Below, in pieces: positions 1 to 64,000 of a DNA stretch of 64,000 nt. Source of the stretch: Algoriphagus lutimaris (GTDB lineage Bacteria > Bacteroidota > Bacteroidia > Cytophagales > Cyclobacteriaceae); contig NZ_JAFIDJ010000002.1 in assembly GCF_017051705.1 (NCBI RefSeq), positions 62,001 to 126,000 on the forward strand, in the 5' to 3' direction. The notes below the pieces were generated by a model, which was not told the DNA's origin, did no database searches, and saw nothing but the letters and a program-made list of their open reading frames with translations. How positions within the stretch are numbered: position 1 is the stretch's first letter; each line of letters opens with the position of its first letter. Both the position numbers and the translations under genes were made by a program.

Positions 1-276
1 TATTCTACTAGCTCTGCTAACTATGTAGCTAACTTCATGAAAAAGAATCCAGGAGTTAGTGTTGAAATCAAAGGATATGCTGATGAATTAGGTCCTGAAG
101 ATTACAACATGAAACTTTCTGAAAAAAGAGCTAAAGCTGTTTACGACTTATTAATTGCTTCTGGAATTGATGCTTCAAGACTTTCTTACAAAGGTTATGG
201 AGAAGATACTAGCGTTGACAAGTCTTCTGCTGACGCAAGACAAATGGCAAGAAGAGCAAGCTTCGAAGTGAAGTAA
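1..276 (+). CDS. OmpA family protein, C-terminal part only
   Basis: The frame is open from base 1 and ends at TAA 274-276, so the gene begins upstream of the window. The visible 91 residues are the OmpA/MotB-type peptidoglycan-binding domain, with the conserved GYADELGPEDYN and LSEKRAKAVYDLL segments and the RLSYKGYGE motif. Such proteins sit in the outer membrane through an N-terminal barrel (not visible here) and anchor it non-covalently to peptidoglycan. The next gene carries an almost identical domain, so the two are tandem paralogues. An ATG at 37 lies inside the domain and is not a real start. The family call is secure; the full architecture is inferred from the neighbour. Confidence 0.93.
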   Translation, partial: YSTSSANYVANFMKKNPGVSVEIKGYADELGPEDYNMKLSEKRAKAVYDLLIASGIDASRLSYKGYGEDTSVDKSSADARQMARRASFEVK

Positions 277-297
277 GCTTCAATCAATAAAATTTAA

Positions 298-325
298 AAG
301 CCCGGATGATCCGGGCTTTTTTTTT
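298..325 (+). terminator. Intrinsic terminator after first OmpA gene
   Basis: A perfect 9-bp stem (AAGCCCGGA / TCCGGGCTT) with a 3-nt loop is followed by a run of nine T. It lies 22 bases after the stop codon of the first OmpA gene. Confidence 0.92.
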
Positions 326-361
326 GCCTTAAAATAATATCAAGAATGGTATGATTTTTTC

Positions 362-369
362 TAATTTTG
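362..369 (+). promoter_or_regulatory. Bacteroidota -7 element before second OmpA gene
   Basis: TAATTTTG matches the Bacteroidota -7 consensus TAnnTTTG. No clear -33 TTTG is seen at the usual distance. If it is used, transcription starts near 376. That excludes the ATG at 351 and fixes the start of the next gene at 396. Confidence 0.5.
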
Positions 370-395
370 TCACACACCCTAAAAATTACACCTTC

Positions 396-1688
396 ATGAA
401 AAAACATCTATTGGCTTTCATCCTTTTTAGCCTTGGATTTTCTGCGTTTTCGCAATCAGAATTTAACAAATGGTCTCTTGAAACAAACCTTGGTTTCAAT
501 AAACCTATGGCTCCACTTACGCCTGGATTCTACAGCCCAACCTTAAATGTTGGCCATATTGATTTTGGAGTCCGGTATATGATAAATGAAAAATTTGGCT
601 TTAAAGGAGATGTAGGCTTTGGTTCATTTAATGAAGTGAAAAATGAAAGTCCTGAATTCAAAACCAACTATTTGAGAGCCGATGTTCAAGGAGTCGTGAA
701 TTGGGGGAGAATTTTGAATTTTGAATCCTTCTCTAGAAGGATAGGCTTATTGGGTCATTTGGGAGCTGGATTTGGTAGAATGAGCTTTAACCAGACGGCT
801 TTAAACCAGGTTCCCGAGTATCAATACAATATAATTACTGGCATTAAACCTCTATTTAAAATTAGTAATCGAGTTGCACTTACTGGTGATGTTTCTGTAA
901 TCTATAATGGAAGACAAACCTACACGTTTGATGGGAATGCCTATAATGCCAAAGTTCAGCCTGATGATTTAACCCAAAATCCTTTTGTCCATGCGCCAGG
1001 CACATGGTGGACTGGCACATTAGGACTAAATGTTTATTTAGGTTCTGCAGAGGAGCACGCAGATTGGTTTATTGCGGCAGATAAATATGCAACGAAAGAG
1101 GAACTTGCTACTCAAATCAACGGAATCAAAGACATGCTAAAAGATTCTGATGGGGACGGTATTCCTGATTATTTGGATAAAGAGCCCAATACTCCTGCCG
1201 AAGCTCGAGTTGATTTTCATGGAATCACTTTGGATTCAGATGGGGATGGTACTCCTGACCATCTCGACAAATGTCCTTTCTTGCCAGGCCCTGCTTCAAC
1301 GAACGGATGCCCTGTGGAGGAAGTAGTTGAACAAATGGATTATCTTAAGAAAGCCATCAATGATGGATATGTAAATATTTATTTTGCTTTCGATAGTGCG
1401 ACCCCTTTAGCCTATTCTGCTTCTGCCGCGAATTATGTCGCGAATTTTTTAAAGAAAAACCCTGGAGTTTCTCTAGAAGTGAAAGGATATGCGGATGAGT
1501 TAGGTCCAGAAGATTATAATATCAAACTTTCTGAAAAAAGAGCAAAAAGTGTTTATGACATTTTAATTTCATCTGGAATAGATGCGAGTCGACTATCCTA
1601 CAAAGGGTATGGAGAGGATACAAGTGTAAATAAATCCTCTTCTGATGCAAGACAAATGGCAAGAAGAACAAGCTTTGAAATAAAGTAA
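396..1688 (+). CDS. OmpA family outer-membrane protein with DSDGDG repeats
   Basis: A 430-aa envelope protein. Residues 1-20 (MKKHLLAFILFSLGFSAFSQ) form a signal peptide. About 22-235 is a beta-strand-rich region expected to form an outer-membrane barrel. Two thrombospondin-3-like calcium repeats (DSDGDGIPDYLD near 250, DSDGDGTPDHLD near 280) form the linker. About 325-430 is the OmpA peptidoglycan-binding domain. I chose ATG 396 over ATG 351 because the signal peptide begins there and a -7 element sits between the two. The domain is about 84% identical by eye to that of the preceding gene, which indicates tandem duplication. It probably has a structural role linking the outer membrane to the cell wall; a specific ligand cannot be inferred. 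Confidence 0.93.
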   Translation: MKKHLLAFILFSLGFSAFSQSEFNKWSLETNLGFNKPMAPLTPGFYSPTLNVGHIDFGVRYMINEKFGFKGDVGFGSFNEVKNESPEFKTNYLRADVQGVVNWGRILNFESFSRRIGLLGHLGAGFGRMSFNQTALNQVPEYQYNIITGIKPLFKISNRVALTGDVSVIYNGRQTYTFDGNAYNAKVQPDDLTQNPFVHAPGTWWTGTLGLNVYLGSAEEHADWFIAADKYATKEELATQINGIKDMLKDSDGDGIPDYLDKEPNTPAEARVDFHGITLDSDGDGTPDHLDKCPFLPGPASTNGCPVEEVVEQMDYLKKAINDGYVNIYFAFDSATPLAYSASAANYVANFLKKNPGVSLEVKGYADELGPEDYNIKLSEKRAKSVYDILISSGIDASRLSYKGYGEDTSVNKSSSDARQMARRTSFEIK

Positions 1689-1703
1689 GTCTAAAAACTT
1701 GAT

Positions 1704-1735
1704 AAAGCCCGGTTTCAAAAGAGCCGGGTTTTATT
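1704..1735 (+). terminator. Intrinsic terminator after second OmpA gene
   Basis: CCCGG (1708-1712) pairs with CCGGG (1724-1728), flanked by AAA and TTTT with a bulged G. It resembles the terminator of the first OmpA gene in sequence (AAAGCCCGG) but has a longer loop. Confidence 0.75.
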
Positions 1736-1748
1736 TTATCTTCGTAAC

Positions 1749-2399
1749 ATGTTTATACTTTCTGAGACGCCGTCAATTGCAAATCATTTCATCAATGAGC
1801 TTCGTGATATTGAAACTCAAAAAGATAGAATGCGATTTAGAAAAAATCTGGAACGGTTAGGAGAATTACTTGCGTATGAAATCTCCAAAGAATTAGAATT
1901 TAAAGACATTGAAGTAAAAACCCCATTGGCGATCGCACCATCTAAAACAATCACCTCTGACCTGGTAATCATTACGATATTAAGGGCCTCACTTCCTTTC
2001 TACCAAGGTTTTTTAAATTATTTTGATCAGGCAGAAAGTGGTTTTATTGGAGCATTCCGTGAAGAGGAACAGGAAGATGGAGAAATAAAAATCAATCTTG
2101 GATATAAAGCGAGTCCCTCTTTGGAAGGCAAAGAAATAATTTTGGCAGATCCCATGCTTGCCACTGGAAAGTCATTTATAAAAACCATCAATGCCCTATT
2201 AGTAAATGGCAAACCAAAAAAAATTCACATTGCGGCGGTATTTGCGGCCCCTGAAGGAATTGAATACATTAAAAATAACCTAAAAGAAATTCCATTTTCT
2301 ATTTGGTTAGGGGTACTAGACCAAAAACTCAACAATTTATCTTATATCGTTCCTGGTTTGGGAGATGCTGGGGACTTAGCATTTGGACCGAAACTTTAA
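1749..2399 (+). CDS. upp: Uracil phosphoribosyltransferase
   Basis: A 216-aa cytoplasmic salvage enzyme that converts uracil plus PRPP to UMP. The PRPP-binding loop LADPMLATGKSF lies near residues 131-142, and the uracil-binding C-terminal segment YIVPGLGDAGDLAFG is intact at 198-212. The length is typical of the family. The ATG at 1749 lies only about 14 bases after the preceding terminator, so any promoter must overlap it (TATCTTCG at 1737-1744 is one mismatch from TAnnTTTG). The antiporter gene follows after 5 bases, so the two may be cotranscribed despite unrelated roles. Confidence 0.96.
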   Translation: MFILSETPSIANHFINELRDIETQKDRMRFRKNLERLGELLAYEISKELEFKDIEVKTPLAIAPSKTITSDLVIITILRASLPFYQGFLNYFDQAESGFIGAFREEEQEDGEIKINLGYKASPSLEGKEIILADPMLATGKSFIKTINALLVNGKPKKIHIAAVFAAPEGIEYIKNNLKEIPFSIWLGVLDQKLNNLSYIVPGLGDAGDLAFGPKL

Positions 2400-2404
2400 A
2401 TTCT

Positions 2405-3346
2405 ATGATGGATTACATTCTTTTGGGTCTTGGCCTAGTTATTTTATTATATGGGGGTAAAATTCTTGTAGATGGAGCTGCAGCCATCGCTGTAAAGTTG
2501 GGCATGAGCGCAGGGTTGATCGGTCTTACAATTGTTGCTTTTGGAACCTCTGCTCCAGAACTTTTGGTCAGCGTCAATGCAGCATTGAAAGGAAATGGCG
2601 ATATCTCTATAGGCAATGTAGTAGGCTCAAATATTGCCAACATAGGTATGGTATTAGGCATCAGCGGGTTATTTTACCCAATTTTAATTCGTAAAAGCAC
2701 GCTAAGATTTGATTATCTCATTACTGTCCTAGTCACTTTATTTTTCTATGCCATAAGCTATAATGGTGAAATCAGCTTATGGGAAGGGATACTTATGTTT
2801 TCTCTATTTGTTGGATTCAATATCTATTTATTTAGAAATAGTGACCAAGGAGGCTTAATAGACAGTACGGAAGGTGAAGAGGAAATTGAGCAGGTAAAAG
2901 GCTACAGTTGGTTTTTGGCGGTTACCTTATTCCTAGGTGGAATTGTCGGTTTGTATTTTGGGTCGGAATTATTAGTAAACAACGCCATAAAAATTTCTAG
3001 AGAATTTGGCGTTTCCGAAAGAGTAATAAGTGTTACAATAATCGCCATTGGCACAAGCTTACCAGAATTAATTACTTCCATCATGGCCGCGCTATCAAAG
3101 AAAACCGATATGGCAATTGGAAATATTCTTGGTAGTAACATCATGAATATCCTTTCTATCTTAGGCATCACAGCAATCATTAAACCCATTGCCGTATCTG
3201 AAGATTTTTTAAGATCCGATTACCTATGGATGATAGGATTTACTTTGATCCTATTCCCCCTAATTAGAACTAAAATGAGAATCTCATTTATCGAAGGAGC
3301 CGTTCTATTTGTTGGATATGGGGCTTATATGTATTTCTTATTATGA
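2405..3346 (+). CDS. Calcium/sodium antiporter (YrbG-like, CaCA superfamily)
   Basis: A 313-aa inner-membrane exchanger. The two alpha-repeats of the CaCA superfamily are both visible. The first has GTSAPELLVSVNAAL and GNVVGSNIANIG (about residues 45-80). The second has GTSLPELITSIMAAL and GNILGSNIMNIL (about 217-250). They are separated by an acidic loop (STEGEEEIEQ). The reaction is exchange of cytoplasmic Ca2+ for Na+ or H+; the ion is inferred from the family. Start 2405 (ATGATG) is preferred to upstream in-frame codons that overlap upp. It ends in an ATGA overlap with the next gene. A paralogue lies at 61421-62401. Confidence 0.93.
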   Translation: MMDYILLGLGLVILLYGGKILVDGAAAIAVKLGMSAGLIGLTIVAFGTSAPELLVSVNAALKGNGDISIGNVVGSNIANIGMVLGISGLFYPILIRKSTLRFDYLITVLVTLFFYAISYNGEISLWEGILMFSLFVGFNIYLFRNSDQGGLIDSTEGEEEIEQVKGYSWFLAVTLFLGGIVGLYFGSELLVNNAIKISREFGVSERVISVTIIAIGTSLPELITSIMAALSKKTDMAIGNILGSNIMNILSILGITAIIKPIAVSEDFLRSDYLWMIGFTLILFPLIRTKMRISFIEGAVLFVGYGAYMYFLL

Positions 3347-3801
3347 GTGACTCTCTGATTACATTTCTTGGAATCTACTTCTTAAGTCTTTTCAAATTCA
3401 TCGCTGGCCCAGTACTTGGATCAGCAGCTGGATATGGGGTCATAGGATCAATTTTTGTTACCGTAGCAGGAATGATGACAAGCGTGGTCTTATTTACTTT
3501 AGTTGGAAATAAGTTTAAAAAATATTTAAAACTCCGTTTTAGTAAAAAGAAACCCATTTTCTCCAAAAAAAACAGAACGCTGGTAAAGATCTGGAAAAAA
3601 TATGGAGAGGTCGGAATTGCCATCATTACCCCATTAGTATTAACTCCGATAGGAGGCACTTTGATCATGGTTTCTTTTGGGGCAAAAAAAAGGCATATTT
3701 ATTTAAATATGCTTTTAAGTAGTCTTTTTTGGGCTACGGTATTTTGTTTAAGTATTGATCAATTATTGAATATTCCTTTTTTCAATAAATTACTCGAATG
3801 A
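3343..3801 (+). CDS. Small integral membrane protein, possible small multidrug-export family
   Basis: A 152-aa protein with several hydrophobic segments (about 8-60, 95-115, 122-145) and a strongly basic cytoplasmic-type loop rich in KK between about residues 58 and 85. The glycine- and proline-containing hydrophobic segment ITPLVLTPIGGTLI resembles the 'small multi-drug export' / DedA-like group, but this is recall and not a firm match. It overlaps the antiporter by ATGA, implying translational coupling. It overlaps the convergent serine dehydratase gene by 12 bases. The substrate is unknown. Confidence 0.7.
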   Translation: MSDSLITFLGIYFLSLFKFIAGPVLGSAAGYGVIGSIFVTVAGMMTSVVLFTLVGNKFKKYLKLRFSKKKPIFSKKNRTLVKIWKKYGEVGIAIITPLVLTPIGGTLIMVSFGAKKRHIYLNMLLSSLFWATVFCLSIDQLLNIPFFNKLLE

Positions 3802-4698
3802 TTCATCGTCAGGAAGGATTTCAATATCTTGAATCAATACCCTTTTGGATATTTCTTGCCCTGTTAAAGTAGCAGCCAAACCTCCCATAGCAGTTTCTTT
3901 ATACCTACTTTCCATAGATGCTCCAATTTCTCCCATTGCATCTATACATTCATCCACTGGAATTACAGAACTTACATCTGCTATAGCAATCTGGGTAGAG
4001 CTGAAGGCAATAGAAGCAGCGCTTGCATTTCTCACCACACAAGGAACCTCCACTAAACCGGCAACAGGATCACAAACTAATCCTAGCATACATTGAATAG
4101 TGATGGCAACCGCATTAAAAACCTGATCTGTGGTTCCTCCAAGACAATACACCATGGCTCCAGCCGCCATTGCAGCGGCAGATCCCGTTTCAGCTTGACA
4201 CCCCCCGACAGCTCCTGCAAGGCTTGCCTTTTCTTCAATAATCAAGGCTATTCCCGCACCTACAAGTAATCCCTCTACTATTTTCTCATCTTCTAACCCA
4301 TGAATCTCTTGTAATGTCACCAAGGTACCAGGTAAAATCCCAGAAGCACCCGCGGTAGGAGCAGCAACCACTCTACCCATACAGGAATTAACCTCTTTTG
4401 CAGCCAAGGCCCGAGCAATTAACTTTTGAAACTCGGGAGAAAGAACTGTCAATGGATGGTTAAAAACTTTTTTCGCTCCATTGTTAATCATGCCAGACCT
4501 TGAAGTCATTTCTTCCTCCAAACCGGTCTTTACAGCATCTTTCATTACCTGATAAGCCTTTAGTATTCCTGATTTAATTTGCTGATATTCAGCATTTTTC
4601 TGCTCTACTTCATATTCAATTACTGAATCGTGTAGAGTAACTTTTTTTTCTTCACAATAGGCTTTCCAACCTTTGAACGATTCAAAAAGGTAACACAT
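3790..4698 (-). CDS. sdaAA: L-serine ammonia-lyase, iron-sulfur-dependent, alpha subunit
   Basis: A 302-aa cytoplasmic enzyme that deaminates L-serine to pyruvate and ammonia with a [4Fe-4S] cluster. Cysteines typical of the cluster site are visible in NSCMGRVVAAPTAGASG (about 104-120), GGCQAETGSAAAMAAGAM (about 166-183), and GLVCDPVAGLVEVPC (about 207-221). The ASGILPGTL and CDPVAGLVE blocks are diagnostic. No beta subunit gene is adjacent, so it may be encoded elsewhere. ATG 4698 gives a sensible N-terminus. Whether the enzyme is catabolic or biosynthetic in balance cannot be read from the sequence. Confidence 0.93.
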   Translation of the reverse strand: MCYLFESFKGWKAYCEEKKVTLHDSVIEYEVEQKNAEYQQIKSGILKAYQVMKDAVKTGLEEEMTSRSGMINNGAKKVFNHPLTVLSPEFQKLIARALAAKEVNSCMGRVVAAPTAGASGILPGTLVTLQEIHGLEDEKIVEGLLVGAGIALIIEEKASLAGAVGGCQAETGSAAAMAAGAMVYCLGGTTDQVFNAVAITIQCMLGLVCDPVAGLVEVPCVVRNASAASIAFSSTQIAIADVSSVIPVDECIDAMGEIGASMESRYKETAMGGLAATLTGQEISKRVLIQDIEILPDDESFE

Positions 4699-4737
4699 AC
4701 ATCTGTCGGTTAATTTCTAAATTAGTTTACTACCTGC

Positions 4738-5142
4738 TTAGAAATTGAAATTTATGGTCTGTTTTATCTCAGGATCCAAACTCAATGCTACAGGGCAGGT
4801 TCGAGCAGCATTTTTTAACTTTTGGATCATGGCCGGATTAGAAACTGGATTTTCCCAATGAAAATCAATTATTATTTCCTGAATTTTTCTTGGAGAAGCA
4901 CTCATAATTTTCGTCACCTCCCAAGTTAACCCATTTAATTCCACATTATCCCGGTTCGCTACAATACCCATAATCGTCACCATGCAACTTCCCAAGGCAC
5001 TAGATACCAAGTCGGTAGGAGAAAACTTTTCCCCTTTCCCATTATTATCAACGGGTGCGTCCGTCATTAAGGTTGTTCCAGATTGAAGATGCTCTGAATT
5101 AGTTCTCAAATTTCCTAAATACGAACTTTTTATAGTTGGCAT
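4738..5142 (-). CDS. OsmC family protein
   Basis: A 134-aa small cytoplasmic protein of the OsmC/Ohr superfamily, which includes thiol-dependent peroxidases. The two characteristic cysteines are present in LGSCMVTIMGIVA (about residue 53) and ARTCPVALSLD (about residue 115). The family motif FSPTDLVSSALGSC precedes the first cysteine. It probably detoxifies organic or fatty-acid hydroperoxides; it belongs to the OsmC/YhfA side rather than being clearly Ohr. It lies 39 bases upstream of sdaAA on the same strand and may be cotranscribed with it. Confidence 0.9.
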   Translation of the reverse strand: MPTIKSSYLGNLRTNSEHLQSGTTLMTDAPVDNNGKGEKFSPTDLVSSALGSCMVTIMGIVANRDNVELNGLTWEVTKIMSASPRKIQEIIIDFHWENPVSNPAMIQKLKNAARTCPVALSLDPEIKQTINFNF

Positions 5143-5173
5143 AAACTCTTACTTTTAAAATCAGTTTAAATAA

Positions 5174-5203
5174 TTGTAACCACAAAATAGGGCAATATTT
5201 TCG
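5174..5203 (+). promoter_or_regulatory. Possible promoter of secreted protein gene
   Basis: TTG (5174-5176), a 19-base spacer, then TATTTTCG (5196-5203), one mismatch from TAnnTTTG. It implies a very short leader before ATG 5214. Confidence 0.35.
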
Positions 5204-5213
5204 ACCTTTTCGA

Positions 5214-5942
5214 ATGACAAAGCTGAAATTACTCCTTCCGCTCCTTTTCATTTTCATTGCGATAGACACTTTCGCACAGAGAGATGATATTGGCAATTAT
5301 GAATATGACAAAGAATACCTCTTTGGAGTTAACAAGAACACCAATGGTGGGCTTATCGGAGGATTTGTGTTCAAAGTAGGAACAAGGATTACCGACGAAC
5401 AATTCAGTTTTTGGTCAATTGAGTTATCAAATGTAAAAAACCCAAAAGAAGTCCGGTACAACACGGTTTTGGGCAATAGCTACATTTTCGGTAAATCAAA
5501 TTACCTCTATTCTATACGTCCCCAATATGGGCGCGAAATAGTTTTATTTAAAAAAGCTCCAAATCAGGGAGTACAGGTTTCTGCCCTGGCAGCAATTGGG
5601 CCTTCATTGGGCTTAATAGCTCCCTATTATATTGAATATGCTGTAAATAGGGTAGAAACAGTCTCAGAACAGTATGATCCTGAAGTTCATCAAAGCAGAT
5701 TTAATATTTTGGGAACCGGTAGATTATTTCAAGGAATTGGACAGTCTGAATTAGCGATTGGAGCCAATGTAAAAGCTGCTTTAAACTTCGAATTCGGAGT
5801 TTTTAGAAGTAATGTCACCGGATTGGAACTAGGATACATGCTAGAAGGGTTTACCAAAGAAATACCTTTAATTCCAACAGCAGAAAATAGGCAACTCTTC
5901 CAATCTGTTTATTTCACCTTTTATTACGGGTTTAGAAAGTAA
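5214..5942 (+). CDS. Secreted/outer-membrane protein of unknown function
   Basis: 242 aa. Residues 1-22 (MTKLKLLLPLLFIFIAIDTFAQ) are a signal peptide with an AQ cleavage context common in this phylum. The mature part is rich in alternating hydrophobic/aromatic strands (for example FGKSNYLYSIRPQYGREIVLF) and ends in an aromatic strand YFTFYYGFRK, which suggests a small outer-membrane beta-barrel. I recognise no named family. It is immediately followed by lipA, but lipA has its own promoter in the short gap, so linkage need not mean shared function. Confidence 0.8.
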   Translation: MTKLKLLLPLLFIFIAIDTFAQRDDIGNYEYDKEYLFGVNKNTNGGLIGGFVFKVGTRITDEQFSFWSIELSNVKNPKEVRYNTVLGNSYIFGKSNYLYSIRPQYGREIVLFKKAPNQGVQVSALAAIGPSLGLIAPYYIEYAVNRVETVSEQYDPEVHQSRFNILGTGRLFQGIGQSELAIGANVKAALNFEFGVFRSNVTGLELGYMLEGFTKEIPLIPTAENRQLFQSVYFTFYYGFRK

Positions 5943-5948
5943 TACAAA

Positions 5949-5979
5949 TTGGGTTTTACGACCTACTGCTGTAACTTTG
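5949..5979 (+). promoter_or_regulatory. Promoter of lipA
   Basis: TTG (5949-5951), a 20-base spacer, and a perfect TAACTTTG (5972-5979) match the Bacteroidota promoter form. It supports ATG 5997 as the lipA start with a short leader. Confidence 0.65.
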
Positions 5980-5996
5980 CAAAAAATCACAATTCC

Positions 5997-6875
5997 ATGA
6001 TCGAATTACCTGTTATTTCCGAAGAGGCAACTCGCAGAAAAAAACCTGATTGGTTGAGAGTAAAGCTTCCTATTGGGAAAGAATATGCCAAAGTCAGAAA
6101 ACTTGTAGACGAACACAAACTTCATACAATTTGTGAAAGTGGTAACTGTCCAAATATGGGAGAATGTTGGGGTGCCGGAACCGCTACTTTTATGATCTTG
6201 GGTAATGTATGTACTAGATCATGTTCTTTCTGTGCTGTAGCCACTGGTAGACCACCAGAATACGACACAGACGAACCAAGAAGGGTTGCAGAAGCCATCA
6301 AACTGATGGGAGTAAAGCATGCAGTAATTACTTCGGTCAATAGAGATGAACTGAAAGATAAAGGAGCTGAGATATGGTACCAGACTGTAGTTCAGACCAA
6401 AGAACTTTCGCCTTCCACCACCATAGAAACCCTAATTCCAGATGTGAAATCTAATTGGGATGCCTTGTATCGAATGATCGATGGTGGTCAGGAAGTAGTT
6501 TCCCACAATATGGAAACAGTGGGGAGCCTTTATAGAAGGGTACGTCCTCAAGCCAAATATGACCGTTCTTTGGAGCAGATCAAACTCACCAAGGAGTATG
6601 GTAAAAGAACGAAAACCGGCATCATGCTTGGTTTAGGGGAAACCAAAGAAGAGGTCTTTAAAGCTATGGATGATTTGGCCGCCCATGGTTGTGATATCTT
6701 AACATTGGGTCAATACCTTCAACCTACCAAGATGCATATTGAAGTAGCTGAATTTATTCATCCAGACATGTTTGACATGTACCGGGAAGAAGGTTTGAAA
6801 AGAGGACTTAAATATGTTGAATCAGGTCCTTTGGTGCGTTCATCCTATCATGCAGAAAGACACGTAAACGTTTAA
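5997..6875 (+). CDS. lipA: Lipoyl synthase
   Basis: A 292-aa radical SAM enzyme that inserts two sulfurs into octanoyl groups on lipoyl domains (glycine cleavage H protein, 2-oxoacid dehydrogenases). The auxiliary cluster motif [12 protein letters not shown] lies near residues 44-55. The radical SAM motif CTRSCSFC lies near 71-78. The C-terminal serine motif [11 protein letters not shown] that caps the auxiliary cluster is intact. Start 5997 ([20 protein letters not shown]) is preferred to a TTG 48 bases upstream, because that TTG is the promoter's -33 element. The nearby gcvP encodes another glycine cleavage component, but no shared transcript is possible because it is on the opposite strand. 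Confidence 0.97.
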
Positions 6876-6903
6876 TATATATTTTTAAAAACGAATTTAT
6901 TAA

Positions 6904-6931
6904 GGCACATTTCTACAATGTGCTTTTTTTT
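6904..6931 (+). terminator. Intrinsic terminator after lipA
   Basis: GCACATT (6905-6911) and AATGTGC (6917-6923) form a 7-bp stem with a 5-nt loop, followed by eight T. Confidence 0.9.
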
Positions 6932-6954
6932 AGACTAACTTTTAAAACTAATTT

Positions 6955-7279
6955 ATTAAAATATTTTTTACGCAAGTAACCAAAAAAATCAGGGTTAACT
7001 TCGCAGCGAAAATTAATGGCTTCACATTAGCTGCTATTATTACAATTATAAGAATACCTTATGGGCTTATTGCATTGTCCTTTTTAGTGACAGACCATTC
7101 AGAGTTACCTTTTAATAATAGATTCTTTCTTCTTAGCATTATTGCCTCCTATCTTTTTCGGAATCCTTGGATTTCTCTTAGGAGTTCTTTTTACCTGGGT
7201 GTACAACCTAGTTGCCAGCAAAGTAGGAAGACTTGAAACGGAATGGATTGAACCCAAGCCTTTCCCTCCTGCTAATTAA
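6955..7279 (+). pseudogene. Degraded small membrane-protein gene (frameshift, no start codon)
   Basis: Two overlapping frames together read like one protein of about 108 residues. The first frame gives TQVTKKIRVNFAAKING, then a hydrophobic stretch to about 7116. The second frame gives IDSFFLALLPPIFFGILGFL and ends VGRLETEWIEPKPFPPAN at TAA 7277-7279. The second frame is closed upstream by TGA 7088-7090, so a +1 shift between about 7091 and 7118 separates the parts. Skipping one A near 7117 in AATAATA would restore it. The first frame has no ATG, GTG or TTG after its upstream stop; the likely start position reads ATT (6955) or ATA (6961). The form resembles small two-helix membrane proteins common in Bacteroidota. 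It could be a pseudogene or contain sequence errors. Confidence 0.6.
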
Positions 7280-7280
7280 C

Positions 7281-7307
7281 AAAAAAAGGCTGCCATTGGC
7301 AGCCTTT
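7281..7307 (-). terminator. Intrinsic terminator of gcvP
   Basis: A perfect 10-bp stem (AAAGGCTGCC / GGCAGCCTTT, 7285-7307) with a 3-nt loop. The minus-strand transcript continues into a run of T (plus-strand A run 7281-7287), so it suits gcvP, which stops at 7330. Confidence 0.9.
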
Positions 7308-7329
7308 CCTATAAATTATCAATCTGAAC

Positions 7330-10227
7330 TTATGCTATTTCAGATTCCTCATTTGCATATTCCTCGACAGGGATACAGCTACAAACTAAATTTCTATCCC
7401 CGTAAGCAGAGTCAATCCTTCTTACTGTAGGCCAAAATTTATTCTCCTTCACGTTGTCAATTGGGAATACCGCTTTCTCTCTTGAGTAAGGAAGGTCCCA
7501 TTCTCCTACTAATACCATATTAGCAGTATGAGGAGCGTTTTTAAGCACATTGTTTACCTTATCAGCTTTCCCTTCCTCTATCTCCTTAATTTCAGCTCTA
7601 ATGGAAATCAAGGCATCACAGAATCTATCCAATTCTGCCTTTGTTTCAGATTCGGTAGGTTCGATCATCAAGGTTCCAGCTACTGGGAAAGATACCGTTG
7701 GAGCGTGGAAACCATAGTCCATCAATCTCTTAGCTATATCTTCTACTTCTACTCCAACTTCCTTAAATGCTCTACAATCAACAATCATTTCGTGGGCAGC
7801 TCTACCTTTTGTTCCTGTATAAAGGATTGGGTAATGACCACTCAATCTTTCTTTGATATAGTTAGCATTCAAAATTGCCATTTTGGTAGCATTGGTCAAA
7901 CCATCTCCACCCATCATAGCGATGTAAGCATAAGAAATTGGTAGGATACTGGCACTTCCATAAGGTGCTGCAGAAATAGAAGAAACAGCATCTTTTCCTC
8001 CTGTTTTCACCAATGGGTTTCCTGGTAAAAACGGAACTAAATGGCTTGCAACACAAATTGGTCCCATACCTGGTCCTCCTCCTCCATGAGGAATACAGAA
8101 AGTCTTGTGTAAATTCAAGTGGCAAACGTCAGCCCCAATGTTTCCAGGGCTGGTTAGTCCAACCTGAGCATTCATGTTTGCTCCATCCATGTATACCTGA
8201 CCACCATTATCGTGTATGGTAGCACAAATTTCCCTGATCGCTTCTTCGAAAACTCCGTGAGTAGATGGATAGGTCACCATCAAACACGCAAGATCATTTG
8301 AGTGAGCTTCTGCTTTTTCTTTTAGATCTTCAAGGTCAATATTTCCTCTTTCATCACACTTCACCAATACTACTTTCATTCCGGCCATCACCGCTGATGC
8401 GGGGTTAGTCCCGTGAGCAGATGTCGGAATTAAAGCAATATTTCTATGTGCTTCGCCTCGATCTTGATGGTAGGCTCTGATCACCATCAAACCAGCAAAT
8501 TCGCCTTGGGCTCCTGAATTTGGCTGAAGGGACGTTCCGGCAAATCCAGTGATTTCAGAAAGCCATCTTTCCAAGTTGGCAAATAGTTCTTGGTAACCTG
8601 CTGTTTGTGCCATAGGAGAGAATGGGTGCATCTGACCAAATTCAGGCCAAGTGACAGGAATCATCTCTGCCGTAGCGTTTAATTTCATAGTACATGACCC
8701 CAAAGAAATCATGGAGTGAACCAAAGAAAGGTCTTTGGTTTCCAAACGCTTGATATATCGAAGCATTTCATGTTCAGAGTGATAACTATTGAACACTGGG
8801 TGAGTCAAGTACTCTGATTTTCTAGTCAAACTTTCAGAGAATTCGACTTCAAGGCTATCAGATTTTTCTTTTAGAGAAACAGGGTCTTTTCCTGCCGCAG
8901 AAGCAAATACATTAATTACCTCCTGTGCATCTTTCAATGATTTTGTCTCATCAAAAGCAATATAAACCACATCCTTCGCATATCTGAAGTTCATACCTGC
9001 TCCCACTGCTATAGCAGAAAAATGAGCCTGGTCATGAGAGCTTAGTGTTACTTTAATGGTATCAAAAAACTCTTTCTCACTCACTTCAAATCCTAGCTCC
9101 TTCAATCCATTTGCAGTAAGTTTTGCAAGACCATGAGTCCTCAATGCAATATTCTGAAGCCCTTTTGGACCATGGTAAACTGCATAAAAGCTTGACATCA
9201 CAGCAAGCAATACCTGTGCAGTACAAATATTGGAAGTCGCCTTTTCTCTTTTAATATGTTGCTCTCTCGTCTGGAGTGCCATTCTATATGCTTTGTTACC
9301 GGCTCTATCCAAAGACACCCCAATAATTCTACCAGGAATCTGTCTTTTGAACTCTTCTTTTGTAGCAAAGAAGGCGGAATGTGGTCCTCCATAACCCATT
9401 GGAACGCCAAATCTTTGGGCAGTTCCTACAACCACATCTGCTCCCATTTCTCCCGGAGGAGTTAAAATAGTTAATGCTAATAGATCAGCAGCAAAAGCGG
9501 TGTGAACTTTATTTTCTTTGGCTGCAGCTACGATTGCGCTATAATCTCTCACAGTCCCATCAGAATCAGGATATTGGAATAAAACTCCAAATAATTCAGG
9601 GTCGGTAACATCTAACTCCTCTACAGAGCCATAGACGATTTCAATACCAATTGGCTCTGCTCTTGTCTCAAGTACCGCTTTCGTCTGAGGGAATACCTTT
9701 TCATCTACAAAAAACTTGATGGCAGTTTTTTTCTCTCTTGCTTTTACAGCAAATAGCATCCCCATGGCTTCAGCAGCAGCAGTACCCTCATCCAATAAGG
9801 AGGCATTTGCCAATTCCATTCCCGTCAATTCCATTACCACAGTCTGGAAATTAATAAGCGCCTCTAATCTACCCTGAGCAATTTCTGCTTGGTAGGGCGT
9901 ATAGGCAGTATACCATCCTGGATTTTCCAGTACATTTCTCAAAATCACATTTGGCACAAAAGTGTCATAGTATCCTAAGCCAATAAATGATTTTAGGACT
10001 TTGTTTTTGGAAGCAAGCTTTTTGAATTCAACCAAGAAATCTGTCTCTAACTGAGCAGAAGGAAGATTAAGTGGCTTCTCTAACTGGATGGATTTTGGAA
10101 CAGTCTCGTCGATTAACTCTTCTAATGAGGAAGCTCCGACTTTTTCTAACATCTCGGCGATCTCCGCGTCGGTAGGACCGTTATGCCTGTTTTCGAATTT
10201 TACTGCGTTTGAAAGATTGATCTTCAT
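7330..10227 (-). CDS. gcvP: Glycine dehydrogenase (decarboxylating), P protein
   Basis: A 965-aa full-length single-chain P protein of the glycine cleavage system. It decarboxylates glycine on PLP and passes the aminomethyl group to lipoylated H protein. The N-terminal half starts [19 protein letters not shown]. The C-terminal half has the PLP site [20 protein letters not shown], with the Schiff-base lysine near residue 706. The start ATG 10227 gives the conserved FENRHNGP near the N-terminus. It is a single-gene unit bounded by its own promoter and terminator. gcvT and gcvH are not in the window. Long open frames on both strands inside it are shadows. Confidence 0.97.
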
Positions 10228-10285
10228 AAAGAACGTAGGGAAGAATGAGTATTTGGGTTAAAACATGCCCTTGTTTTTCAAAGTG

Positions 10286-10293
10286 CAAAGGTA
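10286..10293 (-). promoter_or_regulatory. -7 element of gcvP promoter
   Basis: On the minus strand the sequence reads TACCTTTG, a perfect TAnnTTTG. It gives a leader of about 50 bases before ATG 10227. No clear -33 element is seen. The leader is too short for a glycine riboswitch. Confidence 0.5.
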
Positions 10294-10368
10294 CAATTTA
10301 TTGAGAGATAAAGCTTTTTAGATTTTCAATATTTTATCAAGCTATTAACTCTTATTTACAGACGGTTG

Positions 10369-10398
10369 TTTGTAGGGTTAAAAAATTATCTAGTTTTG
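10369..10398 (+). promoter_or_regulatory. Candidate promoter of M28 peptidase
   Basis: TTTG (10369-10372), an 18-base spacer and TAGTTTTG (10391-10398). A second candidate -7, TATTTTTG (10444-10451), has TTTG at 10424-10427 with a shorter 16-base spacer. Either could serve ATG 10504. Confidence 0.45.
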
Positions 10399-10503
10399 GA
10401 TCGAAAAATACTGTAATAAAGGTTTTGGTGGTGATTTTCAGCTTATTTTTGAAATTTCTCGTACCAAAAAAATCTTTTACATAAAACCCTAATTATAATC
10501 AAG

Positions 10504-12000
10504 ATGAATAAAAGCTTGTTATTGACTGGTGCTTTAGCTCTCGGGCTTTCGCTTCCGTCTTTGGCTCAAACACCTGTTCAGGTGAAATATGCCAACACCA
10601 TCACCGTTGCCGACCTTACCAAAAACTTGACTTACCTCGCTTCCGATGAGATGAAGGGCAGAGACACTGGATCAGAGGAACAAAAAATGGCAGCAGATTA
10701 CATTGTAAATTTCTACAAAAATCTAGGATTGACTGGTCCAGTTGATGGTGGCTACCTTCAAAAAGTGGAATTGGTCAGTACTTCCTTTGAAGAGGTATCC
10801 CTAAAAATTGGTAAAAACAAATTGGTCAATAACGAGGACTTTGTTTTTACTGGTGATGGTGACATGAAGAAAGCAGCCAAATCTGAGTTAGTGTTTCTTG
10901 GATTAGTGTCTGACGAAAATTTAGCAAAAATAGACGTTACGGATAAATTAGTAGGTATTTGGGCTGTAGGTGTACGCTCAAATGACTTAGTCAAAAAAGT
11001 AATGGACGCTGGTGCAGCAGGTATCGTGATCGTATCCATGGAGGGTCAGGCCAACTTTGACCGAATCGCCAATAGATACAAAACATTAGCTAGCAAAGGA
11101 AGAATTGGATTTCCTAAAGAAGTAGAGCAAAGACCAATATTCATGGTAAGTTCTGACAAAATGGGAGAGTTATTCGGTACTTCTGTAGAAGAATTGAAAG
11201 AAGCTGCTAAATCGAATCCTGAATCCATCAAGTCTCAAAAAGCCAGCTACCAAATCAAAAAGAAAGTAGAAGATGTGGAGTCTTCCAACATCCTAGCTTT
11301 CTTGGAAGGAACTGACAAAAAAGATGAAATCGTTGTAATTTCTTCGCACTACGACCACGTTGGGGTTAGTAGCACAGGAGAAGTGTTCAACGGTGCAGAT
11401 GATGATGGCTCTGGTACTGTTTCTGTGATGGAAATTGCAGAAGCATTTGCTACAGCTGCAAAAGATGGTATCAAACCAAGAAGATCTATTTTATTCTTGA
11501 ATGTAACTGGAGAAGAAAAGGGGCTTTTGGGATCTGAGTACTATTCCGAAAACCCAATTCTTCCATTAGAAAACACCATTGTAGATATCAATATCGATAT
11601 GGTGGGTAGAATTGATTACGAATACCAAGATGCAGAAAACAAGGATTTCGTTTATGTAATTGGTTCGGAGATGTTATCTACAGATCTGAAAAAAATCTTG
11701 GAATACAATAACATCACTTACAGCAATTTGATCTTGGATTACAGATATGATGCTGAAGACGATCCAAACAGATTCTACTACAGATCTGATCATTACAACT
11801 TTGCGAAGCATAACATACCTGTTGCATTCTTCTTTAATGGTGTTCACGATGATTACCACCAAGTGACTGACACAGTGGATAAAATTGAATTCCCTTTGAT
11901 GGCTAAAAGAGCAAAGCTTATTTTCCATACGGCTTGGGACCTTGCCAATAGGGAAAATAAAATTCGAGTAGACGGTACCAATACAAGAGGAACCAGATAA
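10504..12000 (+). CDS. Secreted M28 family zinc peptidase with PA domain
   Basis: 498 aa. Residues 1-22 (MNKSLLLTGALALGLSLPSLAQ) are a signal peptide. A protease-associated-type insertion spans about 110-230 (DAGAAGIVIVSMEGQ). The M28 metalloaminopeptidase core spans about 260-490. Zinc ligands and catalytic residues are visible: SSHYDHVG (His near 281), NGADDDGSGT (bridging Asp), TGEEKGLLGS (Glu), NIDMVGR (Asp) and VHDDYHQVTDT (His). It probably removes N-terminal residues from peptides in the periplasm or outside the cell; residue specificity is not readable. It stands alone between its own promoter and a bidirectional terminator. Confidence 0.93.
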   Translation: MNKSLLLTGALALGLSLPSLAQTPVQVKYANTITVADLTKNLTYLASDEMKGRDTGSEEQKMAADYIVNFYKNLGLTGPVDGGYLQKVELVSTSFEEVSLKIGKNKLVNNEDFVFTGDGDMKKAAKSELVFLGLVSDENLAKIDVTDKLVGIWAVGVRSNDLVKKVMDAGAAGIVIVSMEGQANFDRIANRYKTLASKGRIGFPKEVEQRPIFMVSSDKMGELFGTSVEELKEAAKSNPESIKSQKASYQIKKKVEDVESSNILAFLEGTDKKDEIVVISSHYDHVGVSSTGEVFNGADDDGSGTVSVMEIAEAFATAAKDGIKPRRSILFLNVTGEEKGLLGSEYYSENPILPLENTIVDINIDMVGRIDYEYQDAENKDFVYVIGSEMLSTDLKKILEYNNITYSNLILDYRYDAEDDPNRFYYRSDHYNFAKHNIPVAFFFNGVHDDYHQVTDTVDKIEFPLMAKRAKLIFHTAWDLANRENKIRVDGTNTRGTR

Positions 12001-12001
12001 C

Positions 12002-12038
12002 AAAAAAGCCTCGGGATTAAATTCCGAGGCTTTTTTTT
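12002..12038. terminator. Bidirectional terminator between M28 peptidase and helicase
   Basis: A 9-bp stem AAGCCTCGG / CCGAGGCTT (12006-12032) with an AT-rich loop. It has eight T after it on the plus strand and six A before it, so it works for both convergent genes. It overlaps the last codons of the helicase gene. Confidence 0.9.
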
Positions 12039-13410
12039 ACTTCCCTTTATTGCGTTGATTTTTTTGCTTCAGCTGGTTTCTATTCTTTTTCGCCTTCGAA
12101 TTTTTATTTCCACGCTTCTTTTCCTCTTTAGCTTTTTCAGTAAAAGGATTCGCTTTTTTTCTTTCCTTCTTTTCGTGAAACGCTCCTTTGTAATTTGGAT
12201 CATCCCGCTGCTTCAAACGGTCTAATTCCCTTGCATAAGCCTGCTTCTCCTCAAATGGAGTGTTAGTAATATCTACTCCTGAAGGGATCGGTATTTCATC
12301 CACCTTCATTCGAATTATTTCTTCAATCCGTTCAAAATGGTACTCTTCAGCAGGATTCACGAATGTGATGGCTTTTCCTTCTTGCTCTGCTCTTCCTGTT
12401 CTTCCGATCCGATGTACATAATCCTCATAAATCAAAGGGACATCAAAGTTAATCACATGGGAGACCATACTGATATCCAAGCCTCTGGAAGCTACGTCTG
12501 TTGCCACCAAAATCCGAACCTCTCCACCTTTGAAATCTTCCATGGAATTGATCCGGGTATTTTGACCCTTATTGGCATGGATAACACGGATTTCACCAAA
12601 ATGCCTGCGATCCAAGAAGTGGAAGACTTCTTCCGCATTCTTCCTGGATCTGGTAAAGATGATCGCCCTGTTAACCGTTTCCTCCTCCAAAAGCTTCGCC
12701 AAGAGGTTAATTTTGGTTTTGATATTAGGGACATGGTATTTTACCTGACCGATAGTCTCAGCGGTAGTCGCTTGTGGGGTTACTTCCACACGCTCAGGAA
12801 ATTCTAAAAATTCATGAGCCAATTTCTCAATCCTTCCTCCAAATGTCGCGGAGAAAAGAAGGTTCTGCCTTTTGACAGGAATCACCTCCAAAATAGATCG
12901 AATCTGAGGCATAAACCCCATATCCATCATTTTATCTGCTTCATCCAGCACCATGGTTTTTAGATCCTTGGTATAGAGTTCATTTTTTCTATAAATATCC
13001 AAGAATCTCCCAGGAGTAGAAATAATGATGTCTACCCCGGCTTTGATGGTTTCGATTTGTGTTTTAGGCCCCAAGCCGCCATACAAACACGCAAGTCGGA
13101 GATCAGTATACTTTGCCAACTGCCTTACCACTGATTCTATTTGCATCACCAACTCTCTGGTAGGAGCTAAAATCAGTGCTCTAGGATGCATTCCCTGTGC
13201 ATATTTTACTTTCATTAAAATAGGAAGTACATACGCTGCAGTTTTACCTGTTCCTGTTTGAGCAATACCCAACACATCATGTCCAGCCAAGGCAAGTGGG
13301 ATGGATTTCTCTTGAATGGGGGTTGGATTTGTGTATCCAGCCTCAGCAATTGCGTCTAATAATTGACGATTTAGCTTAAATGCTTCAAAACCTAAGGCCT
13401 CATTGCTCAT
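12037..13410 (-). CDS. DEAD-box ATP-dependent RNA helicase (RhlE-like)
   Basis: A 457-aa cytoplasmic helicase with the full motif set in order: Q motif (PTPIQEKSIP near 30), AQTGTGKT (near 48-55), PTREL (near 84), TPGRFLD (near 131), DEAD (near 154), SAT (near 186), DVASRGLD (near 302) and HRIGRTGR (near 329-336). The last 60 residues are very basic (KKERKKANPF, RGNKNSKAKKNR), as in cold-shock or ribosome-assembly helicases, and probably bind RNA. The role is RNA duplex unwinding in ribosome assembly or mRNA decay, inferred from the family. It is transcribed divergently from pyrC with 47 bases between the starts. Confidence 0.95.
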   Translation of the reverse strand: MSNEALGFEAFKLNRQLLDAIAEAGYTNPTPIQEKSIPLALAGHDVLGIAQTGTGKTAAYVLPILMKVKYAQGMHPRALILAPTRELVMQIESVVRQLAKYTDLRLACLYGGLGPKTQIETIKAGVDIIISTPGRFLDIYRKNELYTKDLKTMVLDEADKMMDMGFMPQIRSILEVIPVKRQNLLFSATFGGRIEKLAHEFLEFPERVEVTPQATTAETIGQVKYHVPNIKTKINLLAKLLEEETVNRAIIFTRSRKNAEEVFHFLDRRHFGEIRVIHANKGQNTRINSMEDFKGGEVRILVATDVASRGLDISMVSHVINFDVPLIYEDYVHRIGRTGRAEQEGKAITFVNPAEEYHFERIEEIIRMKVDEIPIPSGVDITNTPFEEKQAYARELDRLKQRDDPNYKGAFHEKKERKKANPFTEKAKEEKKRGNKNSKAKKNRNQLKQKNQRNKGK

Positions 13411-13457
13411 GATTCGTTAATTTTAGGGTATAATTTGTAAATGAATCCGATAAATCG

Positions 13458-14801
13458 ATGAAAAGTATTTTAATCACAGGCGCAAATATAGTCAATGAAG
13501 GCCGGATAAGTCCGGGTGATGTTTTAGTAATGAATGGAAGAATCGCCAAAATTGGGTCAGACTTAAGCTCTGAGACCGCTGACACCCATATTGATGCACG
13601 AGGAAAATATTTGCTTCCAGGATTAATTGATGACCAAGTCCACTTTAGGGAGCCTGGATTAACCCATAAAGCGGAGATATATACGGAAGCAAAAGCGGGA
13701 GTTGCTGGTGGAACCACCACCTATATGGAAATGCCCAATACCATCCCTCAATCCACCACAATTGAACTTTTGGAAGAAAAATACAAACGGGCTTCAGAAG
13801 TTTCCTTGGCGAATTATTCCTTTTTTTTCGGGGCAACGAATGATAACCTGGAAGAGATCTTAAAAGTTGACCCCACCAACGTCTGCGGTGTCAAAGTCTT
13901 TCAAGGTTCCTCTACGGGCAATATGTTGGTGGACAATCCGCATGTACTCGAAAAGATTTTTGAGAAATGTAAAACCTTGATTGCCATTCATAGCGAAAAT
14001 GACAACATCATTAAAGCCAACCTGGACTCATTCAAAGAAATTTACGGAGAGGATATTCCTGTTAAATTTCACCCAAAAATCAGATCAGAAGAAGCTTGTT
14101 ACGATGCCTCTAGCAGAGCTGTGGCCATGGCTAAAAAATATGGGACAAAACTCCATATACTTCATATCAGTACTGCCAAGGAATTAGAACTCTTTGATAA
14201 TTCTATTCCATTGAAAGACAAAAAGATAACCTCTGAAGCATGCATTCACCACATGTGGTTTTCTGAAGAGGATTACGAAGAAAAGGGAAATCTGATCAAG
14301 TGGAACCCAGCTGTAAAAACCTCCAAAGACAGAGAGGCAATATTCAATGCCGTTTTAGATGGAACCATCGACGTGATTGCTACAGATCATGCTCCGCATA
14401 CCTTGGAAGAAAAAGCTCAACTTTATACCAAAGCACCTTCAGGTGGCCCGTTAAATCAACACAGCCTAGTTGCTATGCTGGACTTTTACCATCAAGGTAA
14501 AATCAGCTTAGAATTGATTGTTCAGAAAATGTGTCACAACTTGGCCATCCTTTTTGAAATCAAGGATAGAGGATATATTCGTGAAGGATATTTTGCTGAT
14601 TTAGTATTAGTCGATCTGAATGACCCTTGGACCGTTGAAAAAAGTAATATTCTTTCCAAATGTGGCTGGTCTCCTTTTGAGGGACATACATTCCAATCTA
14701 AAGTAACACATACGATCGTTTCTGGACACTTGGCGTACGAAGAAGGAACATTCCATGAAGAGAAAAAAGGGGAGAGAATAAGTTTTTTAAGAAATTATTA
14801 A
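13458..14801 (+). CDS. pyrC: Dihydroorotase (class I type)
   Basis: A 447-aa amidohydrolase that forms dihydroorotate from carbamoyl aspartate in pyrimidine synthesis. Visible are PGLIDDQVHFREPG (about 53-66), VKVFQGSSTGNM (about 145-156, where class I enzymes carry the carbamylated lysine), the metal-ligand segments AIHSENDN and LHILHIS, and IATDHAPHT (about 310-318). In the usual class I metal motif D-x-H-x-H-x-R, the first His is Gln here (DDQVHFR). The same replacement is, from memory, usual in Bacteroidota dihydroorotases. Other catalytic segments look complete, so it is probably active. No other pyr gene is adjacent. Confidence 0.92.
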   Translation: MKSILITGANIVNEGRISPGDVLVMNGRIAKIGSDLSSETADTHIDARGKYLLPGLIDDQVHFREPGLTHKAEIYTEAKAGVAGGTTTYMEMPNTIPQSTTIELLEEKYKRASEVSLANYSFFFGATNDNLEEILKVDPTNVCGVKVFQGSSTGNMLVDNPHVLEKIFEKCKTLIAIHSENDNIIKANLDSFKEIYGEDIPVKFHPKIRSEEACYDASSRAVAMAKKYGTKLHILHISTAKELELFDNSIPLKDKKITSEACIHHMWFSEEDYEEKGNLIKWNPAVKTSKDREAIFNAVLDGTIDVIATDHAPHTLEEKAQLYTKAPSGGPLNQHSLVAMLDFYHQGKISLELIVQKMCHNLAILFEIKDRGYIREGYFADLVLVDLNDPWTVEKSNILSKCGWSPFEGHTFQSKVTHTIVSGHLAYEEGTFHEEKKGERISFLRNY

Positions 14802-14809
14802 CTGTAACC

Positions 14810-14840
14810 TTGCACTGGAATATCTTAATAATTACTTTTG
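14810..14840 (+). promoter_or_regulatory. Promoter of tRNA-His
   Basis: TTG (14810-14812), a 20-base spacer and a perfect TACTTTTG (14833-14840), with the tRNA starting 39 bases downstream. It begins 9 bases after the pyrC stop. Confidence 0.6.
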
Positions 14841-14878
14841 CAAACCATTTGGAAGACAAGTCTCTCAAATGAAAAATG

Positions 14879-14955
14879 GTGATTGTAGCTCAGCTGGTTA
14901 GAGCGCTGGTTTGTGGCACCAGAGGTCGCCGGTTCGAACCCGGTCTTTCACCCCA
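14879..14955 (+). tRNA. tRNA-His (anticodon GTG)
   Basis: A 77-nt cloverleaf. The D-arm is GCTC/GAGC. The anticodon stem is CTGGT/ACCAG with loop TTGTGGC. The T-arm is GCCGG-TTCGAAC-CCGGT. The discriminator is C and CCA is encoded (14953-14955). A G at 14878 can serve as the histidine-specific G-1. The acceptor strands GTGATTG and CTTTCAC leave two T-T mismatches (14883/14947 and 14884/14946), which is unusual for this stem. Confidence 0.93.
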
Positions 14956-14979
14956 AAACCCCTCTTTTCGAGGGGTTTT
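14956..14979 (+). terminator. Terminator after tRNA-His
   Basis: AAACCCCTC and GAGGGGTTT form a stem of at least 9 bp with a 5-nt loop, beginning directly after the CCA end. It is followed by TTTTCTTG. Confidence 0.8.
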
Positions 14980-15045
14980 CTTGTTTTAAGAAGCTCTAAC
15001 TGGCATAACATTTGTCATTTAGACATTAAACTAAACCAATTTGCT

Positions 15046-15186
15046 ATGTTTACTTTGTTCCAATCTTATCCGAAATTCCCGGTAGTGAAGCGCACCAATG
15101 TAAGGATGACTAAAAATTACATTTCAAAATTTGAAGAGTCCCTGAAAAATTTTGAAGAATTCCAAAAAGAGGGGCTTCATTCCTGA
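15046..15186 (+). CDS. Small 46-aa protein of unknown function
   Basis: An ATG-initiated ORF beginning MFTLFQSYPKFPVV, ending EFQKEGLHS. It has a basic middle (KRTNVRMTKN) and an acidic, probably helical C-terminal half (FEESLKNFEEFQKE). No signal peptide or membrane segment is apparent. It sits alone between the terminator of tRNA-His and its own strong terminator at 15204, which suggests a real short transcript. No convincing promoter was found. The family is not recognised and a chance ORF is possible. Confidence 0.5.
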   Translation: MFTLFQSYPKFPVVKRTNVRMTKNYISKFEESLKNFEEFQKEGLHS

Positions 15187-15203
15187 TTATCTTAAAAAAA
15201 TCA

Positions 15204-15235
15204 AAAGGTTATGGAAACATAACCTTTATTTTTTT
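15204..15235 (+). terminator. Intrinsic terminator after small ORF
   Basis: A perfect 10-bp stem AAAGGTTATG / CATAACCTTT closed by a GAAA tetraloop, then ATTTTTTT. It isolates the small ORF from the downstream glucan operon. Confidence 0.9.
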
Positions 15236-15294
15236 CTATAATATTTTTCTTATGGATACAAAACTCTATTTTTAAATCTATTCAATGATTTATT

Positions 15295-17211
15295 ATGAGT
15301 TACATCCATTTTGATAAAACCCAGCTGATTAATTTAAATTATTCTCTGGACCGTGAAATCATCAGAACCAATAGATCTGGCACCTATACCAGCACTACCA
15401 TCATAGGGTGCAATACTCGAAAATATCATGGCCTTCTAGTGGTACCCCAACCTCAAATTGATTCCCAGAATCATGTCATGTTGTCTACAGTACACGAAAC
15501 GGTGATTCAGCATGGGGCTAGCTTCAATTTAGGGATCAGTAAATTTCCTGGCAATTATTCACCCAGAGGCCATAAATATCTGGAAGATTTTGATTCCGAA
15601 CCGATCCCAAAGCTGACTTACCGAGTTGGAGGCGTTCTACTTCAGAAAGAGCTGATTTTGGACACCAATCGGGATCGCGTAATGATTCGATATACCTTAT
15701 TGGACGCGCATTCTCCTACCAAGATCCGTGTCGCTCCGTTCCTAGCGTTTAGGCCCTACCATAACTTGATGAAAGCGAATACTTTTATCAACAAAAAGTT
15801 CAACAAAGCTCCCAATGGGGTCAAATTTCAATTGTATGAAAAATATGACCCTCTCTACATGCAGCTTTCCAAAAAAGGCGAATTTATACCTGCTCCAGAT
15901 TGGTATTACAATATAGAATATATCCAGGAACGTGAACGAGGGTATGACTACCAGGAAGATTTATATGTGCCGGGTTACTTTGAGTTTGATATTACCAAAG
16001 GAGAGTCTGTAATTCTTTCTGCAGGACTGACAGAAGCTGACCCGAAAACTAGAGAAGCAGCTTTTAAAAAAGAAATTGCAAGAAGAATTCCCAGAAACAA
16101 CTTTGAAAACTGCCTAAAGAATTCAGCGGGACAATTTATTAGAAAAAGAAATGGAGAAACCAGGATAATAGCCGGATATCCTTGGTTTGGATGGTGGGGA
16201 AGAGATACCTTTGTTGCAGCACCTGGCTTAACATTACCCTCAGGTGAATATCAGACATTTTTAGATATTATGGACAGCATGTCCAAAGATCTACATGGAC
16301 CTCTATTCCCAAATGTTGGAAGCGGAGTTATGACCAATATGAATTCCATCGATGCTCCTATGTGGTACTTCTGGTCATTGCAACAATATGTGATTTACAC
16401 CAATGACTTAAAGACCATCAAAGATCGGTACTTAGGAAAGATGCAGGGAATCATTGAAGGTTATATTAATGGAACAGATTTCAATATTAAAGTTCAGGAA
16501 AATGGATTAGTATATGGTGGGGAGGAAGGAAAAGCACTTACATGGATGGACGCCGTCACCCCTGAGGGCCCCGTTACTCCTCGAATGGGCTGCCCAGTAG
16601 AAATCCAAGCACTATGGTACAATGCACTTTGTTTTTACCATGAACTTACTGGAGATGAAAAAATCCTTGCTCTTGCAGAAAAAACGAAAGTCTCTTTTGT
16701 GAAAGAGTTTTGGTCAGAAAAACATGGATATTTAGCAGATGTGGTTAATGGAGATCAAAAAGACTGGTCGGTGAGGCCTAATATGGTATTTGCCACCTCA
16801 CTTCCTTATACCATGCTTAGTGAATCCCAAAATGACCAGGTTTTAGAAATTGTTAAATCCAAATTACTTACCACAAGAGGGCTTAGATCCCTTTCGCCTG
16901 ACGATTATGCTTACAAGGGATATTATTTTGGTGACCAAATTACAAGAGATCAAGCATACCACAATGGCACTGTGTGGACTTGGCCATTAGGCCATTTTGT
17001 AGAAGGATATATAAAACTTCACGGTAAATCTTCTTTTAACTTTATAAAAAAGATAATTAAAGGATTTGATGGGGTAATGACCCAATATGGTGTGGGTACA
17101 GTTGCAGAATTATACGATGGAGATCCTCCTCACAGGCCGAAAGGAGCTGTTTCACAAGCTTGGAGTGTAGCAGAATTGCTTCGTATGATGGATTTGGTGA
17201 AAAAGATATAA
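15295..17211 (+). CDS. Amylo-alpha-1,6-glucosidase (glycogen debranching enzyme family)
   Basis: 638 aa. The N-terminal domain (about 10-270) has the bacterial debranching-enzyme start SGTYTSTTIIGCNTRKYHGL. The C-terminal (alpha/alpha)6 domain (about 290-638) has FGWWGRDTFVAAPGL, WMDAVT and NGTVWTWPLGHFVEGY with the acidic residues expected of GH133-type enzymes. It hydrolyses alpha-1,6 branch points in glycogen-like glucans in the cytoplasm (no signal peptide). It is the first gene of a three-gene operon with a glycosyltransferase 10 bases downstream and a GH57 enzyme. The order is, from memory, also seen in other Bacteroidota. Confidence 0.93.
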   Translation: MSYIHFDKTQLINLNYSLDREIIRTNRSGTYTSTTIIGCNTRKYHGLLVVPQPQIDSQNHVMLSTVHETVIQHGASFNLGISKFPGNYSPRGHKYLEDFDSEPIPKLTYRVGGVLLQKELILDTNRDRVMIRYTLLDAHSPTKIRVAPFLAFRPYHNLMKANTFINKKFNKAPNGVKFQLYEKYDPLYMQLSKKGEFIPAPDWYYNIEYIQERERGYDYQEDLYVPGYFEFDITKGESVILSAGLTEADPKTREAAFKKEIARRIPRNNFENCLKNSAGQFIRKRNGETRIIAGYPWFGWWGRDTFVAAPGLTLPSGEYQTFLDIMDSMSKDLHGPLFPNVGSGVMTNMNSIDAPMWYFWSLQQYVIYTNDLKTIKDRYLGKMQGIIEGYINGTDFNIKVQENGLVYGGEEGKALTWMDAVTPEGPVTPRMGCPVEIQALWYNALCFYHELTGDEKILALAEKTKVSFVKEFWSEKHGYLADVVNGDQKDWSVRPNMVFATSLPYTMLSESQNDQVLEIVKSKLLTTRGLRSLSPDDYAYKGYYFGDQITRDQAYHNGTVWTWPLGHFVEGYIKLHGKSSFNFIKKIIKGFDGVMTQYGVGTVAELYDGDPPHRPKGAVSQAWSVAELLRMMDLVKKI

Positions 17212-17221
17212 TTAGCTTTTT

Positions 17222-18511
17222 ATGAAAGTATTAATGTTTGGGTGGGAATTTCCACCACATATTTCTGGAGGACTTGGAACTGCTTGTTATGGTTTGGTAA
17301 AAGGTCTTTGCCACCATAACCAAGATATTATTTTTGTTGTCCCAAAGCTTTGGGGAGATGAAGAACCTATGGCTGATTTTGTTAATGCAAGTGATGTCAC
17401 CATTGATTATAGAGAAAAGAGGTTCAAATCAATATGGAAGAACTTAACTTATCTAGAAGTCAGCAGTTTTTTGGTCCCTTATTTGGGCCCAGAGGAGTAT
17501 AAGAAATTCACGGACTATGCCATCCATGATCGAACAGACGTAGATGAAAGTATTTTTTCCACGAAGTACGAATTCAGTGGGAAATATGGCAAAAATCTAA
17601 TGGAGGAAGTTTCAAGATATGCCTTGACAGGAGCTCAAATTGCCAGAGACAGAAGTGATTTTGAATTAATTCATGCCCACGACTGGCTATCTTTCCCAGC
17701 TGGAATTGCTGCTAAGGAAATAAGTGGTAAACCATTAATAGCCCACGTACATGCCACCGAATTTGATAGGTCTGGAGAATCCGTCAATCAAGTGGTTTAT
17801 GACATTGAGAGAGCTGGAATGCAAGCCGCTGATCATGTGGTCGCCGTAAGTCAGTTAACCAAAAATATCATCATCAGAAAATATGGTATCCCTGCTGAAA
17901 AAGTTTCAGTATTGCACAACGCCGTATTGGATGCCAGTATTATTCAATCCACCTTTAAGAAAAAAGTACCTGAAAAGATCGTGACCTTTTTGGGAAGAAT
18001 TACTTTTCAAAAAGGCCCAGAATACTTTGTGGAAGCTGCCAAGAAAGTCATCGACCGGGACCCAAATGTTCGCTTTGTGATGGCAGGATCAGGGGATTTA
18101 CTCAATCGAATGATAGATCGCGTAGCTGAATTAAGAATCGCTACCAAATTCAATTTCACGGGGTTCCTTAAAGGAAAAGATGTGGATCACATGTATGCTA
18201 TCTCAGATGTATATGTCATGCCATCCGTTTCTGAGCCCTTTGGAATCTCCCCTTTGGAGGCCGTGCGACATAATACCCCTGTTATTATTTCAAAACAATC
18301 AGGAGTAGCTGAGGTCTTAACCAATGCTATAAAAATTGACTTTTGGGATATTGACGCGATGGCTGACGCCATTTTTGCTCTTTTGCATTATAAGGGTATA
18401 TCTCAAATGTTTAAAGAGCTCGGAAGTGAAGAATTGAAGAAATTAAAATGGGAACATGTAGCCGCTAAGCTTGTTACCGTATACGAAAAAACTTTATCCC
18501 AAAGATCATGA
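17222..18511 (+). CDS. GT-B glycosyltransferase, probably glycogen synthase-like
   Basis: 429 aa. The N-terminus MKVLMFGWEFPPHISGGLG carries the nucleotide-sugar glycosyltransferase glycine loop. A central HAHDWLSFPAGIAA resembles the acceptor-side HDW motif of glycogen synthases. The C-terminal domain has LGRITFQKGPEYF and the E-x7-E signature EPFGISPLEA (about 338-347). It sits between a debranching enzyme and a GH57 enzyme and overlaps the latter by ATGA, so synthesis of an alpha-1,4-glucan from a nucleotide sugar is the likely role. It could also be annotated simply as GT4. It is shorter than typical GlgA (about 480 aa). Confidence 0.85.
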   Translation: MKVLMFGWEFPPHISGGLGTACYGLVKGLCHHNQDIIFVVPKLWGDEEPMADFVNASDVTIDYREKRFKSIWKNLTYLEVSSFLVPYLGPEEYKKFTDYAIHDRTDVDESIFSTKYEFSGKYGKNLMEEVSRYALTGAQIARDRSDFELIHAHDWLSFPAGIAAKEISGKPLIAHVHATEFDRSGESVNQVVYDIERAGMQAADHVVAVSQLTKNIIIRKYGIPAEKVSVLHNAVLDASIIQSTFKKKVPEKIVTFLGRITFQKGPEYFVEAAKKVIDRDPNVRFVMAGSGDLLNRMIDRVAELRIATKFNFTGFLKGKDVDHMYAISDVYVMPSVSEPFGISPLEAVRHNTPVIISKQSGVAEVLTNAIKIDFWDIDAMADAIFALLHYKGISQMFKELGSEELKKLKWEHVAAKLVTVYEKTLSQRS

Positions 18512-19716
18512 GAACTATTTGCTTTTATTTTCAAGTTCATCAACCCTTTCGCCTTAAACCTTACCGCTTTTTTGACATTGGTGAAGATCATCATTATTGG
18601 GATGATTTTAGCAATCGATCCATTATGAGAAAAGTAGCCCAGAAATGCTACTTACCTATGAATGCATTACTTTTGGATTTGATTCATCAGTACAATGGAG
18701 CGTTTAAAGTAAGTTTCTCCATTTCAGGTACATTCATGGATCAAATGCAGGCATATGCTCCGGATGTTCTGGAAAGCTTCCAGAAACTTGTCAATACGGG
18801 TCACGTAGAACTCCTAAATGAGACGTATTCCCATTCCCTGGCCTCCTTAAAAAGCAAGGATGAATTTAAAGATTTGGTATACAAACATCAGGCAAAAATC
18901 AAGGAGTTATTTAATGGCTATACTCCAAGGGTGTTCCGAAATACCGAATTAATCTATTCTGACGAAATCGGAGCCATGGTATCCGAATTAGGTTACGATG
19001 CCATGCTAACAGAAGGTGCCAAACATATTCTGGGATGGAAAAGCCCTAATTATGTATATGTGAATAGCATCGAACCAAAACTGAAAATTTTATTGAAAAA
19101 TTTCCAGCTGAGTGATGACATCGCCTTTAGATTCGGAAATAAATCCTGGGATGATTACCCATTGACTACTGAAAAATTCATCAATTGGATCAATGCGATT
19201 CCAAATGAAGAAGAAACTCTAAACCTCTTCATGGATTACGAAACCTTTGGAGAACACCAGTGGGCTGAGACAGGAATTTTTGAATTCATGAAACACCTTC
19301 CTGAAGCAGTATTTACGAAAACCAACTTTTCTTTCTCGACTCCTTCAGAAGTAGCTTCGAAAATTCCACCAGTTGGCAAAATCCATGTGCCAATTCCTAT
19401 TTCCTGGGCAGATGAAGAACGAGATCTAACCGCTTGGCTCGGTAATGATTTACAAGACGAGGCATTTGATCGATTATATGATCTTGAAAAATTGGTCAAC
19501 ACCATAGAGGACGAAGAAATACAAAGGGACTGGAGGTATTTACAGACTTCTGACCATTTCTATTATATGTGTACCAAATTCTTCTCTGATGGAGATATAC
19601 ATTCCTATTTTAGCCCTTATGATTCACCCTATGATGCATTTATCAATTACATGAATGTACTCAGTGACTTTATGATTAGACTAAAAGAGAAATCCGGCGT
19701 ATCTGTAGAGGCATAA
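18508..19716 (+). CDS. Glycoside hydrolase family 57 (alpha-amylase-like)
   Basis: A 402-aa cytoplasmic enzyme. GH57 conserved regions are visible in order: FQVHQPFRL (about 7-15), LLNETYSHSL (about 101-110), RNTELIYSDEIG (about 147-158, containing the probable nucleophile Glu) and LFMDYETFGEHQW (about 241-253, containing the probable acid Asp). It acts on alpha-1,4-glucans by a retaining mechanism, as hydrolase or transglycosidase. The start overlaps the preceding stop (ATGA), implying coupled translation. GH57 enzymes are best known from thermophiles but also occur in this phylum. Confidence 0.92.
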   Translation: MRTICFYFQVHQPFRLKPYRFFDIGEDHHYWDDFSNRSIMRKVAQKCYLPMNALLLDLIHQYNGAFKVSFSISGTFMDQMQAYAPDVLESFQKLVNTGHVELLNETYSHSLASLKSKDEFKDLVYKHQAKIKELFNGYTPRVFRNTELIYSDEIGAMVSELGYDAMLTEGAKHILGWKSPNYVYVNSIEPKLKILLKNFQLSDDIAFRFGNKSWDDYPLTTEKFINWINAIPNEEETLNLFMDYETFGEHQWAETGIFEFMKHLPEAVFTKTNFSFSTPSEVASKIPPVGKIHVPIPISWADEERDLTAWLGNDLQDEAFDRLYDLEKLVNTIEDEEIQRDWRYLQTSDHFYYMCTKFFSDGDIHSYFSPYDSPYDAFINYMNVLSDFMIRLKEKSGVSVEA

Positions 19717-19733
19717 AAGTCCCATTAACCAAA

Positions 19734-19756
19734 AAAGGCCGGTTAATCCGGCCTTT
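19734..19756. terminator. Bidirectional terminator between GH57 and panB
   Basis: A perfect 9-bp stem AAAGGCCGG / CCGGCCTTT with loop TTAAT. It is preceded by further A and followed by CATTTTTTC, so it can end both the glucan operon and the minus-strand panB transcript. Confidence 0.88.
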
Positions 19757-19769
19757 CATTTTTTCACTC

Positions 19770-20591
19770 TTAATAACTCTCTGATTCATTGGGGAAATCC
19801 CGACTTTTAACATCCTTAATGTAATTGGTAAATGCATCCATCATGACAGATTGCAAATCCGCATATTGTCTCAAAAACCTCGGCTTGAACTCCTGGGTAA
19901 TCCCTAATAAATCGTGTACCACTAACACTTGACCATCTACATTTCCTCCTGCTCCTATCCCAATGACTGGAATTGACACTGATTCTGCTACTTTTTTAGC
20001 CAGAGAGGCAGGTATTTTTTCCAACACAATTGCAAAACACCCACACTCCTCTAATAACTTGGCATCTTCTAGTAATTTTTGAGCTTCTACCGATTCTTTA
20101 GCTCGGACACTATAAGTTCCAAACTTATAAATAGACTGTGGAGTCAAACCCAAATGTCCCATTACGGGAACACCGGCACTCAAAATCCGAACTACAGATT
20201 CTTTAATCTCAGCGCCGCCTTCAACCTTGATGGCGTGAGCTCCTGATTCCTTCATAATTCGAATTGCAGAACGTAAAGCTTCAGAACTATTCCCCTGATA
20301 AGAACCGAAAGGGATATCCACCACCACAAAGGCTCGACTGACAGCCCTCACTACAGAAGAGGCGTGATAGATCATCTGGTCCAATGTAATAGGAAGAGTG
20401 GTTTCATGACCTGCCATCACATTGGAAGCAGAGTCTCCTACAAGAATAATATCAATTCCTGCATCATCTACGATTTTTGCCATCGAAAAATCATAGGCAG
20501 TAAGCATTGAGATTTTTTCACCACGGTTTTTCATTTCCTGAAGGATATGAGTGGTGATTCTTTTAATATTTGCTGAAGAATGAACAGACAT
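19770..20591 (-). CDS. panB: 3-methyl-2-oxobutanoate hydroxymethyltransferase
   Basis: A 273-aa cytoplasmic enzyme that makes ketopantoate from alpha-ketoisovalerate and methylene-tetrahydrofolate in pantothenate/CoA synthesis. The motifs [19 protein letters not shown] (about 25-43), [14 protein letters not shown], the VKVEGG block, GHLGLTPQS and [10 protein letters not shown] are intact. The length is typical of PanB. It lies 3 bases downstream of a PyrR-like phosphoribosyltransferase and is probably cotranscribed with it. No panC is nearby. Confidence 0.96.
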
Positions 20592-20594
20592 GGT

Positions 20595-21086
20595 TTAAAG
20601 TAAATGGACAGAATATTGCTCACCGGAAAAATCCACCTTGATGTGCTCATTTAGAGTAGTAGAAAGTTCATATCCAGTATAATCCGGTTTGATCGGAAAT
20701 TGGCCATGGCTTCTATTCACCAACACTGCTATCTCCATCTTATACAATTCTTTGTCTAGAAAAGGTTTCATCGCGTAAGCAAGCGTTTTCCCAGTATTCA
20801 ACACATCATCTACAAGAATTAATGTTTTTCCGGAAAGCTCGATCTCTTCAGACAACTCAATCTCCTCAGAGTGTAAATTGCTTTTATCCAAGATAACTTC
20901 AATTTCCTCAATAGTTAATGGAGAGATAGTTCGTAACTCCTGGGCTAATAAATCAGCTAAAATGGTTCCCATTCCGGTGATTCCCGCAAAAACTACTCCT
21001 GCGGAATTGAGATTTCTTTCATAAATCTCAAATGCCATCCGTGTGATTTTTTTCTTGATCTGATGATGATTGAGTACTTCGCTCAT
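20595..21086 (-). CDS. PyrR-like phosphoribosyltransferase family protein
   Basis: A 163-aa type I phosphoribosyltransferase fold. The PRPP motif LILVDDVLNTGKTLA lies near 89-103, and the late segment VLVNRSHGQFPIKPDYTG matches PyrR-type proteins. PyrR proteins bind UMP/PRPP and in some bacteria attenuate pyr mRNA. No pyr attenuator is visible here, so the role may be enzymatic (uracil PRTase) or regulatory. The sequence EEIELS is directly duplicated at residues 74-85 (20832-20867). It lies upstream of panB in a two-gene unit. Confidence 0.85.
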   Translation of the reverse strand: MSEVLNHHQIKKKITRMAFEIYERNLNSAGVVFAGITGMGTILADLLAQELRTISPLTIEEIEVILDKSNLHSEEIELSEEIELSGKTLILVDDVLNTGKTLAYAMKPFLDKELYKMEIAVLVNRSHGQFPIKPDYTGYELSTTLNEHIKVDFSGEQYSVHLL

Positions 21087-21131
21087 AGGATAAAATTGTG
21101 ATTTGAAAATTAGACCAATTCTCTAAGGTTT

Positions 21132-21139
21132 CAAAATTA
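21132..21139 (-). promoter_or_regulatory. Candidate -7 element upstream of PyrR-like gene
   Basis: The minus strand reads TAATTTTG, a perfect TAnnTTTG, about 46 bases before ATG 21086 and just beyond the rsgA stop. No -33 element is obvious. Confidence 0.4.
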
Positions 21140-21147
21140 AGAAATGC

Positions 21148-22071
21148 TTAACGGTAGGAATCCTCCTCATTCAGGATATTGAGATAGCTCTGGTAACGAT
21201 AAGGATGGATATAACCTTCTTCTACTTTCTTCCGAACGACACAGCCAGGTTCGTTGATGTGTCGACAATTATTGTATTTGCATTCACCGAGGTATTTTCT
21301 CATCTCTGGAAAATAATGTGATAACTCGTAGTCCTCCACATCCAAAATGCCAAATTCCTTAATTCCAGGAGTATCGATCAAATCACCTCCCCCCTTCACC
21401 GGAAAAAGCTCAGCAAAGGTAGTTGTATGAACTCCTTTAGCACTAAAACCAGAAATCTCTTTGGTGTCTTGTGATGCTTCCGGAACAAGTTTATTCAAAA
21501 GCGTTGATTTACCAACCCCAGAATGACCTGCTATCAACGTAGATTTACCTTGAAGTAGGGGGTGAAATTTATCCAATAAATCTTTGTCATTTAAAGCTGA
21601 GACCTCTAATACCTGATAACCTAAGGGTTCATAAATCTCATGGATATCAAGCAACCAATCTTCCGCATCCTCCCCTTCCAGAAGATCCACTTTATTCACA
21701 ACCAAAATAGCCGGAATTCTAAAACTCTCTGTACTAACCAAAAAACGATCAATAAACCCTAAAGAAGTCCGAGGCTTTTTCATGGTAATTACCAGCATCG
21801 CCTGATCCAAATTACTGGCAATGATATGCGAGAAATGCTGTTTTCGTGTGGATTTACGAATCACATAATTTTCTCTCGGATGAATCGCTGAAATAATCGC
21901 TGTTTCCTGGTTTTCTTCTTTCGACAAAGTAACCCAGTCTCCCACCGCAATAGGGTTAGTTAACTTCAAATCCTCCTGCTTGAACTTGCCCTTCAACCTT
22001 GCCGAAATAAATTCCGAATCGGTTTTGACGACATACCAGCTGCCAGTTGACTTTATAACTCTACCTTCCAT
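21148..22071 (-). CDS. rsgA: Ribosome small subunit-dependent GTPase A
   Basis: A 307-aa circularly permuted GTPase that assists late 30S subunit maturation. An N-terminal OB-fold spans about 1-70. The permuted G motifs follow in order: G4 NKVDL (near 125), G1 GHSGVGKSTLLNKL (about 181-194) and G3 DTPGIKEFG (near 237). The C-terminal zinc-binding segment carries C-x5-C-x-H-x5-C (CKYNNCRHINEPGC, about 264-277). Its start overlaps the end of waaA by 11 bases, so the two are probably translated from one transcript. Confidence 0.96.
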   Translation of the reverse strand: MEGRVIKSTGSWYVVKTDSEFISARLKGKFKQEDLKLTNPIAVGDWVTLSKEENQETAIISAIHPRENYVIRKSTRKQHFSHIIASNLDQAMLVITMKKPRTSLGFIDRFLVSTESFRIPAILVVNKVDLLEGEDAEDWLLDIHEIYEPLGYQVLEVSALNDKDLLDKFHPLLQGKSTLIAGHSGVGKSTLLNKLVPEASQDTKEISGFSAKGVHTTTFAELFPVKGGGDLIDTPGIKEFGILDVEDYELSHYFPEMRKYLGECKYNNCRHINEPGCVVRKKVEEGYIHPYRYQSYLNILNEEDSYR

Positions 22072-23311
22072 TGAGTGGATAATTTAACAAAACCCGATTG
22101 ATTATCTTTTCTGCTGCTCCCAAGTTAGCTGAAACCCACAGATTCGCCGCTTGTATTGCAGACTGATAATACTCCTCTACCTGCATTTTTTCAAATACTT
22201 CTTTCAGCTCTTCGGTATTATTTACTGAAAAACCACAACCCTCGTTCACGCTTTGCTCTGATTCAGGGAATTTGGCAGTATTTTTTAAAGAACCGAAAAG
22301 TACTGGAATTCCAAATCCCAAAGGTTCTAGAATATTATGCAGCCCTTTTCCAAAAGCTCCTCCCACATAAGCCAAATCTCCATACTGATATAAAGAAGAA
22401 AGCATCCCAATATTGTCGATAAACAAGACCTGCTTTCCCCCAAAATTTTTAGTCTCGGAATATTTGATAGAAGGGAGTCGAATGGAATTCGCCCAAGCAT
22501 CCATTGGTTCAGGTGACAAATCATGGGGAGCTATAATCCATAAATAATCTTCTACCTGATTAATAAGCGGAATGACTATTTTCATATCCTCCTCCCAAAC
22601 AGATCCCAACACCATGACTTTTTTACCTTGTACCCAAGATTCGATTTCAGGAAAAGTCTTTGGAGAACGGGCCGTTTCCATTACTCTATCAAACCTGGTA
22701 TCCCCAGCTAAAAGACCTTTAGCGTATCCTATTTGATCTAAAAGATCCAGACTACCTTGATTTTGAGTAAAAATTTGATCCAGTTTGAATAAAATACTTC
22801 TGAAGAAACCATCTGACTTAAAATATTCTTGAGTCGGTCTGAAAGAAGCTGAAAAAAGAATGATAGGCACATTATTCTGTGATAACGCTAAAATATGATG
22901 ATACCAAAGGTCATATTTTGCAAAAAAAGCAATGCTCGGATTCAAAGTTTTTACAAAGTCAAAAGCCCATGATTTTCTATCCAAAGGCAAATAAGTAATA
23001 TAATCTACATGAACCTGCGTTTTCCTTGTCGCGATGTCATAACCTGATGGGCTAAAGAAACTTACCACAATTAAAACCGAAGGTCTTTCAAGTTTTAATT
23101 TGGCAATGACTGGCTTTGCTTGTTCGTATTCTCCCAAAGACGCCACATGAAACCAGGCCAAATTTCCAGAGTTCTTCGATCTAAAAATCAACAGTTTCTT
23201 TTGCAGACCCTTTCTACCTTTTAAAAAATGGTTAATCTTTGCACTAAATAAGCCCGCTAAAGGCAATAAATAGGTTATCAGTGCGATCGCTATTCTATAC
23301 AGCAAATTCAT
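22061..23311 (-). CDS. waaA: 3-deoxy-D-manno-octulosonic acid transferase
   Basis: A 416-aa membrane-associated GT30 enzyme that adds Kdo to lipid A precursors. The N-terminal hydrophobic anchor is MNLLYRIAIALITYLLPLAGLF. The motifs WFHVASLGEYEQAKP (about 53-67) with the catalytic Glu, VLGSVWEEDM and VGGAFGKGLHNILEPLGFG (near 320-340) are characteristic. I chose ATG 23311 because the reading frame upstream has only a TTG and a non-conserved extension. It shows the cell makes Kdo-containing lipopolysaccharide or lipooligosaccharide. Confidence 0.94.
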   Translation of the reverse strand: MNLLYRIAIALITYLLPLAGLFSAKINHFLKGRKGLQKKLLIFRSKNSGNLAWFHVASLGEYEQAKPVIAKLKLERPSVLIVVSFFSPSGYDIATRKTQVHVDYITYLPLDRKSWAFDFVKTLNPSIAFFAKYDLWYHHILALSQNNVPIILFSASFRPTQEYFKSDGFFRSILFKLDQIFTQNQGSLDLLDQIGYAKGLLAGDTRFDRVMETARSPKTFPEIESWVQGKKVMVLGSVWEEDMKIVIPLINQVEDYLWIIAPHDLSPEPMDAWANSIRLPSIKYSETKNFGGKQVLFIDNIGMLSSLYQYGDLAYVGGAFGKGLHNILEPLGFGIPVLFGSLKNTAKFPESEQSVNEGCGFSVNNTEELKEVFEKMQVEEYYQSAIQAANLWVSANLGAAEKIINRVLLNYPLNGR

Positions 23312-23501
23312 TTGCCAAAAGTAGCCAAACGCTATGACATCTTTAGCATGACACACCAAGGGTTTGAATTAATCCAGTAAAAATGCTTTTATTTTTATTT
23401 CGACTAAAAAAAATAAAAAATCTCACGTGCATTTAACCTTAAAATTAAGTACTTTCAAAAGCATCTGTTTTTTAAAAAAAATCGGTCGGAGTTAATAAGA
23501 T

Positions 23502-23987
23502 ATGATTAGAGTTTTATTTGTTTGTTTAGGTAATATTTGCAGGTCTCCTTTGGCAGAAGCCATATTTGATGCAAAAATCAAAGAGGCGAACCTTCCCGCA
23601 ACTTTTAAATCAGATAGTGCTGGTACATCAGACTTCCATATTGGTGAGCTTCCTGATGAACGAACTATTTTGATTGGAAAAAAATATGGACTCCCAATTA
23701 ATCATAGAGGAAGACAAGTCAACCGCACAGATTTTAGGGATTTTGATTATATCCTTGCCATGGATGATAGCAACCTAAGAAACCTTAACAATATGAAAAC
23801 AAGGTTTGGGTTCCCCGACAAGGAAATTCATCTCATGAGAGATTTTGTCCCTGGATCCGAAGGAAAATCTGTCCCAGACCCCTATTATGGTGGTGAGGAA
23901 GGCTTCGAAGAAATCTATAAAATTTTAGATACCGCAATCGATAAGTTTCTTGAGAAAGTAATAGAGACACATCAACTCTATGTATGA
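23502..23987 (+). CDS. Low-molecular-weight protein-tyrosine-phosphatase
   Basis: A 161-aa cytoplasmic phosphatase. The N-terminal P-loop VCLGNICRSP (about 7-16) is the C-x5-R-S signature. The general-acid Asp lies in the DPYYGGEEGF segment near residue 127. It removes phosphate from tyrosine of proteins; in bacteria these enzymes often act on tyrosine kinases or on small substrates. It overlaps the following kinase-like gene by 8 bases, so it heads a three-gene operon. Upstream TACTTTCA (23450-23457) is only a weak -7 match. Confidence 0.93.
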   Translation: MIRVLFVCLGNICRSPLAEAIFDAKIKEANLPATFKSDSAGTSDFHIGELPDERTILIGKKYGLPINHRGRQVNRTDFRDFDYILAMDDSNLRNLNNMKTRFGFPDKEIHLMRDFVPGSEGKSVPDPYYGGEEGFEEIYKILDTAIDKFLEKVIETHQLYV

Positions 23988-24855
23988 TTTGAATGATATC
24001 TATGAAAAAGTACTTTACCAAAGCCTGGGCCCACAGGTAAAATTAAAATCAGCCTCCTTAGTAGCGGCAGGTAACCACAATCAAGGAATCCGTATTGAAA
24101 CCAATGATGGAAATTTCTTTCTCAAATTAAACTTTGACCATGAAAAAGACATCCTTAACAAAGAATCTCAAGGCCTAGATTACCTAAGAAAAAACACTTT
24201 TCTCCAAATCCCTGAAACATTCGGCTGTGGAAGGGTCGGAGATTACAATTATTTATTATCTGAATTTATCCCCTCTGGAAGATATCAACTCGATTATTGG
24301 GAAACCTTAGGCTATGGATTAGCAGATTTACATTTAAAAACCAGCAAATCATTTGGACTCCCAGAGGACAATTACATCGCCACCCTAAGTCAAAGAAATC
24401 TACAAACATCCAATTGGGTAGACTTTTACATTGAACAAAGATTGGAGCCCTTACTAGGCAAAGCCTATTTTGACAGGTTAATCCCTCTGGATTTTTTAAA
24501 AAAATTCCAATCTATTTACCAAGTAATAGAAAAAATTATTCCCCCTGAAAAACCCTCTTTACTCCATGGAGATTTATGGTCAGGAAATGTTCTATGTAAC
24601 CCGGAAGGCCAACCATGCTTGATTGATCCCGCAGTTTACTTTGGACATAGAGAAATGGATATTGCTTTTAGCAGACTTTTTGGAGGATTTGATTCTAGGT
24701 TTTATCAATCCTATGAGTCTATTATACCATTGGAGCCTGATTTTGAAGCCAGAATGGGCATCTATAATTTATATCCATTGCTCGTTCATTTAAACTTATT
24801 CGGAACAGCCTACCTTCCTGGAATTGAAAGAATCATACTGCGATATGTCCGTTGA
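23980..24855 (+). CDS. Fructosamine/ketosamine-3-kinase family protein
   Basis: A 291-aa protein kinase-like fold. The N-lobe has AAGNHNQGIRIETNDGNFFLKLN. The catalytic loop is LLHGDLWSGNVL (about 195-206), followed by the metal-binding LIDPAVYFGHREMDIA (about 212-227). The family phosphorylates ketosamines on glycated protein, destabilising the adduct so that deglycation follows, and is often found next to a low-molecular-weight phosphatase, as here. It overlaps both neighbours (8 and 11 bases), so translation is probably coupled. Confidence 0.92.
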   Translation: MYDLNDIYEKVLYQSLGPQVKLKSASLVAAGNHNQGIRIETNDGNFFLKLNFDHEKDILNKESQGLDYLRKNTFLQIPETFGCGRVGDYNYLLSEFIPSGRYQLDYWETLGYGLADLHLKTSKSFGLPEDNYIATLSQRNLQTSNWVDFYIEQRLEPLLGKAYFDRLIPLDFLKKFQSIYQVIEKIIPPEKPSLLHGDLWSGNVLCNPEGQPCLIDPAVYFGHREMDIAFSRLFGGFDSRFYQSYESIIPLEPDFEARMGIYNLYPLLVHLNLFGTAYLPGIERIILRYVR

Positions 24856-25351
24856 AAATGAGACAAAGGTTCGTTTTGCCTTGGAAAAAGACTTACTGGC
24901 AATCTTGGATATTAATAATCATGAAATCGTCCACTCTACGGTCAATTATGACTATGAGCCAAAAACCCTAGAATTCCAAAACCACTGGTTTCAAGAAAAA
25001 GCAAGAGCAGGATTTCCTATTCTGGTTGCAGAACGAGAAAACCAAATTGTAGGCTTCGCGACTTACGGTACATTTAGGCCCAAACCAGCATATCAATTCA
25101 CCATAGAGCATTCCGTTTATATCCACTCCCAATATAGGGGGAAAGGAATAGGATATTCATTGATGGAAAACCTAATTACCCATGCGAAAGAAAAAGGGTT
25201 TCACCTAATGGTTGGAGGAGTAGATGCAAGCAACCTTAACAGTCTCCATTTTCATAGGAAATTAGGCTTTCAGGAAGTGGGGAGATTTAAAGAAGTAGGC
25301 CGGAAATTTGATCAATGGCTGGACTTAATATTTATGCAGCGTACGCTTTAA
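24845..25351 (+). CDS. GNAT family N-acetyltransferase (phosphinothricin acetyltransferase-like)
   Basis: A 168-aa single-domain acetyltransferase. The acetyl-CoA site is HSQYRGKGIGYSLMENLI (about 97-114), and VDASNLNSLHFHRKLGFQEVGRF (about 127-150) is typical of the Pat/Bar-like subgroup, which acetylates small amino compounds. I start at ATG 24845 rather than an upstream in-frame codon at 24824, because it lies at the end of the kinase gene and gives a normal N-terminus. It is the last gene of the phosphatase-kinase-acetyltransferase operon. The substrate is unknown. Confidence 0.88.
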   Translation: MSVENETKVRFALEKDLLAILDINNHEIVHSTVNYDYEPKTLEFQNHWFQEKARAGFPILVAERENQIVGFATYGTFRPKPAYQFTIEHSVYIHSQYRGKGIGYSLMENLITHAKEKGFHLMVGGVDASNLNSLHFHRKLGFQEVGRFKEVGRKFDQWLDLIFMQRTL

Positions 25352-25359
25352 TCAATTTA

Positions 25360-26478
25360 TTAGACTAAAGAAATTTTCCTTCCTTCTTTTACTGCTTTAT
25401 AAATTGCATCAATAATCACCATGTCTTTCAATCCCTCTTCTCCATCAACTGGAACCAAAGGTTTTTTCCCATCCAGAATGATCGCTGCCATTTCATCCAT
25501 TTGAGTGGTTTGATGCGTGACATGAGGATGGTTTAATGGACCTTTGTGGGTCCTACCTTCTATTGGGCCATAGCCTGTGGAAGGTTGCATTTCTGCAAAA
25601 CCATTTAAGCCATTCAGGAAAAACTTATCCAAATTATTCATACTATAAGTAGACAGGCAAGACGCTACGGCACCCCCTGGGAACCCCATTTGAAATTGGA
25701 TCGTTTCATCTACCCCCTCTTTGAATTTTTCTGGATTATTTTTGGTCTCCTGAGCAGTCACCCAAATGGGCTCTTCTCCAATCATGTATCGGGCTCCATT
25801 AATGGAATATATACCAATATCCATCATAGCACCTCCCCCAGACAACTCATAATTGAGTCTCCACTGTGTAGGGTCACCAATTATAAAGCCACTAAGTCCT
25901 TGAAAAAATAAGATTTTTCCGAATTCCCCATTCATCCTCATCTTAATCACTTCTTGGGTTTTGGCCTCAAAATGCATCCTATATCCAATGAGTAATTTTA
26001 CACCGGCAGCTTTACATGCGTCCACCATTTCCTTTGCTTCAGAGGCATTCACTGCCATTGGTTTTTCACAAATCACATGTTTACCTGCATTTGCCACCCC
26101 AATCGCATGTTTCTTATGGAGTCCATTGGGTGTAATTACATAAACTGCATCAATGTCCGGATTATCTTTAATTTGGGAATAGGTCTCATAATTGTAGCAG
26201 TTTTTTGCAGGAATATTGTACTCTTCTTGCCAAGCTTCAATTTTGGAGGGAGTTCCACTGATTACCCCAACTAATTTTGCCCTTTTACAATCTTTCATAG
26301 CACGGGCAACACGACTGCCATAACTGCCTAACCCCATGATGGCTACTCTTAAAGGTTTTTCGTCCATTGCATTTATGTTTAATTTTTCATTCGCTCCTAA
26401 TAGAGGAGAAAAAGGGGAAAGATTCAAAGCTAAAGCTGACATGCCTGCCTTTTGTAGGAAGATTCTTCTGGTTTTCAT
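25360..26478 (-). CDS. Exported Gfo/Idh/MocA family oxidoreductase
   Basis: 372 aa. The N-terminus MKTRRIFLQKAGMSALALNL has a twin-arginine motif (TRRIFL) followed by a hydrophobic stretch, so it is probably Tat-exported in folded form with its NAD(P). The Rossmann domain (about 40-160) has VAIMGLGSYGSRVARAM and VICEKPMAVNASEA, with the catalytic-type EKP Lys. The C-terminal domain (about 165-350) is GFO_IDH_MocA type (GGGAMMDIGIYSINGARYM). It probably acts on a sugar or glycoside; the substrate is unknown. It lies on its own, convergent with the acetyltransferase. Confidence 0.92.
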   Translation of the reverse strand: MKTRRIFLQKAGMSALALNLSPFSPLLGANEKLNINAMDEKPLRVAIMGLGSYGSRVARAMKDCKRAKLVGVISGTPSKIEAWQEEYNIPAKNCYNYETYSQIKDNPDIDAVYVITPNGLHKKHAIGVANAGKHVICEKPMAVNASEAKEMVDACKAAGVKLLIGYRMHFEAKTQEVIKMRMNGEFGKILFFQGLSGFIIGDPTQWRLNYELSGGGAMMDIGIYSINGARYMIGEEPIWVTAQETKNNPEKFKEGVDETIQFQMGFPGGAVASCLSTYSMNNLDKFFLNGLNGFAEMQPSTGYGPIEGRTHKGPLNHPHVTHQTTQMDEMAAIILDGKKPLVPVDGEEGLKDMVIIDAIYKAVKEGRKISLV

Positions 26479-26547
26479 AAAAATTTGAGGTGGAGGTTAT
26501 CTTGTTTTTGAAAATACTCAAAATCAGGCAAAAGAACCTGATAAAGA

Positions 26548-27825
26548 CTAATTTTCCACCTTTTTTCTCCTCACTACTTGAATGGTGTTCCGGGTACTTT
26601 GTTCTAATAGGACTTCATACCCTTCCAAATGTTCTTTGATGGATATTTGACCTGGATGTAAAATAGTGAGTAATTCCAGTCCCTCATTATACCTGATTTC
26701 AAAAAAAGGCTTTAGGTTGGCCAATAACCTCTCAAGCATAAACAATTGAGAATCCATCACCAAAGAAATACTAATTGCAGAAATCTGCAACATATTTACC
26801 CTAAGCTTCAGAGCTCTTAACTGCTCATACACCTGATGAATATGCTTCTCTTCAATAAATGTAAAATCTGTCACTTTAAAGCTTACCAGGAGCTGTTTCT
26901 CTTTGACAATGTAAGTGGGAACTTGGACCATATGTTCGGTTCGATGAATTTTAGTACCATCAGAATCAGGCTTCAAAAATGATTTGACAAAAAGCGGGAT
27001 CCCAGCGATCGCCAAAGGCTTGATCGTCTTCGGGTGAATTACCGAAGCCCCATAATAGGTCATTTCAGCAGCCTCTTCATACCCGATTTCCTGAAACAAC
27101 ACCGTATCGGAATACCTCTTTGGATCAGCATTCAACACACCAGGCACATCTTTCCAAATAGTAATTGACTGGGCGTTCAAGGAGGTTGCTAAAATAGCTG
27201 CTGAAAAATCAGACCCTTCCCTCCCTAAGGTAGTAGGAAGGCCTTGCTCATTAGACCCAATAAACCCCTGTGTCACGATTGGATACGTTTCCAACAAAGG
27301 TTTCAGTTGACTTTGACAGAGAGCTTTCGTCAAAGGCCAATTGATTTTTGCAAATCGATAGTCACTGTTGGTCTTGATAAATTCCCGAGCATCTTTCCAT
27401 AAAGTAATCATTCCTTCCTGACAGAGATACTCCATTACAATCCTAGAAGACAATAGTTCTCCAAACCCTATTACCGAATCATAATACTCATCATAATTCT
27501 CCTTGTTCAAGTCAAATTCAAGTCTTTTCTCCAATGCGATAAATAGGTTTTCTAGCAATAAAAAAACCCGATGTTTATCTGGAAATAATTGAGAACAAAT
27601 CTGAAAATGGAACCCCTTTAATTTTGTACTATTTAAAGAATAATCATTTCCACTGAGTTTTAATTCTAATATAGACTCTAACGCATTGGTGGTTTTGCCC
27701 ATGGCAGAAACAACAATTACCATATTTCTTCGCAATCGATTACGGAGAATTTCAGCTAAATTTTTGATTGCTTCAGCATCTTTGACTGAAGCTCCTCCAA
27801 ATTTATAAACAACCATTTTTGCCAT
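26548..27825 (-). CDS. lysC: Aspartate kinase (monofunctional)
   Basis: 425 aa. The catalytic N-terminal domain has YKFGGASVKDAEAI (about 6-19), the GFGELLSSRI block and LGREGSDFSAAIL (about 201-213). The C-terminal third (about 300-425) is regulatory and ACT-like. It phosphorylates aspartate at the entry to lysine, threonine and methionine synthesis. It is a second aspartokinase besides the fused ThrA at 36857-39307, so it probably serves the lysine/diaminopimelate branch. It is divergent from fbp with 56 bases between the starts. Confidence 0.93.
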   Translation of the reverse strand: MAKMVVYKFGGASVKDAEAIKNLAEILRNRLRRNMVIVVSAMGKTTNALESILELKLSGNDYSLNSTKLKGFHFQICSQLFPDKHRVFLLLENLFIALEKRLEFDLNKENYDEYYDSVIGFGELLSSRIVMEYLCQEGMITLWKDAREFIKTNSDYRFAKINWPLTKALCQSQLKPLLETYPIVTQGFIGSNEQGLPTTLGREGSDFSAAILATSLNAQSITIWKDVPGVLNADPKRYSDTVLFQEIGYEEAAEMTYYGASVIHPKTIKPLAIAGIPLFVKSFLKPDSDGTKIHRTEHMVQVPTYIVKEKQLLVSFKVTDFTFIEEKHIHQVYEQLRALKLRVNMLQISAISISLVMDSQLFMLERLLANLKPFFEIRYNEGLELLTILHPGQISIKEHLEGYEVLLEQSTRNTIQVVRRKKVEN

Positions 27826-27881
27826 GAATATTTATTCCTAATTTAGTATATGTCAAATCAATTTTTGCACTTTTCTAATAC

Positions 27882-28916
27882 ATGAAAATTTCATCATACC
27901 AGCCCGATCAAAGCGGCTTAGCTTACTCAGTAGGTACCACACTAGACCGATTTATTAAATTAAAACAAAGTGACTTTCCATTTGCTTCAGGGGAACTCTC
28001 TCAGCTATTGAGAGATATCGCCTTAGCCTCAAAGATCGTCAATAGAGAGACCAATAGAGCTGGACTTTCCAACATTGGTGGAGCCTTTGGCCACACCAAT
28101 GTACAAGGTGAAGAACAGCAGAAACTCGATATCATTGCCAATATTAGATTTATCCGTGCATTAAGTAAAGGAGGCGAAGTCTGTGCCATAGTTTCCGAAG
28201 AAGAGGATGCTGTAATAGATTTAAATAATAAATCCGGAAAATATGTGGTTGCGATCGATCCTTTAGATGGCAGCTCCAATATTGATGTCAATATCAGCAT
28301 CGGTACTATTTTTTCAATCTATCGGAGAAAAACTCCTGTTGGAAGTCCTATTCTTGAGGAAGACATCATGCAGCAAGGGACCGAACAGGTAGCATCTGGA
28401 TATGTACTTTATGGATCGTCCACCATGTTGGTTTACACCACTGGTTTTGGTGTCAATGGATTTACCTACGAGCACTCACTTGGAGAGTTCTTCCTTTCTC
28501 ACCCTATGATACAGGCTCCTGAATCAGGTTCTATTTACTCCATCAATGAAGGAACGCAAGAAGATTGGAATCCAGGAATAAAGGAATATATCGACACTTG
28601 TAAGACAAAAAAATACTCAGCACGATACATCGGAAGTCTGGTAGCAGATTTTCACCGAAACCTGTTAAAAGGTGGAATTTACATTTATCCTGCCACCAAA
28701 AAGAATCCCAATGGAAAATTACGCCTGATGTATGAGGCTAATGCCCTTGCTTTCATCGCCGAACAAGCGGGTGCAGTGGCAACGGATGGGAATAAACGAA
28801 TTCTTGAAATTCAACCTACCAGCCTTCACCAGAGAACTCCTTTGCTGATCGGATCAAAAAACATGGTAGCTGAGGCCATACGGTTCTCCGAAAAAACCGA
28901 ATTTTCAACCAATTAA
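27882..28916 (+). CDS. fbp: Fructose-1,6-bisphosphatase class 1
   Basis: A 344-aa cytoplasmic gluconeogenic enzyme that removes the 1-phosphate of fructose-1,6-bisphosphate. The metal site [20 protein letters not shown] (about 125-144) and the upstream SEEED metal ligands are intact. The sugar-phosphate site is seen in [23 protein letters not shown] (about 247-270), followed by [20 protein letters not shown]. The length is normal. It is probably monocistronic. Confidence 0.96.
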
Positions 28917-28943
28917 ACCAAACCTACGTTTTGAAATCCATTT

Positions 28944-28961
28944 TAAGATAAACTTATCTTA
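28944..28961. promoter_or_regulatory. Perfect 18-bp palindrome before sugar dehydrogenase gene
   Basis: TAAGATAAACTTATCTTA is an exact inverted repeat with 8-bp arms and a 2-bp centre, ending five bases before ATG 28967. It lacks a T run, so it does not look like a terminator. It could be a repressor operator or an mRNA hairpin near the ribosome site. Confidence 0.4.
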
Positions 28962-28966
28962 TCTTC

Positions 28967-30166
28967 ATGATTAAATATAAGACTAACTTTATGATCCTTT
29001 CAAAATCATTCACCCAAATAGGCGCCTTTGCTTTTGGTACTGCTTTACTTTTTGCTTGCGAACAAAAAGCCACTGTATCAGAAGAAGCCCCCGCTGAACC
29101 AATCGATGAAACTTACGCGGTTCAGTCAGATAAATTATTATTCAACGTTGACACGCTTTACACAGAATTTGAAAATCCTTGGGGCATGACCTGGTTAAGT
29201 GACGGCACCATGTTGGTCACTGAAAAAAGAGGAGAAATCCTTGTTTTCAAAGATGACCAATTTACTGGTGAAAAGGTCCAAGGTCTTCCAGAGGTATCCA
29301 CTAAAGGACAAGGTGGGTTATTGGACATTCAAGCTCATCCAAATTATGGTGAAAACGGATGGATCTATATTAGTTATGCCAAGCCAGTAACAGAAGAGGA
29401 AACAACTACTGCAATTATGAGATTCAGGCTTGACGGATATAATGCGGTAGATCAGGAAGAATTAACCCAGTCCCAACCTGCTTGGAAAGGTGGCAATCAT
29501 TATGGAAGTAGAATTGTATTTGACAATAATGGCTATTTATTTTATTCCAGTGGTGACCGGTTTAATCCCGCTATGAATGCCCAGGAATTAACTAACTCTC
29601 ATGGAAAAATCCATAGAATTCATGATGATGGAAGAATTCCTGAAGACAATCCTTTTGTAGACAGCCCTGGAGCAATTCCTACTATCTGGTCCTATGGAAG
29701 CAGAAATCCGCAAGGCCTCTATTTTGACAAAGAAAATAATAGACTTTGGGAATCAGAGCATGGCCCAATGGGTGGTGATGAGTTAAACTTGATCGAAAAA
29801 GGTAAAAACTATGGTTGGCCAGTGATCTCTTACGGTAAAAATTATGATGGCTCCATACTAACCGAAATCACCGAAAAAGAAGGAATGGAACAGCCAGTTA
29901 CTTATTATGTTCCCTCTATCGCAACAGCAGGAATTACCATGGTAACTTCTGACAAATACCCTGCTTGGAAAGGAGATATTTTGATTGGAGCATTAGCGAA
30001 AATGCATATCAATAGAGTGGATATGGACGGAGACAAAGCTCTTTCTCAAGAGATCATGCTTCAAGATATAGGTAGAGTAAGACAAGTGAAAGAAAGTCCT
30101 GATGGCTATATCTATGCAGTTACTGAAGGCACAGGCTTGATGGTAAAAATTATTCCCATCAGATAA
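28967..30166 (+). CDS. PQQ-dependent sugar dehydrogenase lipoprotein (glucose/sorbosone dehydrogenase family)
   Basis: 399 aa. A lipoprotein signal ends at LLFACEQK, with the lipidated Cys near residue 31. The rest is a six-bladed propeller of the soluble glucose dehydrogenase type: ENPWGMTWLSDGTMLVTEKRG, the GGLLDIQAHPNYGENGWIYISY blade, YGSRNPQGL, EHGPMGGDELNLIEKGKNYGWP. It oxidises an aldose or related sugar in the periplasm or at the outer membrane if PQQ is available; the cofactor and substrate are inferred. ATG 28991 is an alternative start eight codons downstream. An 18-bp palindrome lies just upstream. Confidence 0.88.
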   Translation: MIKYKTNFMILSKSFTQIGAFAFGTALLFACEQKATVSEEAPAEPIDETYAVQSDKLLFNVDTLYTEFENPWGMTWLSDGTMLVTEKRGEILVFKDDQFTGEKVQGLPEVSTKGQGGLLDIQAHPNYGENGWIYISYAKPVTEEETTTAIMRFRLDGYNAVDQEELTQSQPAWKGGNHYGSRIVFDNNGYLFYSSGDRFNPAMNAQELTNSHGKIHRIHDDGRIPEDNPFVDSPGAIPTIWSYGSRNPQGLYFDKENNRLWESEHGPMGGDELNLIEKGKNYGWPVISYGKNYDGSILTEITEKEGMEQPVTYYVPSIATAGITMVTSDKYPAWKGDILIGALAKMHINRVDMDGDKALSQEIMLQDIGRVRQVKESPDGYIYAVTEGTGLMVKIIPIR

Positions 30167-30180
30167 CAATTGAAAATCTA

Positions 30181-31245
30181 TCAAAAAAAGTCAATATCGA
30201 CATTAAAGGGGTATTTCATCAAAAACTGAAGTGCCTCTTTAATATCATAATTTTCAAACAAAACCCGATATAAATATTCGGTGATTGGCGCCCTTAAATC
30301 TGCAGTTTCCAAAAATGCTTTTATCACACGAATGGTATTGATCCCCTCTGCCACCTCGTCCATGCTCGCAAGGATTTCATCCAGCTTTTCCCCATTTGCC
30401 AATCTAAATCCGACGGTAAAATTCCTGGAATTAACTGAATTACAGGTCGTAACCAAATCCCCTATTCCTGCTAATCCAATCACGGATTTGACACTACCTC
30501 CAAGTGCATTGCTGAGATGAACCATCTCCACCATACCTCTTGAAATGAGCAGTCCTTTTGCATTTTCCCCCAGCTTTAAGCCAGCTAAAGCACCAGCAGC
30601 AATGGCAATAATGTTTTTCAATACCCCACTTAACTCCACTCCAATAATATCAGAGTTTCCATATACCTGAAACTTCTCAGACCGTAGCAAACTTTGCCCT
30701 TCCAAAATTACCTCATTGTATTTACTCGCAATAACTGTGGCCGCAGGTAAACTTTGAGTCAATTCCTTAGAAAGATTTGGACCAGCCAAACAACCTACTC
30801 TCACTACCACTGTCTCCTGCAAGATCACTTCGCTCATGGTCAGGATTTGGGACCTTTTTATTTTTTTAACAGAATCCAAAGTCTGACCTTTTTCAAGATT
30901 CAGACAAAGCCCCTTTGTTCCATGAATCACCAAATGGTAAGGAAAAAGATAGGGAGCAAAGGACTGGACTACATCTTGAAATCCAGAGGAAGAGATCATC
31001 AAAAACAGCACCTCACAAGCTTCGCAGATTTCCTTAGGACTACTTGTTCCTTTGATATTGGGATTTAGTGATTTCCCTTGTGCCGAATGGACGGTGTTTA
31101 TTTCTAGGACCACCTCCTCTTTTCTAGCATAAACCATGACCTGGTTCTTCTCTGCCAGCATATTGGCTATCACGGTACCGAAGCTCCCCACTCCGATTAC
31201 CCCAATACATTTTTCTTGAGGTTTAGAAGAGTTTTTCGAGACCAT
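30181..31245 (-). CDS. gpsA: NAD(P)-dependent glycerol-3-phosphate dehydrogenase
   Basis: 354 aa. The Rossmann loop is IGVIGVGSFGTVIANMLAE (about 14-32). The family segments IHGTKGL (near 107), LAGPNLSKELTQ (near 158), SGVLKNIIAIAAGALAGLKLGEN (near 214, with catalytic-type Lys) and GLAGIGDLVTTC (near 268) follow in order. It reduces dihydroxyacetone phosphate to sn-glycerol-3-phosphate for phospholipids. The start overlaps the end of the acyltransferase gene by 23 bases, and that enzyme uses its product, so the two form a functional unit. Confidence 0.94.
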   Translation of the reverse strand: MVSKNSSKPQEKCIGVIGVGSFGTVIANMLAEKNQVMVYARKEEVVLEINTVHSAQGKSLNPNIKGTSSPKEICEACEVLFLMISSSGFQDVVQSFAPYLFPYHLVIHGTKGLCLNLEKGQTLDSVKKIKRSQILTMSEVILQETVVVRVGCLAGPNLSKELTQSLPAATVIASKYNEVILEGQSLLRSEKFQVYGNSDIIGVELSGVLKNIIAIAAGALAGLKLGENAKGLLISRGMVEMVHLSNALGGSVKSVIGLAGIGDLVTTCNSVNSRNFTVGFRLANGEKLDEILASMDEVAEGINTIRVIKAFLETADLRAPITEYLYRVLFENYDIKEALQFLMKYPFNVDIDFF

Positions 31246-32920
31246 ATCCGGTTAATCTATTATGGTAAAAATAAAGTAAGCTCATATCCTCTGTGACGAT
31301 ATCGCCTTCTGAATCCCTAATTAAAGGTCGTTTTGCATGGTACATACCCACGTTATCCAATCCATGAGAAATAATCGCATCCATATCCTGCTGGAGATGT
31401 GGAGCTACATTAATCAGTCCTTGACTTTTCAACTCATATACCTGATCCATCACCCGCTGACAATTGACTTTAAACTCTTCATAGGGAATTGTAATATCCT
31501 CTTCTGGCAAACGAATCAAATCAAACAAATCCAGTTTATTATTCGAGGCCTTAATCATTTCGAAGGCCGTAAATGCCACTAAATGGGAACTGAAAACCCG
31601 GTTGATTTTATGGAATTCCTCCACGATTCTTCTACCAAGCATGTTGGTATACTCCTCTTCCCGCTGATGATCTACGGTTACTTCTCCATCGGAAACAAAA
31701 TAATCCCGGGTATTGATCTTTCTTCCTTTTTTGTCTAGACTATCCCCGTTTTCATCCACATAATTCCCTAGGACATCCATTGCTTTTCCTATTGAGACAG
31801 AAATATCCGATCCTTTGGTAAAGAACTTAAAGAGGAATTTTGAAATCTTATAAGAGTTGGAAAACTCATCATTTTCCTTGTAGTACCGCTCTTGCCCTGT
31901 GATACTCAAATAATCCCGGATCAAGCTAGGAGCTTCCAGAACAAAATGATAATTGATCGTGACAGGAACGATGAATACTTTACCGGAAATATCATTTTTC
32001 TGCTCTTGGAAATTAGCTCTTTGTGCTTCAATTGCAGTGCTTAGCAGCCCCAGTTTCAAACGCGATTCAATCATTCCACTTCGAGACCTGGTTCCCCCGG
32101 GAAAGAATAGGCTATGGCATCCAAACTTAATTGCTTCTTTTGAATAAGTCTTTAAAGTCTCCAGATACAGCAGATTCTTTTTCCGTCGGTCCACTTTATA
32201 GGCTCCAAGTGAATCCATAAAATAGGCGAAAATAGAAATGTTGAACAGGTTCAATCCAGCACCATAAATAAAGGGAGGTAAGCCGAGAACTGAAATGGTC
32301 CAGCCGATGAGAATACTATCCAAATTGCTGAAATGAGTAGGAACCATCACTACTGTTCCTTTGGTGGCCAAGTCTCTTAACTGGTCTGTTTCTCCAGTGA
32401 TTTGAATTTTATCCTGAAGGGTGTATTGGTTACTGAAAATAGATTTAAATCCTTTCACCCGTGCTGCATTTAGCAATCTTGAAAAGCCAAAAGTCACCAC
32501 ACTACGGGTAAACTTATAGTGGGTATGTTTGAAATTACTGGCTATTTCTTCAGCATAGCGGGAGGTGATTCTATTTAAAATCGATTTATAACCCTGAAGC
32601 CTTTTTTCTTTAGAAAGATCTGTAGAGGTGTTGATTTGGAGTAAAGATGCTTTTACCTCTCCCCAAAAAGACCCTTCATCATCCGGATCAACAACCCAGG
32701 AATTTTGCTTAATCCGCAACTTCTCTCTATAAAGAGTTGTTTCCAACTCCTCTTTTAATATATCAGGGTTTTGATCTGCCAGATCGAGAATTCTATCCTC
32801 GGCCAAATCTGAAACTTTCTTGACAAACTCTTTACGCTCCCTAGCCAGTTTGACTACCGGCCACTCATTCTTACTAGGAATGATTGGATCGTACTTATGT
32901 TTTAGATATTTCTCCTCCAA
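31223..32920 (-). CDS. 1-acyltransferase, glycerol-3-phosphate acyltransferase (PlsB-like)
   Basis: 565 aa. The acyltransferase block I HFSNLD (the H-x4-D motif, near residue 197) and block III FFPGGTRSRSGM (near 273, the variant of PEGTR) are clear, inside a domain of about 180-400. N- and C-terminal extensions are typical of the large PlsB-like class rather than PlsC. It probably acylates glycerol-3-phosphate, fitting the gpsA partner downstream. The start is a TTG at 32918-32920 followed by EEKYLKHKYDP. No in-frame ATG is available upstream before non-coding sequence, and none lies downstream near the N-terminus. Confidence 0.87.
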   Translation of the reverse strand: MEEKYLKHKYDPIIPSKNEWPVVKLARERKEFVKKVSDLAEDRILDLADQNPDILKEELETTLYREKLRIKQNSWVVDPDDEGSFWGEVKASLLQINTSTDLSKEKRLQGYKSILNRITSRYAEEIASNFKHTHYKFTRSVVTFGFSRLLNAARVKGFKSIFSNQYTLQDKIQITGETDQLRDLATKGTVVMVPTHFSNLDSILIGWTISVLGLPPFIYGAGLNLFNISIFAYFMDSLGAYKVDRRKKNLLYLETLKTYSKEAIKFGCHSLFFPGGTRSRSGMIESRLKLGLLSTAIEAQRANFQEQKNDISGKVFIVPVTINYHFVLEAPSLIRDYLSITGQERYYKENDEFSNSYKISKFLFKFFTKGSDISVSIGKAMDVLGNYVDENGDSLDKKGRKINTRDYFVSDGEVTVDHQREEEYTNMLGRRIVEEFHKINRVFSSHLVAFTAFEMIKASNNKLDLFDLIRLPEEDITIPYEEFKVNCQRVMDQVYELKSQGLINVAPHLQQDMDAIISHGLDNVGMYHAKRPLIRDSEGDIVTEDMSLLYFYHNRLTGYGLEKLF

Positions 32921-32995
32921 GTGGAATTCAATTTTAAAAACGCTTCAAAGATAACAAAAGCCCTTAGCTTCAACCCCACTTATTTGTTCATCTCG

Positions 32996-33478
32996 TCAAT
33001 GCTTCTTAGATTTTATAAAAATAGCCACAATTGCTGAAGTGATTACCCCCATAATCAAAGCTCCTATGGTAGCTTGAACAATATAACTCTGAAGATTAAA
33101 CCAATCCTCAGCCTCTTGCTGGGACAACTCACCTGAGCTTACCGAATATTTGATGACATTGGTAAAGTAATCAGGGGTGATGTATTCCAAAGTAATGTAT
33201 TGAGCAAAAGGCGTCAGTACCATTATAATCACGGAAATAATTAAACCAGACAAGAATGCTTGCAGATATGTAATATCCCCTCTGTAGTAATTCTTCTTCT
33301 TATCGCGCAAAGCAAATACAAATACCATGATGGCTGGTATTGCAAAAAAATTTGTGAATACAGCATGCTGATCAATAAGCTCATCATGCCAGCCCAAAGA
33401 TTTTTCAAGTATCATCCAGGCCAAAGACATGAGAACGAAAATAATCGCCCACTTTATTTCAATGCTTATGTTTTTCAT
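32996..33478 (-). CDS. DUF4199-type membrane protein
   Basis: 160 aa with four predicted membrane segments (about 8-25, 42-56, 74-96, 132-153). Charged loops lie between them, and a long hydrophilic loop (DYFTNVIKYSVSSGELSQQEAEDWF) sits before the last helix. This arrangement matches DUF4199 proteins of Bacteroidota, whose function is unknown. It lies 75 bases upstream of the acyltransferase gene on the same strand and may share its transcript. Confidence 0.8.
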   Translation of the reverse strand: MKNISIEIKWAIIFVLMSLAWMILEKSLGWHDELIDQHAVFTNFFAIPAIMVFVFALRDKKKNYYRGDITYLQAFLSGLIISVIIMVLTPFAQYITLEYITPDYFTNVIKYSVSSGELSQQEAEDWFNLQSYIVQATIGALIMGVITSAIVAIFIKSKKH

Positions 33479-33589
33479 AACAGATAGTATAAAGAGAAGT
33501 TATAGCTGTAGTTCAATCTATACAAAATACAAAAAAGTCGAAAAAGTAATACAATCTTCATGAATCTTGGTCTATGCTGAGCATAATCC

Positions 33590-33619
33590 TTGTCCATGAA
33601 AGAAAGGGTATTAATTTTA
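33590..33619 (+). promoter_or_regulatory. Promoter of polyprenyl synthase gene
   Basis: TTG (33590-33592), a 19-base spacer and TAATTTTA (33612-33619), one mismatch from TAnnTTTG, 16 bases before ATG 33636. Confidence 0.45.
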
Positions 33620-33635
33620 CGACACAATATACCGA

Positions 33636-34610
33636 ATGAAAGCAGACCTCAAACAAATACAAGTTCCCATCGAAGCCGAAATGGCAGAATTCGAACAGAA
33701 GTTTCGAGGACTTATGAAAAGTAAGGTCAAACTTCTTGACCATATCATGAATTACATCGTGAAGCGCAAGGGAAAACAGATGCGCCCGATGTTTGTATTT
33801 TTAACAGCCGGAGTCACAGGAGACATCAATGAATCCACTCACCGGGGTGCTGCCTTGATTGAACTCTTGCATACTGCTACACTTGTCCATGATGATGTGG
33901 TAGATGATGCCAACTACCGAAGAGGCTTTTTCTCGGTGAATGCCTTATGGAAGAATAAAATTGCAGTGCTTGTGGGAGATTACCTGCTCTCAAGAGGACT
34001 ACTTTTGAGCGTAGACAATGAAGACTTCCACCTTTTGAAAATAGTTTCCAATACGGTCAAGGAAATGTCAGAAGGTGAGCTCCTCCAAATTGCGAAAGCA
34101 AGAAAACTTGACATCACGGAAGAAGTTTATTATCAAATCATCAGACAAAAAACTGCGAGCCTTATTGCTTCTTGCTGTGCCGTAGGCGCTTCCAGCAATC
34201 AAAGCGATCCCCAAACCATCGAAAAAATGAGAAATTTCGGAGAAAAAGTGGGAATGGCATTTCAGATCAAAGATGACCTTTTTGATTATGGTGAGGATGA
34301 AATCGGGAAACCAGTAGGTATAGACATCAAAGAAAAGAAGATGACTTTACCTTTAATTTTTGCTTTGAATCAAAGTGACTGGTTAGAAAAAAGAAGGATT
34401 ATCAGCTTAATCAGAAACCGAAGTGAGGATAAAAAAGCTGTAAATGAAGTGATCCAATATGTTAAGCAAAGCGGTGGATTGGAATATGCCAAAAAGATCA
34501 TGAATCAATTTTACCATGAAGCCTTGGACATCTTGAATTCATTCCCTGATTCTGCATACAAAACTTCTCTTGCCAATCTGGTGAGCTATACCATTGAGAG
34601 AAAAAAATAA
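33636..34610 (+). CDS. Polyprenyl diphosphate synthase (long-chain trans-prenyltransferase)
   Basis: 324 aa. The first aspartate-rich motif is LLHTATLVHDDVVDDANYRRG (about 76-96). The second is AFQIKDDLFDYGEDEIGKP (about 208-226). It elongates farnesyl diphosphate with IPP to a long polyprenyl chain, probably the side chain of menaquinone in this phylum (IspB/HepT-type). The chain length cannot be told reliably by eye. It is convergent with thrC, and the two stop codons lie inside one hairpin. Confidence 0.92.
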   Translation: MKADLKQIQVPIEAEMAEFEQKFRGLMKSKVKLLDHIMNYIVKRKGKQMRPMFVFLTAGVTGDINESTHRGAALIELLHTATLVHDDVVDDANYRRGFFSVNALWKNKIAVLVGDYLLSRGLLLSVDNEDFHLLKIVSNTVKEMSEGELLQIAKARKLDITEEVYYQIIRQKTASLIASCCAVGASSNQSDPQTIEKMRNFGEKVGMAFQIKDDLFDYGEDEIGKPVGIDIKEKKMTLPLIFALNQSDWLEKRRIISLIRNRSEDKKAVNEVIQYVKQSGGLEYAKKIMNQFYHEALDILNSFPDSAYKTSLANLVSYTIERKK

Positions 34611-34632
34611 TGAGCCTTAATCCAGGCTCATT
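34609..34632. terminator. Hairpin terminator spanning both convergent stop codons
   Basis: AATGAGCCT / AGGCTCATT form a perfect 9-bp stem with loop TAATCC. The polyprenyl synthase TAA (34608-34610) and the thrC stop (34617-34619) lie within it. On the minus strand it is followed by TATTTTTTTC, so it is a strong terminator for the thr operon. On the plus strand the T run is weaker (ACTTTTTAA). Confidence 0.85.
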
Positions 34633-35915
34633 AGGTACTTTTTAAATTCTTGAAAGTCATTTCCCAAAGGCTCTACTTTCTTTTGACCTGTCATAAATGC
34701 TGCCAGTCGTTCCGGTAATTCCAATGATTCTTCTAATGCCTTTTCCACTACATCTCTGAATTTACCAGGATGAGCCGTCTCCAAAAACACACCTTGATAA
34801 CCCGGGTTTTCAGACATAAAATCCTTTAGCCCCTTGTAACCCACCGCTCCATGTGGATCTAGGGTGTATCCAAGGGTTTTTACTTTTTTCATCACCTCTA
34901 CTGTTTCTTTATCAGTATAGAAATAACCATTTACTTGTTCTTTCAGGATTTCTTCGCTGTTTCCGTATAAGGCCAATAATCTTGGAAAGTTACTCGGGTT
35001 GCCCACATCCATGCTATTGCTAAGGGTTGGAATGGAAGGCATAGCCTCAAATGAATTACCTCTCAAATAGTCAGGAACTACTTTATTTACATTGGTTGCA
35101 GCGACAAACTTATCTATAGGCAATCCCATTCTCTGTGCCAAAATACCCGCAGCAATATTTCCGAAATTCCCACTTGGAACTGAGAATACTATTTTTTTAT
35201 CTGTTTTTGGTAGCCTAGAATAGGCATAGAAATAATATAAAGTTTGGGGAATCCATCTAGCTATATTGATGGAATTGGCAGAGGTCAACAATAATTTCTC
35301 ATTCAGCTCGGGATCAAGAAAGGCCTCCTTGACCATCTTCTGACAATCATCAAAAACGCCTTCTACTTCCAATGCCTTGATATTCTTTCCAAGGGTAGTA
35401 AACTGCTTCTCCTGTAATTCACTCACCTTCCCTTTCGGGAACAAAATAATGACCTCAACCCCATCTACTCCTAAAAACCCATTGGCAACAGCACTCCCAG
35501 TATCTCCGGAAGTTGCTACTAACACACGGACTTTTTTATCTGAATCTACCAATAACATGCTCATCAACTTAGAGCAAAACCTAGCTCCAAAGTCTTTGAA
35601 AGCCAAAGTTGGCCCATGGAATAATTCCAGACTATATACATCCTCTTCTACTTTGACTATTGGAGCATCAAAAATCAAGGTATGATCCACCAAGTTCTTA
35701 ATTTCCTCTTTCGCCAGATCTTCGGAAAACAAAGCTTCCATCACCTGATAGCCGATCTCTTGGAAACTCAAGTCTGCAATATGCGCTATAAAATCCTTTG
35801 AAAGAGAGGGGATTTTCTCAGGCATATACAAGCCTTGGTCAGGTGCAAGACCTTTGATCACTGCCTTTGCCAAGCTCACCCGGTGCTGCGGATTGTTTGT
35901 ACTATAAAACTTCAT
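34617..35915 (-). CDS. thrC: Threonine synthase
   Basis: A 432-aa PLP enzyme that converts O-phosphohomoserine to threonine. The PLP lysine lies in GPTLAFKDFGARF (about 104-116). The phosphate-binding ATSGDTGSAVANGF (near 134-147) and FSVPSGNFGN (near 241-250) are conserved. The N-terminus MKFYSTNNPQHRVSLAKAV resembles the E. coli-type enzyme. It is the last gene of thrA-thrB-thrC, 3 bases after thrB. Confidence 0.96.
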   Translation of the reverse strand: MKFYSTNNPQHRVSLAKAVIKGLAPDQGLYMPEKIPSLSKDFIAHIADLSFQEIGYQVMEALFSEDLAKEEIKNLVDHTLIFDAPIVKVEEDVYSLELFHGPTLAFKDFGARFCSKLMSMLLVDSDKKVRVLVATSGDTGSAVANGFLGVDGVEVIILFPKGKVSELQEKQFTTLGKNIKALEVEGVFDDCQKMVKEAFLDPELNEKLLLTSANSINIARWIPQTLYYFYAYSRLPKTDKKIVFSVPSGNFGNIAAGILAQRMGLPIDKFVAATNVNKVVPDYLRGNSFEAMPSIPTLSNSMDVGNPSNFPRLLALYGNSEEILKEQVNGYFYTDKETVEVMKKVKTLGYTLDPHGAVGYKGLKDFMSENPGYQGVFLETAHPGKFRDVVEKALEESLELPERLAAFMTGQKKVEPLGNDFQEFKKYLMSLD

Positions 35916-35918
35916 GGT

Positions 35919-36860
35919 TTAATTCTTTTCTTCGAGCACATAAGCCCCTACTGTATTGATGGCAGAGAAATACACATCCACACCTAGACCTATTCCTTCA
36001 TAAATTTCTTCTGCAGCTTTGGCCATAGCTGCGGTTTTTTCAGCCCCTTTTGACAAAGCAAAAAGAGTAGGGCCCGAACCGGAAATCCCCATACCAAGAG
36101 CTCCTGCTGCTTTCAAGGCTTCTCTAACCTCATAAAATCCCGGAATCAACACTGCCCTGTAAGGCTCAGCAATCACGTCCCGCATAGATCTGGATATTAA
36201 TTCAAAATCTTCTTGGTATAATCCAGAGACAAATCCAGCTACATTTCCTGATTGGATGGTAGAATGTTTTAAGGGAATAGAATCTCTTAAAACACTTCTT
36301 GAATCTGAAGTATTCAACTCAAAATGGGGATGTAATAAAGTGCAAAACAATCCTTCCGGAACATGAAGTTTTATGACATCTAATGGGTGGTAATCACGGA
36401 TTAACACGAATCCTCCCAATAAACTGGGAGCTACATTATCTGCATGCCCTGCACCACAAGCAGCTTTTTCGGCTACAATTGCAAATGGCAACAAGTCCTT
36501 GCGATCAAAAGGGTCTCCTAAAAGCCGATTGGCTGCCACTAAAGCCGCTACTGCACTCGCAGCACTGGAGCCCATTCCAGAGCCTAATGGAAGCCCTTTC
36601 CTTAATGCGATATCCATTCCAACTTGCTTTCCGTAGCTTTCGAGCATCGCTTGAATAGCTACGGCACAGGTGTTTTTTTCCACTTCCCAAGGAAGCTTCC
36701 CTCCATCATCCTCTATGGAAACCACTCGCAGGCCAGGACGATCTCTCCGAGTCACCTCCACATAATCTCCCATGGCATCGATTGGAAAACCCAAAATATC
36801 AAAGCCACAGGAAACATTAGCAACTGTAGCAGGGGCGAAAGCTTTTACAGACCGTATCAT
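35919..36860 (-). CDS. thrB: Homoserine kinase
   Basis: A 313-aa GHMP kinase. The N-terminus has AFAPATVANVSCGFDILGF. The ATP loop is LPLGSGMGSSAASAVAAL (about 90-107). The C-terminal motif is GMGISGSGPTLFAL (about 256-269). It phosphorylates homoserine for ThrC. Start and thrA stop overlap as ATGA, so translation is coupled; stoichiometric expression with ThrA is expected. Confidence 0.96.
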   Translation of the reverse strand: MIRSVKAFAPATVANVSCGFDILGFPIDAMGDYVEVTRRDRPGLRVVSIEDDGGKLPWEVEKNTCAVAIQAMLESYGKQVGMDIALRKGLPLGSGMGSSAASAVAALVAANRLLGDPFDRKDLLPFAIVAEKAACGAGHADNVAPSLLGGFVLIRDYHPLDVIKLHVPEGLFCTLLHPHFELNTSDSRSVLRDSIPLKHSTIQSGNVAGFVSGLYQEDFELISRSMRDVIAEPYRAVLIPGFYEVREALKAAGALGMGISGSGPTLFALSKGAEKTAAMAKAAEEIYEGIGLGVDVYFSAINTVGAYVLEEKN

Positions 36861-39307
36861 TCCCGAGTATAATTTCCGATTCGAATTACATCTGCAAATA
36901 CACCTGCTGCAGTAACATCCGCACCAGCTCCAGGTCCTCTTATGATCATTGGGAAATCATGATATCTTTCGGTAGTCAACAAAATCATATTGTCACTTCC
37001 CTGCAGACTACTAAACGGATGATCTACCTTTAAGGAATTTAATCCTACTTTGGCTGCTCCATTTTCAAGAGTTGCCATAAATCTTAATTTCTCCCCTTTT
37101 TCTTGAGCCTCTTTTCTTATCTCTTCAAATTCTTGGTCATGCGCTTTCAACCTCTCAAAAAACTCCTCCACCGAAGCTGTGACCACACAATCGTCAGGTA
37201 CCATTCCCTCTACTTTCACGGCATCAAACTCTAAAGTTTGCTCAGCTTCTCTACCTAAAATCAATATCTTTCTTGCCACATCCATACCACTCAAATCATC
37301 TCTAGGATCTGGTTCGGTGTATCCTTTATCCTTTGCAATTCTTACTACCTCAGAAAAAGAGGCTCCTTTTTCAAACTCGGAAAATATAAAATTCATGGAC
37401 CCACTCAATACTGCCTCGATTCTGATTACACGGTCACCAGATAGCATTAAGTCCTGAAGCGTGTTGATAACAGGTAAGCCTGCTGCCACATTGGTCTCAT
37501 AAAGGAATTTTACTCCCCGTTTCTTGGCAATTTTTTTCAATGCCAAATACTGATCCATAGATCCCGAATTGGCTTTTTTATTAGGAGTAACAATTCCAAT
37601 TTTAGCCTCCAAGATTCTAGAATAGGTATTGGCAACTTCTAGGGAAGCCGTACAATCTACCATCACTGAATTGGAGAAGTTCATGTGTTCCATGGTTTCG
37701 ATGAATTTATTCAAATCCATCTTTTCGTCACTTTCGCTCAGCTGGTAAGGATTTTTCAAATCAAATCCATCTTCATGGAAAGCCATATATCTGCTATTGG
37801 CCAATCCGTGGATTTGGATATCCAGCATACTGTCCTGCTGAAGCTTTTCCTGCTGGGAAGCTATCATTCTGATCAAAGCCTGTCCTATCAAACCTGTTCC
37901 AATCAAGAACACGTGCAGCACTTTGTTTTCAGAGAGGAAGAATGCCTCATGCAGTGCGTTTAACGCTTTCTGCAAATCCGCTTGTGGAATCACCGCAGAG
38001 ATATTCAATTCAGAACTTCCTTGGGCAATTGCAGCAACATTAATGTTATTGCGTCCCAAAGCACGGAACATTCTTCCTGATGCACCTGGGTTATGTTTCA
38101 TATTTTCACCTACAACCGCCACTGTCGAGAAGCCATGCAGTAAGTTTACTTCCTCCATTTCTCCTGACTTTATCTCATAGTGAAACTCCTTTTCCACGGC
38201 CTCTTTTGCCAAAAAGGCCTCGTCTGTTTTGATTGCCAAACAGATACTATGTTCAGAAGAAGCCTGCGAAATCAATACAATATTTACCTCTGCATCTGCT
38301 AAGGCTTTGAACACTCTACTGGTTCCAGAAACTGACTCAATCAATCCTGCTCCCTGTACTGTCACAATAGAAATATTGGACATGGAGCTCACTCCTTTGA
38401 TCAAAGCCTCTTTGGTTACTTCGCTATTGATCTTAGTGCCTGGATTTTCAGGTTCAAAGGTATTTTTGATATAAATCGGAATATTCCGCTTCATGGCAGG
38501 TTGCATGGTAGCCGGGAATATTACTTTCGCACCAAAATGAGAAAGTTCCATCGCCTCATTGTAGCTCAATTGAGGAACAGTAAAGGCTGTATAGACCAAT
38601 CGGGGATCAGAAGTTAACACCCCTGAAACATCAGTCCATATTTCCAAATCTTCAGCTTCTAAAGCTCCTGCAAAAATAGACGCAGTATAATCTGAACCAG
38701 ACCTTCCCAAAGTAGTGGTTTCACCCTTCGATGTAGAGGCGATAAAGCCAGTAATTACTTTTATACCATCATTTTTACCAAAATAGCTTCTAATCAGCGC
38801 ATTGGTAGTTTCAAAATCCACCTTTGCTTGACCAAATCGATCGTTGGTCCTAATTACTTCTCTGGCATCTAAAAACTGAGTTTTCAACCCTTTGCCTGCC
38901 AATGACTCTGATAAAATAAAGGCAGATAATCGCTCTCCAAAACTGGCTACATAATCCAAAGTTCTGGGAGAATTTTCTTTGATCAAGAAGGTACCATGAA
39001 ACAAATCTTCCAGTTCTTTGAATCGAACCTTCACATATGTCATGACAGTAGACTGATTTTGGACAGAAATAAGCTGCCTCACCATATCCAAGTGCTTCTC
39101 TTCTAAACTTTGAAGCATATCCCTGTATGCTAGATCTCCTTCACGAGCCATTTGGGAAATCTTCAACAGACTCTCCGTGACACCACCAAATGCAGAAAAA
39201 ACAATGGCTATTTCATGTTTCTTAAGCTTTTCCTGAATAATGGAAAATACTTTCTGGATGTTTTCGGGGTTCGCTACGGATGAACCACCAAACTTGATGA
39301 CTTTCAT
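36857..39307 (-). CDS. thrA: Bifunctional aspartokinase I / homoserine dehydrogenase I
   Basis: An 816-aa fusion. The aspartokinase domain (about 1-290) has KFGGSSVANPENI at the start and TLGRSGSDYTASIFAGALE near 200-218. Two ACT-type regulatory repeats occupy about 310-460 (SNISIVTVQGAGLI, FSTVAVVGENMKHNPG). Homoserine dehydrogenase fills about 465-816, with the NAD(P) loop VFLIGTGLIGQALI and the catalytic region GSMNFIFSEFEKG / GYTEPDPRDDLSGMDVARK. It catalyses the first and third steps from aspartate to homoserine and is expected to be feedback-inhibited by threonine. It is the first structural gene of the operon, behind a Thr/Ile-rich leader. Confidence 0.97.
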   Translation of the reverse strand: MKVIKFGGSSVANPENIQKVFSIIQEKLKKHEIAIVFSAFGGVTESLLKISQMAREGDLAYRDMLQSLEEKHLDMVRQLISVQNQSTVMTYVKVRFKELEDLFHGTFLIKENSPRTLDYVASFGERLSAFILSESLAGKGLKTQFLDAREVIRTNDRFGQAKVDFETTNALIRSYFGKNDGIKVITGFIASTSKGETTTLGRSGSDYTASIFAGALEAEDLEIWTDVSGVLTSDPRLVYTAFTVPQLSYNEAMELSHFGAKVIFPATMQPAMKRNIPIYIKNTFEPENPGTKINSEVTKEALIKGVSSMSNISIVTVQGAGLIESVSGTSRVFKALADAEVNIVLISQASSEHSICLAIKTDEAFLAKEAVEKEFHYEIKSGEMEEVNLLHGFSTVAVVGENMKHNPGASGRMFRALGRNNINVAAIAQGSSELNISAVIPQADLQKALNALHEAFFLSENKVLHVFLIGTGLIGQALIRMIASQQEKLQQDSMLDIQIHGLANSRYMAFHEDGFDLKNPYQLSESDEKMDLNKFIETMEHMNFSNSVMVDCTASLEVANTYSRILEAKIGIVTPNKKANSGSMDQYLALKKIAKKRGVKFLYETNVAAGLPVINTLQDLMLSGDRVIRIEAVLSGSMNFIFSEFEKGASFSEVVRIAKDKGYTEPDPRDDLSGMDVARKILILGREAEQTLEFDAVKVEGMVPDDCVVTASVEEFFERLKAHDQEFEEIRKEAQEKGEKLRFMATLENGAAKVGLNSLKVDHPFSSLQGSDNMILLTTERYHDFPMIIRGPGAGADVTAAGVFADVIRIGNYTRE

Positions 39308-39370
39308 AAAGAATCTTGTAATGAGTTATTTTAACTAAAGAGGGCCTATATACGGCCAAGGGGCAGGTAC

Positions 39371-39398
39371 TTATTATTAAAACACGGGATTACCCCGT
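39371..39398 (-). terminator. Candidate attenuator hairpin of thr leader
   Basis: Minus strand ACGGG (39398-39394) pairs with CCCGT (39388-39384) around a 5-nt loop that holds most of the leader stop codon, followed by GTTTTAATAATAA. An alternative pairing exists: GGGATTTAC (39416-39408, leader codons Gly-Ile-Tyr) with GTAATCCC (39393-39386), 8 bp with one bulge. The two cannot form together. A second weak hairpin (GGCC/GGCC, about 39342-39356) lies between here and thrA. Which one terminates is not decided by eye. Confidence 0.5.
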
Positions 39399-39425
39399 AA
39401 TGGTGATGTAAATCCCTGTAGACAT
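39390..39425 (-). CDS. thrL: Threonine operon leader peptide
   Basis: An 11-codon ORF MSTGIYITITG followed by TAA. It has three Thr and three Ile codons, with I-T-I-T at its end directly in front of the candidate attenuator hairpin, 82 bases upstream of thrA. Thr and Ile codons are what regulate the classical enterobacterial thr leader, so ribosome-mediated attenuation is the natural reading. The same frame also has an upstream ATG at 39503, giving a 37-aa form with the same C-terminus; the choice of start does not affect the control codons. The symbol is by analogy of position and codon content, not homology. Confidence 0.75.
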   Translation of the reverse strand: MSTGIYITITG

Positions 39426-39522
39426 GAAAAAAGATGTACGCGCAACTGCTCCACGTAAAATGTACAGGTTGTCTGTTAATGATGTGTTTGCTGCAAATAC
39501 CATATCCGAAGAATTGACATGA

Positions 39523-39554
39523 CAATCTTAACGCCAAATTTTTGATATGCCAAA
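39523..39554 (-). promoter_or_regulatory. Candidate promoter of thr operon
   Basis: On the minus strand TTTG (39554-39551), a 20-base spacer, then TAAGATTG (39530-39523), one mismatch from TAnnTTTG. The predicted transcript starts near 39517, giving a leader of about 210 bases that contains the leader peptide and hairpins. The stretch 39555-39720 is very AT-rich and holds only a weak CCCAAA/TTTGGG hairpin (39662-39679). Confidence 0.5.
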
Positions 39555-39720
39555 CAATCCCGTAGAGTTTTTCAAAAAAGTTAATTTTTATTTAAAATTT
39601 CGATAAAAAATCAAGCAAGTTGAGCTTTTTTCACTAAGTATTATTTGATTTTTTTAACAAACCCAAAAGAGTATTTGGGCTGAAATTTTTTAAATTGAAC
39701 ATGTAATAATTGAAAATTTT

Positions 39721-40137
39721 ATGAAGGCTTTTAGATCAATCCCCATTTTTTTGTTGGTTTTTATCCTAGTTGAATGCAAGCCAATCCAAAAAACAGCCCT
39801 GGACCAGTTAGGAAATGTTACTTGGATTCTTCAAGAGTTAAATGGGAATTCGGCGATTTTAGAATTGTTTCCAGAAGGTCCACCAACTTTGAATTTCAAT
39901 GATACTGGCACGCTAAGTGGATTCACAGGTTGCAATAATTTTTCTGGAATCTATAGCTTAGAAGAATCAGAGTTGAAATTGGATCCAGGAGCAATGACCA
40001 GAAAAGCCTGTTCTGATGTGAAAGAAGACGAATTTTTGCAGGCCTTGGAAATGGTAAATTCCCTTGAGGTGGATCAAAACAAACTTATTTTAAAGAGCCC
40101 GGAAGGCGGATTAATGACGTTAGTATCTCAAAATTAG
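39721..40137 (+). CDS. META domain lipoprotein (HslJ-like)
   Basis: 138 aa. A lipoprotein signal ends at VFILVECKP, with the lipid Cys near residue 19. The META/HslJ domain (about 28-135) shows WILQELNGNSAIL, FNDTGTLSGFTGCNNFSGIY and the late MTRKACSD block, including the conserved G-C-N pattern. HslJ-type proteins are linked to heat-shock and novobiocin resistance in E. coli, but the molecular function is unknown. It overlaps the convergent Gre-factor gene by 4 bases. Confidence 0.87.
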   Translation: MKAFRSIPIFLLVFILVECKPIQKTALDQLGNVTWILQELNGNSAILELFPEGPPTLNFNDTGTLSGFTGCNNFSGIYSLEESELKLDPGAMTRKACSDVKEDEFLQALEMVNSLEVDQNKLILKSPEGGLMTLVSQN

Positions 40138-40589
40138 TACACCTCTCCAATCGCTCTTGACTTCCCTCTAAAACTCACCATTTCTCCTTTCGCTTTACCC
40201 AGTAAAGCTTGGCCCAAAGGAGAATTTTTACTTAATAGAAACACCTTTTTCCCATCTACCACTAATTCGCCTAAACTGGCGGATATAAATAACAAATCAT
40301 CTCCCCACTGGAGTAGGGAGCCTTCTATAATTTTATCTGAGTCCTTCGAAGTATTGAGTAAATGTTGAATTTCTTGACGCAATAGCTGGTTCTGCTTGAA
40401 TTGGTTTTCAACCTTCCCGATTTCTTGCCTCATCATTTCTCTTCCGGTTTCGTATTTATCCCCGGCCGAACTTTTAGTTTCTTCTTTGATGCTTAATTGA
40501 AGAGAAGACAACTCATTTGACAACAAGGATTTTCTTTCTTCCAGTAAATCAATAGCGGTCTGGAAAACTTTATTCTTAAAACCCTCCAT
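40134..40589 (-). CDS. GreA/GreB-family transcription elongation factor-like protein
   Basis: 151 aa. An N-terminal coiled coil (about 10-85) is interrupted by the conserved EETKSSAGDKYETGREMMRQE segment. A C-terminal FKBP-like Gre domain (about 88-151) has ISPxG-like SKNSPLGQALLGKAKGE. This form is widespread in Bacteroidota, where it is sometimes misnamed 3-oxoacyl-ACP synthase. It should bind the RNA polymerase secondary channel, but acidic tip residues typical of GreA are not obvious, so cleavage activity is uncertain. Confidence 0.82.
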   Translation of the reverse strand: MEGFKNKVFQTAIDLLEERKSLLSNELSSLQLSIKEETKSSAGDKYETGREMMRQEIGKVENQFKQNQLLRQEIQHLLNTSKDSDKIIEGSLLQWGDDLLFISASLGELVVDGKKVFLLSKNSPLGQALLGKAKGEMVSFRGKSRAIGEVY

Positions 40590-40590
40590 T

Positions 40591-41052
40591 TTATTCTACA
40601 CAGTCTTCTTTTCTTCGAGTATCGATAATGTAGACAATCTTCCATTGTCCTTCAAATTTGACCAATTGAAAAGAGTTCACCCCACAGTGACTGAATTTCT
40701 CATTGACATAAAACTGATAGGGTGTCCATGCAGTAGCCATATTTGCATCTACATTGATGATGAAATCCGTCAACCTTTCATCCAAATAGGTTTCTGCTGG
40801 CACTGAACCAATACTATTGGCAAATTCGGCTACTGAATTGCTGGCAATCACTGTACCCTCTGGTTTATTTTGTATGGTCTGCATCATCGCATCCTCTGAA
40901 AAAGCCGAAATAATCTGCTCCGCATTCTTGTCACGCATGCCGTCAAACAGGGAAATGATCACTTCCTTAACCGCTTCCTCTTCCGATTGTGCCTTGGAAA
41001 CAAATACAAGTGAAATCAGCAGGCAAAAACTTAATAGTAGCTTCATTTTCAT
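40591..41052 (-). CDS. Secreted SnoaL/NTF2-like protein
   Basis: 153 aa. Residues 1-22 (MKMKLLLSFCLLISLVFVSKAQ) are a signal peptide. The mature domain begins EEEAVKEVIISLFDGMRDKN and contains ISAFSEDAMMQTI and GVNSFQLVKFEGQWKIVYIIDTRR, the pattern of SnoaL/DUF4440-type NTF2-like folds. The function is unknown; the export signal suggests a periplasmic role. It is separated from the downstream Gre-like gene by one base and from the upstream SDR gene by 12 bases, so the three may be one transcript. Confidence 0.85.
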   Translation of the reverse strand: MKMKLLLSFCLLISLVFVSKAQSEEEAVKEVIISLFDGMRDKNAEQIISAFSEDAMMQTIQNKPEGTVIASNSVAEFANSIGSVPAETYLDERLTDFIINVDANMATAWTPYQFYVNEKFSHCGVNSFQLVKFEGQWKIVYIIDTRRKEDCVE

Positions 41053-41064
41053 CCATCCAATTAT

Positions 41065-41742
41065 TTAAACTTCTCCGTAGAGCTTGAAGGTCATATTTCG
41101 TAAAGCAGATGTATTTACTGCATAATGCATAGCTTCCGCTATTTCATCAGCACGTACCCACTTCGTGAAATCTGCATCTGGCATAGACTTCCTATTCAAA
41201 GGAGTATCGATGATGCTTGGTACAAAAACATGGGAACGGATTGGTGAATCTTTAATTTCCTCACCTAGGATTTCGGTAAGGGTGATTACCAGTCTTTTAC
41301 TCAATGAATAGGCCAGCATATCTGGGGCAGAAGATAGCTCCAAAGCAGGTCTAGCTCCAACAAACAAAAACGTCCCTTTTTGTTGCTTTTTCATGATTGG
41401 CAAAAATCCTCTGACCAGATGAAAGGCCGAAAAAAAATTCAGTTGAAACATCTTCTGAATATCTTCCTGACTGGTCTTATCAAACCCTCCCATGGAAAAT
41501 CCACCAACCAACAAGGCCAAAGCATCTAATTCCCCATATTGAAGTTGAAATTCAGTAACAAATGCCTGTACCTCTTCTTCATTGGTTACATCTACCTCAT
41601 AGCTATCGTCTGCTTCTTCGATAAATTCATCTTTACTGGGATGGGTCAAAGTAATAATATGGTACCCTTCCCTTTTAAATTTTTCGACCACTGCAGATCC
41701 TAGATTCCCGCTTGCGCCTGTAATTATTATATTTCTGCTCAT
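41065..41742 (-). CDS. SDR family NAD(P)-dependent oxidoreductase
   Basis: A 225-aa short-chain dehydrogenase. The cofactor loop is IIITGASGNLGSAVVEKF (about 4-21). The LVGGFSMGG segment follows the NAG position. The catalytic tetrad region ends in S-x-Y-S-L-S-K (MLAYSLSKRLV, near residue 150). I place the start at ATG 41742, directly before the Rossmann strand. The open frame upstream overlaps the divergent mscS gene and is not conserved in character. The substrate is unknown. Confidence 0.9.
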   Translation of the reverse strand: MSRNIIITGASGNLGSAVVEKFKREGYHIITLTHPSKDEFIEEADDSYEVDVTNEEEVQAFVTEFQLQYGELDALALLVGGFSMGGFDKTSQEDIQKMFQLNFFSAFHLVRGFLPIMKKQQKGTFLFVGARPALELSSAPDMLAYSLSKRLVITLTEILGEEIKDSPIRSHVFVPSIIDTPLNRKSMPDADFTKWVRADEIAEAMHYAVNTSALRNMTFKLYGEV

Positions 41743-41801
41743 ACTTATGAAAATCTCTGTCCGATTATTCCTAAAATTACCCTTAATTTTTAGAATAAGG
41801 C

Positions 41802-42695
41802 ATGAATCAACTAAAAACAAGCATTCAGAGTAAAGAGAGCGTAAAAAGGCGAAATTTTGTCTTGAAGCTATTACTGCTGATCTCATTAGACTACATCTAC
41901 GTGGGTAACACGGTGTTACGCCCATTCTTGGAAAATTATCCAGCCGTTAATAATCTGATTCGAGCGAGTGTTTTTTTACTCAGCGGGAATTTGATCATTT
42001 CTCTTGGACGCTTTGCAGCTTTACGTTTTTACCTAAAGAAAACTAAGGATGAAAAAGTACAGCCCAACTTTGTAATTGGAATCGGAAGAATTTCATGGAT
42101 CCTGAATGTGATCATACTTCTGATTTCACTAATGCTAGCTTTGGGAATTCGCCCCTTGGAATTTTTAACGAGTATTACCATTGTAGCGGCAGCCATCGCC
42201 GTACTCACCAAGGATTACATCACCAATATTGCAAACGGGTTAATCATCATGTTCTCGGACCAGCTGGAGATTGGAGACAAAATCCAAATTGGAAAAAATA
42301 CGGGTTTTATAAGAGATATCACTCTGATCAATCTAGTCCTTAAAAATGAGACCGGAGAAACTATCATTGTCCCTAACTCCATGGTTTTGGCTTCAGAGAT
42401 TGTCAACTTTAGTAGAAATAATGCACATCAACTGGTTTTTGATTTTGAAGTATCTACTAAATCAGATCTTCCTTTAGAGGAGATTGAAAAGCGATTAATT
42501 GGCAAGTTGACACTTTACTCCGATTACATTTACCTCAAAGGGGCTCAGTTAAGCGTTTTGGAGAGGAAATCAGAATACCACTTTATCCGATTTCAATTCC
42601 CCATCAAAACAGGAGAAAAGGAAGTAGAATCAAAAGTTAGAAAAACCATCAATCAAGCAATTATTAATTTATTTCATGAAGAACGAGAAGCCTAA
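41802..42695 (+). CDS. Small-conductance mechanosensitive channel family (MscS-like)
   Basis: 297 aa. Three hydrophobic segments lie in the first 130 residues (about 20-40, 58-75, 92-130). They are followed by the MscS beta domain with FSDQLEIGDKIQIGKNTGFIRDITLINLVL (about 152-181) and ETIIVPNSMVLASEIVNFSR (about 186-205), then a cytoplasmic alpha/beta domain. It should open under membrane tension to release solutes during osmotic downshift. It overlaps the Atl gene by 20 bases, an unusual pairing. Confidence 0.9.
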   Translation: MNQLKTSIQSKESVKRRNFVLKLLLLISLDYIYVGNTVLRPFLENYPAVNNLIRASVFLLSGNLIISLGRFAALRFYLKKTKDEKVQPNFVIGIGRISWILNVIILLISLMLALGIRPLEFLTSITIVAAAIAVLTKDYITNIANGLIIMFSDQLEIGDKIQIGKNTGFIRDITLINLVLKNETGETIIVPNSMVLASEIVNFSRNNAHQLVFDFEVSTKSDLPLEEIEKRLIGKLTLYSDYIYLKGAQLSVLERKSEYHFIRFQFPIKTGEKEVESKVRKTINQAIINLFHEEREA

Positions 42696-43014
42696 TTACT
42701 TTGACTTGGTGTATCAGGTAGTTCGGGAAATTCCCGCTGGAAGAGCTACCAGTTATGGTACGATTGCCCATTATTTAGGGCTGAAAAGTGGAGCAAGAAT
42801 GGTGGGGTATGCGATGAATGCGGCCCATTCATTACCCGATGTCCCTGCGCACCGAGTAGTAAACAGGATAGGAATGTTAACAGGCAAACATCATTTCCCT
42901 ACCCCAACAGCCATGCAAGAGGCTTTGGAAAAAGAGGGAGTGCTAGTCGAAAATGATAAAATCAAGAATTTTGACCAAGTATTTTGGGACCCGGAAAAGG
43001 AATTATTAGTCTGA
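42676..43014 (+). CDS. MGMT-fold alkyltransferase-like protein (Atl type)
   Basis: A 112-aa DNA-binding domain of O6-alkylguanine-DNA alkyltransferase. The active-site motif PCHRV is replaced by PAHRVVN (about 56-62), so the alkyl-accepting Cys is absent. RATSYGTIAHYLGL and GYAMNAAH form the helix-turn-helix. Such Atl proteins bind O6-alkylguanine and direct nucleotide excision repair rather than removing the alkyl group. Translation is probably coupled to the overlapping upstream gene. The stop abuts the convergent symporter gene. Confidence 0.92.
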   Translation: MKNEKPNYFDLVYQVVREIPAGRATSYGTIAHYLGLKSGARMVGYAMNAAHSLPDVPAHRVVNRIGMLTGKHHFPTPTAMQEALEKEGVLVENDKIKNFDQVFWDPEKELLV

Positions 43015-44457
43015 TTATTTCTTACGAACCCACCAAAGGCCTAAAAACATCAGCAATCCATTTAAAATCAGGGCTTCAAAGCCAAACTTATATCCCCAGA
43101 ATAATTTCTCCGAATTGGACGCAATAAGATAGGTCAAAGTAGGAGCAGCTACTGCGATATAAGGCACCCATTTATCATTCACCTGCATTCTTGTAAATAA
43201 GCCAAAAGAATACAGACCTAACAAAGGTCCATAAGTATAACCCGCTATTACAAAGACCGAATTAATGACACTTTGATCATTGATCCAATAGAATGCAAGT
43301 ATCACAAAGTACATGACAAAAGTGAATATAATATGTACTCGCTGTCTTACCCCCACCTGCTTTTCTTTTGGATACTTTTTCTCCAATTCAAGAAAGTCCA
43401 CACAAAATGAAGTGGTCAATGCAGTTAAGGTAGAATCGGCACTTGAATAGGCCGCTGCCGTAATCCCCAATACAAAAACAATTCCTGCAAATGGAGTAAA
43501 ATATTGAGTCGCTAATAGAGGGAATAATTCATCTGTTCTTGTAGGCAAAGTAATTCCTTTAGTTTCCGCAAAGAGATATAACATGACTCCCAATCCTAAG
43601 AATAGCAAGTTCACAATCACTAAACAGATGGTGAACCAAAACATATTCTTTTGAGCATCTCCAATGTTTTTACAGGTCAAATTCTTCTGCATCATATCCT
43701 GATCCAACCCTGTCATGACAATGGTAATGAAAGCTCCTGAAATAAATTGTTTGAAGAAATTGGTACCTTCCTTCCAGTTCCAATTGAAAATAGTGGACCG
43801 AGAATCTTCTGAAATCACTTTGAAATATTCGGAAACCCCGGTCAGCTCCAACTCATTCCCAATTAAGATTATACTAACCACCACTGCTGCCAACATAAAA
43901 AATGTCTGAAGGGTATCTGTCCAAACAACCGTTTTAATTCCTCCTCGAAATGTATACAGCCAAATCAATCCTACGGTAATCAATACGGAAACCCAGAACG
44001 GGATTCCTAAAGAATCGAATAATATCAACTGAAGTACGGAGGCAACCAAGAACACACGCAAAGAAGACCCTACTGTTCTGGAAAGGATAAAGAAGAAAGC
44101 GCCTGTTTTATAAGACCAAAAACCAAACCTGTCTTCTAAATATGAGTATATTGAAACGAGATTTAAGCGATAATAAAGAGGCAATAGTACCTTGGCAATC
44201 GTGAAATACCCAAGCGTATAACCCAAAACAACTTCGAAATAAAAGAAGTTAGAATTACCTACTTCTCCTGGTACGGAGATAAACGTCACTCCAGAGAGTG
44301 AGGCTCCAATCATCCCAAAAGCAACCAAAAACCAAGGAGATTGGCGATCTCCTGTAAAGAAGGTCTCGGCAGTGATTTTGCGGGAAGTAAACCAGGAAAT
44401 CAAAAAAAGCAGTAAAAAATAGCAGGAAATAACGACTAGAACTACCTGTGAATTCAT
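43015..44457 (-). CDS. Sodium:solute symporter family protein
   Basis: A 480-aa inner-membrane transporter with about 13 hydrophobic segments. The N-terminal KITAETFFTGDRQSPWFLVAFGMIGASLSGVTFISVPG segment and the later GITAAAYSSADSTLTALTTSFCVDF are signatures of the SSS family (Na+ site). The substrate cannot be told; it is closest in feel to the proline/sugar/sialic-acid branch. No metabolic genes flank it, so context does not help. Confidence 0.92.
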   Translation of the reverse strand: MNSQVVLVVISCYFLLLFLISWFTSRKITAETFFTGDRQSPWFLVAFGMIGASLSGVTFISVPGEVGNSNFFYFEVVLGYTLGYFTIAKVLLPLYYRLNLVSIYSYLEDRFGFWSYKTGAFFFILSRTVGSSLRVFLVASVLQLILFDSLGIPFWVSVLITVGLIWLYTFRGGIKTVVWTDTLQTFFMLAAVVVSIILIGNELELTGVSEYFKVISEDSRSTIFNWNWKEGTNFFKQFISGAFITIVMTGLDQDMMQKNLTCKNIGDAQKNMFWFTICLVIVNLLFLGLGVMLYLFAETKGITLPTRTDELFPLLATQYFTPFAGIVFVLGITAAAYSSADSTLTALTTSFCVDFLELEKKYPKEKQVGVRQRVHIIFTFVMYFVILAFYWINDQSVINSVFVIAGYTYGPLLGLYSFGLFTRMQVNDKWVPYIAVAAPTLTYLIASNSEKLFWGYKFGFEALILNGLLMFLGLWWVRKK

Positions 44458-44497
44458 AAATGCGGTTGGGATTAGCCGCTAATTTGTCCAATATTAT

Positions 44498-44505
44498 TAA
44501 TTTTG
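44498..44505 (+). promoter_or_regulatory. -7 element of clpS-recR unit
   Basis: TAATTTTG, a perfect TAnnTTTG, lies 20 bases before ATG 44525. A transcript from here would begin at or after the in-frame ATG at 44510, so 44525 is the better clpS start. Confidence 0.5.
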
Positions 44506-44524
44506 CAAAATGAATCGATTGAAC

Positions 44525-44803
44525 ATGACTTATCAATTTGAGGAAGAGACCGATGTATTATTGGAGGAAGCTGTAGATTTAGATTCTTCGGATCTCATCG
44601 TTTATAACGACGATGTCAATACATTCGACCATGTAGCTAACATTCTGGTGAAAGTTTGCAAGCATAGCCCAGAGCAGGCTGAACAATGTACTTTGATCAT
44701 CCATTTCAAAGGAAAGTGTGCAGTAAAAAAAGGAAGTGTAGAAGAGCTTAAGCCGATGTGCGAAGCTATTTTAGACTCTGGAATTCAAGCTGCAATTGTA
44801 TAA
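44525..44803 (+). CDS. clpS: ATP-dependent Clp protease adaptor ClpS
   Basis: 92 aa. The ClpS core is LIVYNDDVNTFDHVANILVKV (about 22-42), which has the D-D-x-x-T-F/M-D/E pattern that binds N-degron residues. It is followed by AEQCTLIIHFKGKCAVKKGS, with an H-x-x-G-like turn, and the final AILDSGIQAAI. It delivers N-end-rule substrates to ClpAP/ClpCP. ATG 44510 is an alternative start. recR follows after 10 bases and is probably cotranscribed. Confidence 0.92.
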   Translation: MTYQFEEETDVLLEEAVDLDSSDLIVYNDDVNTFDHVANILVKVCKHSPEQAEQCTLIIHFKGKCAVKKGSVEELKPMCEAILDSGIQAAIV

Positions 44804-44813
44804 TCGAAACTGA

Positions 44814-45440
44814 GTGAATATCCCTTCCAAATTAATTGAAGATGCTGTCACAGAAATTTCCAGATTACCTGGAATAGGGAAAAAGACAGCTTTGCGATTG
44901 GCCCTGCATTTATTAAAACAAAATGAGGTTCATACTGAAGCCCTGACGCTCGCTTTAACTAGAATGAGGCAGGAAATTCAGTATTGTAAAAAATGTCACA
45001 ACATCGCTGACGCGGAAATCTGCCAGATTTGTGCGAGCATGCGTAGAGACAAAACAGTCATCTGTGTTGTAGAAGACATCAGGGATGTTTTAGCTATAGA
45101 AAACACCAATCAGTTTCAAGGAACATACCATGTATTAGGAGGAGTTATTTCTCCAATTCAAGGGATTGGTCCTGAAGAGTTGGCTATTGAATCCCTAATG
45201 GTTAGGGTTTCTTCATCCCAAGAAGAAGGTGAAGAACAGATCCAGGAAATCATTTTAGCTCTAAGTGCTACCATGGAAGGGGATACTACCTCCTTTTATT
45301 TGGCAAAAAGACTGAAACAAAAAGGAATTAAAGTAAGTACCATCGCAAGGGGAATCCCTGTAGGCGGGGAACTAGAATATACCGATGAGGTAACTTTGGG
45401 AAGAAGTATAATGACCAGAATTAATTACTCTACCGAGTAA
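44814..45440 (+). CDS. recR: Recombination mediator RecR
   Basis: 208 aa. The N-terminal helix-hairpin-helix is [20 protein letters not shown] (about 14-33). The four-Cys zinc finger is [16 protein letters not shown] (about 57-72). The Toprim domain has [20 protein letters not shown] and [18 protein letters not shown]. It works with RecF/RecO to load RecA at gaps. The start is GTG 44814 ([19 protein letters not shown]), which matches the usual N-terminus; no ATG fits. Confidence 0.95.
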
Positions 45441-45447
45441 TAATTTA

Positions 45448-45478
45448 TTTGTTCAGTAAAAAGCCCTTTCTATATTTG
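45448..45478 (+). promoter_or_regulatory. Consensus promoter of tRNA-Ala
   Basis: TTTG (45448-45451), exactly 19 bases, then TATATTTG (45471-45478): a perfect Bacteroidota promoter. The tRNA begins 11 bases downstream. Confidence 0.8.
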
Positions 45479-45488
45479 CAAACCTTTT

Positions 45489-45562
45489 GGGGGATTAGCT
45501 CAGTTGGCTAGAGCGCTACACTGGCAGTGTAGAGGCCACCGGTTCGAATCCGGTATTCTCCA
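45489..45562 (+). tRNA. tRNA-Ala (anticodon GGC)
   Basis: A 74-nt cloverleaf without an encoded CCA. Acceptor GGGGGAT pairs with ATTCTCC using G-T wobbles. The D-arm is GCTC/GAGC. The anticodon stem is CTACA/TGTAG with loop CTGGCAG. The T-arm is ACCGG-TTCGAAT-CCGGT and the discriminator is A (45562). Its 3' half is the seed of the tandem array that follows. Confidence 0.95.
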
Positions 45563-46161
45563 CATTAAAGCTTCACAGGAATGTGAGGCTTTTTTGTTTC
45601 AAATCCTTTTTATCAACACTATGCCACCGGTTCGTCCCGATAACTATCGCGGACCGGTATTCTCCACATTAAAGCTTCACAGGAATGTGAGGCTTTTTTG
45701 TTTCAAATCCTTTTTATCAACACTATGCCACCGGTTCGTTCCGATAACTATCGCGGACCGGTATTCTCCACATTAAAGCTTCACAGGAATGTGAGGCTTT
45801 TTTATTTCAAACCCTTTTTATCAACACTATGCCACCGGTTCGTCCCGATAACTATCGCGGACCGGTATTCTCCACATTAAAGCTTCACAGGAATGTGAGG
45901 CTTTTTTGTTTCAAACCCTTTTCATCAACACTATGCCACCGGTTCGTCCCGACAACTATCGCGGACCGGCATTCTCCACATTAAAGCTTCACAGGAATGT
46001 GAGGCTTTTTTGTTTCAAACCCTTTTCATCAACACTATGCCACCGGTTCGTCCCGATAACTATCGCGGACCGGTATTCTCCACATTAAAGCTTCACAGGA
46101 ATGTGAGGCTTTTTTATTTCAAACCCTTTTTATCAACACTATGCCACCGGTTCGTCCCGAT
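45535..46161 (+). repeat. 104-bp tandem array derived from tRNA-Ala 3' end plus terminator
   Basis: Starting inside tRNA-Ala, five full 104-bp units (starts 45623, 45727, 45831, 45935, 46039) and a truncated sixth (46143-46161) follow. Each unit contains, in order: GCCACCGG of the tRNA T-stem; a hairpin insertion replacing the T-loop (TTCGTCCCGATAACTATCG, then CGGA); CCGGTATTCTCCACATT of the tRNA 3' end; a copy of the tRNA terminator; and an AT-rich linker ending TATCAACACTAT. In each unit ACCGGTTCG and CGGACCGGT pair outside CGATA/TATCG, a 14-bp REP-like stem with a 3-nt bulge (45626-45658 and every 104 bp). Units differ by only a few bases, mostly transitions. In-frame ORFs of 60-90 codons across the array are repeat artefacts. 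Confidence 0.95.
45568..45595 (+). terminator. tRNA-Ala terminator, first of six tandem copies
   Basis: AAGCTTCACA and TGTGAGGCTT form a 10-bp stem (one G-T pair) closed by GGAA and followed by TTTT. The same hairpin recurs at exact 104-bp steps: starts 45672, 45776, 45880, 45984 and 46088. Confidence 0.9.
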
Positions 46162-46267
46162 GAATTTTTAGATTAAAAGCATATTTTTCCAACTTAAAAA
46201 TTTTTCTATCTCAACAGTTGCTATTCCTTTGCTTTCCACGTAATTAGTTTAAGCATCTGAAAATTCC
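46162..46267. other. Spacer between repeat array and lipoprotein gene
   Basis: AT-rich, with no repeat sequence after 46161. No clear promoter was found; TATTCCTTTG (46223-46232) has the -7 letters with wrong spacing. Confidence 0.4.
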
Positions 46268-46693
46268 GTGAAAGCTCATCTCTTTCTATTCATCTGTTCT
46301 CTATTCATTTTCTCTTCCTGTCAAAGTGAGTCCCCTTGTGAAACCTTCCAATTGAACCAACCGGTAGGCATTGCCTACCATGAAACCATAACTTTTTGTG
46401 AAGTTCCCATTTCTATTACCTTCTCAAAAATCCTGGAAGACTCCCGTTGTCCCGAAAATGTAGTTTGCATTTGGCAGGGCCTGGCCGAATTGGAAGTACT
46501 GATTGAAGTAGACGGAAAAGAAGAAGCTTATTTATTAAGTACCTATCCATCTTTTAGAAATATCCCTTCCGAAGTACAAGTGGATGGATATCGCTTCTCT
46601 TTAAAAAACGTCAGTCCTTATCCAAACACGACCAAGTCCTATCAAGAAAAAGACTACAACATCCAGCTGCTTGTTGAAAAGGTAAATGAGTAA
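46268..46693 (+). CDS. Small lipoprotein of unknown function
   Basis: 141 aa starting at GTG 46268. A lipoprotein signal (MKAHLFLFICSLFIFSSCQ) places the lipidated Cys at residue 18. The mature part has four further Cys, including EDSRCPENVVCIWQGLAELE. This DSRCP-x4-C-x-W block recurs in many small Bacteroidota lipoproteins of unknown role. It ends in a beta-strand-rich tail. It lies just after the tRNA-Ala repeat array and heads a group of three small envelope genes with gaps of 26 and 17 bases. Confidence 0.8.
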   Translation: MKAHLFLFICSLFIFSSCQSESPCETFQLNQPVGIAYHETITFCEVPISITFSKILEDSRCPENVVCIWQGLAELEVLIEVDGKEEAYLLSTYPSFRNIPSEVQVDGYRFSLKNVSPYPNTTKSYQEKDYNIQLLVEKVNE

Positions 46694-46719
46694 TTGTATC
46701 TTGCTCTAAATCTTTTCCC

Positions 46720-47154
46720 ATGAAAAAATCAATTTTCTCGCTTTTTTCGATTTTAATCTGCTTTTGGCTATTTCTTTCATCCTGTTCTTGCAACCCTGAA
46801 AACATTGCAAAACTTGCTTTTAAAGGAATGGAAAGTATGATGGGAGAAGGATTTATGCCTTCTGAAGAAATACGCGCAATTGGGGATTTTAGAGGAATGA
46901 GTGTAGCACTCAATAGTTCGACAGTCGGTGACCACACAGAATCCACGATTTTTTTAAAACTGGAAAATGGAGATCCTGTGAAATTAGGCAATCAACCTGA
47001 AGTGCTTGCAAGAAACTGTGCGGAAATCTACCTACGGGATTTTGAAAACTCTGAAAATTATAGACAGATTACAGTGCAATTTATTCAGACAGACCCCAAC
47101 AATCCTGAGAATATGGCGATGCAAGAATATACTTTTGATACCAAAGACTTTTAA
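46720..47154 (+). CDS. Small lipoprotein of unknown function
   Basis: 144 aa. A signal peptide with lipobox LFLSSCSC places the lipidated Cys near residue 22. The mature part begins NPENIAKLAFKGMESMMGEGF and contains a beta-rich domain (GMSVALNSSTVGDHTESTIFLKLENGDP). No family is recognised. Same-strand, closely spaced neighbours suggest cotranscription with the lipoprotein before it and the membrane protein after it. Confidence 0.75.
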   Translation: MKKSIFSLFSILICFWLFLSSCSCNPENIAKLAFKGMESMMGEGFMPSEEIRAIGDFRGMSVALNSSTVGDHTESTIFLKLENGDPVKLGNQPEVLARNCAEIYLRDFENSENYRQITVQFIQTDPNNPENMAMQEYTFDTKDF

Positions 47155-47171
47155 TCTAAACTATTCATCCT

Positions 47172-47444
47172 ATGGAAATGCCACCTGAGTTCAAAAAACC
47201 AAAAACCACTTTGGGAGACTGGATCATCTCCGTGATCATCAAAAGGCTTCCATTGATTGGATTTATCATGCTAATTGTTTGGGCCGTGGATAGTAACACG
47301 GACCCCGACAAATCAAATTGGGCTAAAGCCGAACTTATCGTGAATCTTATTATTTTCGCAGCTGTCATGTTTTTGATCGCCATTATTGGTTTTGGAGTAT
47401 TCACCAATTTTGCCGATGAAATAGACTGGTCCCAATTCGATTAA
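47172..47444 (+). CDS. Small two-helix membrane protein of unknown function
   Basis: 90 aa. Two hydrophobic helices (about 26-44 and 58-78) are separated by a short polar loop (DSNTDPDKSNWAKAE). The N-terminus is polar and the C-terminus is acidic (DEIDWSQFD). No family is recognised. It is the third gene of the small envelope cluster and lies 17 bases after the preceding lipoprotein gene. Confidence 0.7.
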   Translation: MEMPPEFKKPKTTLGDWIISVIIKRLPLIGFIMLIVWAVDSNTDPDKSNWAKAELIVNLIIFAAVMFLIAIIGFGVFTNFADEIDWSQFD

Positions 47445-47533
47445 CGAAATCGAGCATGTGAATGAAAATTAACCTTACCCAGTGGTATGGTTTGTCAGAT
47501 TCCATGTGACCTTTCAAAACCGTGCAAAGCCAC

Positions 47534-48343
47534 ATGAATATAAAAGCCTTTTGTTCTGATGTTGATGGTACCCTACTCAATTCAGAACGTGACTTATCCC
47601 AACGCCTAAAAGCGATAGTAAGTAAATTTCAACCGGAATTCCCTGTCATTCTTGCGAGTTCAAGAATGCCCAACGCCATGCGTCATTTGGTGAAAGATCT
47701 TGGAAAGCCTGACCAGCCTTTAGTTAGTTACAACGGAGGTTATGTTTTAAGCGCAGAAGGTGAAATCCTAGATTCTGTCTCCATCACCTTAGGATTGGTA
47801 AGTAAGATCTTGGAATTGACCAAAAACACCAACATCCATGTCAGTTTATACCAAGGAGAAAATTGGTATGAAGAAAAAGATGATTATTGGTCTCAGCGAG
47901 AGATTAGGAATACCAAAACCAATTGCATTTGGTTACCTACACAAGATGTCCTTGAACTCTGGGCGAAAGACAATTCCGGTGCTCATAAAGTAATGTGCAT
48001 GGGGGATTCCCAGGAAATCTCATGGCTTTTCGGAGAACTCCATTTCGAGAATTCAGGAGATCTTCATTTGTATCGCTCTAATGACAATTACCTGGAAATA
48101 GCCCCCAAAGCAATTTCTAAAGCCACTGGACTGAAAAAAATCCTTGAACATTCTTATGATTTTGGAATGGAATCGGTCATTGCTTTCGGAGACAACTACA
48201 ATGATATCGACCTATTACAATCAGTAGGCTATGGTGTAGCAGTAGCCAATGCCCGTCCAGAAGTAAAGGCGGTTGCGAAGGAAATCACCCTACACAATAA
48301 AGAGGATGGAGTTGCAGTCACTTTGGAAAAATTCTTTTTATAA
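47534..48343 (+). CDS. Cof-type HAD-IIB family phosphatase
   Basis: 269 aa. The HAD motifs are FCSDVDGTLLNSERDLS (nucleophile Asp near 8-10), ASSRM (motif II near 43), a Lys near 195 (KATGLKKIL) and GDNYNDIDLLQSVGYGVAVANA (motif IV near 219-240). The large C2B cap matches sugar-phosphate or nucleotide phosphatases of the Cof group. ATG 47534 is chosen over GTG 47522, which adds only four residues. It overlaps the convergent DUF2461 gene by 6 bases. The substrate is unknown. Confidence 0.9.
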   Translation: MNIKAFCSDVDGTLLNSERDLSQRLKAIVSKFQPEFPVILASSRMPNAMRHLVKDLGKPDQPLVSYNGGYVLSAEGEILDSVSITLGLVSKILELTKNTNIHVSLYQGENWYEEKDDYWSQREIRNTKTNCIWLPTQDVLELWAKDNSGAHKVMCMGDSQEISWLFGELHFENSGDLHLYRSNDNYLEIAPKAISKATGLKKILEHSYDFGMESVIAFGDNYNDIDLLQSVGYGVAVANARPEVKAVAKEITLHNKEDGVAVTLEKFFL

Positions 48344-49015
48344 AATTCCTGAGCCATCTTCCACTTCCTCTACTGCTTTGGAAAGGAATTCCTGAAATGG
48401 CCTCATGGTATCAAAAGCAACCAATGCACGTTGGATAAATTGACCATTATTTATTTCCCGGTCTTTTAGGGGAGTTGTCACCGTAAAGCTTTTCAGTTTG
48501 AGATACTCAATGAATTCATGATCCGCGTCATAATCGCGCGGGCTGGTTTTCAACTTCTCTCCCTGAATCTCCCCAAATGCTTTCTTAAAAGAAGCCTCAT
48601 TTTCGATCTTTCTGAGTTCTGTTCCTGAATAATCAATTTCCTTGCGGATTTTTTTCAAGGTTTCTCCCATGGGCATATATATCCCCCCTCCTAAAAATGA
48701 TTGTCCAGGCTGGATATGCAAGTAATATCCCGGTCCTTCAGACTTTTTCCCCTTGGGTGAAAAATAGGCTGCAAAATTTATTTTATAGGGGTCTTTATTC
48801 GCAGAAAAACGCACATCTCGATTTTGCCTAAACACACAATCTTTGGCTTTAAATGCTTCAAAAGCGGGCTCCCATTCTGCCAAACCCTTTAGTATTACAG
48901 CTACATCTTCCAAAAACTCCTCCTTGCAAGCCAAATACTGCTTTTTGTGAGCATCCATCCACTCTTTGGAGTTATTTTGAGCAAGTTCTGACAGGAATTC
49001 TAAATAAGGTCGCAT
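48338..49015 (-). CDS. DUF2461 domain protein
   Basis: 225 aa, a single domain. LSELAQNNSKEWMDAHKKQY at the N-terminus, VFRQNRDVRFSANKDPYKINFAAYFSPKGKK (about 61-91) and PGYYLHIQPGQSFLGGGIYMP (about 95-115) are the conserved DUF2461 blocks. The function of the family is not established. No signal peptide is seen, so it is probably cytoplasmic. It lies 50 bases downstream of murF on the same strand. Confidence 0.9.
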   Translation of the reverse strand: MRPYLEFLSELAQNNSKEWMDAHKKQYLACKEEFLEDVAVILKGLAEWEPAFEAFKAKDCVFRQNRDVRFSANKDPYKINFAAYFSPKGKKSEGPGYYLHIQPGQSFLGGGIYMPMGETLKKIRKEIDYSGTELRKIENEASFKKAFGEIQGEKLKTSPRDYDADHEFIEYLKLKSFTVTTPLKDREINNGQFIQRALVAFDTMRPFQEFLSKAVEEVEDGSGIL

Positions 49016-49065
49016 AGCTTACAAAAGTTTGATTGGTTTATTAACCGAGACTTACAATTTTTGGT

Positions 49066-50361
49066 TTAGATAAAATCTACCAATCCTTCCAATTTCATTC
49101 CTCTACTTCCTTTGATCAGGATCAGATAATCTTCCAATTGACTATCCTGAAGCCAGTTTCTAAAAGAAAAAGGATCTGGAAAGTACAATGCTTTAGGTGC
49201 TTTGGTCAAAGCAGACACAATCATTTTCCCGGTAAAACACACTTTATCAATCTGATATTCACTTACGATTTCGCCGAGTTTTGCATGCTCTTCTTCAGAA
49301 TGATCTCCTAACTCGTACATATCCCCCAAAATGATCATTTTGTGCTTTCTCCCAGTCATCTTCCCGAAAGTGCGGATAGCAACTTCCATACTGGAAGGGT
49401 TCGCATTATACGCATCCAGAATGATTAGATTACTACGTTTTTCAATCAATTGAGATCGCATATTGGATGGCTTATAAGCAACCACCGCTTCCACCGCCTG
49501 ATCCATAGGGACCTCAAAAAACTTTCCTACCGTCAGCGCTGTGGCAATGTTCCCAAAATTATAAGCTCCGATCAAAGAGCTCAAATACTCCTCATTTCCT
49601 CCTTCTATAGTAAATTTCACAAACGGGTTGGCCTCCACAAATCCCACCTCACAAAAATCTCCTTTAGCTGGGTATAACACTGGATGATCAAATCGTTTGG
49701 CCATATTGGATAAAATCGGATCCTGAGAGTTGATAAAAACCGTCCCTCCATTTACTCTCAAATGCTGGAACAATTCTGTTTTCGTTTTCAATACTCCTTC
49801 GGGGCCACCCATCCCCTCCAAATGCGCTTTCCCAATATTAGTGATAAAGCCATGCGTAGGTTCTGCAATATCGCAAAGCTCTGCTATATCCCCCTGCTTG
49901 TTGGCACCCATTTCCACAATTGCAATTTCAGCATCTTCTGGAATGGACAGTAAAGTCAAAGGAACCCCAATATGGTTATTCAAATTACCCAACGTGGCTA
50001 CCGTCTTATACTTTGTTTTCAAGACTGCATTCAACAACTCTTTTGAAGTGGTCTTCCCATTCGAACCAGTCAAACCAATTATTGGGATAGTCAGTTGCTT
50101 TCGATGGTAATTGGCAAGATCCTGAAGCATTTTCAAGGCATCCTTTGCCAAAAAGTAACGCTCATCATCCTCCAAAAAATAGGCGGGATCATCTATCACC
50201 ACCAAAGAAGCTCCCATTTCCAAGGCTTTAGGAGCAAACTCATTGGCATTGAAATTTGGACCTTTCAATGCAAAAAATATATTTCCGGGTTCAATTTTTC
50301 GGGTATCGGTACTGACTCCGGTGCTTTTCTTGAATAGCTGATAAAGAATAGAAAGATTCAT
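49066..50361 (-). CDS. murF: UDP-N-acetylmuramoyl-tripeptide--D-alanyl-D-alanine ligase
   Basis: A 431-aa Mur ligase. The N-terminal uracil-binding region has GVSTDTRKIEPGNIFFALKG (about 14-33). The ATP loop is GLTGSNGKTTSKELL (about 96-110). The central motif EMGANKQGDI lies near 155 and LDAYNANPSSMEVAIRTF near 322. It adds D-Ala-D-Ala to the peptidoglycan precursor. ATG 50361 (MNLSILYQLFKKSTG) is preferred to an upstream in-frame codon. It lies outside the dcw cluster, as is common in this phylum. Confidence 0.95.
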   Translation of the reverse strand: MNLSILYQLFKKSTGVSTDTRKIEPGNIFFALKGPNFNANEFAPKALEMGASLVVIDDPAYFLEDDERYFLAKDALKMLQDLANYHRKQLTIPIIGLTGSNGKTTSKELLNAVLKTKYKTVATLGNLNNHIGVPLTLLSIPEDAEIAIVEMGANKQGDIAELCDIAEPTHGFITNIGKAHLEGMGGPEGVLKTKTELFQHLRVNGGTVFINSQDPILSNMAKRFDHPVLYPAKGDFCEVGFVEANPFVKFTIEGGNEEYLSSLIGAYNFGNIATALTVGKFFEVPMDQAVEAVVAYKPSNMRSQLIEKRSNLIILDAYNANPSSMEVAIRTFGKMTGRKHKMIILGDMYELGDHSEEEHAKLGEIVSEYQIDKVCFTGKMIVSALTKAPKALYFPDPFSFRNWLQDSQLEDYLILIKGSRGMKLEGLVDFI

Positions 50362-50450
50362 TTTAAAGGAATTTTGCTCCCAAAATAAACGAATCATTCA
50401 CATCTTTGAAGTGATACATCCGTATTAATTTTAGATTTCTTTAATTCACG

Positions 50451-52538
50451 ATGCGAAAACCAATATTCTTTCTATTTCTTCTTTTTACCTTTCGTATTCA
50501 TGCTCAAGAAATTTATTCCTTTGATCATTCTCTGACGGTCAACCAGTCCGGAAATACTTTGGCCTCTCCATTTTCAGGGGGAATTAATTCTGCACAAATC
50601 CAAACAATTGACCTGAATGGAGATGAAGTAGAAGAATGGGTGATCTGGGACATCAATTCCCGTCAACTTCAGGTATACAAGAAGTCTGGAGATACTTTTA
50701 CTCACCTTCCAGAGCTCAGCTATTTCTTTCCATCGGATATTGCTGGGTTTCTAATTTTGGCCGATTTTGATTTCGACGGCAGGAAAGACCTATTCACTTC
50801 CACTCCACTAGGTATTAAAGCATATAAAAATACTTCAATAGGGAGTTCTATTTCTTGGGAAGTAGCTCAAAATTTCTTGAAAATTGATAATTCAGGAAAT
50901 ATCCAGGCAAATAATCTGGACACTCCCCTTATTCACGATTTGGATGGGGATGGGGATCTAGATTTGGTCATTTTCAATTTTGCTTCAGGGGACTATTTGG
51001 AGTTTTATGAAAATACCAGTGTTGATCGAAAAGGGAATCCTGATATTGATGGGTTTGCATTTCCTAAGACCCACTGGGGCAATTTTGAATTTTGTGGTTG
51101 CGGGGACATAGCTTTTGGAGCGACTTGTTCTGGAATTGACTTACGAACCCTTACTGAAGAAAATGACAGAACACAACATGCTGGAGGACATTCTATTCTT
51201 TATCGGGATTTTGATGGGGATGACATTTCTGATTTAGTTTTGGGTAGAGACGAATGTAGTACCCTCTACTTCTTACCAAACCAAGGAGATGAAAAAAATG
51301 CAGTTTTTACCAATTTCACCAATGAACTCCCTAACTATGGAGGGTTTCCTGAATTTCCCATTTTTCATGCTGCTCAAGAAATAAATGAGGAGTTGATCAT
51401 TAGCCTGAACACGAATGAATCGGCTATAAATTATGGAATCGACTTCCAGCAATCCATCGTAAAATTGGACCGAAACGGTCAATCAGCGGATGGATTCCTC
51501 CAGGATCAAATGATTGATTTGGGAGAAAATAGTAGGCCAATTTATATCGGAAATAAAAACGCAGGTTCCATCTTCGCCTTGTCCAATCAATTGATTAATG
51601 GAAAAATTATCAGTAAACAATCCATTTTTGAATTAAATGAAGGCAGTTTTCAAAAACTGGATGTGTTAAATACCCCATTGGATGAATTGGAGCTGATCGA
51701 TGCCCAAAACATCCTGTTTAATGATTTAGATGGAGTTCATCATAACTTGGTTTCTGGGGTCAGATATATCAATGGAATTCCCTCCCAATCAATCTATGAA
51801 CTAAACGAAGACCAAAGCCAATTTTTACCAACCGAATGGGAAGGCTATCAACCAAATCGTGGTGATTATTTACAATTTTTCAACTTTGAGGATCAGGACT
51901 ATCTGCTAGTAGCTGCCCAAAACGGAAGTTTGGATCTCTATCAAATAGATTTTTCAAAAGAAAAAGCAACGCTTATAGAGGAAGATTTTTTAGGTTTTGA
52001 AGACAATCCCGCTAATAGAAATTTGACTATTGTAGTGGATGATAAAGCTTTGCCAGACCTGTATGCAGTGGATCAAAACGGCCTGCTAATAAAGATCACC
52101 AACTTTATGAACTCCACTGTAAGGGCTGAAATTCTTATCAATATCTCGGGGGAAAACTACCCCACCAGATTAGGCAGAAATACTTGGATAGCCTTGGCAC
52201 GCCCTATTTTTGATGGAAATCCCGATTTGATCTTAGGCACAAGAGCAGGAGGCCTCATTTATTTACAGGCTGAAGAAAGCTCGAACACACCTGGTGAAAA
52301 CGAATTCCAAATCAGAATATTCCCCAATCCGAGCGACGGACCAATCAAAATCCTATCCAATTTACCTGCGAAAGGAAGGTTAGTAACCGCTTTAGGGCAA
52401 GTACTTTTGGAAAATATTGTGATCATCCCCAATCAAGAGCTGGAAATTCAAAGTAGCTTCCTGACTCCAGCCTTGTACATTTTACAATTAGAAGTGGATG
52501 GAAAATTCACTACTTCCAGAAAAATCTGGATGAAGTAA
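50451..52538 (+). CDS. Secreted FG-GAP/VCBS repeat protein with T9SS sorting domain
   Basis: 695 aa. Residues 1-19 (MRKPIFFLFLLFTFRIHAQ) are a signal peptide. Several FG-GAP/VCBS-type propeller repeats with calcium-like DxDxDG motifs are visible (DLDGDGDLDLVIFN near 164-177, DFDGDDISDLVLG near 254-266). The last about 80 residues form a type A T9SS sorting domain (IFPNPSDGPIKILSNLP ... LTPALYILQLEVDGK). It is exported through the Sec system and then the type IX system, and is likely a cell-surface or released adhesin-like protein. No enzyme domain is recognised. Confidence 0.88.
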   Translation: MRKPIFFLFLLFTFRIHAQEIYSFDHSLTVNQSGNTLASPFSGGINSAQIQTIDLNGDEVEEWVIWDINSRQLQVYKKSGDTFTHLPELSYFFPSDIAGFLILADFDFDGRKDLFTSTPLGIKAYKNTSIGSSISWEVAQNFLKIDNSGNIQANNLDTPLIHDLDGDGDLDLVIFNFASGDYLEFYENTSVDRKGNPDIDGFAFPKTHWGNFEFCGCGDIAFGATCSGIDLRTLTEENDRTQHAGGHSILYRDFDGDDISDLVLGRDECSTLYFLPNQGDEKNAVFTNFTNELPNYGGFPEFPIFHAAQEINEELIISLNTNESAINYGIDFQQSIVKLDRNGQSADGFLQDQMIDLGENSRPIYIGNKNAGSIFALSNQLINGKIISKQSIFELNEGSFQKLDVLNTPLDELELIDAQNILFNDLDGVHHNLVSGVRYINGIPSQSIYELNEDQSQFLPTEWEGYQPNRGDYLQFFNFEDQDYLLVAAQNGSLDLYQIDFSKEKATLIEEDFLGFEDNPANRNLTIVVDDKALPDLYAVDQNGLLIKITNFMNSTVRAEILINISGENYPTRLGRNTWIALARPIFDGNPDLILGTRAGGLIYLQAEESSNTPGENEFQIRIFPNPSDGPIKILSNLPAKGRLVTALGQVLLENIVIIPNQELEIQSSFLTPALYILQLEVDGKFTTSRKIWMK

Positions 52539-52595
52539 TCACTTTGGGTTTTGGTACAAAAAGAGTAGCTTCAGTGTCTTAAAACCCACCCCCTT

Positions 52596-54299
52596 ATGAA
52601 ACATATTACTTTTTTCATCCTTTTAGGAATTCTAATTCAAGGTTGTTCCAAAAAGGAATCAGCAAATTTGATCATCACCAATGGAAAAATTTACACGGTA
52701 AATGAAGCTAATCCCATCGTGGAGGCAGTAGCCATAAAGGATGGTAAAATTCTAGCCTTGGGAAGTAGTGCTGAAATGGCTGATTATATTTCCGAAGAAA
52801 CCCAACTTGTGGATTTGACGGGAATGACCATGACTCCCGGGTTTATAGAATCCCATGCCCATCTGATGGGAATTGGATACAACAAACTGGAACTGGACCT
52901 TATGTACGTTCAATCTTATGATGAATTGGTTGATAAAGTAGCGGAAGCAGTTTCTAAAGCCCAACCTGGAGAATGGATCACAGGACGTGGATGGCATCAG
53001 GATAAATGGTTGGAAAAACCTGATAAAATGGTGAAAGGATTCCAAACCAACGATTTGTTGAATCAAGTATCCCCTAACAATCCCGTATTCCTGAGACATG
53101 CTTCAGGCCATGCGACTTTTGCTAATGCAAAAGCATTGGAATTGGCGGGTATCAATAACTTGAAAGGAGAAAGACCAGGAGAAGTAGAAGGAGGAGAAAT
53201 TATTTTAGATGAATTAGGCAACCCAACAGGAGTTTTGACCGAAAGGGCTTCCTCTTTGGTAGGAAAGTTAGTACCGGCAGAAACACCAGAGCGCGCTGAA
53301 CAAGCCTTAACACTGGCTCTTCAGGAACTGGCAGAAAAAGGAATTACCAGTTTTCATGATGCCGGGAGTGGACAATCTACCATAGACCTGATTGAAAAAT
53401 TCAAGAAAGAAGGAAAATTAACAGCCAGAATGTATGTGATGCTTGCGGGAAGTGATCCAGAATTATTGGAAAACTGGTATAAACAAGGCCCTAGGATTGA
53501 TAGTGTGGACCACTTGCTATCGGTAAGATCCATCAAACTATTCTGTGATGGCGCATTGGGATCCAGAGGTGCTTGGTTGTTAGAGGAATATTCGGATCGC
53601 CCCGGGCATTTTGGCCATGAAACTCTTCCTATGGAAGTGGTAGGCCAAGTTTCAGAAAAAGCGATCCCAGCAGGCTTTCAAGTAAATTCCCATGCCATTG
53701 GAGATCGCGCCAATCGAGAAGTTCTCGACCAATACGAAGGAGCCTTTGGGAAATTCCCCGATAATAATGATCTGAGATTTAGAATTGAACATGCCCAGCA
53801 TATCGATCCGGAAGACATCCCACGTTTTGGTGAAATGGGGGTCATAGCTGCCATGCAAGCGATTCATTTGAGTTCGGACAGACCTTGGGCCATCGACCGC
53901 TTGGGAGAAAAACGAATTGTGGATGGAGCTTATGTTTGGCAAAAACTTCTTCAAACAGGTGCGGTAGTCACCAATGGTACTGATGCTCCTGTAGAGCCTT
54001 TAGACCCAATTCCTTCTTTTTATGCTTCCATTACCCGAAAAACACTAGCAGGAACCCCTGAAGGAGGATATGAAGCCAGTCAAAAACTTTCACGGGAAGA
54101 AGCCTTAAAAGCCTACACTTTATCTGGTGCTTATGCAGAATTCGAAGAGGGCTTCAAAGGTTCTATTGAGGTGGGCAAAGCCGCTGATTTTACAGTTTTT
54201 GATCAAAATATCATGGAGATCCCTGAGGATGAAATCCTAAAAGCAAAAGTCATGATGACTGTAGTCGGAGGAAAAATAGTTTATCAGAAATCAGAATAA
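52596..54299 (+). CDS. Amidohydrolase family lipoprotein (YtcJ-like)
   Basis: 567 aa. A lipoprotein signal ends at ILIQGCSKK, with the Cys at residue 17. The amidohydrolase domain contains the metal site ESHAHLMGIG (about 86-95), the NSHAIGDRANREVLDQ segment (near 363-378), EHAQHIDPEDIPRFGEMG (near 396) and NGTDAPVEPLDPIPSFYASITR (near 460). YtcJ-like enzymes are metal-dependent amide or ester hydrolases with poorly known substrates. The lipid anchor places it in the periplasm or outer membrane. It is a single gene ended by a strong terminator. Confidence 0.9.
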   Translation: MKHITFFILLGILIQGCSKKESANLIITNGKIYTVNEANPIVEAVAIKDGKILALGSSAEMADYISEETQLVDLTGMTMTPGFIESHAHLMGIGYNKLELDLMYVQSYDELVDKVAEAVSKAQPGEWITGRGWHQDKWLEKPDKMVKGFQTNDLLNQVSPNNPVFLRHASGHATFANAKALELAGINNLKGERPGEVEGGEIILDELGNPTGVLTERASSLVGKLVPAETPERAEQALTLALQELAEKGITSFHDAGSGQSTIDLIEKFKKEGKLTARMYVMLAGSDPELLENWYKQGPRIDSVDHLLSVRSIKLFCDGALGSRGAWLLEEYSDRPGHFGHETLPMEVVGQVSEKAIPAGFQVNSHAIGDRANREVLDQYEGAFGKFPDNNDLRFRIEHAQHIDPEDIPRFGEMGVIAAMQAIHLSSDRPWAIDRLGEKRIVDGAYVWQKLLQTGAVVTNGTDAPVEPLDPIPSFYASITRKTLAGTPEGGYEASQKLSREEALKAYTLSGAYAEFEEGFKGSIEVGKAADFTVFDQNIMEIPEDEILKAKVMMTVVGGKIVYQKSE

Positions 54300-54334
54300 T
54301 AAAATCTGAAGTCTGAATATTTCGACAAAATCGT

Positions 54335-54365
54335 AAACCTGCTTCGCAAAAAGCAGGTTTTTTTT
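54335..54365 (+). terminator. Intrinsic terminator after amidohydrolase gene
   Basis: A perfect 10-bp stem AAACCTGCTT / AAGCAGGTTT with loop CGCAAA, then five more T. Confidence 0.92.
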
Positions 54366-54620
54366 GTCAAAATTTAAGAACCCCAATAAAATAGAGGTCA
54401 AACCTTCCTAGTCCACTAGGCCTACAGGAGAAAAATCATCAATTAAAACTGATAAGCTATTCGACCAAATCAAGCTCGTTCACTTCAGCATTGAAATTCC
54501 CTTTTCTTCATTTAACTATTTTAAATCCAAAAAAACTTAAGAACTGCCTCCCATCCACTGGCAACCTCATTACTTCCCATTTTTTTCCTATTTTAACTGC
54601 TTAAATATAAATCCAATCCC
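54366..54620. other. Non-coding gap before S9 peptidase gene
   Basis: AT-rich, with no supported ORF. It holds a small inverted repeat CCTAG-TCCA-CTAGG (54407-54420). A -7-like TATTTTAA lies near 54591. I see no RNA gene or repeat. Confidence 0.4.
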
Positions 54621-57545
54621 ATGAGAAAAATTTTATCACTTTTTTGGGTGCTGGCTTTTTTGGCTATTAGCACTCATGCCCAAGACCTAAAACCCATCAC
54701 TTGGAAGGATATCCCCTCCTGGAAGTACCTTAACCGTGGAGGATTTGACGTTTCTCCAGATGGACAATGGGTTGCTTACACCATCGTCCAATTGGAAGGA
54801 GATGGAAAACTCCATGTGCAGAAAATCGGAGATGAAGAAAGCAAAAAATCCTATGATATAGGAGGAGTAACCGGGCAACAAGTAGTTTTTAGTAAAGACT
54901 CCAAATGGATCGCATTCAAAGAGGCTCCAAAATTTGCGGAAAAGGAAAAAAACAAAAAGTCCAAGGGCAAGCCACTTTCTGACAAATTGCATTTGGTCAA
55001 ACTTGGAACCGATGAAAAAAAAACCTGGGAAAAAGTCAGTACTTTCTCATTCAACAATGAAGGTTCTTCTTACCTGGCCATCAATCTTCCAAAAGATGGA
55101 AATGGAGATGCCAAAGGATCTGATTTATTGATTTACAACCTGAACACGGAAAAAGCTTTAACCTTGGGAAATGTATTGGAATTCTCCTTTAATAAACCAG
55201 GAACCTATCTAGCCTATACAGTAGATGCGGCAAATAAGTCTGGAAATGGAATTTACCTATTCAATTTAGCTACAAACAGTACCCAAGTTTTAGACAATGA
55301 CAAAGCGAGTTACAAGTCTTTAAACTGGACTGAAAAAGGGGATGCATTTGCTGCATTGAAAATGGTCGAGGATAAGAAATATAAGTCTGACCAAGGAAAA
55401 GTAATCGGGGTTAAAAATCTTTCCTCCCCACAACTGACGATTTATGATCCGGCAAAAGATTCCACTGGGTTTGATCAGGACTATACTATTAGCCCCAACA
55501 GAAGACCCATGTGGTCTGAAGACTTGACGAGATTATTCTATGGAATCCATCCATTAGAATTAGCAAAAAAAGAAGAAGCCAAGAAAGAATTGGATAAGGA
55601 TTCTGTGGCAAGAGCAGAATCAGAGGCAATGAAAAAGATCATAGCTGACACCTCTATTCATAGCATCAAAGATTTGCAAAAAGCGATTGCCAAGTTGGAC
55701 ACTACCAAAGCCGCTCCAAAAAAAAATGATGCCGACAAACCAGATATGACCATTTGGCACTGGAATGACAGTCGCCTACAATCCAGACAACAAGTGATGG
55801 AAAACATGGACAAAAATTACAGTTTTTGGGCCATGTATGATGTAGCTGCGAAAAAACATATAGCACTTCAGGATAGCAGCATGAAGGATCTTAGCATTTT
55901 ACCAAAAGAACATTATGCGGTCGGCTCTGATATGCAGCAATATGAATTGGACATCAACTTGAACGGTCAAAATTACCGAGACTTTTATCTGGTAAACTTA
56001 AAGACAGGAGAAAAGACTACTCTTTTCAAGAACTTCTACTTACCAAGCTATTCTTCCTACCCTAGACCTTCTCCTAATGGTACTAAATTGAATTATGGCT
56101 ATGATGGCAATTACTATATCTACGACATCGCGAGTGGAGAAGAGAAAAATCTAACTGGTAGCCTACCTGTTACTTTCGTCAATGAGGATGACGACCACAA
56201 TGTCAAAAAACCTTTGGAAAGCTTTTTGGGCTGGTCCAGTGACAGCAAATATGTGTTCATCAGCGATGGTTGGGACATTTGGCAGATCCCAGTGGAAGAT
56301 GGTAAAGAACAAGCAATTAATTTAACTCAAGACGGTCGAACTGAAAGTATAAGATACCAATATCGATTCAGACTGGATCCTGAAGAAAAAGGGTTTGACC
56401 TAAGTCAGCCACAGTACATCCGTATGTATGGGGAATGGACCAAAAAAAGTGGGATCGCTAAAATCAATCCTGCCAAAAAGAATGGCTTAGCTGCAGGTAC
56501 TGAAAAACTAATTTGGGAAGACGCCTATATTGCAGGGCTTCAAAAAGCAGACAAAGCGCCTATATATATTTATACCAAAGAAAGATTCAACGAGCCAACG
56601 CAATATTATGTAACAGACGCCAGCTTATCGGAAGGAAAGCAGATAACTGAAAACGCTCCAGACTTTGACAAGTATTCTTGGTCTGCAGGTACCAGATTAG
56701 TGGATTATGTTTCAGACAAAGGAGTGAAACTTCAAGGCACCCTATTCTTACCAGCTGGCTATGAGGAAGGCAAAAAGTATCCAACCATGATCTACTATTA
56801 TGAAAAGCTGTCTCAGACCAGACACAATTGGTCCGATCCTAGTTTCAGTGGAACAGGTTGGAACCCTAATGTGTACACCAGCAATGGATTTGCAGTGTTT
56901 ATTCCAGACATCGTATACACCATGGATGATCCTGGAATGTCTGCGGTATGGTGTGTAATTCCAGGAGTAAAAGCAGCGATTGAAACAGGAGTGATTGATG
57001 AAAACAACATAGGAATCCATGGACACTCATGGGGTGGATACCAAACTGCTTTCCTGATTACCCAAACCAATATGTTTAAAGCAGCGGCAGCAGGAGCACC
57101 ATTGACCAATATGATTTCGATGTATGATTTGATCTACTGGAACTCAGGAGGAGGAAATATGTCCATCTTTGAAGCTTCGCAAGGTAGATTTACCGGAGGT
57201 CCTTGGGAAAATTGGGATTCTTATGAACGAAACAGCCCTGTGTACCATGTCAAAAATGTGACTACTCCACTTTTGATGTTACATAATGACAAAGATGGAG
57301 CAGTGGACTTTACCCAAGGAATTGAATATTATTCGGCTTTGAGAAGGTTGAAAAAGCCAGTGGTTTTGGTGCAATACAAAGGCGAAAACCATGGTTTAGG
57401 TAAACCGGAAAACAGAAAAGACTATGCGGTCAGAATGATGGAGTTCTTTAATCATCACTTGAAAGGTGAAAAAGCTCCCGATTGGCTTTCGAAAGGGATC
57501 AACAAATTGGATTTGGATGAACACCTAGAAGAGAGAGCTTTCTAA
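54621..57545 (+). CDS. S9 family peptidase (prolyl oligopeptidase/dipeptidyl peptidase type), secreted
   Basis: 974 aa. Residues 1-20 (MRKILSLFWVLAFLAISTHA) are a signal peptide. A long beta-propeller region spans about 25-690, including a charged helical insertion (about 315-380, KKEEAKKELDKDSVARAESE). A C-terminal alpha/beta hydrolase domain carries GIHGHSWGGYQT (Ser near 803), LHNDKDGAVDF (Asp near 891) and KGENHGL (His near 923). It cleaves peptides in the periplasm or at the surface; propeller gating limits it to small substrates. Exact specificity (prolyl, dipeptidyl or acyl) is not readable. Confidence 0.93.
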   Translation: MRKILSLFWVLAFLAISTHAQDLKPITWKDIPSWKYLNRGGFDVSPDGQWVAYTIVQLEGDGKLHVQKIGDEESKKSYDIGGVTGQQVVFSKDSKWIAFKEAPKFAEKEKNKKSKGKPLSDKLHLVKLGTDEKKTWEKVSTFSFNNEGSSYLAINLPKDGNGDAKGSDLLIYNLNTEKALTLGNVLEFSFNKPGTYLAYTVDAANKSGNGIYLFNLATNSTQVLDNDKASYKSLNWTEKGDAFAALKMVEDKKYKSDQGKVIGVKNLSSPQLTIYDPAKDSTGFDQDYTISPNRRPMWSEDLTRLFYGIHPLELAKKEEAKKELDKDSVARAESEAMKKIIADTSIHSIKDLQKAIAKLDTTKAAPKKNDADKPDMTIWHWNDSRLQSRQQVMENMDKNYSFWAMYDVAAKKHIALQDSSMKDLSILPKEHYAVGSDMQQYELDINLNGQNYRDFYLVNLKTGEKTTLFKNFYLPSYSSYPRPSPNGTKLNYGYDGNYYIYDIASGEEKNLTGSLPVTFVNEDDDHNVKKPLESFLGWSSDSKYVFISDGWDIWQIPVEDGKEQAINLTQDGRTESIRYQYRFRLDPEEKGFDLSQPQYIRMYGEWTKKSGIAKINPAKKNGLAAGTEKLIWEDAYIAGLQKADKAPIYIYTKERFNEPTQYYVTDASLSEGKQITENAPDFDKYSWSAGTRLVDYVSDKGVKLQGTLFLPAGYEEGKKYPTMIYYYEKLSQTRHNWSDPSFSGTGWNPNVYTSNGFAVFIPDIVYTMDDPGMSAVWCVIPGVKAAIETGVIDENNIGIHGHSWGGYQTAFLITQTNMFKAAAAGAPLTNMISMYDLIYWNSGGGNMSIFEASQGRFTGGPWENWDSYERNSPVYHVKNVTTPLLMLHNDKDGAVDFTQGIEYYSALRRLKKPVVLVQYKGENHGLGKPENRKDYAVRMMEFFNHHLKGEKAPDWLSKGINKLDLDEHLEERAF

Positions 57546-57558
57546 TTTCAACATAATG

Positions 57559-57586
57559 AAGGAGTCCATTAGGGCTCCTTTTTTTA
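57559..57586 (+). terminator. Intrinsic terminator after S9 peptidase
   Basis: AAGGAG (57559-57564) pairs with CTCCTT (57575-57580), followed by TTTTT. Confidence 0.8.
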
Positions 57587-57653
57587 TTATTTCTTGGCAA
57601 AACCAGACACAATAACTTTCTTTAAATCCATTTCCAAAAGGATTAAAAATTTC

Positions 57654-58235
57654 ATGAATTCGCCTACCGAGGAGCAAACAGCTTCCTATTCCTCTCCGTA
57701 CTCTCAACTGCGTTCCATTTGCTATTCAGGGTCAGATCCTAATTACAACGAGCATTTCGAAAAATACATTTATGATCAATCCTTCGATCAGGTTTGGGAT
57801 ACCTATGTTACTATTGATCCAGCCAAGGCTTGGGCAGGCAAGATGATTCATTTCAATCAACTTTATTCTAGAGAAACGGGAGAAGAGGTTTTCCCTGGAC
57901 AGGAATATTTAGGAGGAATGGGAGTTGGCCAGGTGATTATCCTTAACCTTCACGTATTCTTTGGCGCCATAAAACTCACAGTGGGCCATGAGGTGATGGA
58001 AGTGGATAAAAACAAAAAACTGATCCGAATCTGCTATTTGGAAAATTCCAAATCAGAGGGAAGTCAGTTCATTACCTTTAAATCTTTACCAAACGGAAAG
58101 ACAGAAGTCTCTCATAAAACTTTTTATAGAAGTGGTTCTTGGTTTCGGGACAAAATCATTTACCCATATTTCCATACCAAAGCTATCAATGAATTTCACG
58201 GCAATGTGCGGAATGCAATTCCAAAAAAGAAATAG
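57654..58235 (+). CDS. Protein of unknown function, possible SRPBCC/START-like fold
   Basis: 193 aa with no signal peptide. The sequence alternates strands and ends with a long helix (YPYFHTKAINEFHGNVRNAI), and internal segments (QSFDQVWDTYVTIDPAKAW, VMEVDKNKKLIRICY, KTEVSHKTFYRSGSWFRDK) resemble an SRPBCC-like hydrophobic-ligand fold. This is a weak structural impression only. ATG 57654 is chosen; the frame is open upstream to a TTG at 57594, but that leaves no room after the terminator. A weak -7 TAACTTTC lies at 57613-57620. Confidence 0.7.
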   Translation: MNSPTEEQTASYSSPYSQLRSICYSGSDPNYNEHFEKYIYDQSFDQVWDTYVTIDPAKAWAGKMIHFNQLYSRETGEEVFPGQEYLGGMGVGQVIILNLHVFFGAIKLTVGHEVMEVDKNKKLIRICYLENSKSEGSQFITFKSLPNGKTEVSHKTFYRSGSWFRDKIIYPYFHTKAINEFHGNVRNAIPKKK

Positions 58236-58272
58236 AAACCTTGTACTTCTACCCTTCAAAAAAACAGATTTG

Positions 58273-58300
58273 GGAGCCAAATTACCATGGCTCCTTTTTT
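58273..58300 (+). terminator. Intrinsic terminator after unknown-function gene
   Basis: GGAGCCA / TGGCTCC, a 7-bp perfect stem with an 8-nt loop, followed by six T. Confidence 0.88.
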
Positions 58301-58308
58301 CATGGTCT

Positions 58309-58316
58309 CATCTTTG
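58309..58316 (+). promoter_or_regulatory. Weak -7 element before flavoprotein gene
   Basis: CATCTTTG, one mismatch from TAnnTTTG, 45 bases before ATG 58361 and just beyond the preceding terminator. Confidence 0.3.
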
Positions 58317-58360
58317 TAAATTATAGGAAGATATAATCAGGAAACTGAATCAATTTTTCT

Positions 58361-59752
58361 ATGAAAGACGCAAAAAAACAGACTTTTGATGCCATTATCA
58401 TCGGTTCAGGCCAGGCCGGAAATCCTCTTGCATTTGCTTTAGCAGAGCAAAATTTGAATGTTGCTCTGGTGGAAAAAGGTAAATTTGGAGGGACTTGTGT
58501 CAATACAGGATGTACCCCAACAAAAGCTTATGTGGCAAGTGCTCGGCGCGCCTGGGAACTACAACACGCTTCAGACTTAGGAATTCCAAACCCAAAATTG
58601 GATAAAATAGATCTGCGAAAAGTAAAAGAAAGAAAAGACAAAATCGTCACAGGTTCTCATGATGGTTTAGTAGAAGGACTTCGCAAAGAAAATCGGATCA
58701 ATACTTTTCAAGCAAAAGGATATTTTTTGGATCCAACCACCATTCAGGCTGGATCAGCCATCCTTACTGCCTCAAAAATCTTTATCAATGTGGGTGCAAG
58801 GCCTAGAATCCCTGATGGTTTTGAAGATGTAAACTATCTTACCAATGAAAGTCTTCTTGAATTAGAGAAATTACCCGATCATTTAGTAATTGTAGGAGGA
58901 AGCTATATCGGACTGGAATTTGCGCAGATCTTCCAAAGGCTTGGTAGCGAAGTTACTGTTATCGAGAAGGGTGATCGGCTGATTTCAAACGAGGATCCTT
59001 CCATCTCAGTAAGAATCAGGGAAATTTTGGAATCTGAAGGAATCAAGGTGTTGTGTGATTCCCATTGCCTTGAAGGCAAAAACAACCCCAACGGAGGCAT
59101 TTCAGTCTTGATGAATTGTGGAGGCGAACAGAAACAGGTATCCGGTTCTCATTTGCTTTTGGCAACAGGGAGACAATCCAATATTGACTTAATCAATCCT
59201 TCGGCAGCAGGGATTGAGGTAGAGGAGAAAGGCTTCGTGAAAGTAAATGATATTTTGGAAACGAATGTAAAAGGAATCTATGCATTGGGTGATTGCAATG
59301 GGAAAGGGGCATTTACCCATACTTCCTTCCATGATTTTGAAGTGCTCAAGAATCAATTATATGGTGACAAAACAAGAAAAGTGAGTAATCGAATTCTCAA
59401 TTATGCTTTGTACACCGATCCTCCTCTTGGAAGAGCTGGAATGACCTTGTCAAAAGCCAGAAATTCTGGAAAGAAAATATGGTATGCTGAAATGGAAATG
59501 TCGCAAATCAATCGTGCCCGAGAAAAAGGTGAAACCAAGGGGAAAATGGAGGTGATTGTTGATGCATCTACAGAACAAATTCTAGGTGCAACAGTTTTGG
59601 GTATAGGAGGAGATGAAATTATAGGTGTTTTTTTAACTGCCATGTATGGGCAATTAAGCTATAAAAACTTGATGAATTCAGTCCAAACTCACCCAACTGT
59701 CACGGAGCTAATTCCTACATTACTGAAACAATTGAAACCCTTAAAACCCTAA
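58361..59752 (+). CDS. FAD-dependent pyridine nucleotide-disulfide oxidoreductase (MerA-like)
   Basis: 463 aa. FAD binding is by AIIIGSGQAGNPLAFALAE (about 10-28). The redox-active pair is GGTCVNTGCTPTKAYVASAR (Cys near 45 and 50). NAD(P) binding is by VIVGGSYIGLEFAQIFQRLG (about 174-193). The second FAD motif is GIYALGDCNGKGAFTH (about 305-320), and the dimerisation domain has THPTVTELIPTLL with the active-site His-Glu pair. It is related to mercuric reductase and dihydrolipoamide dehydrogenase, but lacks the N-terminal heavy-metal domain and the C-terminal Cys pair of true MerA. The electron acceptor is unknown. Confidence 0.9.
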   Translation: MKDAKKQTFDAIIIGSGQAGNPLAFALAEQNLNVALVEKGKFGGTCVNTGCTPTKAYVASARRAWELQHASDLGIPNPKLDKIDLRKVKERKDKIVTGSHDGLVEGLRKENRINTFQAKGYFLDPTTIQAGSAILTASKIFINVGARPRIPDGFEDVNYLTNESLLELEKLPDHLVIVGGSYIGLEFAQIFQRLGSEVTVIEKGDRLISNEDPSISVRIREILESEGIKVLCDSHCLEGKNNPNGGISVLMNCGGEQKQVSGSHLLLATGRQSNIDLINPSAAGIEVEEKGFVKVNDILETNVKGIYALGDCNGKGAFTHTSFHDFEVLKNQLYGDKTRKVSNRILNYALYTDPPLGRAGMTLSKARNSGKKIWYAEMEMSQINRAREKGETKGKMEVIVDASTEQILGATVLGIGGDEIIGVFLTAMYGQLSYKNLMNSVQTHPTVTELIPTLLKQLKPLKP

Positions 59753-59754
59753 TT

Positions 59755-60549
59755 ATGAAAAAGTCTCATAAACTATATGCTATTCTGAATTTCGTGGTAT
59801 TACTTTTTGTGATTTTCTGGAATTATTCGGTAGGCGTCAAAGGCTTGAATGGAAATACAGTAGGCTCCTTAAGTTCTGAATATCAAAACTTATTTACTCC
59901 TGCCGGATACGCTTTTTCTATCTGGGGAATTATCTTTTTATCGCTTTTGCTTCAATCAATTTTCTTCATTTACAGGGCATTCAATAAAACCAAAGATTCA
60001 GATTTCCTTTCGCAAGTTGGACCTTATTTAATTCTGGCAAATATCGGTAATGGGCTATGGATCTACACCTGGTTGATGGAATATACTGGGATCAGTGTGG
60101 TCGTCATGTTGGGAATTCTGGCCTCGCTATTGATTGTAGTACTAAATACAAACATGGAAAAATGGGATGCCCCCAGGCCTATCATTTTCTGGCTTTGGTG
60201 GCCAATTTGTATTTATAGTGGCTGGATAGGTGTGGCTACTATTGCTAATATATCGGCCTACCTCGCTAAAATGGGATGGACAGGTCCTTTTACTGAGATT
60301 ACATGGACCATAATCATGATTGGAATAGGAACATTGGTCAACCTATTTATGATCTATGCTAGAAATATGAGGGAATTTGCAATGGTGGGGGTCTGGGCTT
60401 TCATTGCTATTGCTGTCAGACATTGGGAAAGTATTCCGGCCATTCAGTGGACAGCCCTGATAGGTGCTAGTGTTTTATTTATTGCAGCAAGTATTCATGG
60501 GTACAAAAACAGAGCAACCGCTCCATTCAAACTGAATCAAACTAGATAG
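59755..60549 (+). CDS. Tryptophan-rich sensory protein family (TspO/MBR-like) membrane protein
   Basis: A 264-aa inner-membrane protein with about seven hydrophobic segments and many Trp. The block FTPAGYAFSIWGIIF (about 47-61) matches the P-x-x-x-F/W-x-x-W-x signature of the larger TspO-related group in bacteria, and WLWWPICIYSGWIGVATIAN lies near 145-164. TspO proteins bind porphyrins or sterols; the longer form here may be functionally distinct. It begins 2 bases after the flavoprotein stop, so the two are almost certainly cotranscribed. Confidence 0.83.
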   Translation: MKKSHKLYAILNFVVLLFVIFWNYSVGVKGLNGNTVGSLSSEYQNLFTPAGYAFSIWGIIFLSLLLQSIFFIYRAFNKTKDSDFLSQVGPYLILANIGNGLWIYTWLMEYTGISVVVMLGILASLLIVVLNTNMEKWDAPRPIIFWLWWPICIYSGWIGVATIANISAYLAKMGWTGPFTEITWTIIMIGIGTLVNLFMIYARNMREFAMVGVWAFIAIAVRHWESIPAIQWTALIGASVLFIAASIHGYKNRATAPFKLNQTR

Positions 60550-60609
60550 GAAGAGTTTTTAAACCAGGAGACTTAAGAAAATCAAAAAGTTTAAAGATTT
60601 ATAAATCAA

Positions 60610-60636
60610 AATCCCAGACCTCTTAATTCTGGGATT
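60610..60636. terminator. Hairpin terminator between TspO-like and DsrE genes
   Basis: AATCCCAGA / TCTGGGATT, a perfect 9-bp stem with a 9-nt loop. It is flanked by CCATTTTTAAT on the plus strand and by a shorter T stretch on the minus strand, so it probably works in both directions. Confidence 0.75.
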
Positions 60637-60642
60637 CCATTT

Positions 60643-61224
60643 TTAATCCTCACTTACATTCAAGTAAGAATAACCCATCTGGTCTAATGCAATAAACGTA
60701 GTTTTAGCAGAGACTGCCATATTTACCATAGAAGTAATACTAGAAGCATCTAGGTTATAGAAGCCCATGCTTTGCCCACATACATAAAACTTCACTCCCA
60801 CCTCTTCCAAAGCTTTGATGGCTGCTAAATTGGGATTCGGTTGACTATATTTACTCTCATAATTTTCCTCATTTAGGATCGCCTGTACCAAACCTCCATG
60901 AACCACCGCAGCAATTTTTATTTTTTCAGAAGGTACTCCATTCGCAATATGGAGATTATAGGTTCTAGCCACTTCCAAAATAACAGGATGAATGGACGTA
61001 GAATCCTTGACAGATCCATATAAATCAATTGCTATTTTATAATCCAATGCCGGATTATAGGTCATCACTGGATCTTGAACAGGCATCACTCCTATCCAAG
61101 GATGAAAATCCAATACGGGGTAAGTGATCTTTTCCTTAATATGGGGAGGGATATCTCCTTGGGCAAAGCTTTGTAAAGTTGAAACTAGAAACAGGATCAA
61201 TAATGTGGGGATATACTTTTTCAT
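60643..61224 (-). CDS. Secreted DsrE/DsrF-like family protein
   Basis: 193 aa. Residues 1-21 (MKKYIPTLLILFLVSTLQSFA) are a signal peptide. The DsrE-like domain (about 62-190) has YKIAIDLYGSVKDS, KIAAVVHGGLVQAIL and VGVKFYVCGQSMGFYNLD, with a conserved single Cys near residue 150. Cytoplasmic DsrE proteins carry sulfur on such a Cys; exported members like this one are common in Bacteroidota and of unknown role. It is monocistronic, divergent from the second antiporter gene. Confidence 0.87.
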   Translation of the reverse strand: MKKYIPTLLILFLVSTLQSFAQGDIPPHIKEKITYPVLDFHPWIGVMPVQDPVMTYNPALDYKIAIDLYGSVKDSTSIHPVILEVARTYNLHIANGVPSEKIKIAAVVHGGLVQAILNEENYESKYSQPNPNLAAIKALEEVGVKFYVCGQSMGFYNLDASSITSMVNMAVSAKTTFIALDQMGYSYLNVSED

Positions 61225-61314
61225 AAAAATTTGATTTAAAGCTGATTAGAAAAATAGACATAAAAAAGATCAGTTCATCTTATTAAAAACTTCTTTTATA
61301 AATTAAATGAAAAA

Positions 61315-61328
61315 TTAATCTAGATTAA
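61315..61328. promoter_or_regulatory. Perfect 14-bp palindrome in divergent intergenic region
   Basis: TTAATCTAGATTAA is its own reverse complement. It lies between the divergent DsrE (start 61224) and antiporter (start 61421) genes, 90 bases from either start. It could be an operator for a dimeric regulator, though AT-rich DNA makes chance palindromes more likely. Confidence 0.35.
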
Positions 61329-61420
61329 CTCTATTAAAATTCAAAGAGCCATTGATTTAAATCCATCAATTTAAACCTACTTTTGATCCATAATTCATGT
61401 AAAACACCCATTCTAATCAT

Positions 61421-62401
61421 ATGATCCTTTCTTTTCTTTTATTGATCATTGGACTACTACTCCTAGTAAAAGGAGCAGATTGGTTAGTGGATGGGGCCTC
61501 TGTTTTGGCTAAAAAATACAACGTTTCTGACCTGGCAATAGGCCTGACCATCGTTGCATTTGGAACCTCAGCACCCGAACTAGTCGTAAATTCTGTGGCT
61601 GCTTCGGGAGGTTATCCAGACATTGTTTTTGGAAATGTCATTGGTTCAAATAACTTCAATTTGTTCATCATTCTAGGCATTGCGGGATTAATCACGCCAC
61701 TTTCTGTTCAGTCAAGTACCGTTTGGAAAGAAATTCCTTTTTCGCTATTGGCCGCTATCGTCTTATTGGTATTTGCCAATGATTATTTTTCAAACCCCAC
61801 CCCTATCTTATCAAGCTTGGATGGATTCATTTTATTGGGATTCTTTGCAGGCTTTCTTTTTTATGTGTTTACACAACTAAAATCTGAAGATTCCATTGAG
61901 TCAATTGCACAAAAAGATTACTCAAATCTAAAAATCTGGGGGCTGATTTTTATAGGTCTTGGAGGACTCGTAATTGGAGGAAAACTCGTAGTAGACAATG
62001 CTGTCTCCATGGCCCAGTCTTTAGGGGTTAGCGAAAAAATAATCGGATTGACCATTGTTGCTGCAGGAACTTCCCTTCCAGAACTTGCTACTTCAGTGGT
62101 AGCATCCATGAAAAAGAATAATGATATCGCCATCGGAAATATTATAGGGTCTAATATTTTCAATCTTTTTTTGATCCTTGGGGTCAGTTCCATTATTAGT
62201 CCTCTGGAGTTCAAACAAAGTTTCAATTTGGACATTTACATCCTTTTGGGTGGTACCATTTTTCTTTTTTTAGCAATGTTTACCGGAAAAAGGAAAAACC
62301 TTGACAGATGGGAGGCTGCTATCTTGCTTCTAGTTTATTTGGGTTATACGACCTTCCTTGTCTTAAAGGAAATTTCAGGTTCCAATGATCCCCTATTCTA
62401 A
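61421..62401 (+). CDS. Calcium/sodium antiporter (CaCA superfamily), second copy
   Basis: A 326-aa inner-membrane exchanger of the same family as the gene at 2405-3346. Alpha-repeat one shows GTSAPELVVNSVAASGG and GNVIGSNNFNLFIILG (about 49-90). Alpha-repeat two shows GTSLPELATSVVASMKK and GNIIGSNIFNLFLILG (about 222-260). The linker is shorter in acidic residues than in the first copy. In the first repeat the usual GSN-I-x-N is GSNNFN. The ion specificity is unknown. It is probably monocistronic. Confidence 0.93.
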   Translation: MILSFLLLIIGLLLLVKGADWLVDGASVLAKKYNVSDLAIGLTIVAFGTSAPELVVNSVAASGGYPDIVFGNVIGSNNFNLFIILGIAGLITPLSVQSSTVWKEIPFSLLAAIVLLVFANDYFSNPTPILSSLDGFILLGFFAGFLFYVFTQLKSEDSIESIAQKDYSNLKIWGLIFIGLGGLVIGGKLVVDNAVSMAQSLGVSEKIIGLTIVAAGTSLPELATSVVASMKKNNDIAIGNIIGSNIFNLFLILGVSSIISPLEFKQSFNLDIYILLGGTIFLFLAMFTGKRKNLDRWEAAILLLVYLGYTTFLVLKEISGSNDPLF

Positions 62402-62590
62402 AATCCTTCTTCATTAGTTTTTCTCAAATTAGAACAGGCTTTCTTTTTATTCTCCTTTCTATCCCTAGTTTTTAGCCTTTGGTCAATTTTTATCTGGAAT
62501 CCTCACTTATTCAGAATATCTTTTCAACTAAATACCCCAATTCATAATTTGATTTGGGGATACCAAAAACTCAAACCTAGCCTTCTTCTC

Positions 62591-64000
62591 ATGATTACAT
62601 TCCCAAAATTCAGTTTGGGAAAATCCGGAGCTCTATTTCTCTTTACAATACTTTTAAGCTCAAGCGGGTTTTCTCAACAAAATTTGGCCAAACTCTCAGG
62701 AAACATCCAGGAAAAAACTACTGGAAATCCACTTGGGTTTGCCTCAATAGCCATTTATTCAGCTAAAGACAGTTTGGTGGCTGGTGGAATTTCTGAGGAA
62801 AATGGAAAATTTTCTATTGAGGTACCGATTGGTGAGTTCTATGCCTTGATTGAATTTATGGGATTTGAATCTTATCAAAGTGAGATGCTAAACTTCTCCA
62901 TAGAAAACAACAAGATCGATCTGGGAACCATTGAACTAGAAAGTACTGCTGGTGACTTGGATGAAATAGTGGTCCAAGGCGAGAAAACATTGATGGAATT
63001 ATCCCTCGATAAAAGGATTTTCAACGTAGGAAAGGACCTTGCCAATGCAGGTGGTACTGCAAATGATATTTTGATGAATCTACCTTCTGTGTCAGTGGAC
63101 CCAGAAGGAAATGTTAGGCTTCGAGGTTCTTCGAATGTCAGAATTCTAATCGATGGCAAACCTTCTGGATTAGTAAGTTTTAAAGGAGGAGCTGGACTTA
63201 GGCAGCTTCAAGCCAATATGGTGGAACGAGTAGAAGTAATCACTAATCCCTCCGCTCGTTATGAAGCAGAGGGAATGGCCGGAGTCATCAATATCGTCCT
63301 CAAAAAAGATAATAATCAAGGATTCAACGGATCTTTTGAAGTGATTGTAGGTACTCCTCTGAATCTTGGATTTTCAACAAATCTCAATTACCGAAAAAAT
63401 CGAATCAACTGGTTTATCAATTATAGCCTCGCTCGCAGACACCAGCCAAACGTAAACGAATTATACCAAGAAGTCTACAATGAAGACGGTACAACTTCCA
63501 TTTTAAATCAAAACAATGCAGGAATTCTTAAAGGATTCAATAACAATATCAGAGGAGGACTTGATTATTATTTTAATGAGAAAAGTATTCTGACTGCATC
63601 TTATCTTTGGAGAAGAAGTGATGCGAGACGCATCACCGATATCCGCTATGAAGATTATCTAAATAATTTTGATACTTATTTAGGCTATTCTCTAAGGCAA
63701 CAAGACGAAACTGAAGCGGAGCCAAATTCAGAAGTGATTGTCAGTTACAAAAAAAGTTTTGAGCAGAAGGGTCATGAGCTCACTACTGCATTTACATATT
63801 TGAACTATTGGGAGCGGTCAGATCAGAAATTCACAGAGTCCGCTTACACGCCTGATGATCAACTGATCCCTGGTTCCAATCTCCTTCAGACTTCATTGAA
63901 CGATGAATATGAAAATCAGTATTTACTTCAATTGGATTATATCAAGCCTTTCGCAAAAGAGGGGAAATTTGAAACCGGTTTGCGTACCAGTTTCCGTGAG
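62591..64000 (+). CDS. Outer-membrane beta-barrel receptor (TonB-dependent receptor-like), 5' part
   Basis: 470 codons are visible and the frame runs off the window end. Residues 1-30 (MITFPKFSLGKSGALFLFTI ...) are a long signal peptide ending at FSQQ. About 34-115 is a CarboxypepD_reg-like domain (SGNIQEKTTGNPLGFASIAIYSA). About 150-240 is a TonB plug-like domain (ANAGGTANDILMNLPSVSVD, then VRLRGSSNVRILIDGKPSG and VERVEVITNPSARYEAEGMAG). After that come barrel strands. The arrangement matches the 'outer membrane beta-barrel' group of TonB-type receptors in Bacteroidota. The substrate is unknown and no SusD gene is visible upstream. Confidence 0.92.
   Translation, partial: MITFPKFSLGKSGALFLFTILLSSSGFSQQNLAKLSGNIQEKTTGNPLGFASIAIYSAKDSLVAGGISEENGKFSIEVPIGEFYALIEFMGFESYQSEMLNFSIENNKIDLGTIELESTAGDLDEIVVQGEKTLMELSLDKRIFNVGKDLANAGGTANDILMNLPSVSVDPEGNVRLRGSSNVRILIDGKPSGLVSFKGGAGLRQLQANMVERVEVITNPSARYEAEGMAGVINIVLKKDNNQGFNGSFEVIVGTPLNLGFSTNLNYRKNRINWFINYSLARRHQPNVNELYQEVYNEDGTTSILNQNNAGILKGFNNNIRGGLDYYFNEKSILTASYLWRRSDARRITDIRYEDYLNNFDTYLGYSLRQQDETEAEPNSEVIVSYKKSFEQKGHELTTAFTYLNYWERSDQKFTESAYTPDDQLIPGSNLLQTSLNDEYENQYLLQLDYIKPFAKEGKFETGLRTSFRE

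Follow-up and report, generated by a model that had tools for sequence, protein, structure and literature searches.

Hairpin-bearing tandem copies of a tRNA-Ala 3' end in Algoriphagus lutimaris and their probable kinship with tRNA-linked GIY-YIG nuclease elements

Attachment sites of tyrosine-integrase elements typically show direct repeats of a tRNA 3' end, and at the E. coli tyrT locus 178-bp tandem repeats (rtT) begin with a tRNA 3' end; we know of no nuclease relatives of these repeats. Palindromic hairpins are also known from REP and BIME elements, which are associated with RAYT transposases and have many dispersed genomic copies. The closest known system to the one described below is that of the free-standing GIY-YIG homing endonucleases of phages. 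SegB of T-even phages, a free-standing GIY-YIG endonuclease, cuts within tRNA genes with RAWTSGAAC as its preferred motif and has shown no isotype preference, while phage T6 needs SegB for tandem repeats composed of tRNA-Tyr and a shortened segB (PMC13096335). The covered sections of a GIY-YIG survey mention tRNA three times, none of them concerning tRNA genes as targets (PMC1564403), and among the papers listed by a search of the open-access literature (subscription papers being outside its scope), none described GIY-YIG elements that are linked to chromosomal tRNA genes and include pseudo-tRNAs.

Here, we describe a tandem array behind a tRNA-Ala gene in a 64,000-nucleotide stretch of an A. 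lutimaris contig (the window), together with the nuclease elements that resemble it in other genomes. The interest rests with this element family rather than with the window array itself.

The array behind tRNA-Ala

The head of the array is an intact tRNA-Ala(GGC) gene on the forward strand (45489..45563; ARAGORN, Rfam tRNA 66.8 bits). Immediately 5' of it lies recR (44814..45440, forward strand; Pfam RecR domains), which served as the locus marker across relatives, and the neighbour on the other side of the array is an ORF without a Pfam match. Five full forward-strand units of 104 bp follow the tRNA (45564..45667, 45668..45771, 45772..45875, 45876..45979 and 45980..46083), succeeded by an incomplete sixth (46084..46161, same strand) that comprises a terminator, a linker and a 19-bp stub (46143-46161). 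An earlier, sequence-only reading of this DNA had described the same five units and stub, and both were recovered by Tandem Repeats Finder and by comparison of the units: 45550-46161 was returned with period 104, 5.9 copies, 97% matches and a score of 1161 (the remaining two rows within the window are 43 and 33 bp long), and the full units show 1-5 differences per 104 positions, or 95.2-99.0% identity.

Each unit, from the first onwards, opens with a terminator and a linker; the 5' and 3' halves of a T-arm follow, with a hairpin between them, and the acceptor 3' strand comes last. The hairpin occupies the place of AAT in the tRNA T-loop sequence TTCGAAT. The terminators (first at 45567..45592, others starting at 45671, 45775, 45879, 45983 and 46087, all on the forward strand) number six at 104-bp spacing, compared with a shuffle mean of 1.2 terminator-like sites, and the unit terminator folds with -17.5 kcal/mol (z -5.8). 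The pseudo-T-arm hairpins (first at 45626..45658, others starting at 45730, 45834, 45938 and 46042, again on the forward strand) number five, and the unit hairpin folds with -14.4 kcal/mol, compared with a shuffle mean of -8.3 (z -2.9). Both counts agree with those of the earlier reading. ARAGORN called no tRNA inside the array, Rfam at E up to 5 placed no family except tRNA above cut-off between 45000 and 46700 (RtT was not listed), and a promoter scan found nothing.

The label "REP-like", which the sequence-only reading had attached to the hairpins, did not hold. A 211-base array query against the 4.7-Mb own genome found only the array itself and one further match; judged by where it falls in the query, the latter is a similar terminator behind tRNA-Leu and not the palindrome. 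Since no dispersed copies of the array DNA turned up, we rejected the REP reading.

GIY-YIG nuclease elements at tRNA genes of relatives

In relatives, we found a larger element, built in order from an intact tRNA, a terminator, a leader, an ORF for a stand-alone GIY-YIG nuclease of about 75-105 aa, a pseudo-tRNA with a hairpin, a tRNA tail and, usually, a terminator, such that the ORF lies between the intact tRNA and the pseudo-tRNA. The pseudo-tRNA reproduces part of that tRNA, with a hairpin replacing or splitting its anticodon arm or T-arm. Its hosts are Ala, Leu, Met, Thr, Val, Asp and Lys tRNAs. A search with PF01541 gave matches, UvrC included, in 40/40 genus genomes, with 2 to 12 in each among the matches listed; the same domain also matches 12/14 control genomes, and its presence alone therefore means little.

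We fetched loci among the PF01541 matches listed and, after dropping nine ORFs shorter than 60 aa, retained 119 of 128 ORFs (two loci, L131 and L068, overlap). A complete tRNA lies within 250 nt upstream on the same strand in 54/119 of these, mostly at 29-71 nt, and at 250-1300 nt in 17 more, many of which are tandem copies; an opposite-strand tRNA within 500 nt was found for none of the 119. As a control, tRNAs were found in 0/20 UvrC loci of about 4.3 kb each, which contain the same domain. The 48/119 ORFs with no tRNA in range, many of which belong to a distinct clade of the protein tree, count against the element reading. Downstream, at least 20 nt of the same tRNA recur 3' of the ORF in 58 of the 71 linked cases, with a terminator-region match in 55 of these 58, and in 27/58 the stop codon of the ORF lies inside the pseudo-tRNA copy.

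Elements of the Ala, Asp and Val types, together with one Lys element, have the pseudo-tRNA hairpin in place of the anticodon arm; those of the Thr and Leu types, and some of the Val, Lys and Ala types, have it in the T-arm, and the Met type is less regular. Among 11 distinct Ala hairpins, the inner pairs were kept in 22/22 cases while their letters change, with 1 of 100000 shuffles as good; the source genomes are related, and the outer five pairs were fixed by the pattern search, so that only the inner pairs count as evidence.

PF01541 was found in 20/20 ORFs of relatives, and the GIY-YIG residues Y5, Y16, G18, R26 and E62 are invariant in 20 proteins drawn from all tRNA types. By sequence, the nearest solved structures are UPF0213 proteins and SLX1, with an intron endonuclease also among the sequence relatives; an NCBIfam group I intron endonuclease model matched 8/20 proteins (best 6.9e-7), and in PADLOC, PDC-S14 matched up to 7/20 (best 1.6e-5) and a homing endonuclease model 3. 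Across 16 Ala-type genes of 76 codons each, median pN was 0.17 and median pS 0.84 (the latter saturated), with pN below pS in 120/120 pairs; judging from these codon comparisons, the nuclease is under purifying selection.

Nucleases cluster by tRNA type: the protein tree required 24 tRNA-label changes, compared with 61.4 in shuffles, where labels derive from ORF starts and some rows are mislabelled "none" or Gly. Val rows and Lys rows each form one side of a branch. Rows labelled Met, Asp, Ala, Thr or Leu group together but are interspersed with unlabelled ones; motif-anchored distances, obtained later and not part of the tree, assign some of these to the same tRNA. A clade of 33 rows carries no tRNA label.

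The arrangement extends beyond the genus. A scan of named genomes with an Ala-type query confirmed 122 loci, of which 80 were kept. Among these, 57 are found no more than 250 nt past a tRNA and 6 follow one at a greater distance (63/80 linked, counting an ARAGORN Pro call, L182, and a Ser call, L242, that are pseudo-tRNAs by eye), and 17 have no upstream tRNA, 7 of them with less than 500 nt of upstream sequence. The linked loci include Belliella, Echinicola, Flavobacterium, Allomuricauda, Flagellimonas, Aquimarina, and Ignavibacteria and Neomarinimicrobiota MAGs. In a phylum sample, a mixed profile matched 97/148 genomes, and 21 of the 27 loci new to the analysis were tRNA-linked. The sequence-only reading had proposed looking for this arrangement elsewhere, and it proved to occur at many other tRNA genes (71/119, 63/80 and 21/27 loci linked in the three samples). 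As a separate observation, one contig of the phylum sample (G144:C34:6982-9766) holds eight consecutive GIY-YIG matches at about 365-bp spacing, one with an internal stop codon. Spread by phages or plasmids was considered and rejected: with one Ala protein as query, the phage records returned were 10, all from Rhizobium phages at 38% identity, and plasmids gave no match.

To place the window locus among these, we compared tRNA-Ala loci of the own genome and 57 relatives. A recR match was present in 52/55 compared Ala loci, in one of them (L202) on the far side. The locus search returned 30 genus loci from 36 genus genomes, own included: 10 hold a nuclease ORF, 7 a 3' pseudo-copy scored as ORF-less (the window included, as well as G005, which does hold an ORF missed by the scoring pattern), 5 a 5' match only, and 8 neither. 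Across the genus, the element is present in some genomes and absent from others at the same tRNA-Ala locus. Strict patterns applied to 70 genus genomes found the anticodon-arm swap in 11/70 and the T-loop insert in 5/70. Neither pattern matches the own genome, where an additional base stands in the hairpin, and this counts against the element reading of the window array.

The upstream side of tRNA-Ala is occupied in some genomes as well. ORF-less pseudo-tRNA units lie 5' of the gene in several Algoriphagus (L023, L024, L017 and L028), where they lack the 3' end and carry a hairpin instead of the anticodon arm; those of L023 and L024 are arranged in tandem. At L078/L020 (G022), a GIY-YIG gene lies on this side, between a broken 5' piece of tRNA-Ala and a whole tRNA-Ala.

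The window array as a probable ORF-less form of the element

ORF-less and nuclease units occur together in one array in seven cases (L226, L217, L018, L083, L028, L137 and L241), with unit lengths of about 90 to 150 bp. The hosts are Flavobacterium sp. UMI-01 (whose sequence contains masked letters), Allomuricauda profundi, Algoriphagus terrigena, three further genomes (G029, G005 and G009) and a Saprospiraceae MAG, in which the array adjoins tRNA-Lys. In G029 and G005 (L018 and L028), the T-loop insertion occurs at the same point as in the window array. On the strength of these mixed arrays and of the shared insertion point, we read the window array as an ORF-less form of the element, and call it a satellite rather than a member because its unit has no ORF of the family and no Ala-type nuclease was found in its genome. 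Its sequence organisation suggests that it is probably an orphaned, all-satellite version of a mobile-looking GIY-YIG element of tRNA 3' ends. The sequence-only reading had supposed a selfish palindromic element with tRNA 3' ends as homes; the home was well chosen, but the selfish part appears to be the GIY-YIG nuclease element of relatives, not the palindrome.

Several features count against this reading. No trace of a family nuclease ORF is visible in the window unit, so that its derivation by deletion from a nuclease unit is only putative. In Ala-type nuclease elements the hairpin usually resides in the anticodon arm, whereas the window array has it in the T-loop. The ORF-less units of G009 (L137; tRNA-Lys), three copies of 88 bp without terminators, are of a simpler build.

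Within the genus, the same kind of array stands at the same locus in G001, with the T-stem letters of that genome's own tRNA, until it is broken off by a contig end (L006), and this speaks against an isolated assembly fault. G034 has one unit at tRNA-Ala, and G018, in which recR is 94% and the downstream neighbour 90% alike, lacks an array; inspection by eye shows a decayed stub there.

Within the own genome, nucleases of the family lie behind Leu, Met and Thr tRNAs, one of them preceded by the tRNA-Leu terminator that the array query had matched. The Ala profile found in this genome only these Leu/Met/Thr-linked nucleases and one unlinked gene. Behind tRNA-Met (L067, G000:C1:1142600-1145300), two tandem GIY-YIG units are followed by a truncated third, and the pseudo-tRNAs there carry several hairpins. 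Elsewhere (L065 and L066), two GIY-YIG genes with no nearby tRNA lie amid a different repeat type, in which GTCATTGCGAG and GTCATTTCGA motifs were recognised by eye, another possible association of GIY-YIG genes with repeats. For the palindrome pattern TCCCGATN1-6ATCGNGA, 4 sites were counted in the own genome and 22-24 in G021 (reversed pattern 0-1), with no perfect palindrome of this form in the 64-kb window. Because only 2 of 16 inspected loci (L168 and L180) lie among tRNA genes and only one of them (L180) has a GIY-YIG gene, the palindrome was discarded as an exclusive mark of the element.

Among other explanations, an ordinary tandem duplication, in which a hairpin entered a duplicated tRNA tail and the copies expanded by slippage or unequal crossing-over with no nuclease involved, on the pattern of the E. 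coli tyrT/rtT 178-bp repeats, would account for the failure to find an Ala-type nuclease in the own genome and for the 95-99% unit identity, which is expected from recombination. We consider it unlikely, since relatives have units of similar design next to nuclease units, in part at this very locus, and hairpins recur at set places in several isotypes. Both points are compatible with growth of this particular array by slippage, and slippage after hairpin insertion is a possible growth route for the window array, which may itself be inert.

The fail-safe termination, enzyme titration and small RNAs raised by the sequence-only reading found no support in the analysis. A functional RNA device, in which stacked terminators or tRNA-like small RNAs provide insulation or titrate tRNA-processing enzymes, would fit the six terminators and stable hairpins, and the covariation of family hairpins fits selection on structure. 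However, the array is not conserved, with five units in the window, none in G018 and no pseudo-copy in 8/30 genus loci, and no Rfam family beyond tRNA reaches the cut-off, which makes such a device improbable. Improbable, too, is a toxin-antitoxin-like pair in the family, with the GIY-YIG protein attacking its cognate tRNA as RNA and the pseudo-tRNA acting as decoy RNA. The clustering of nucleases by tRNA type and the tRNA-like copies with another hairpin in place of the anticodon arm are what such a pair would produce, but GIY-YIG enzymes of known activity are, to our knowledge, DNA nucleases, by sequence the proteins are related to UPF0213, SLX1 and an intron endonuclease, and the window array has no protein. 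Finally, a row of attachment sites of a tyrosine-integrase element would explain direct repeats of a tRNA 3' end, yet is scarcely credible where no integrase occurs among nine neighbouring proteins (Pfam scan), a hairpin interrupts each would-be site and relatives carry nuclease elements instead.

A proposed mechanism and comparison with known systems

Genes for tRNAs are essential and highly conserved, and an element that dwells in them must therefore spare the host tRNA. The intact tRNA in front and the hairpin-disabled copy behind look like a solution to this problem. We tentatively outline what may be an undescribed class of chromosomal selfish elements in Bacteroidota and neighbouring phyla, each lineage specialised on one tRNA gene. 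The nuclease would read the tRNA gene as a folded DNA shape, cut it, and be rebuilt beside the restored tRNA; the hairpin-swapped pseudo-tRNA would serve as immunity mark and recombination arm, and ORF-less satellites such as the window array would spread at the expense of the element or serve host immunity.

In steps, each nuclease would cut its cognate tRNA gene, and repair would copy element DNA beside the restored tRNA. The hairpin of the pseudo-tRNA would remove the cut site and disable the copy as a tRNA. Recombination between identical tRNA tails would then expand and contract the array, at times without the ORF, with the nuclease driving array growth; in the window, only satellites would be left. 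Cutting, homing and nuclease-driven array growth are what we infer from the arrangement of these loci. One objection to the mechanism is that it should leave the intact tRNA next to each element open to cleavage.

The SegB motif is present in the T-loop of the window tRNA-Ala and absent from the array, a loss in keeping with a protective role of the inserted hairpin at this locus. The motif was rejected as a general mark of cut sites, occurring in 17/58 intact tRNAs and 12/58 pseudo-copies at linked loci, and the mechanism would therefore need other cut sites.

The element design is found in Algoriphagus and as far afield as Flavobacterium, Allomuricauda and Ignavibacteria MAGs. If the proposal is true, it would give a biological role to many small stand-alone GIY-YIG proteins, identify a source of variation in tRNA loci between strains, and yield a group of nucleases whose specificity for tRNA genes can be tested. 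It would also offer an explanation for odd tandem arrays that follow tRNA genes and would otherwise be taken for noise or assembly faults.

Compared with known systems, the window array shares with the E. coli tyrT 178-bp repeats and rtT RNA the tandem repeats that start with a tRNA 3' end, but has no Rfam RtT match. It shares with REP and BIME elements the palindromic hairpins outside protein genes; in contrast to these, the window unit is not dispersed, its hairpin sits inside a tRNA arm, and the linked enzyme is of the GIY-YIG type. UPF0213 and SLX1 are alike to the element nucleases as their nearest solved structures by sequence, while the latter differ from SLX1, a named structure-specific endonuclease, in being linked to tRNA genes. 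Closest is SegB of T4 and T6, an intron-less nuclease that is likewise small, of the GIY-YIG type and adjacent to tRNA genes (PMC13096335, PMC2988022), and in T6 tandem repeats of a tRNA and a shortened segB likewise occur, with SegB required (PMC13096335). Unlike SegB, the elements described here are chromosomal, in Bacteroidota and relatives, with putative homing and cutting; their nucleases cluster by tRNA type, whereas no isotype preference was seen for SegB (PMC13096335); and their unit includes a hairpin-carrying pseudo-tRNA and also occurs as ORF-less satellite arrays.
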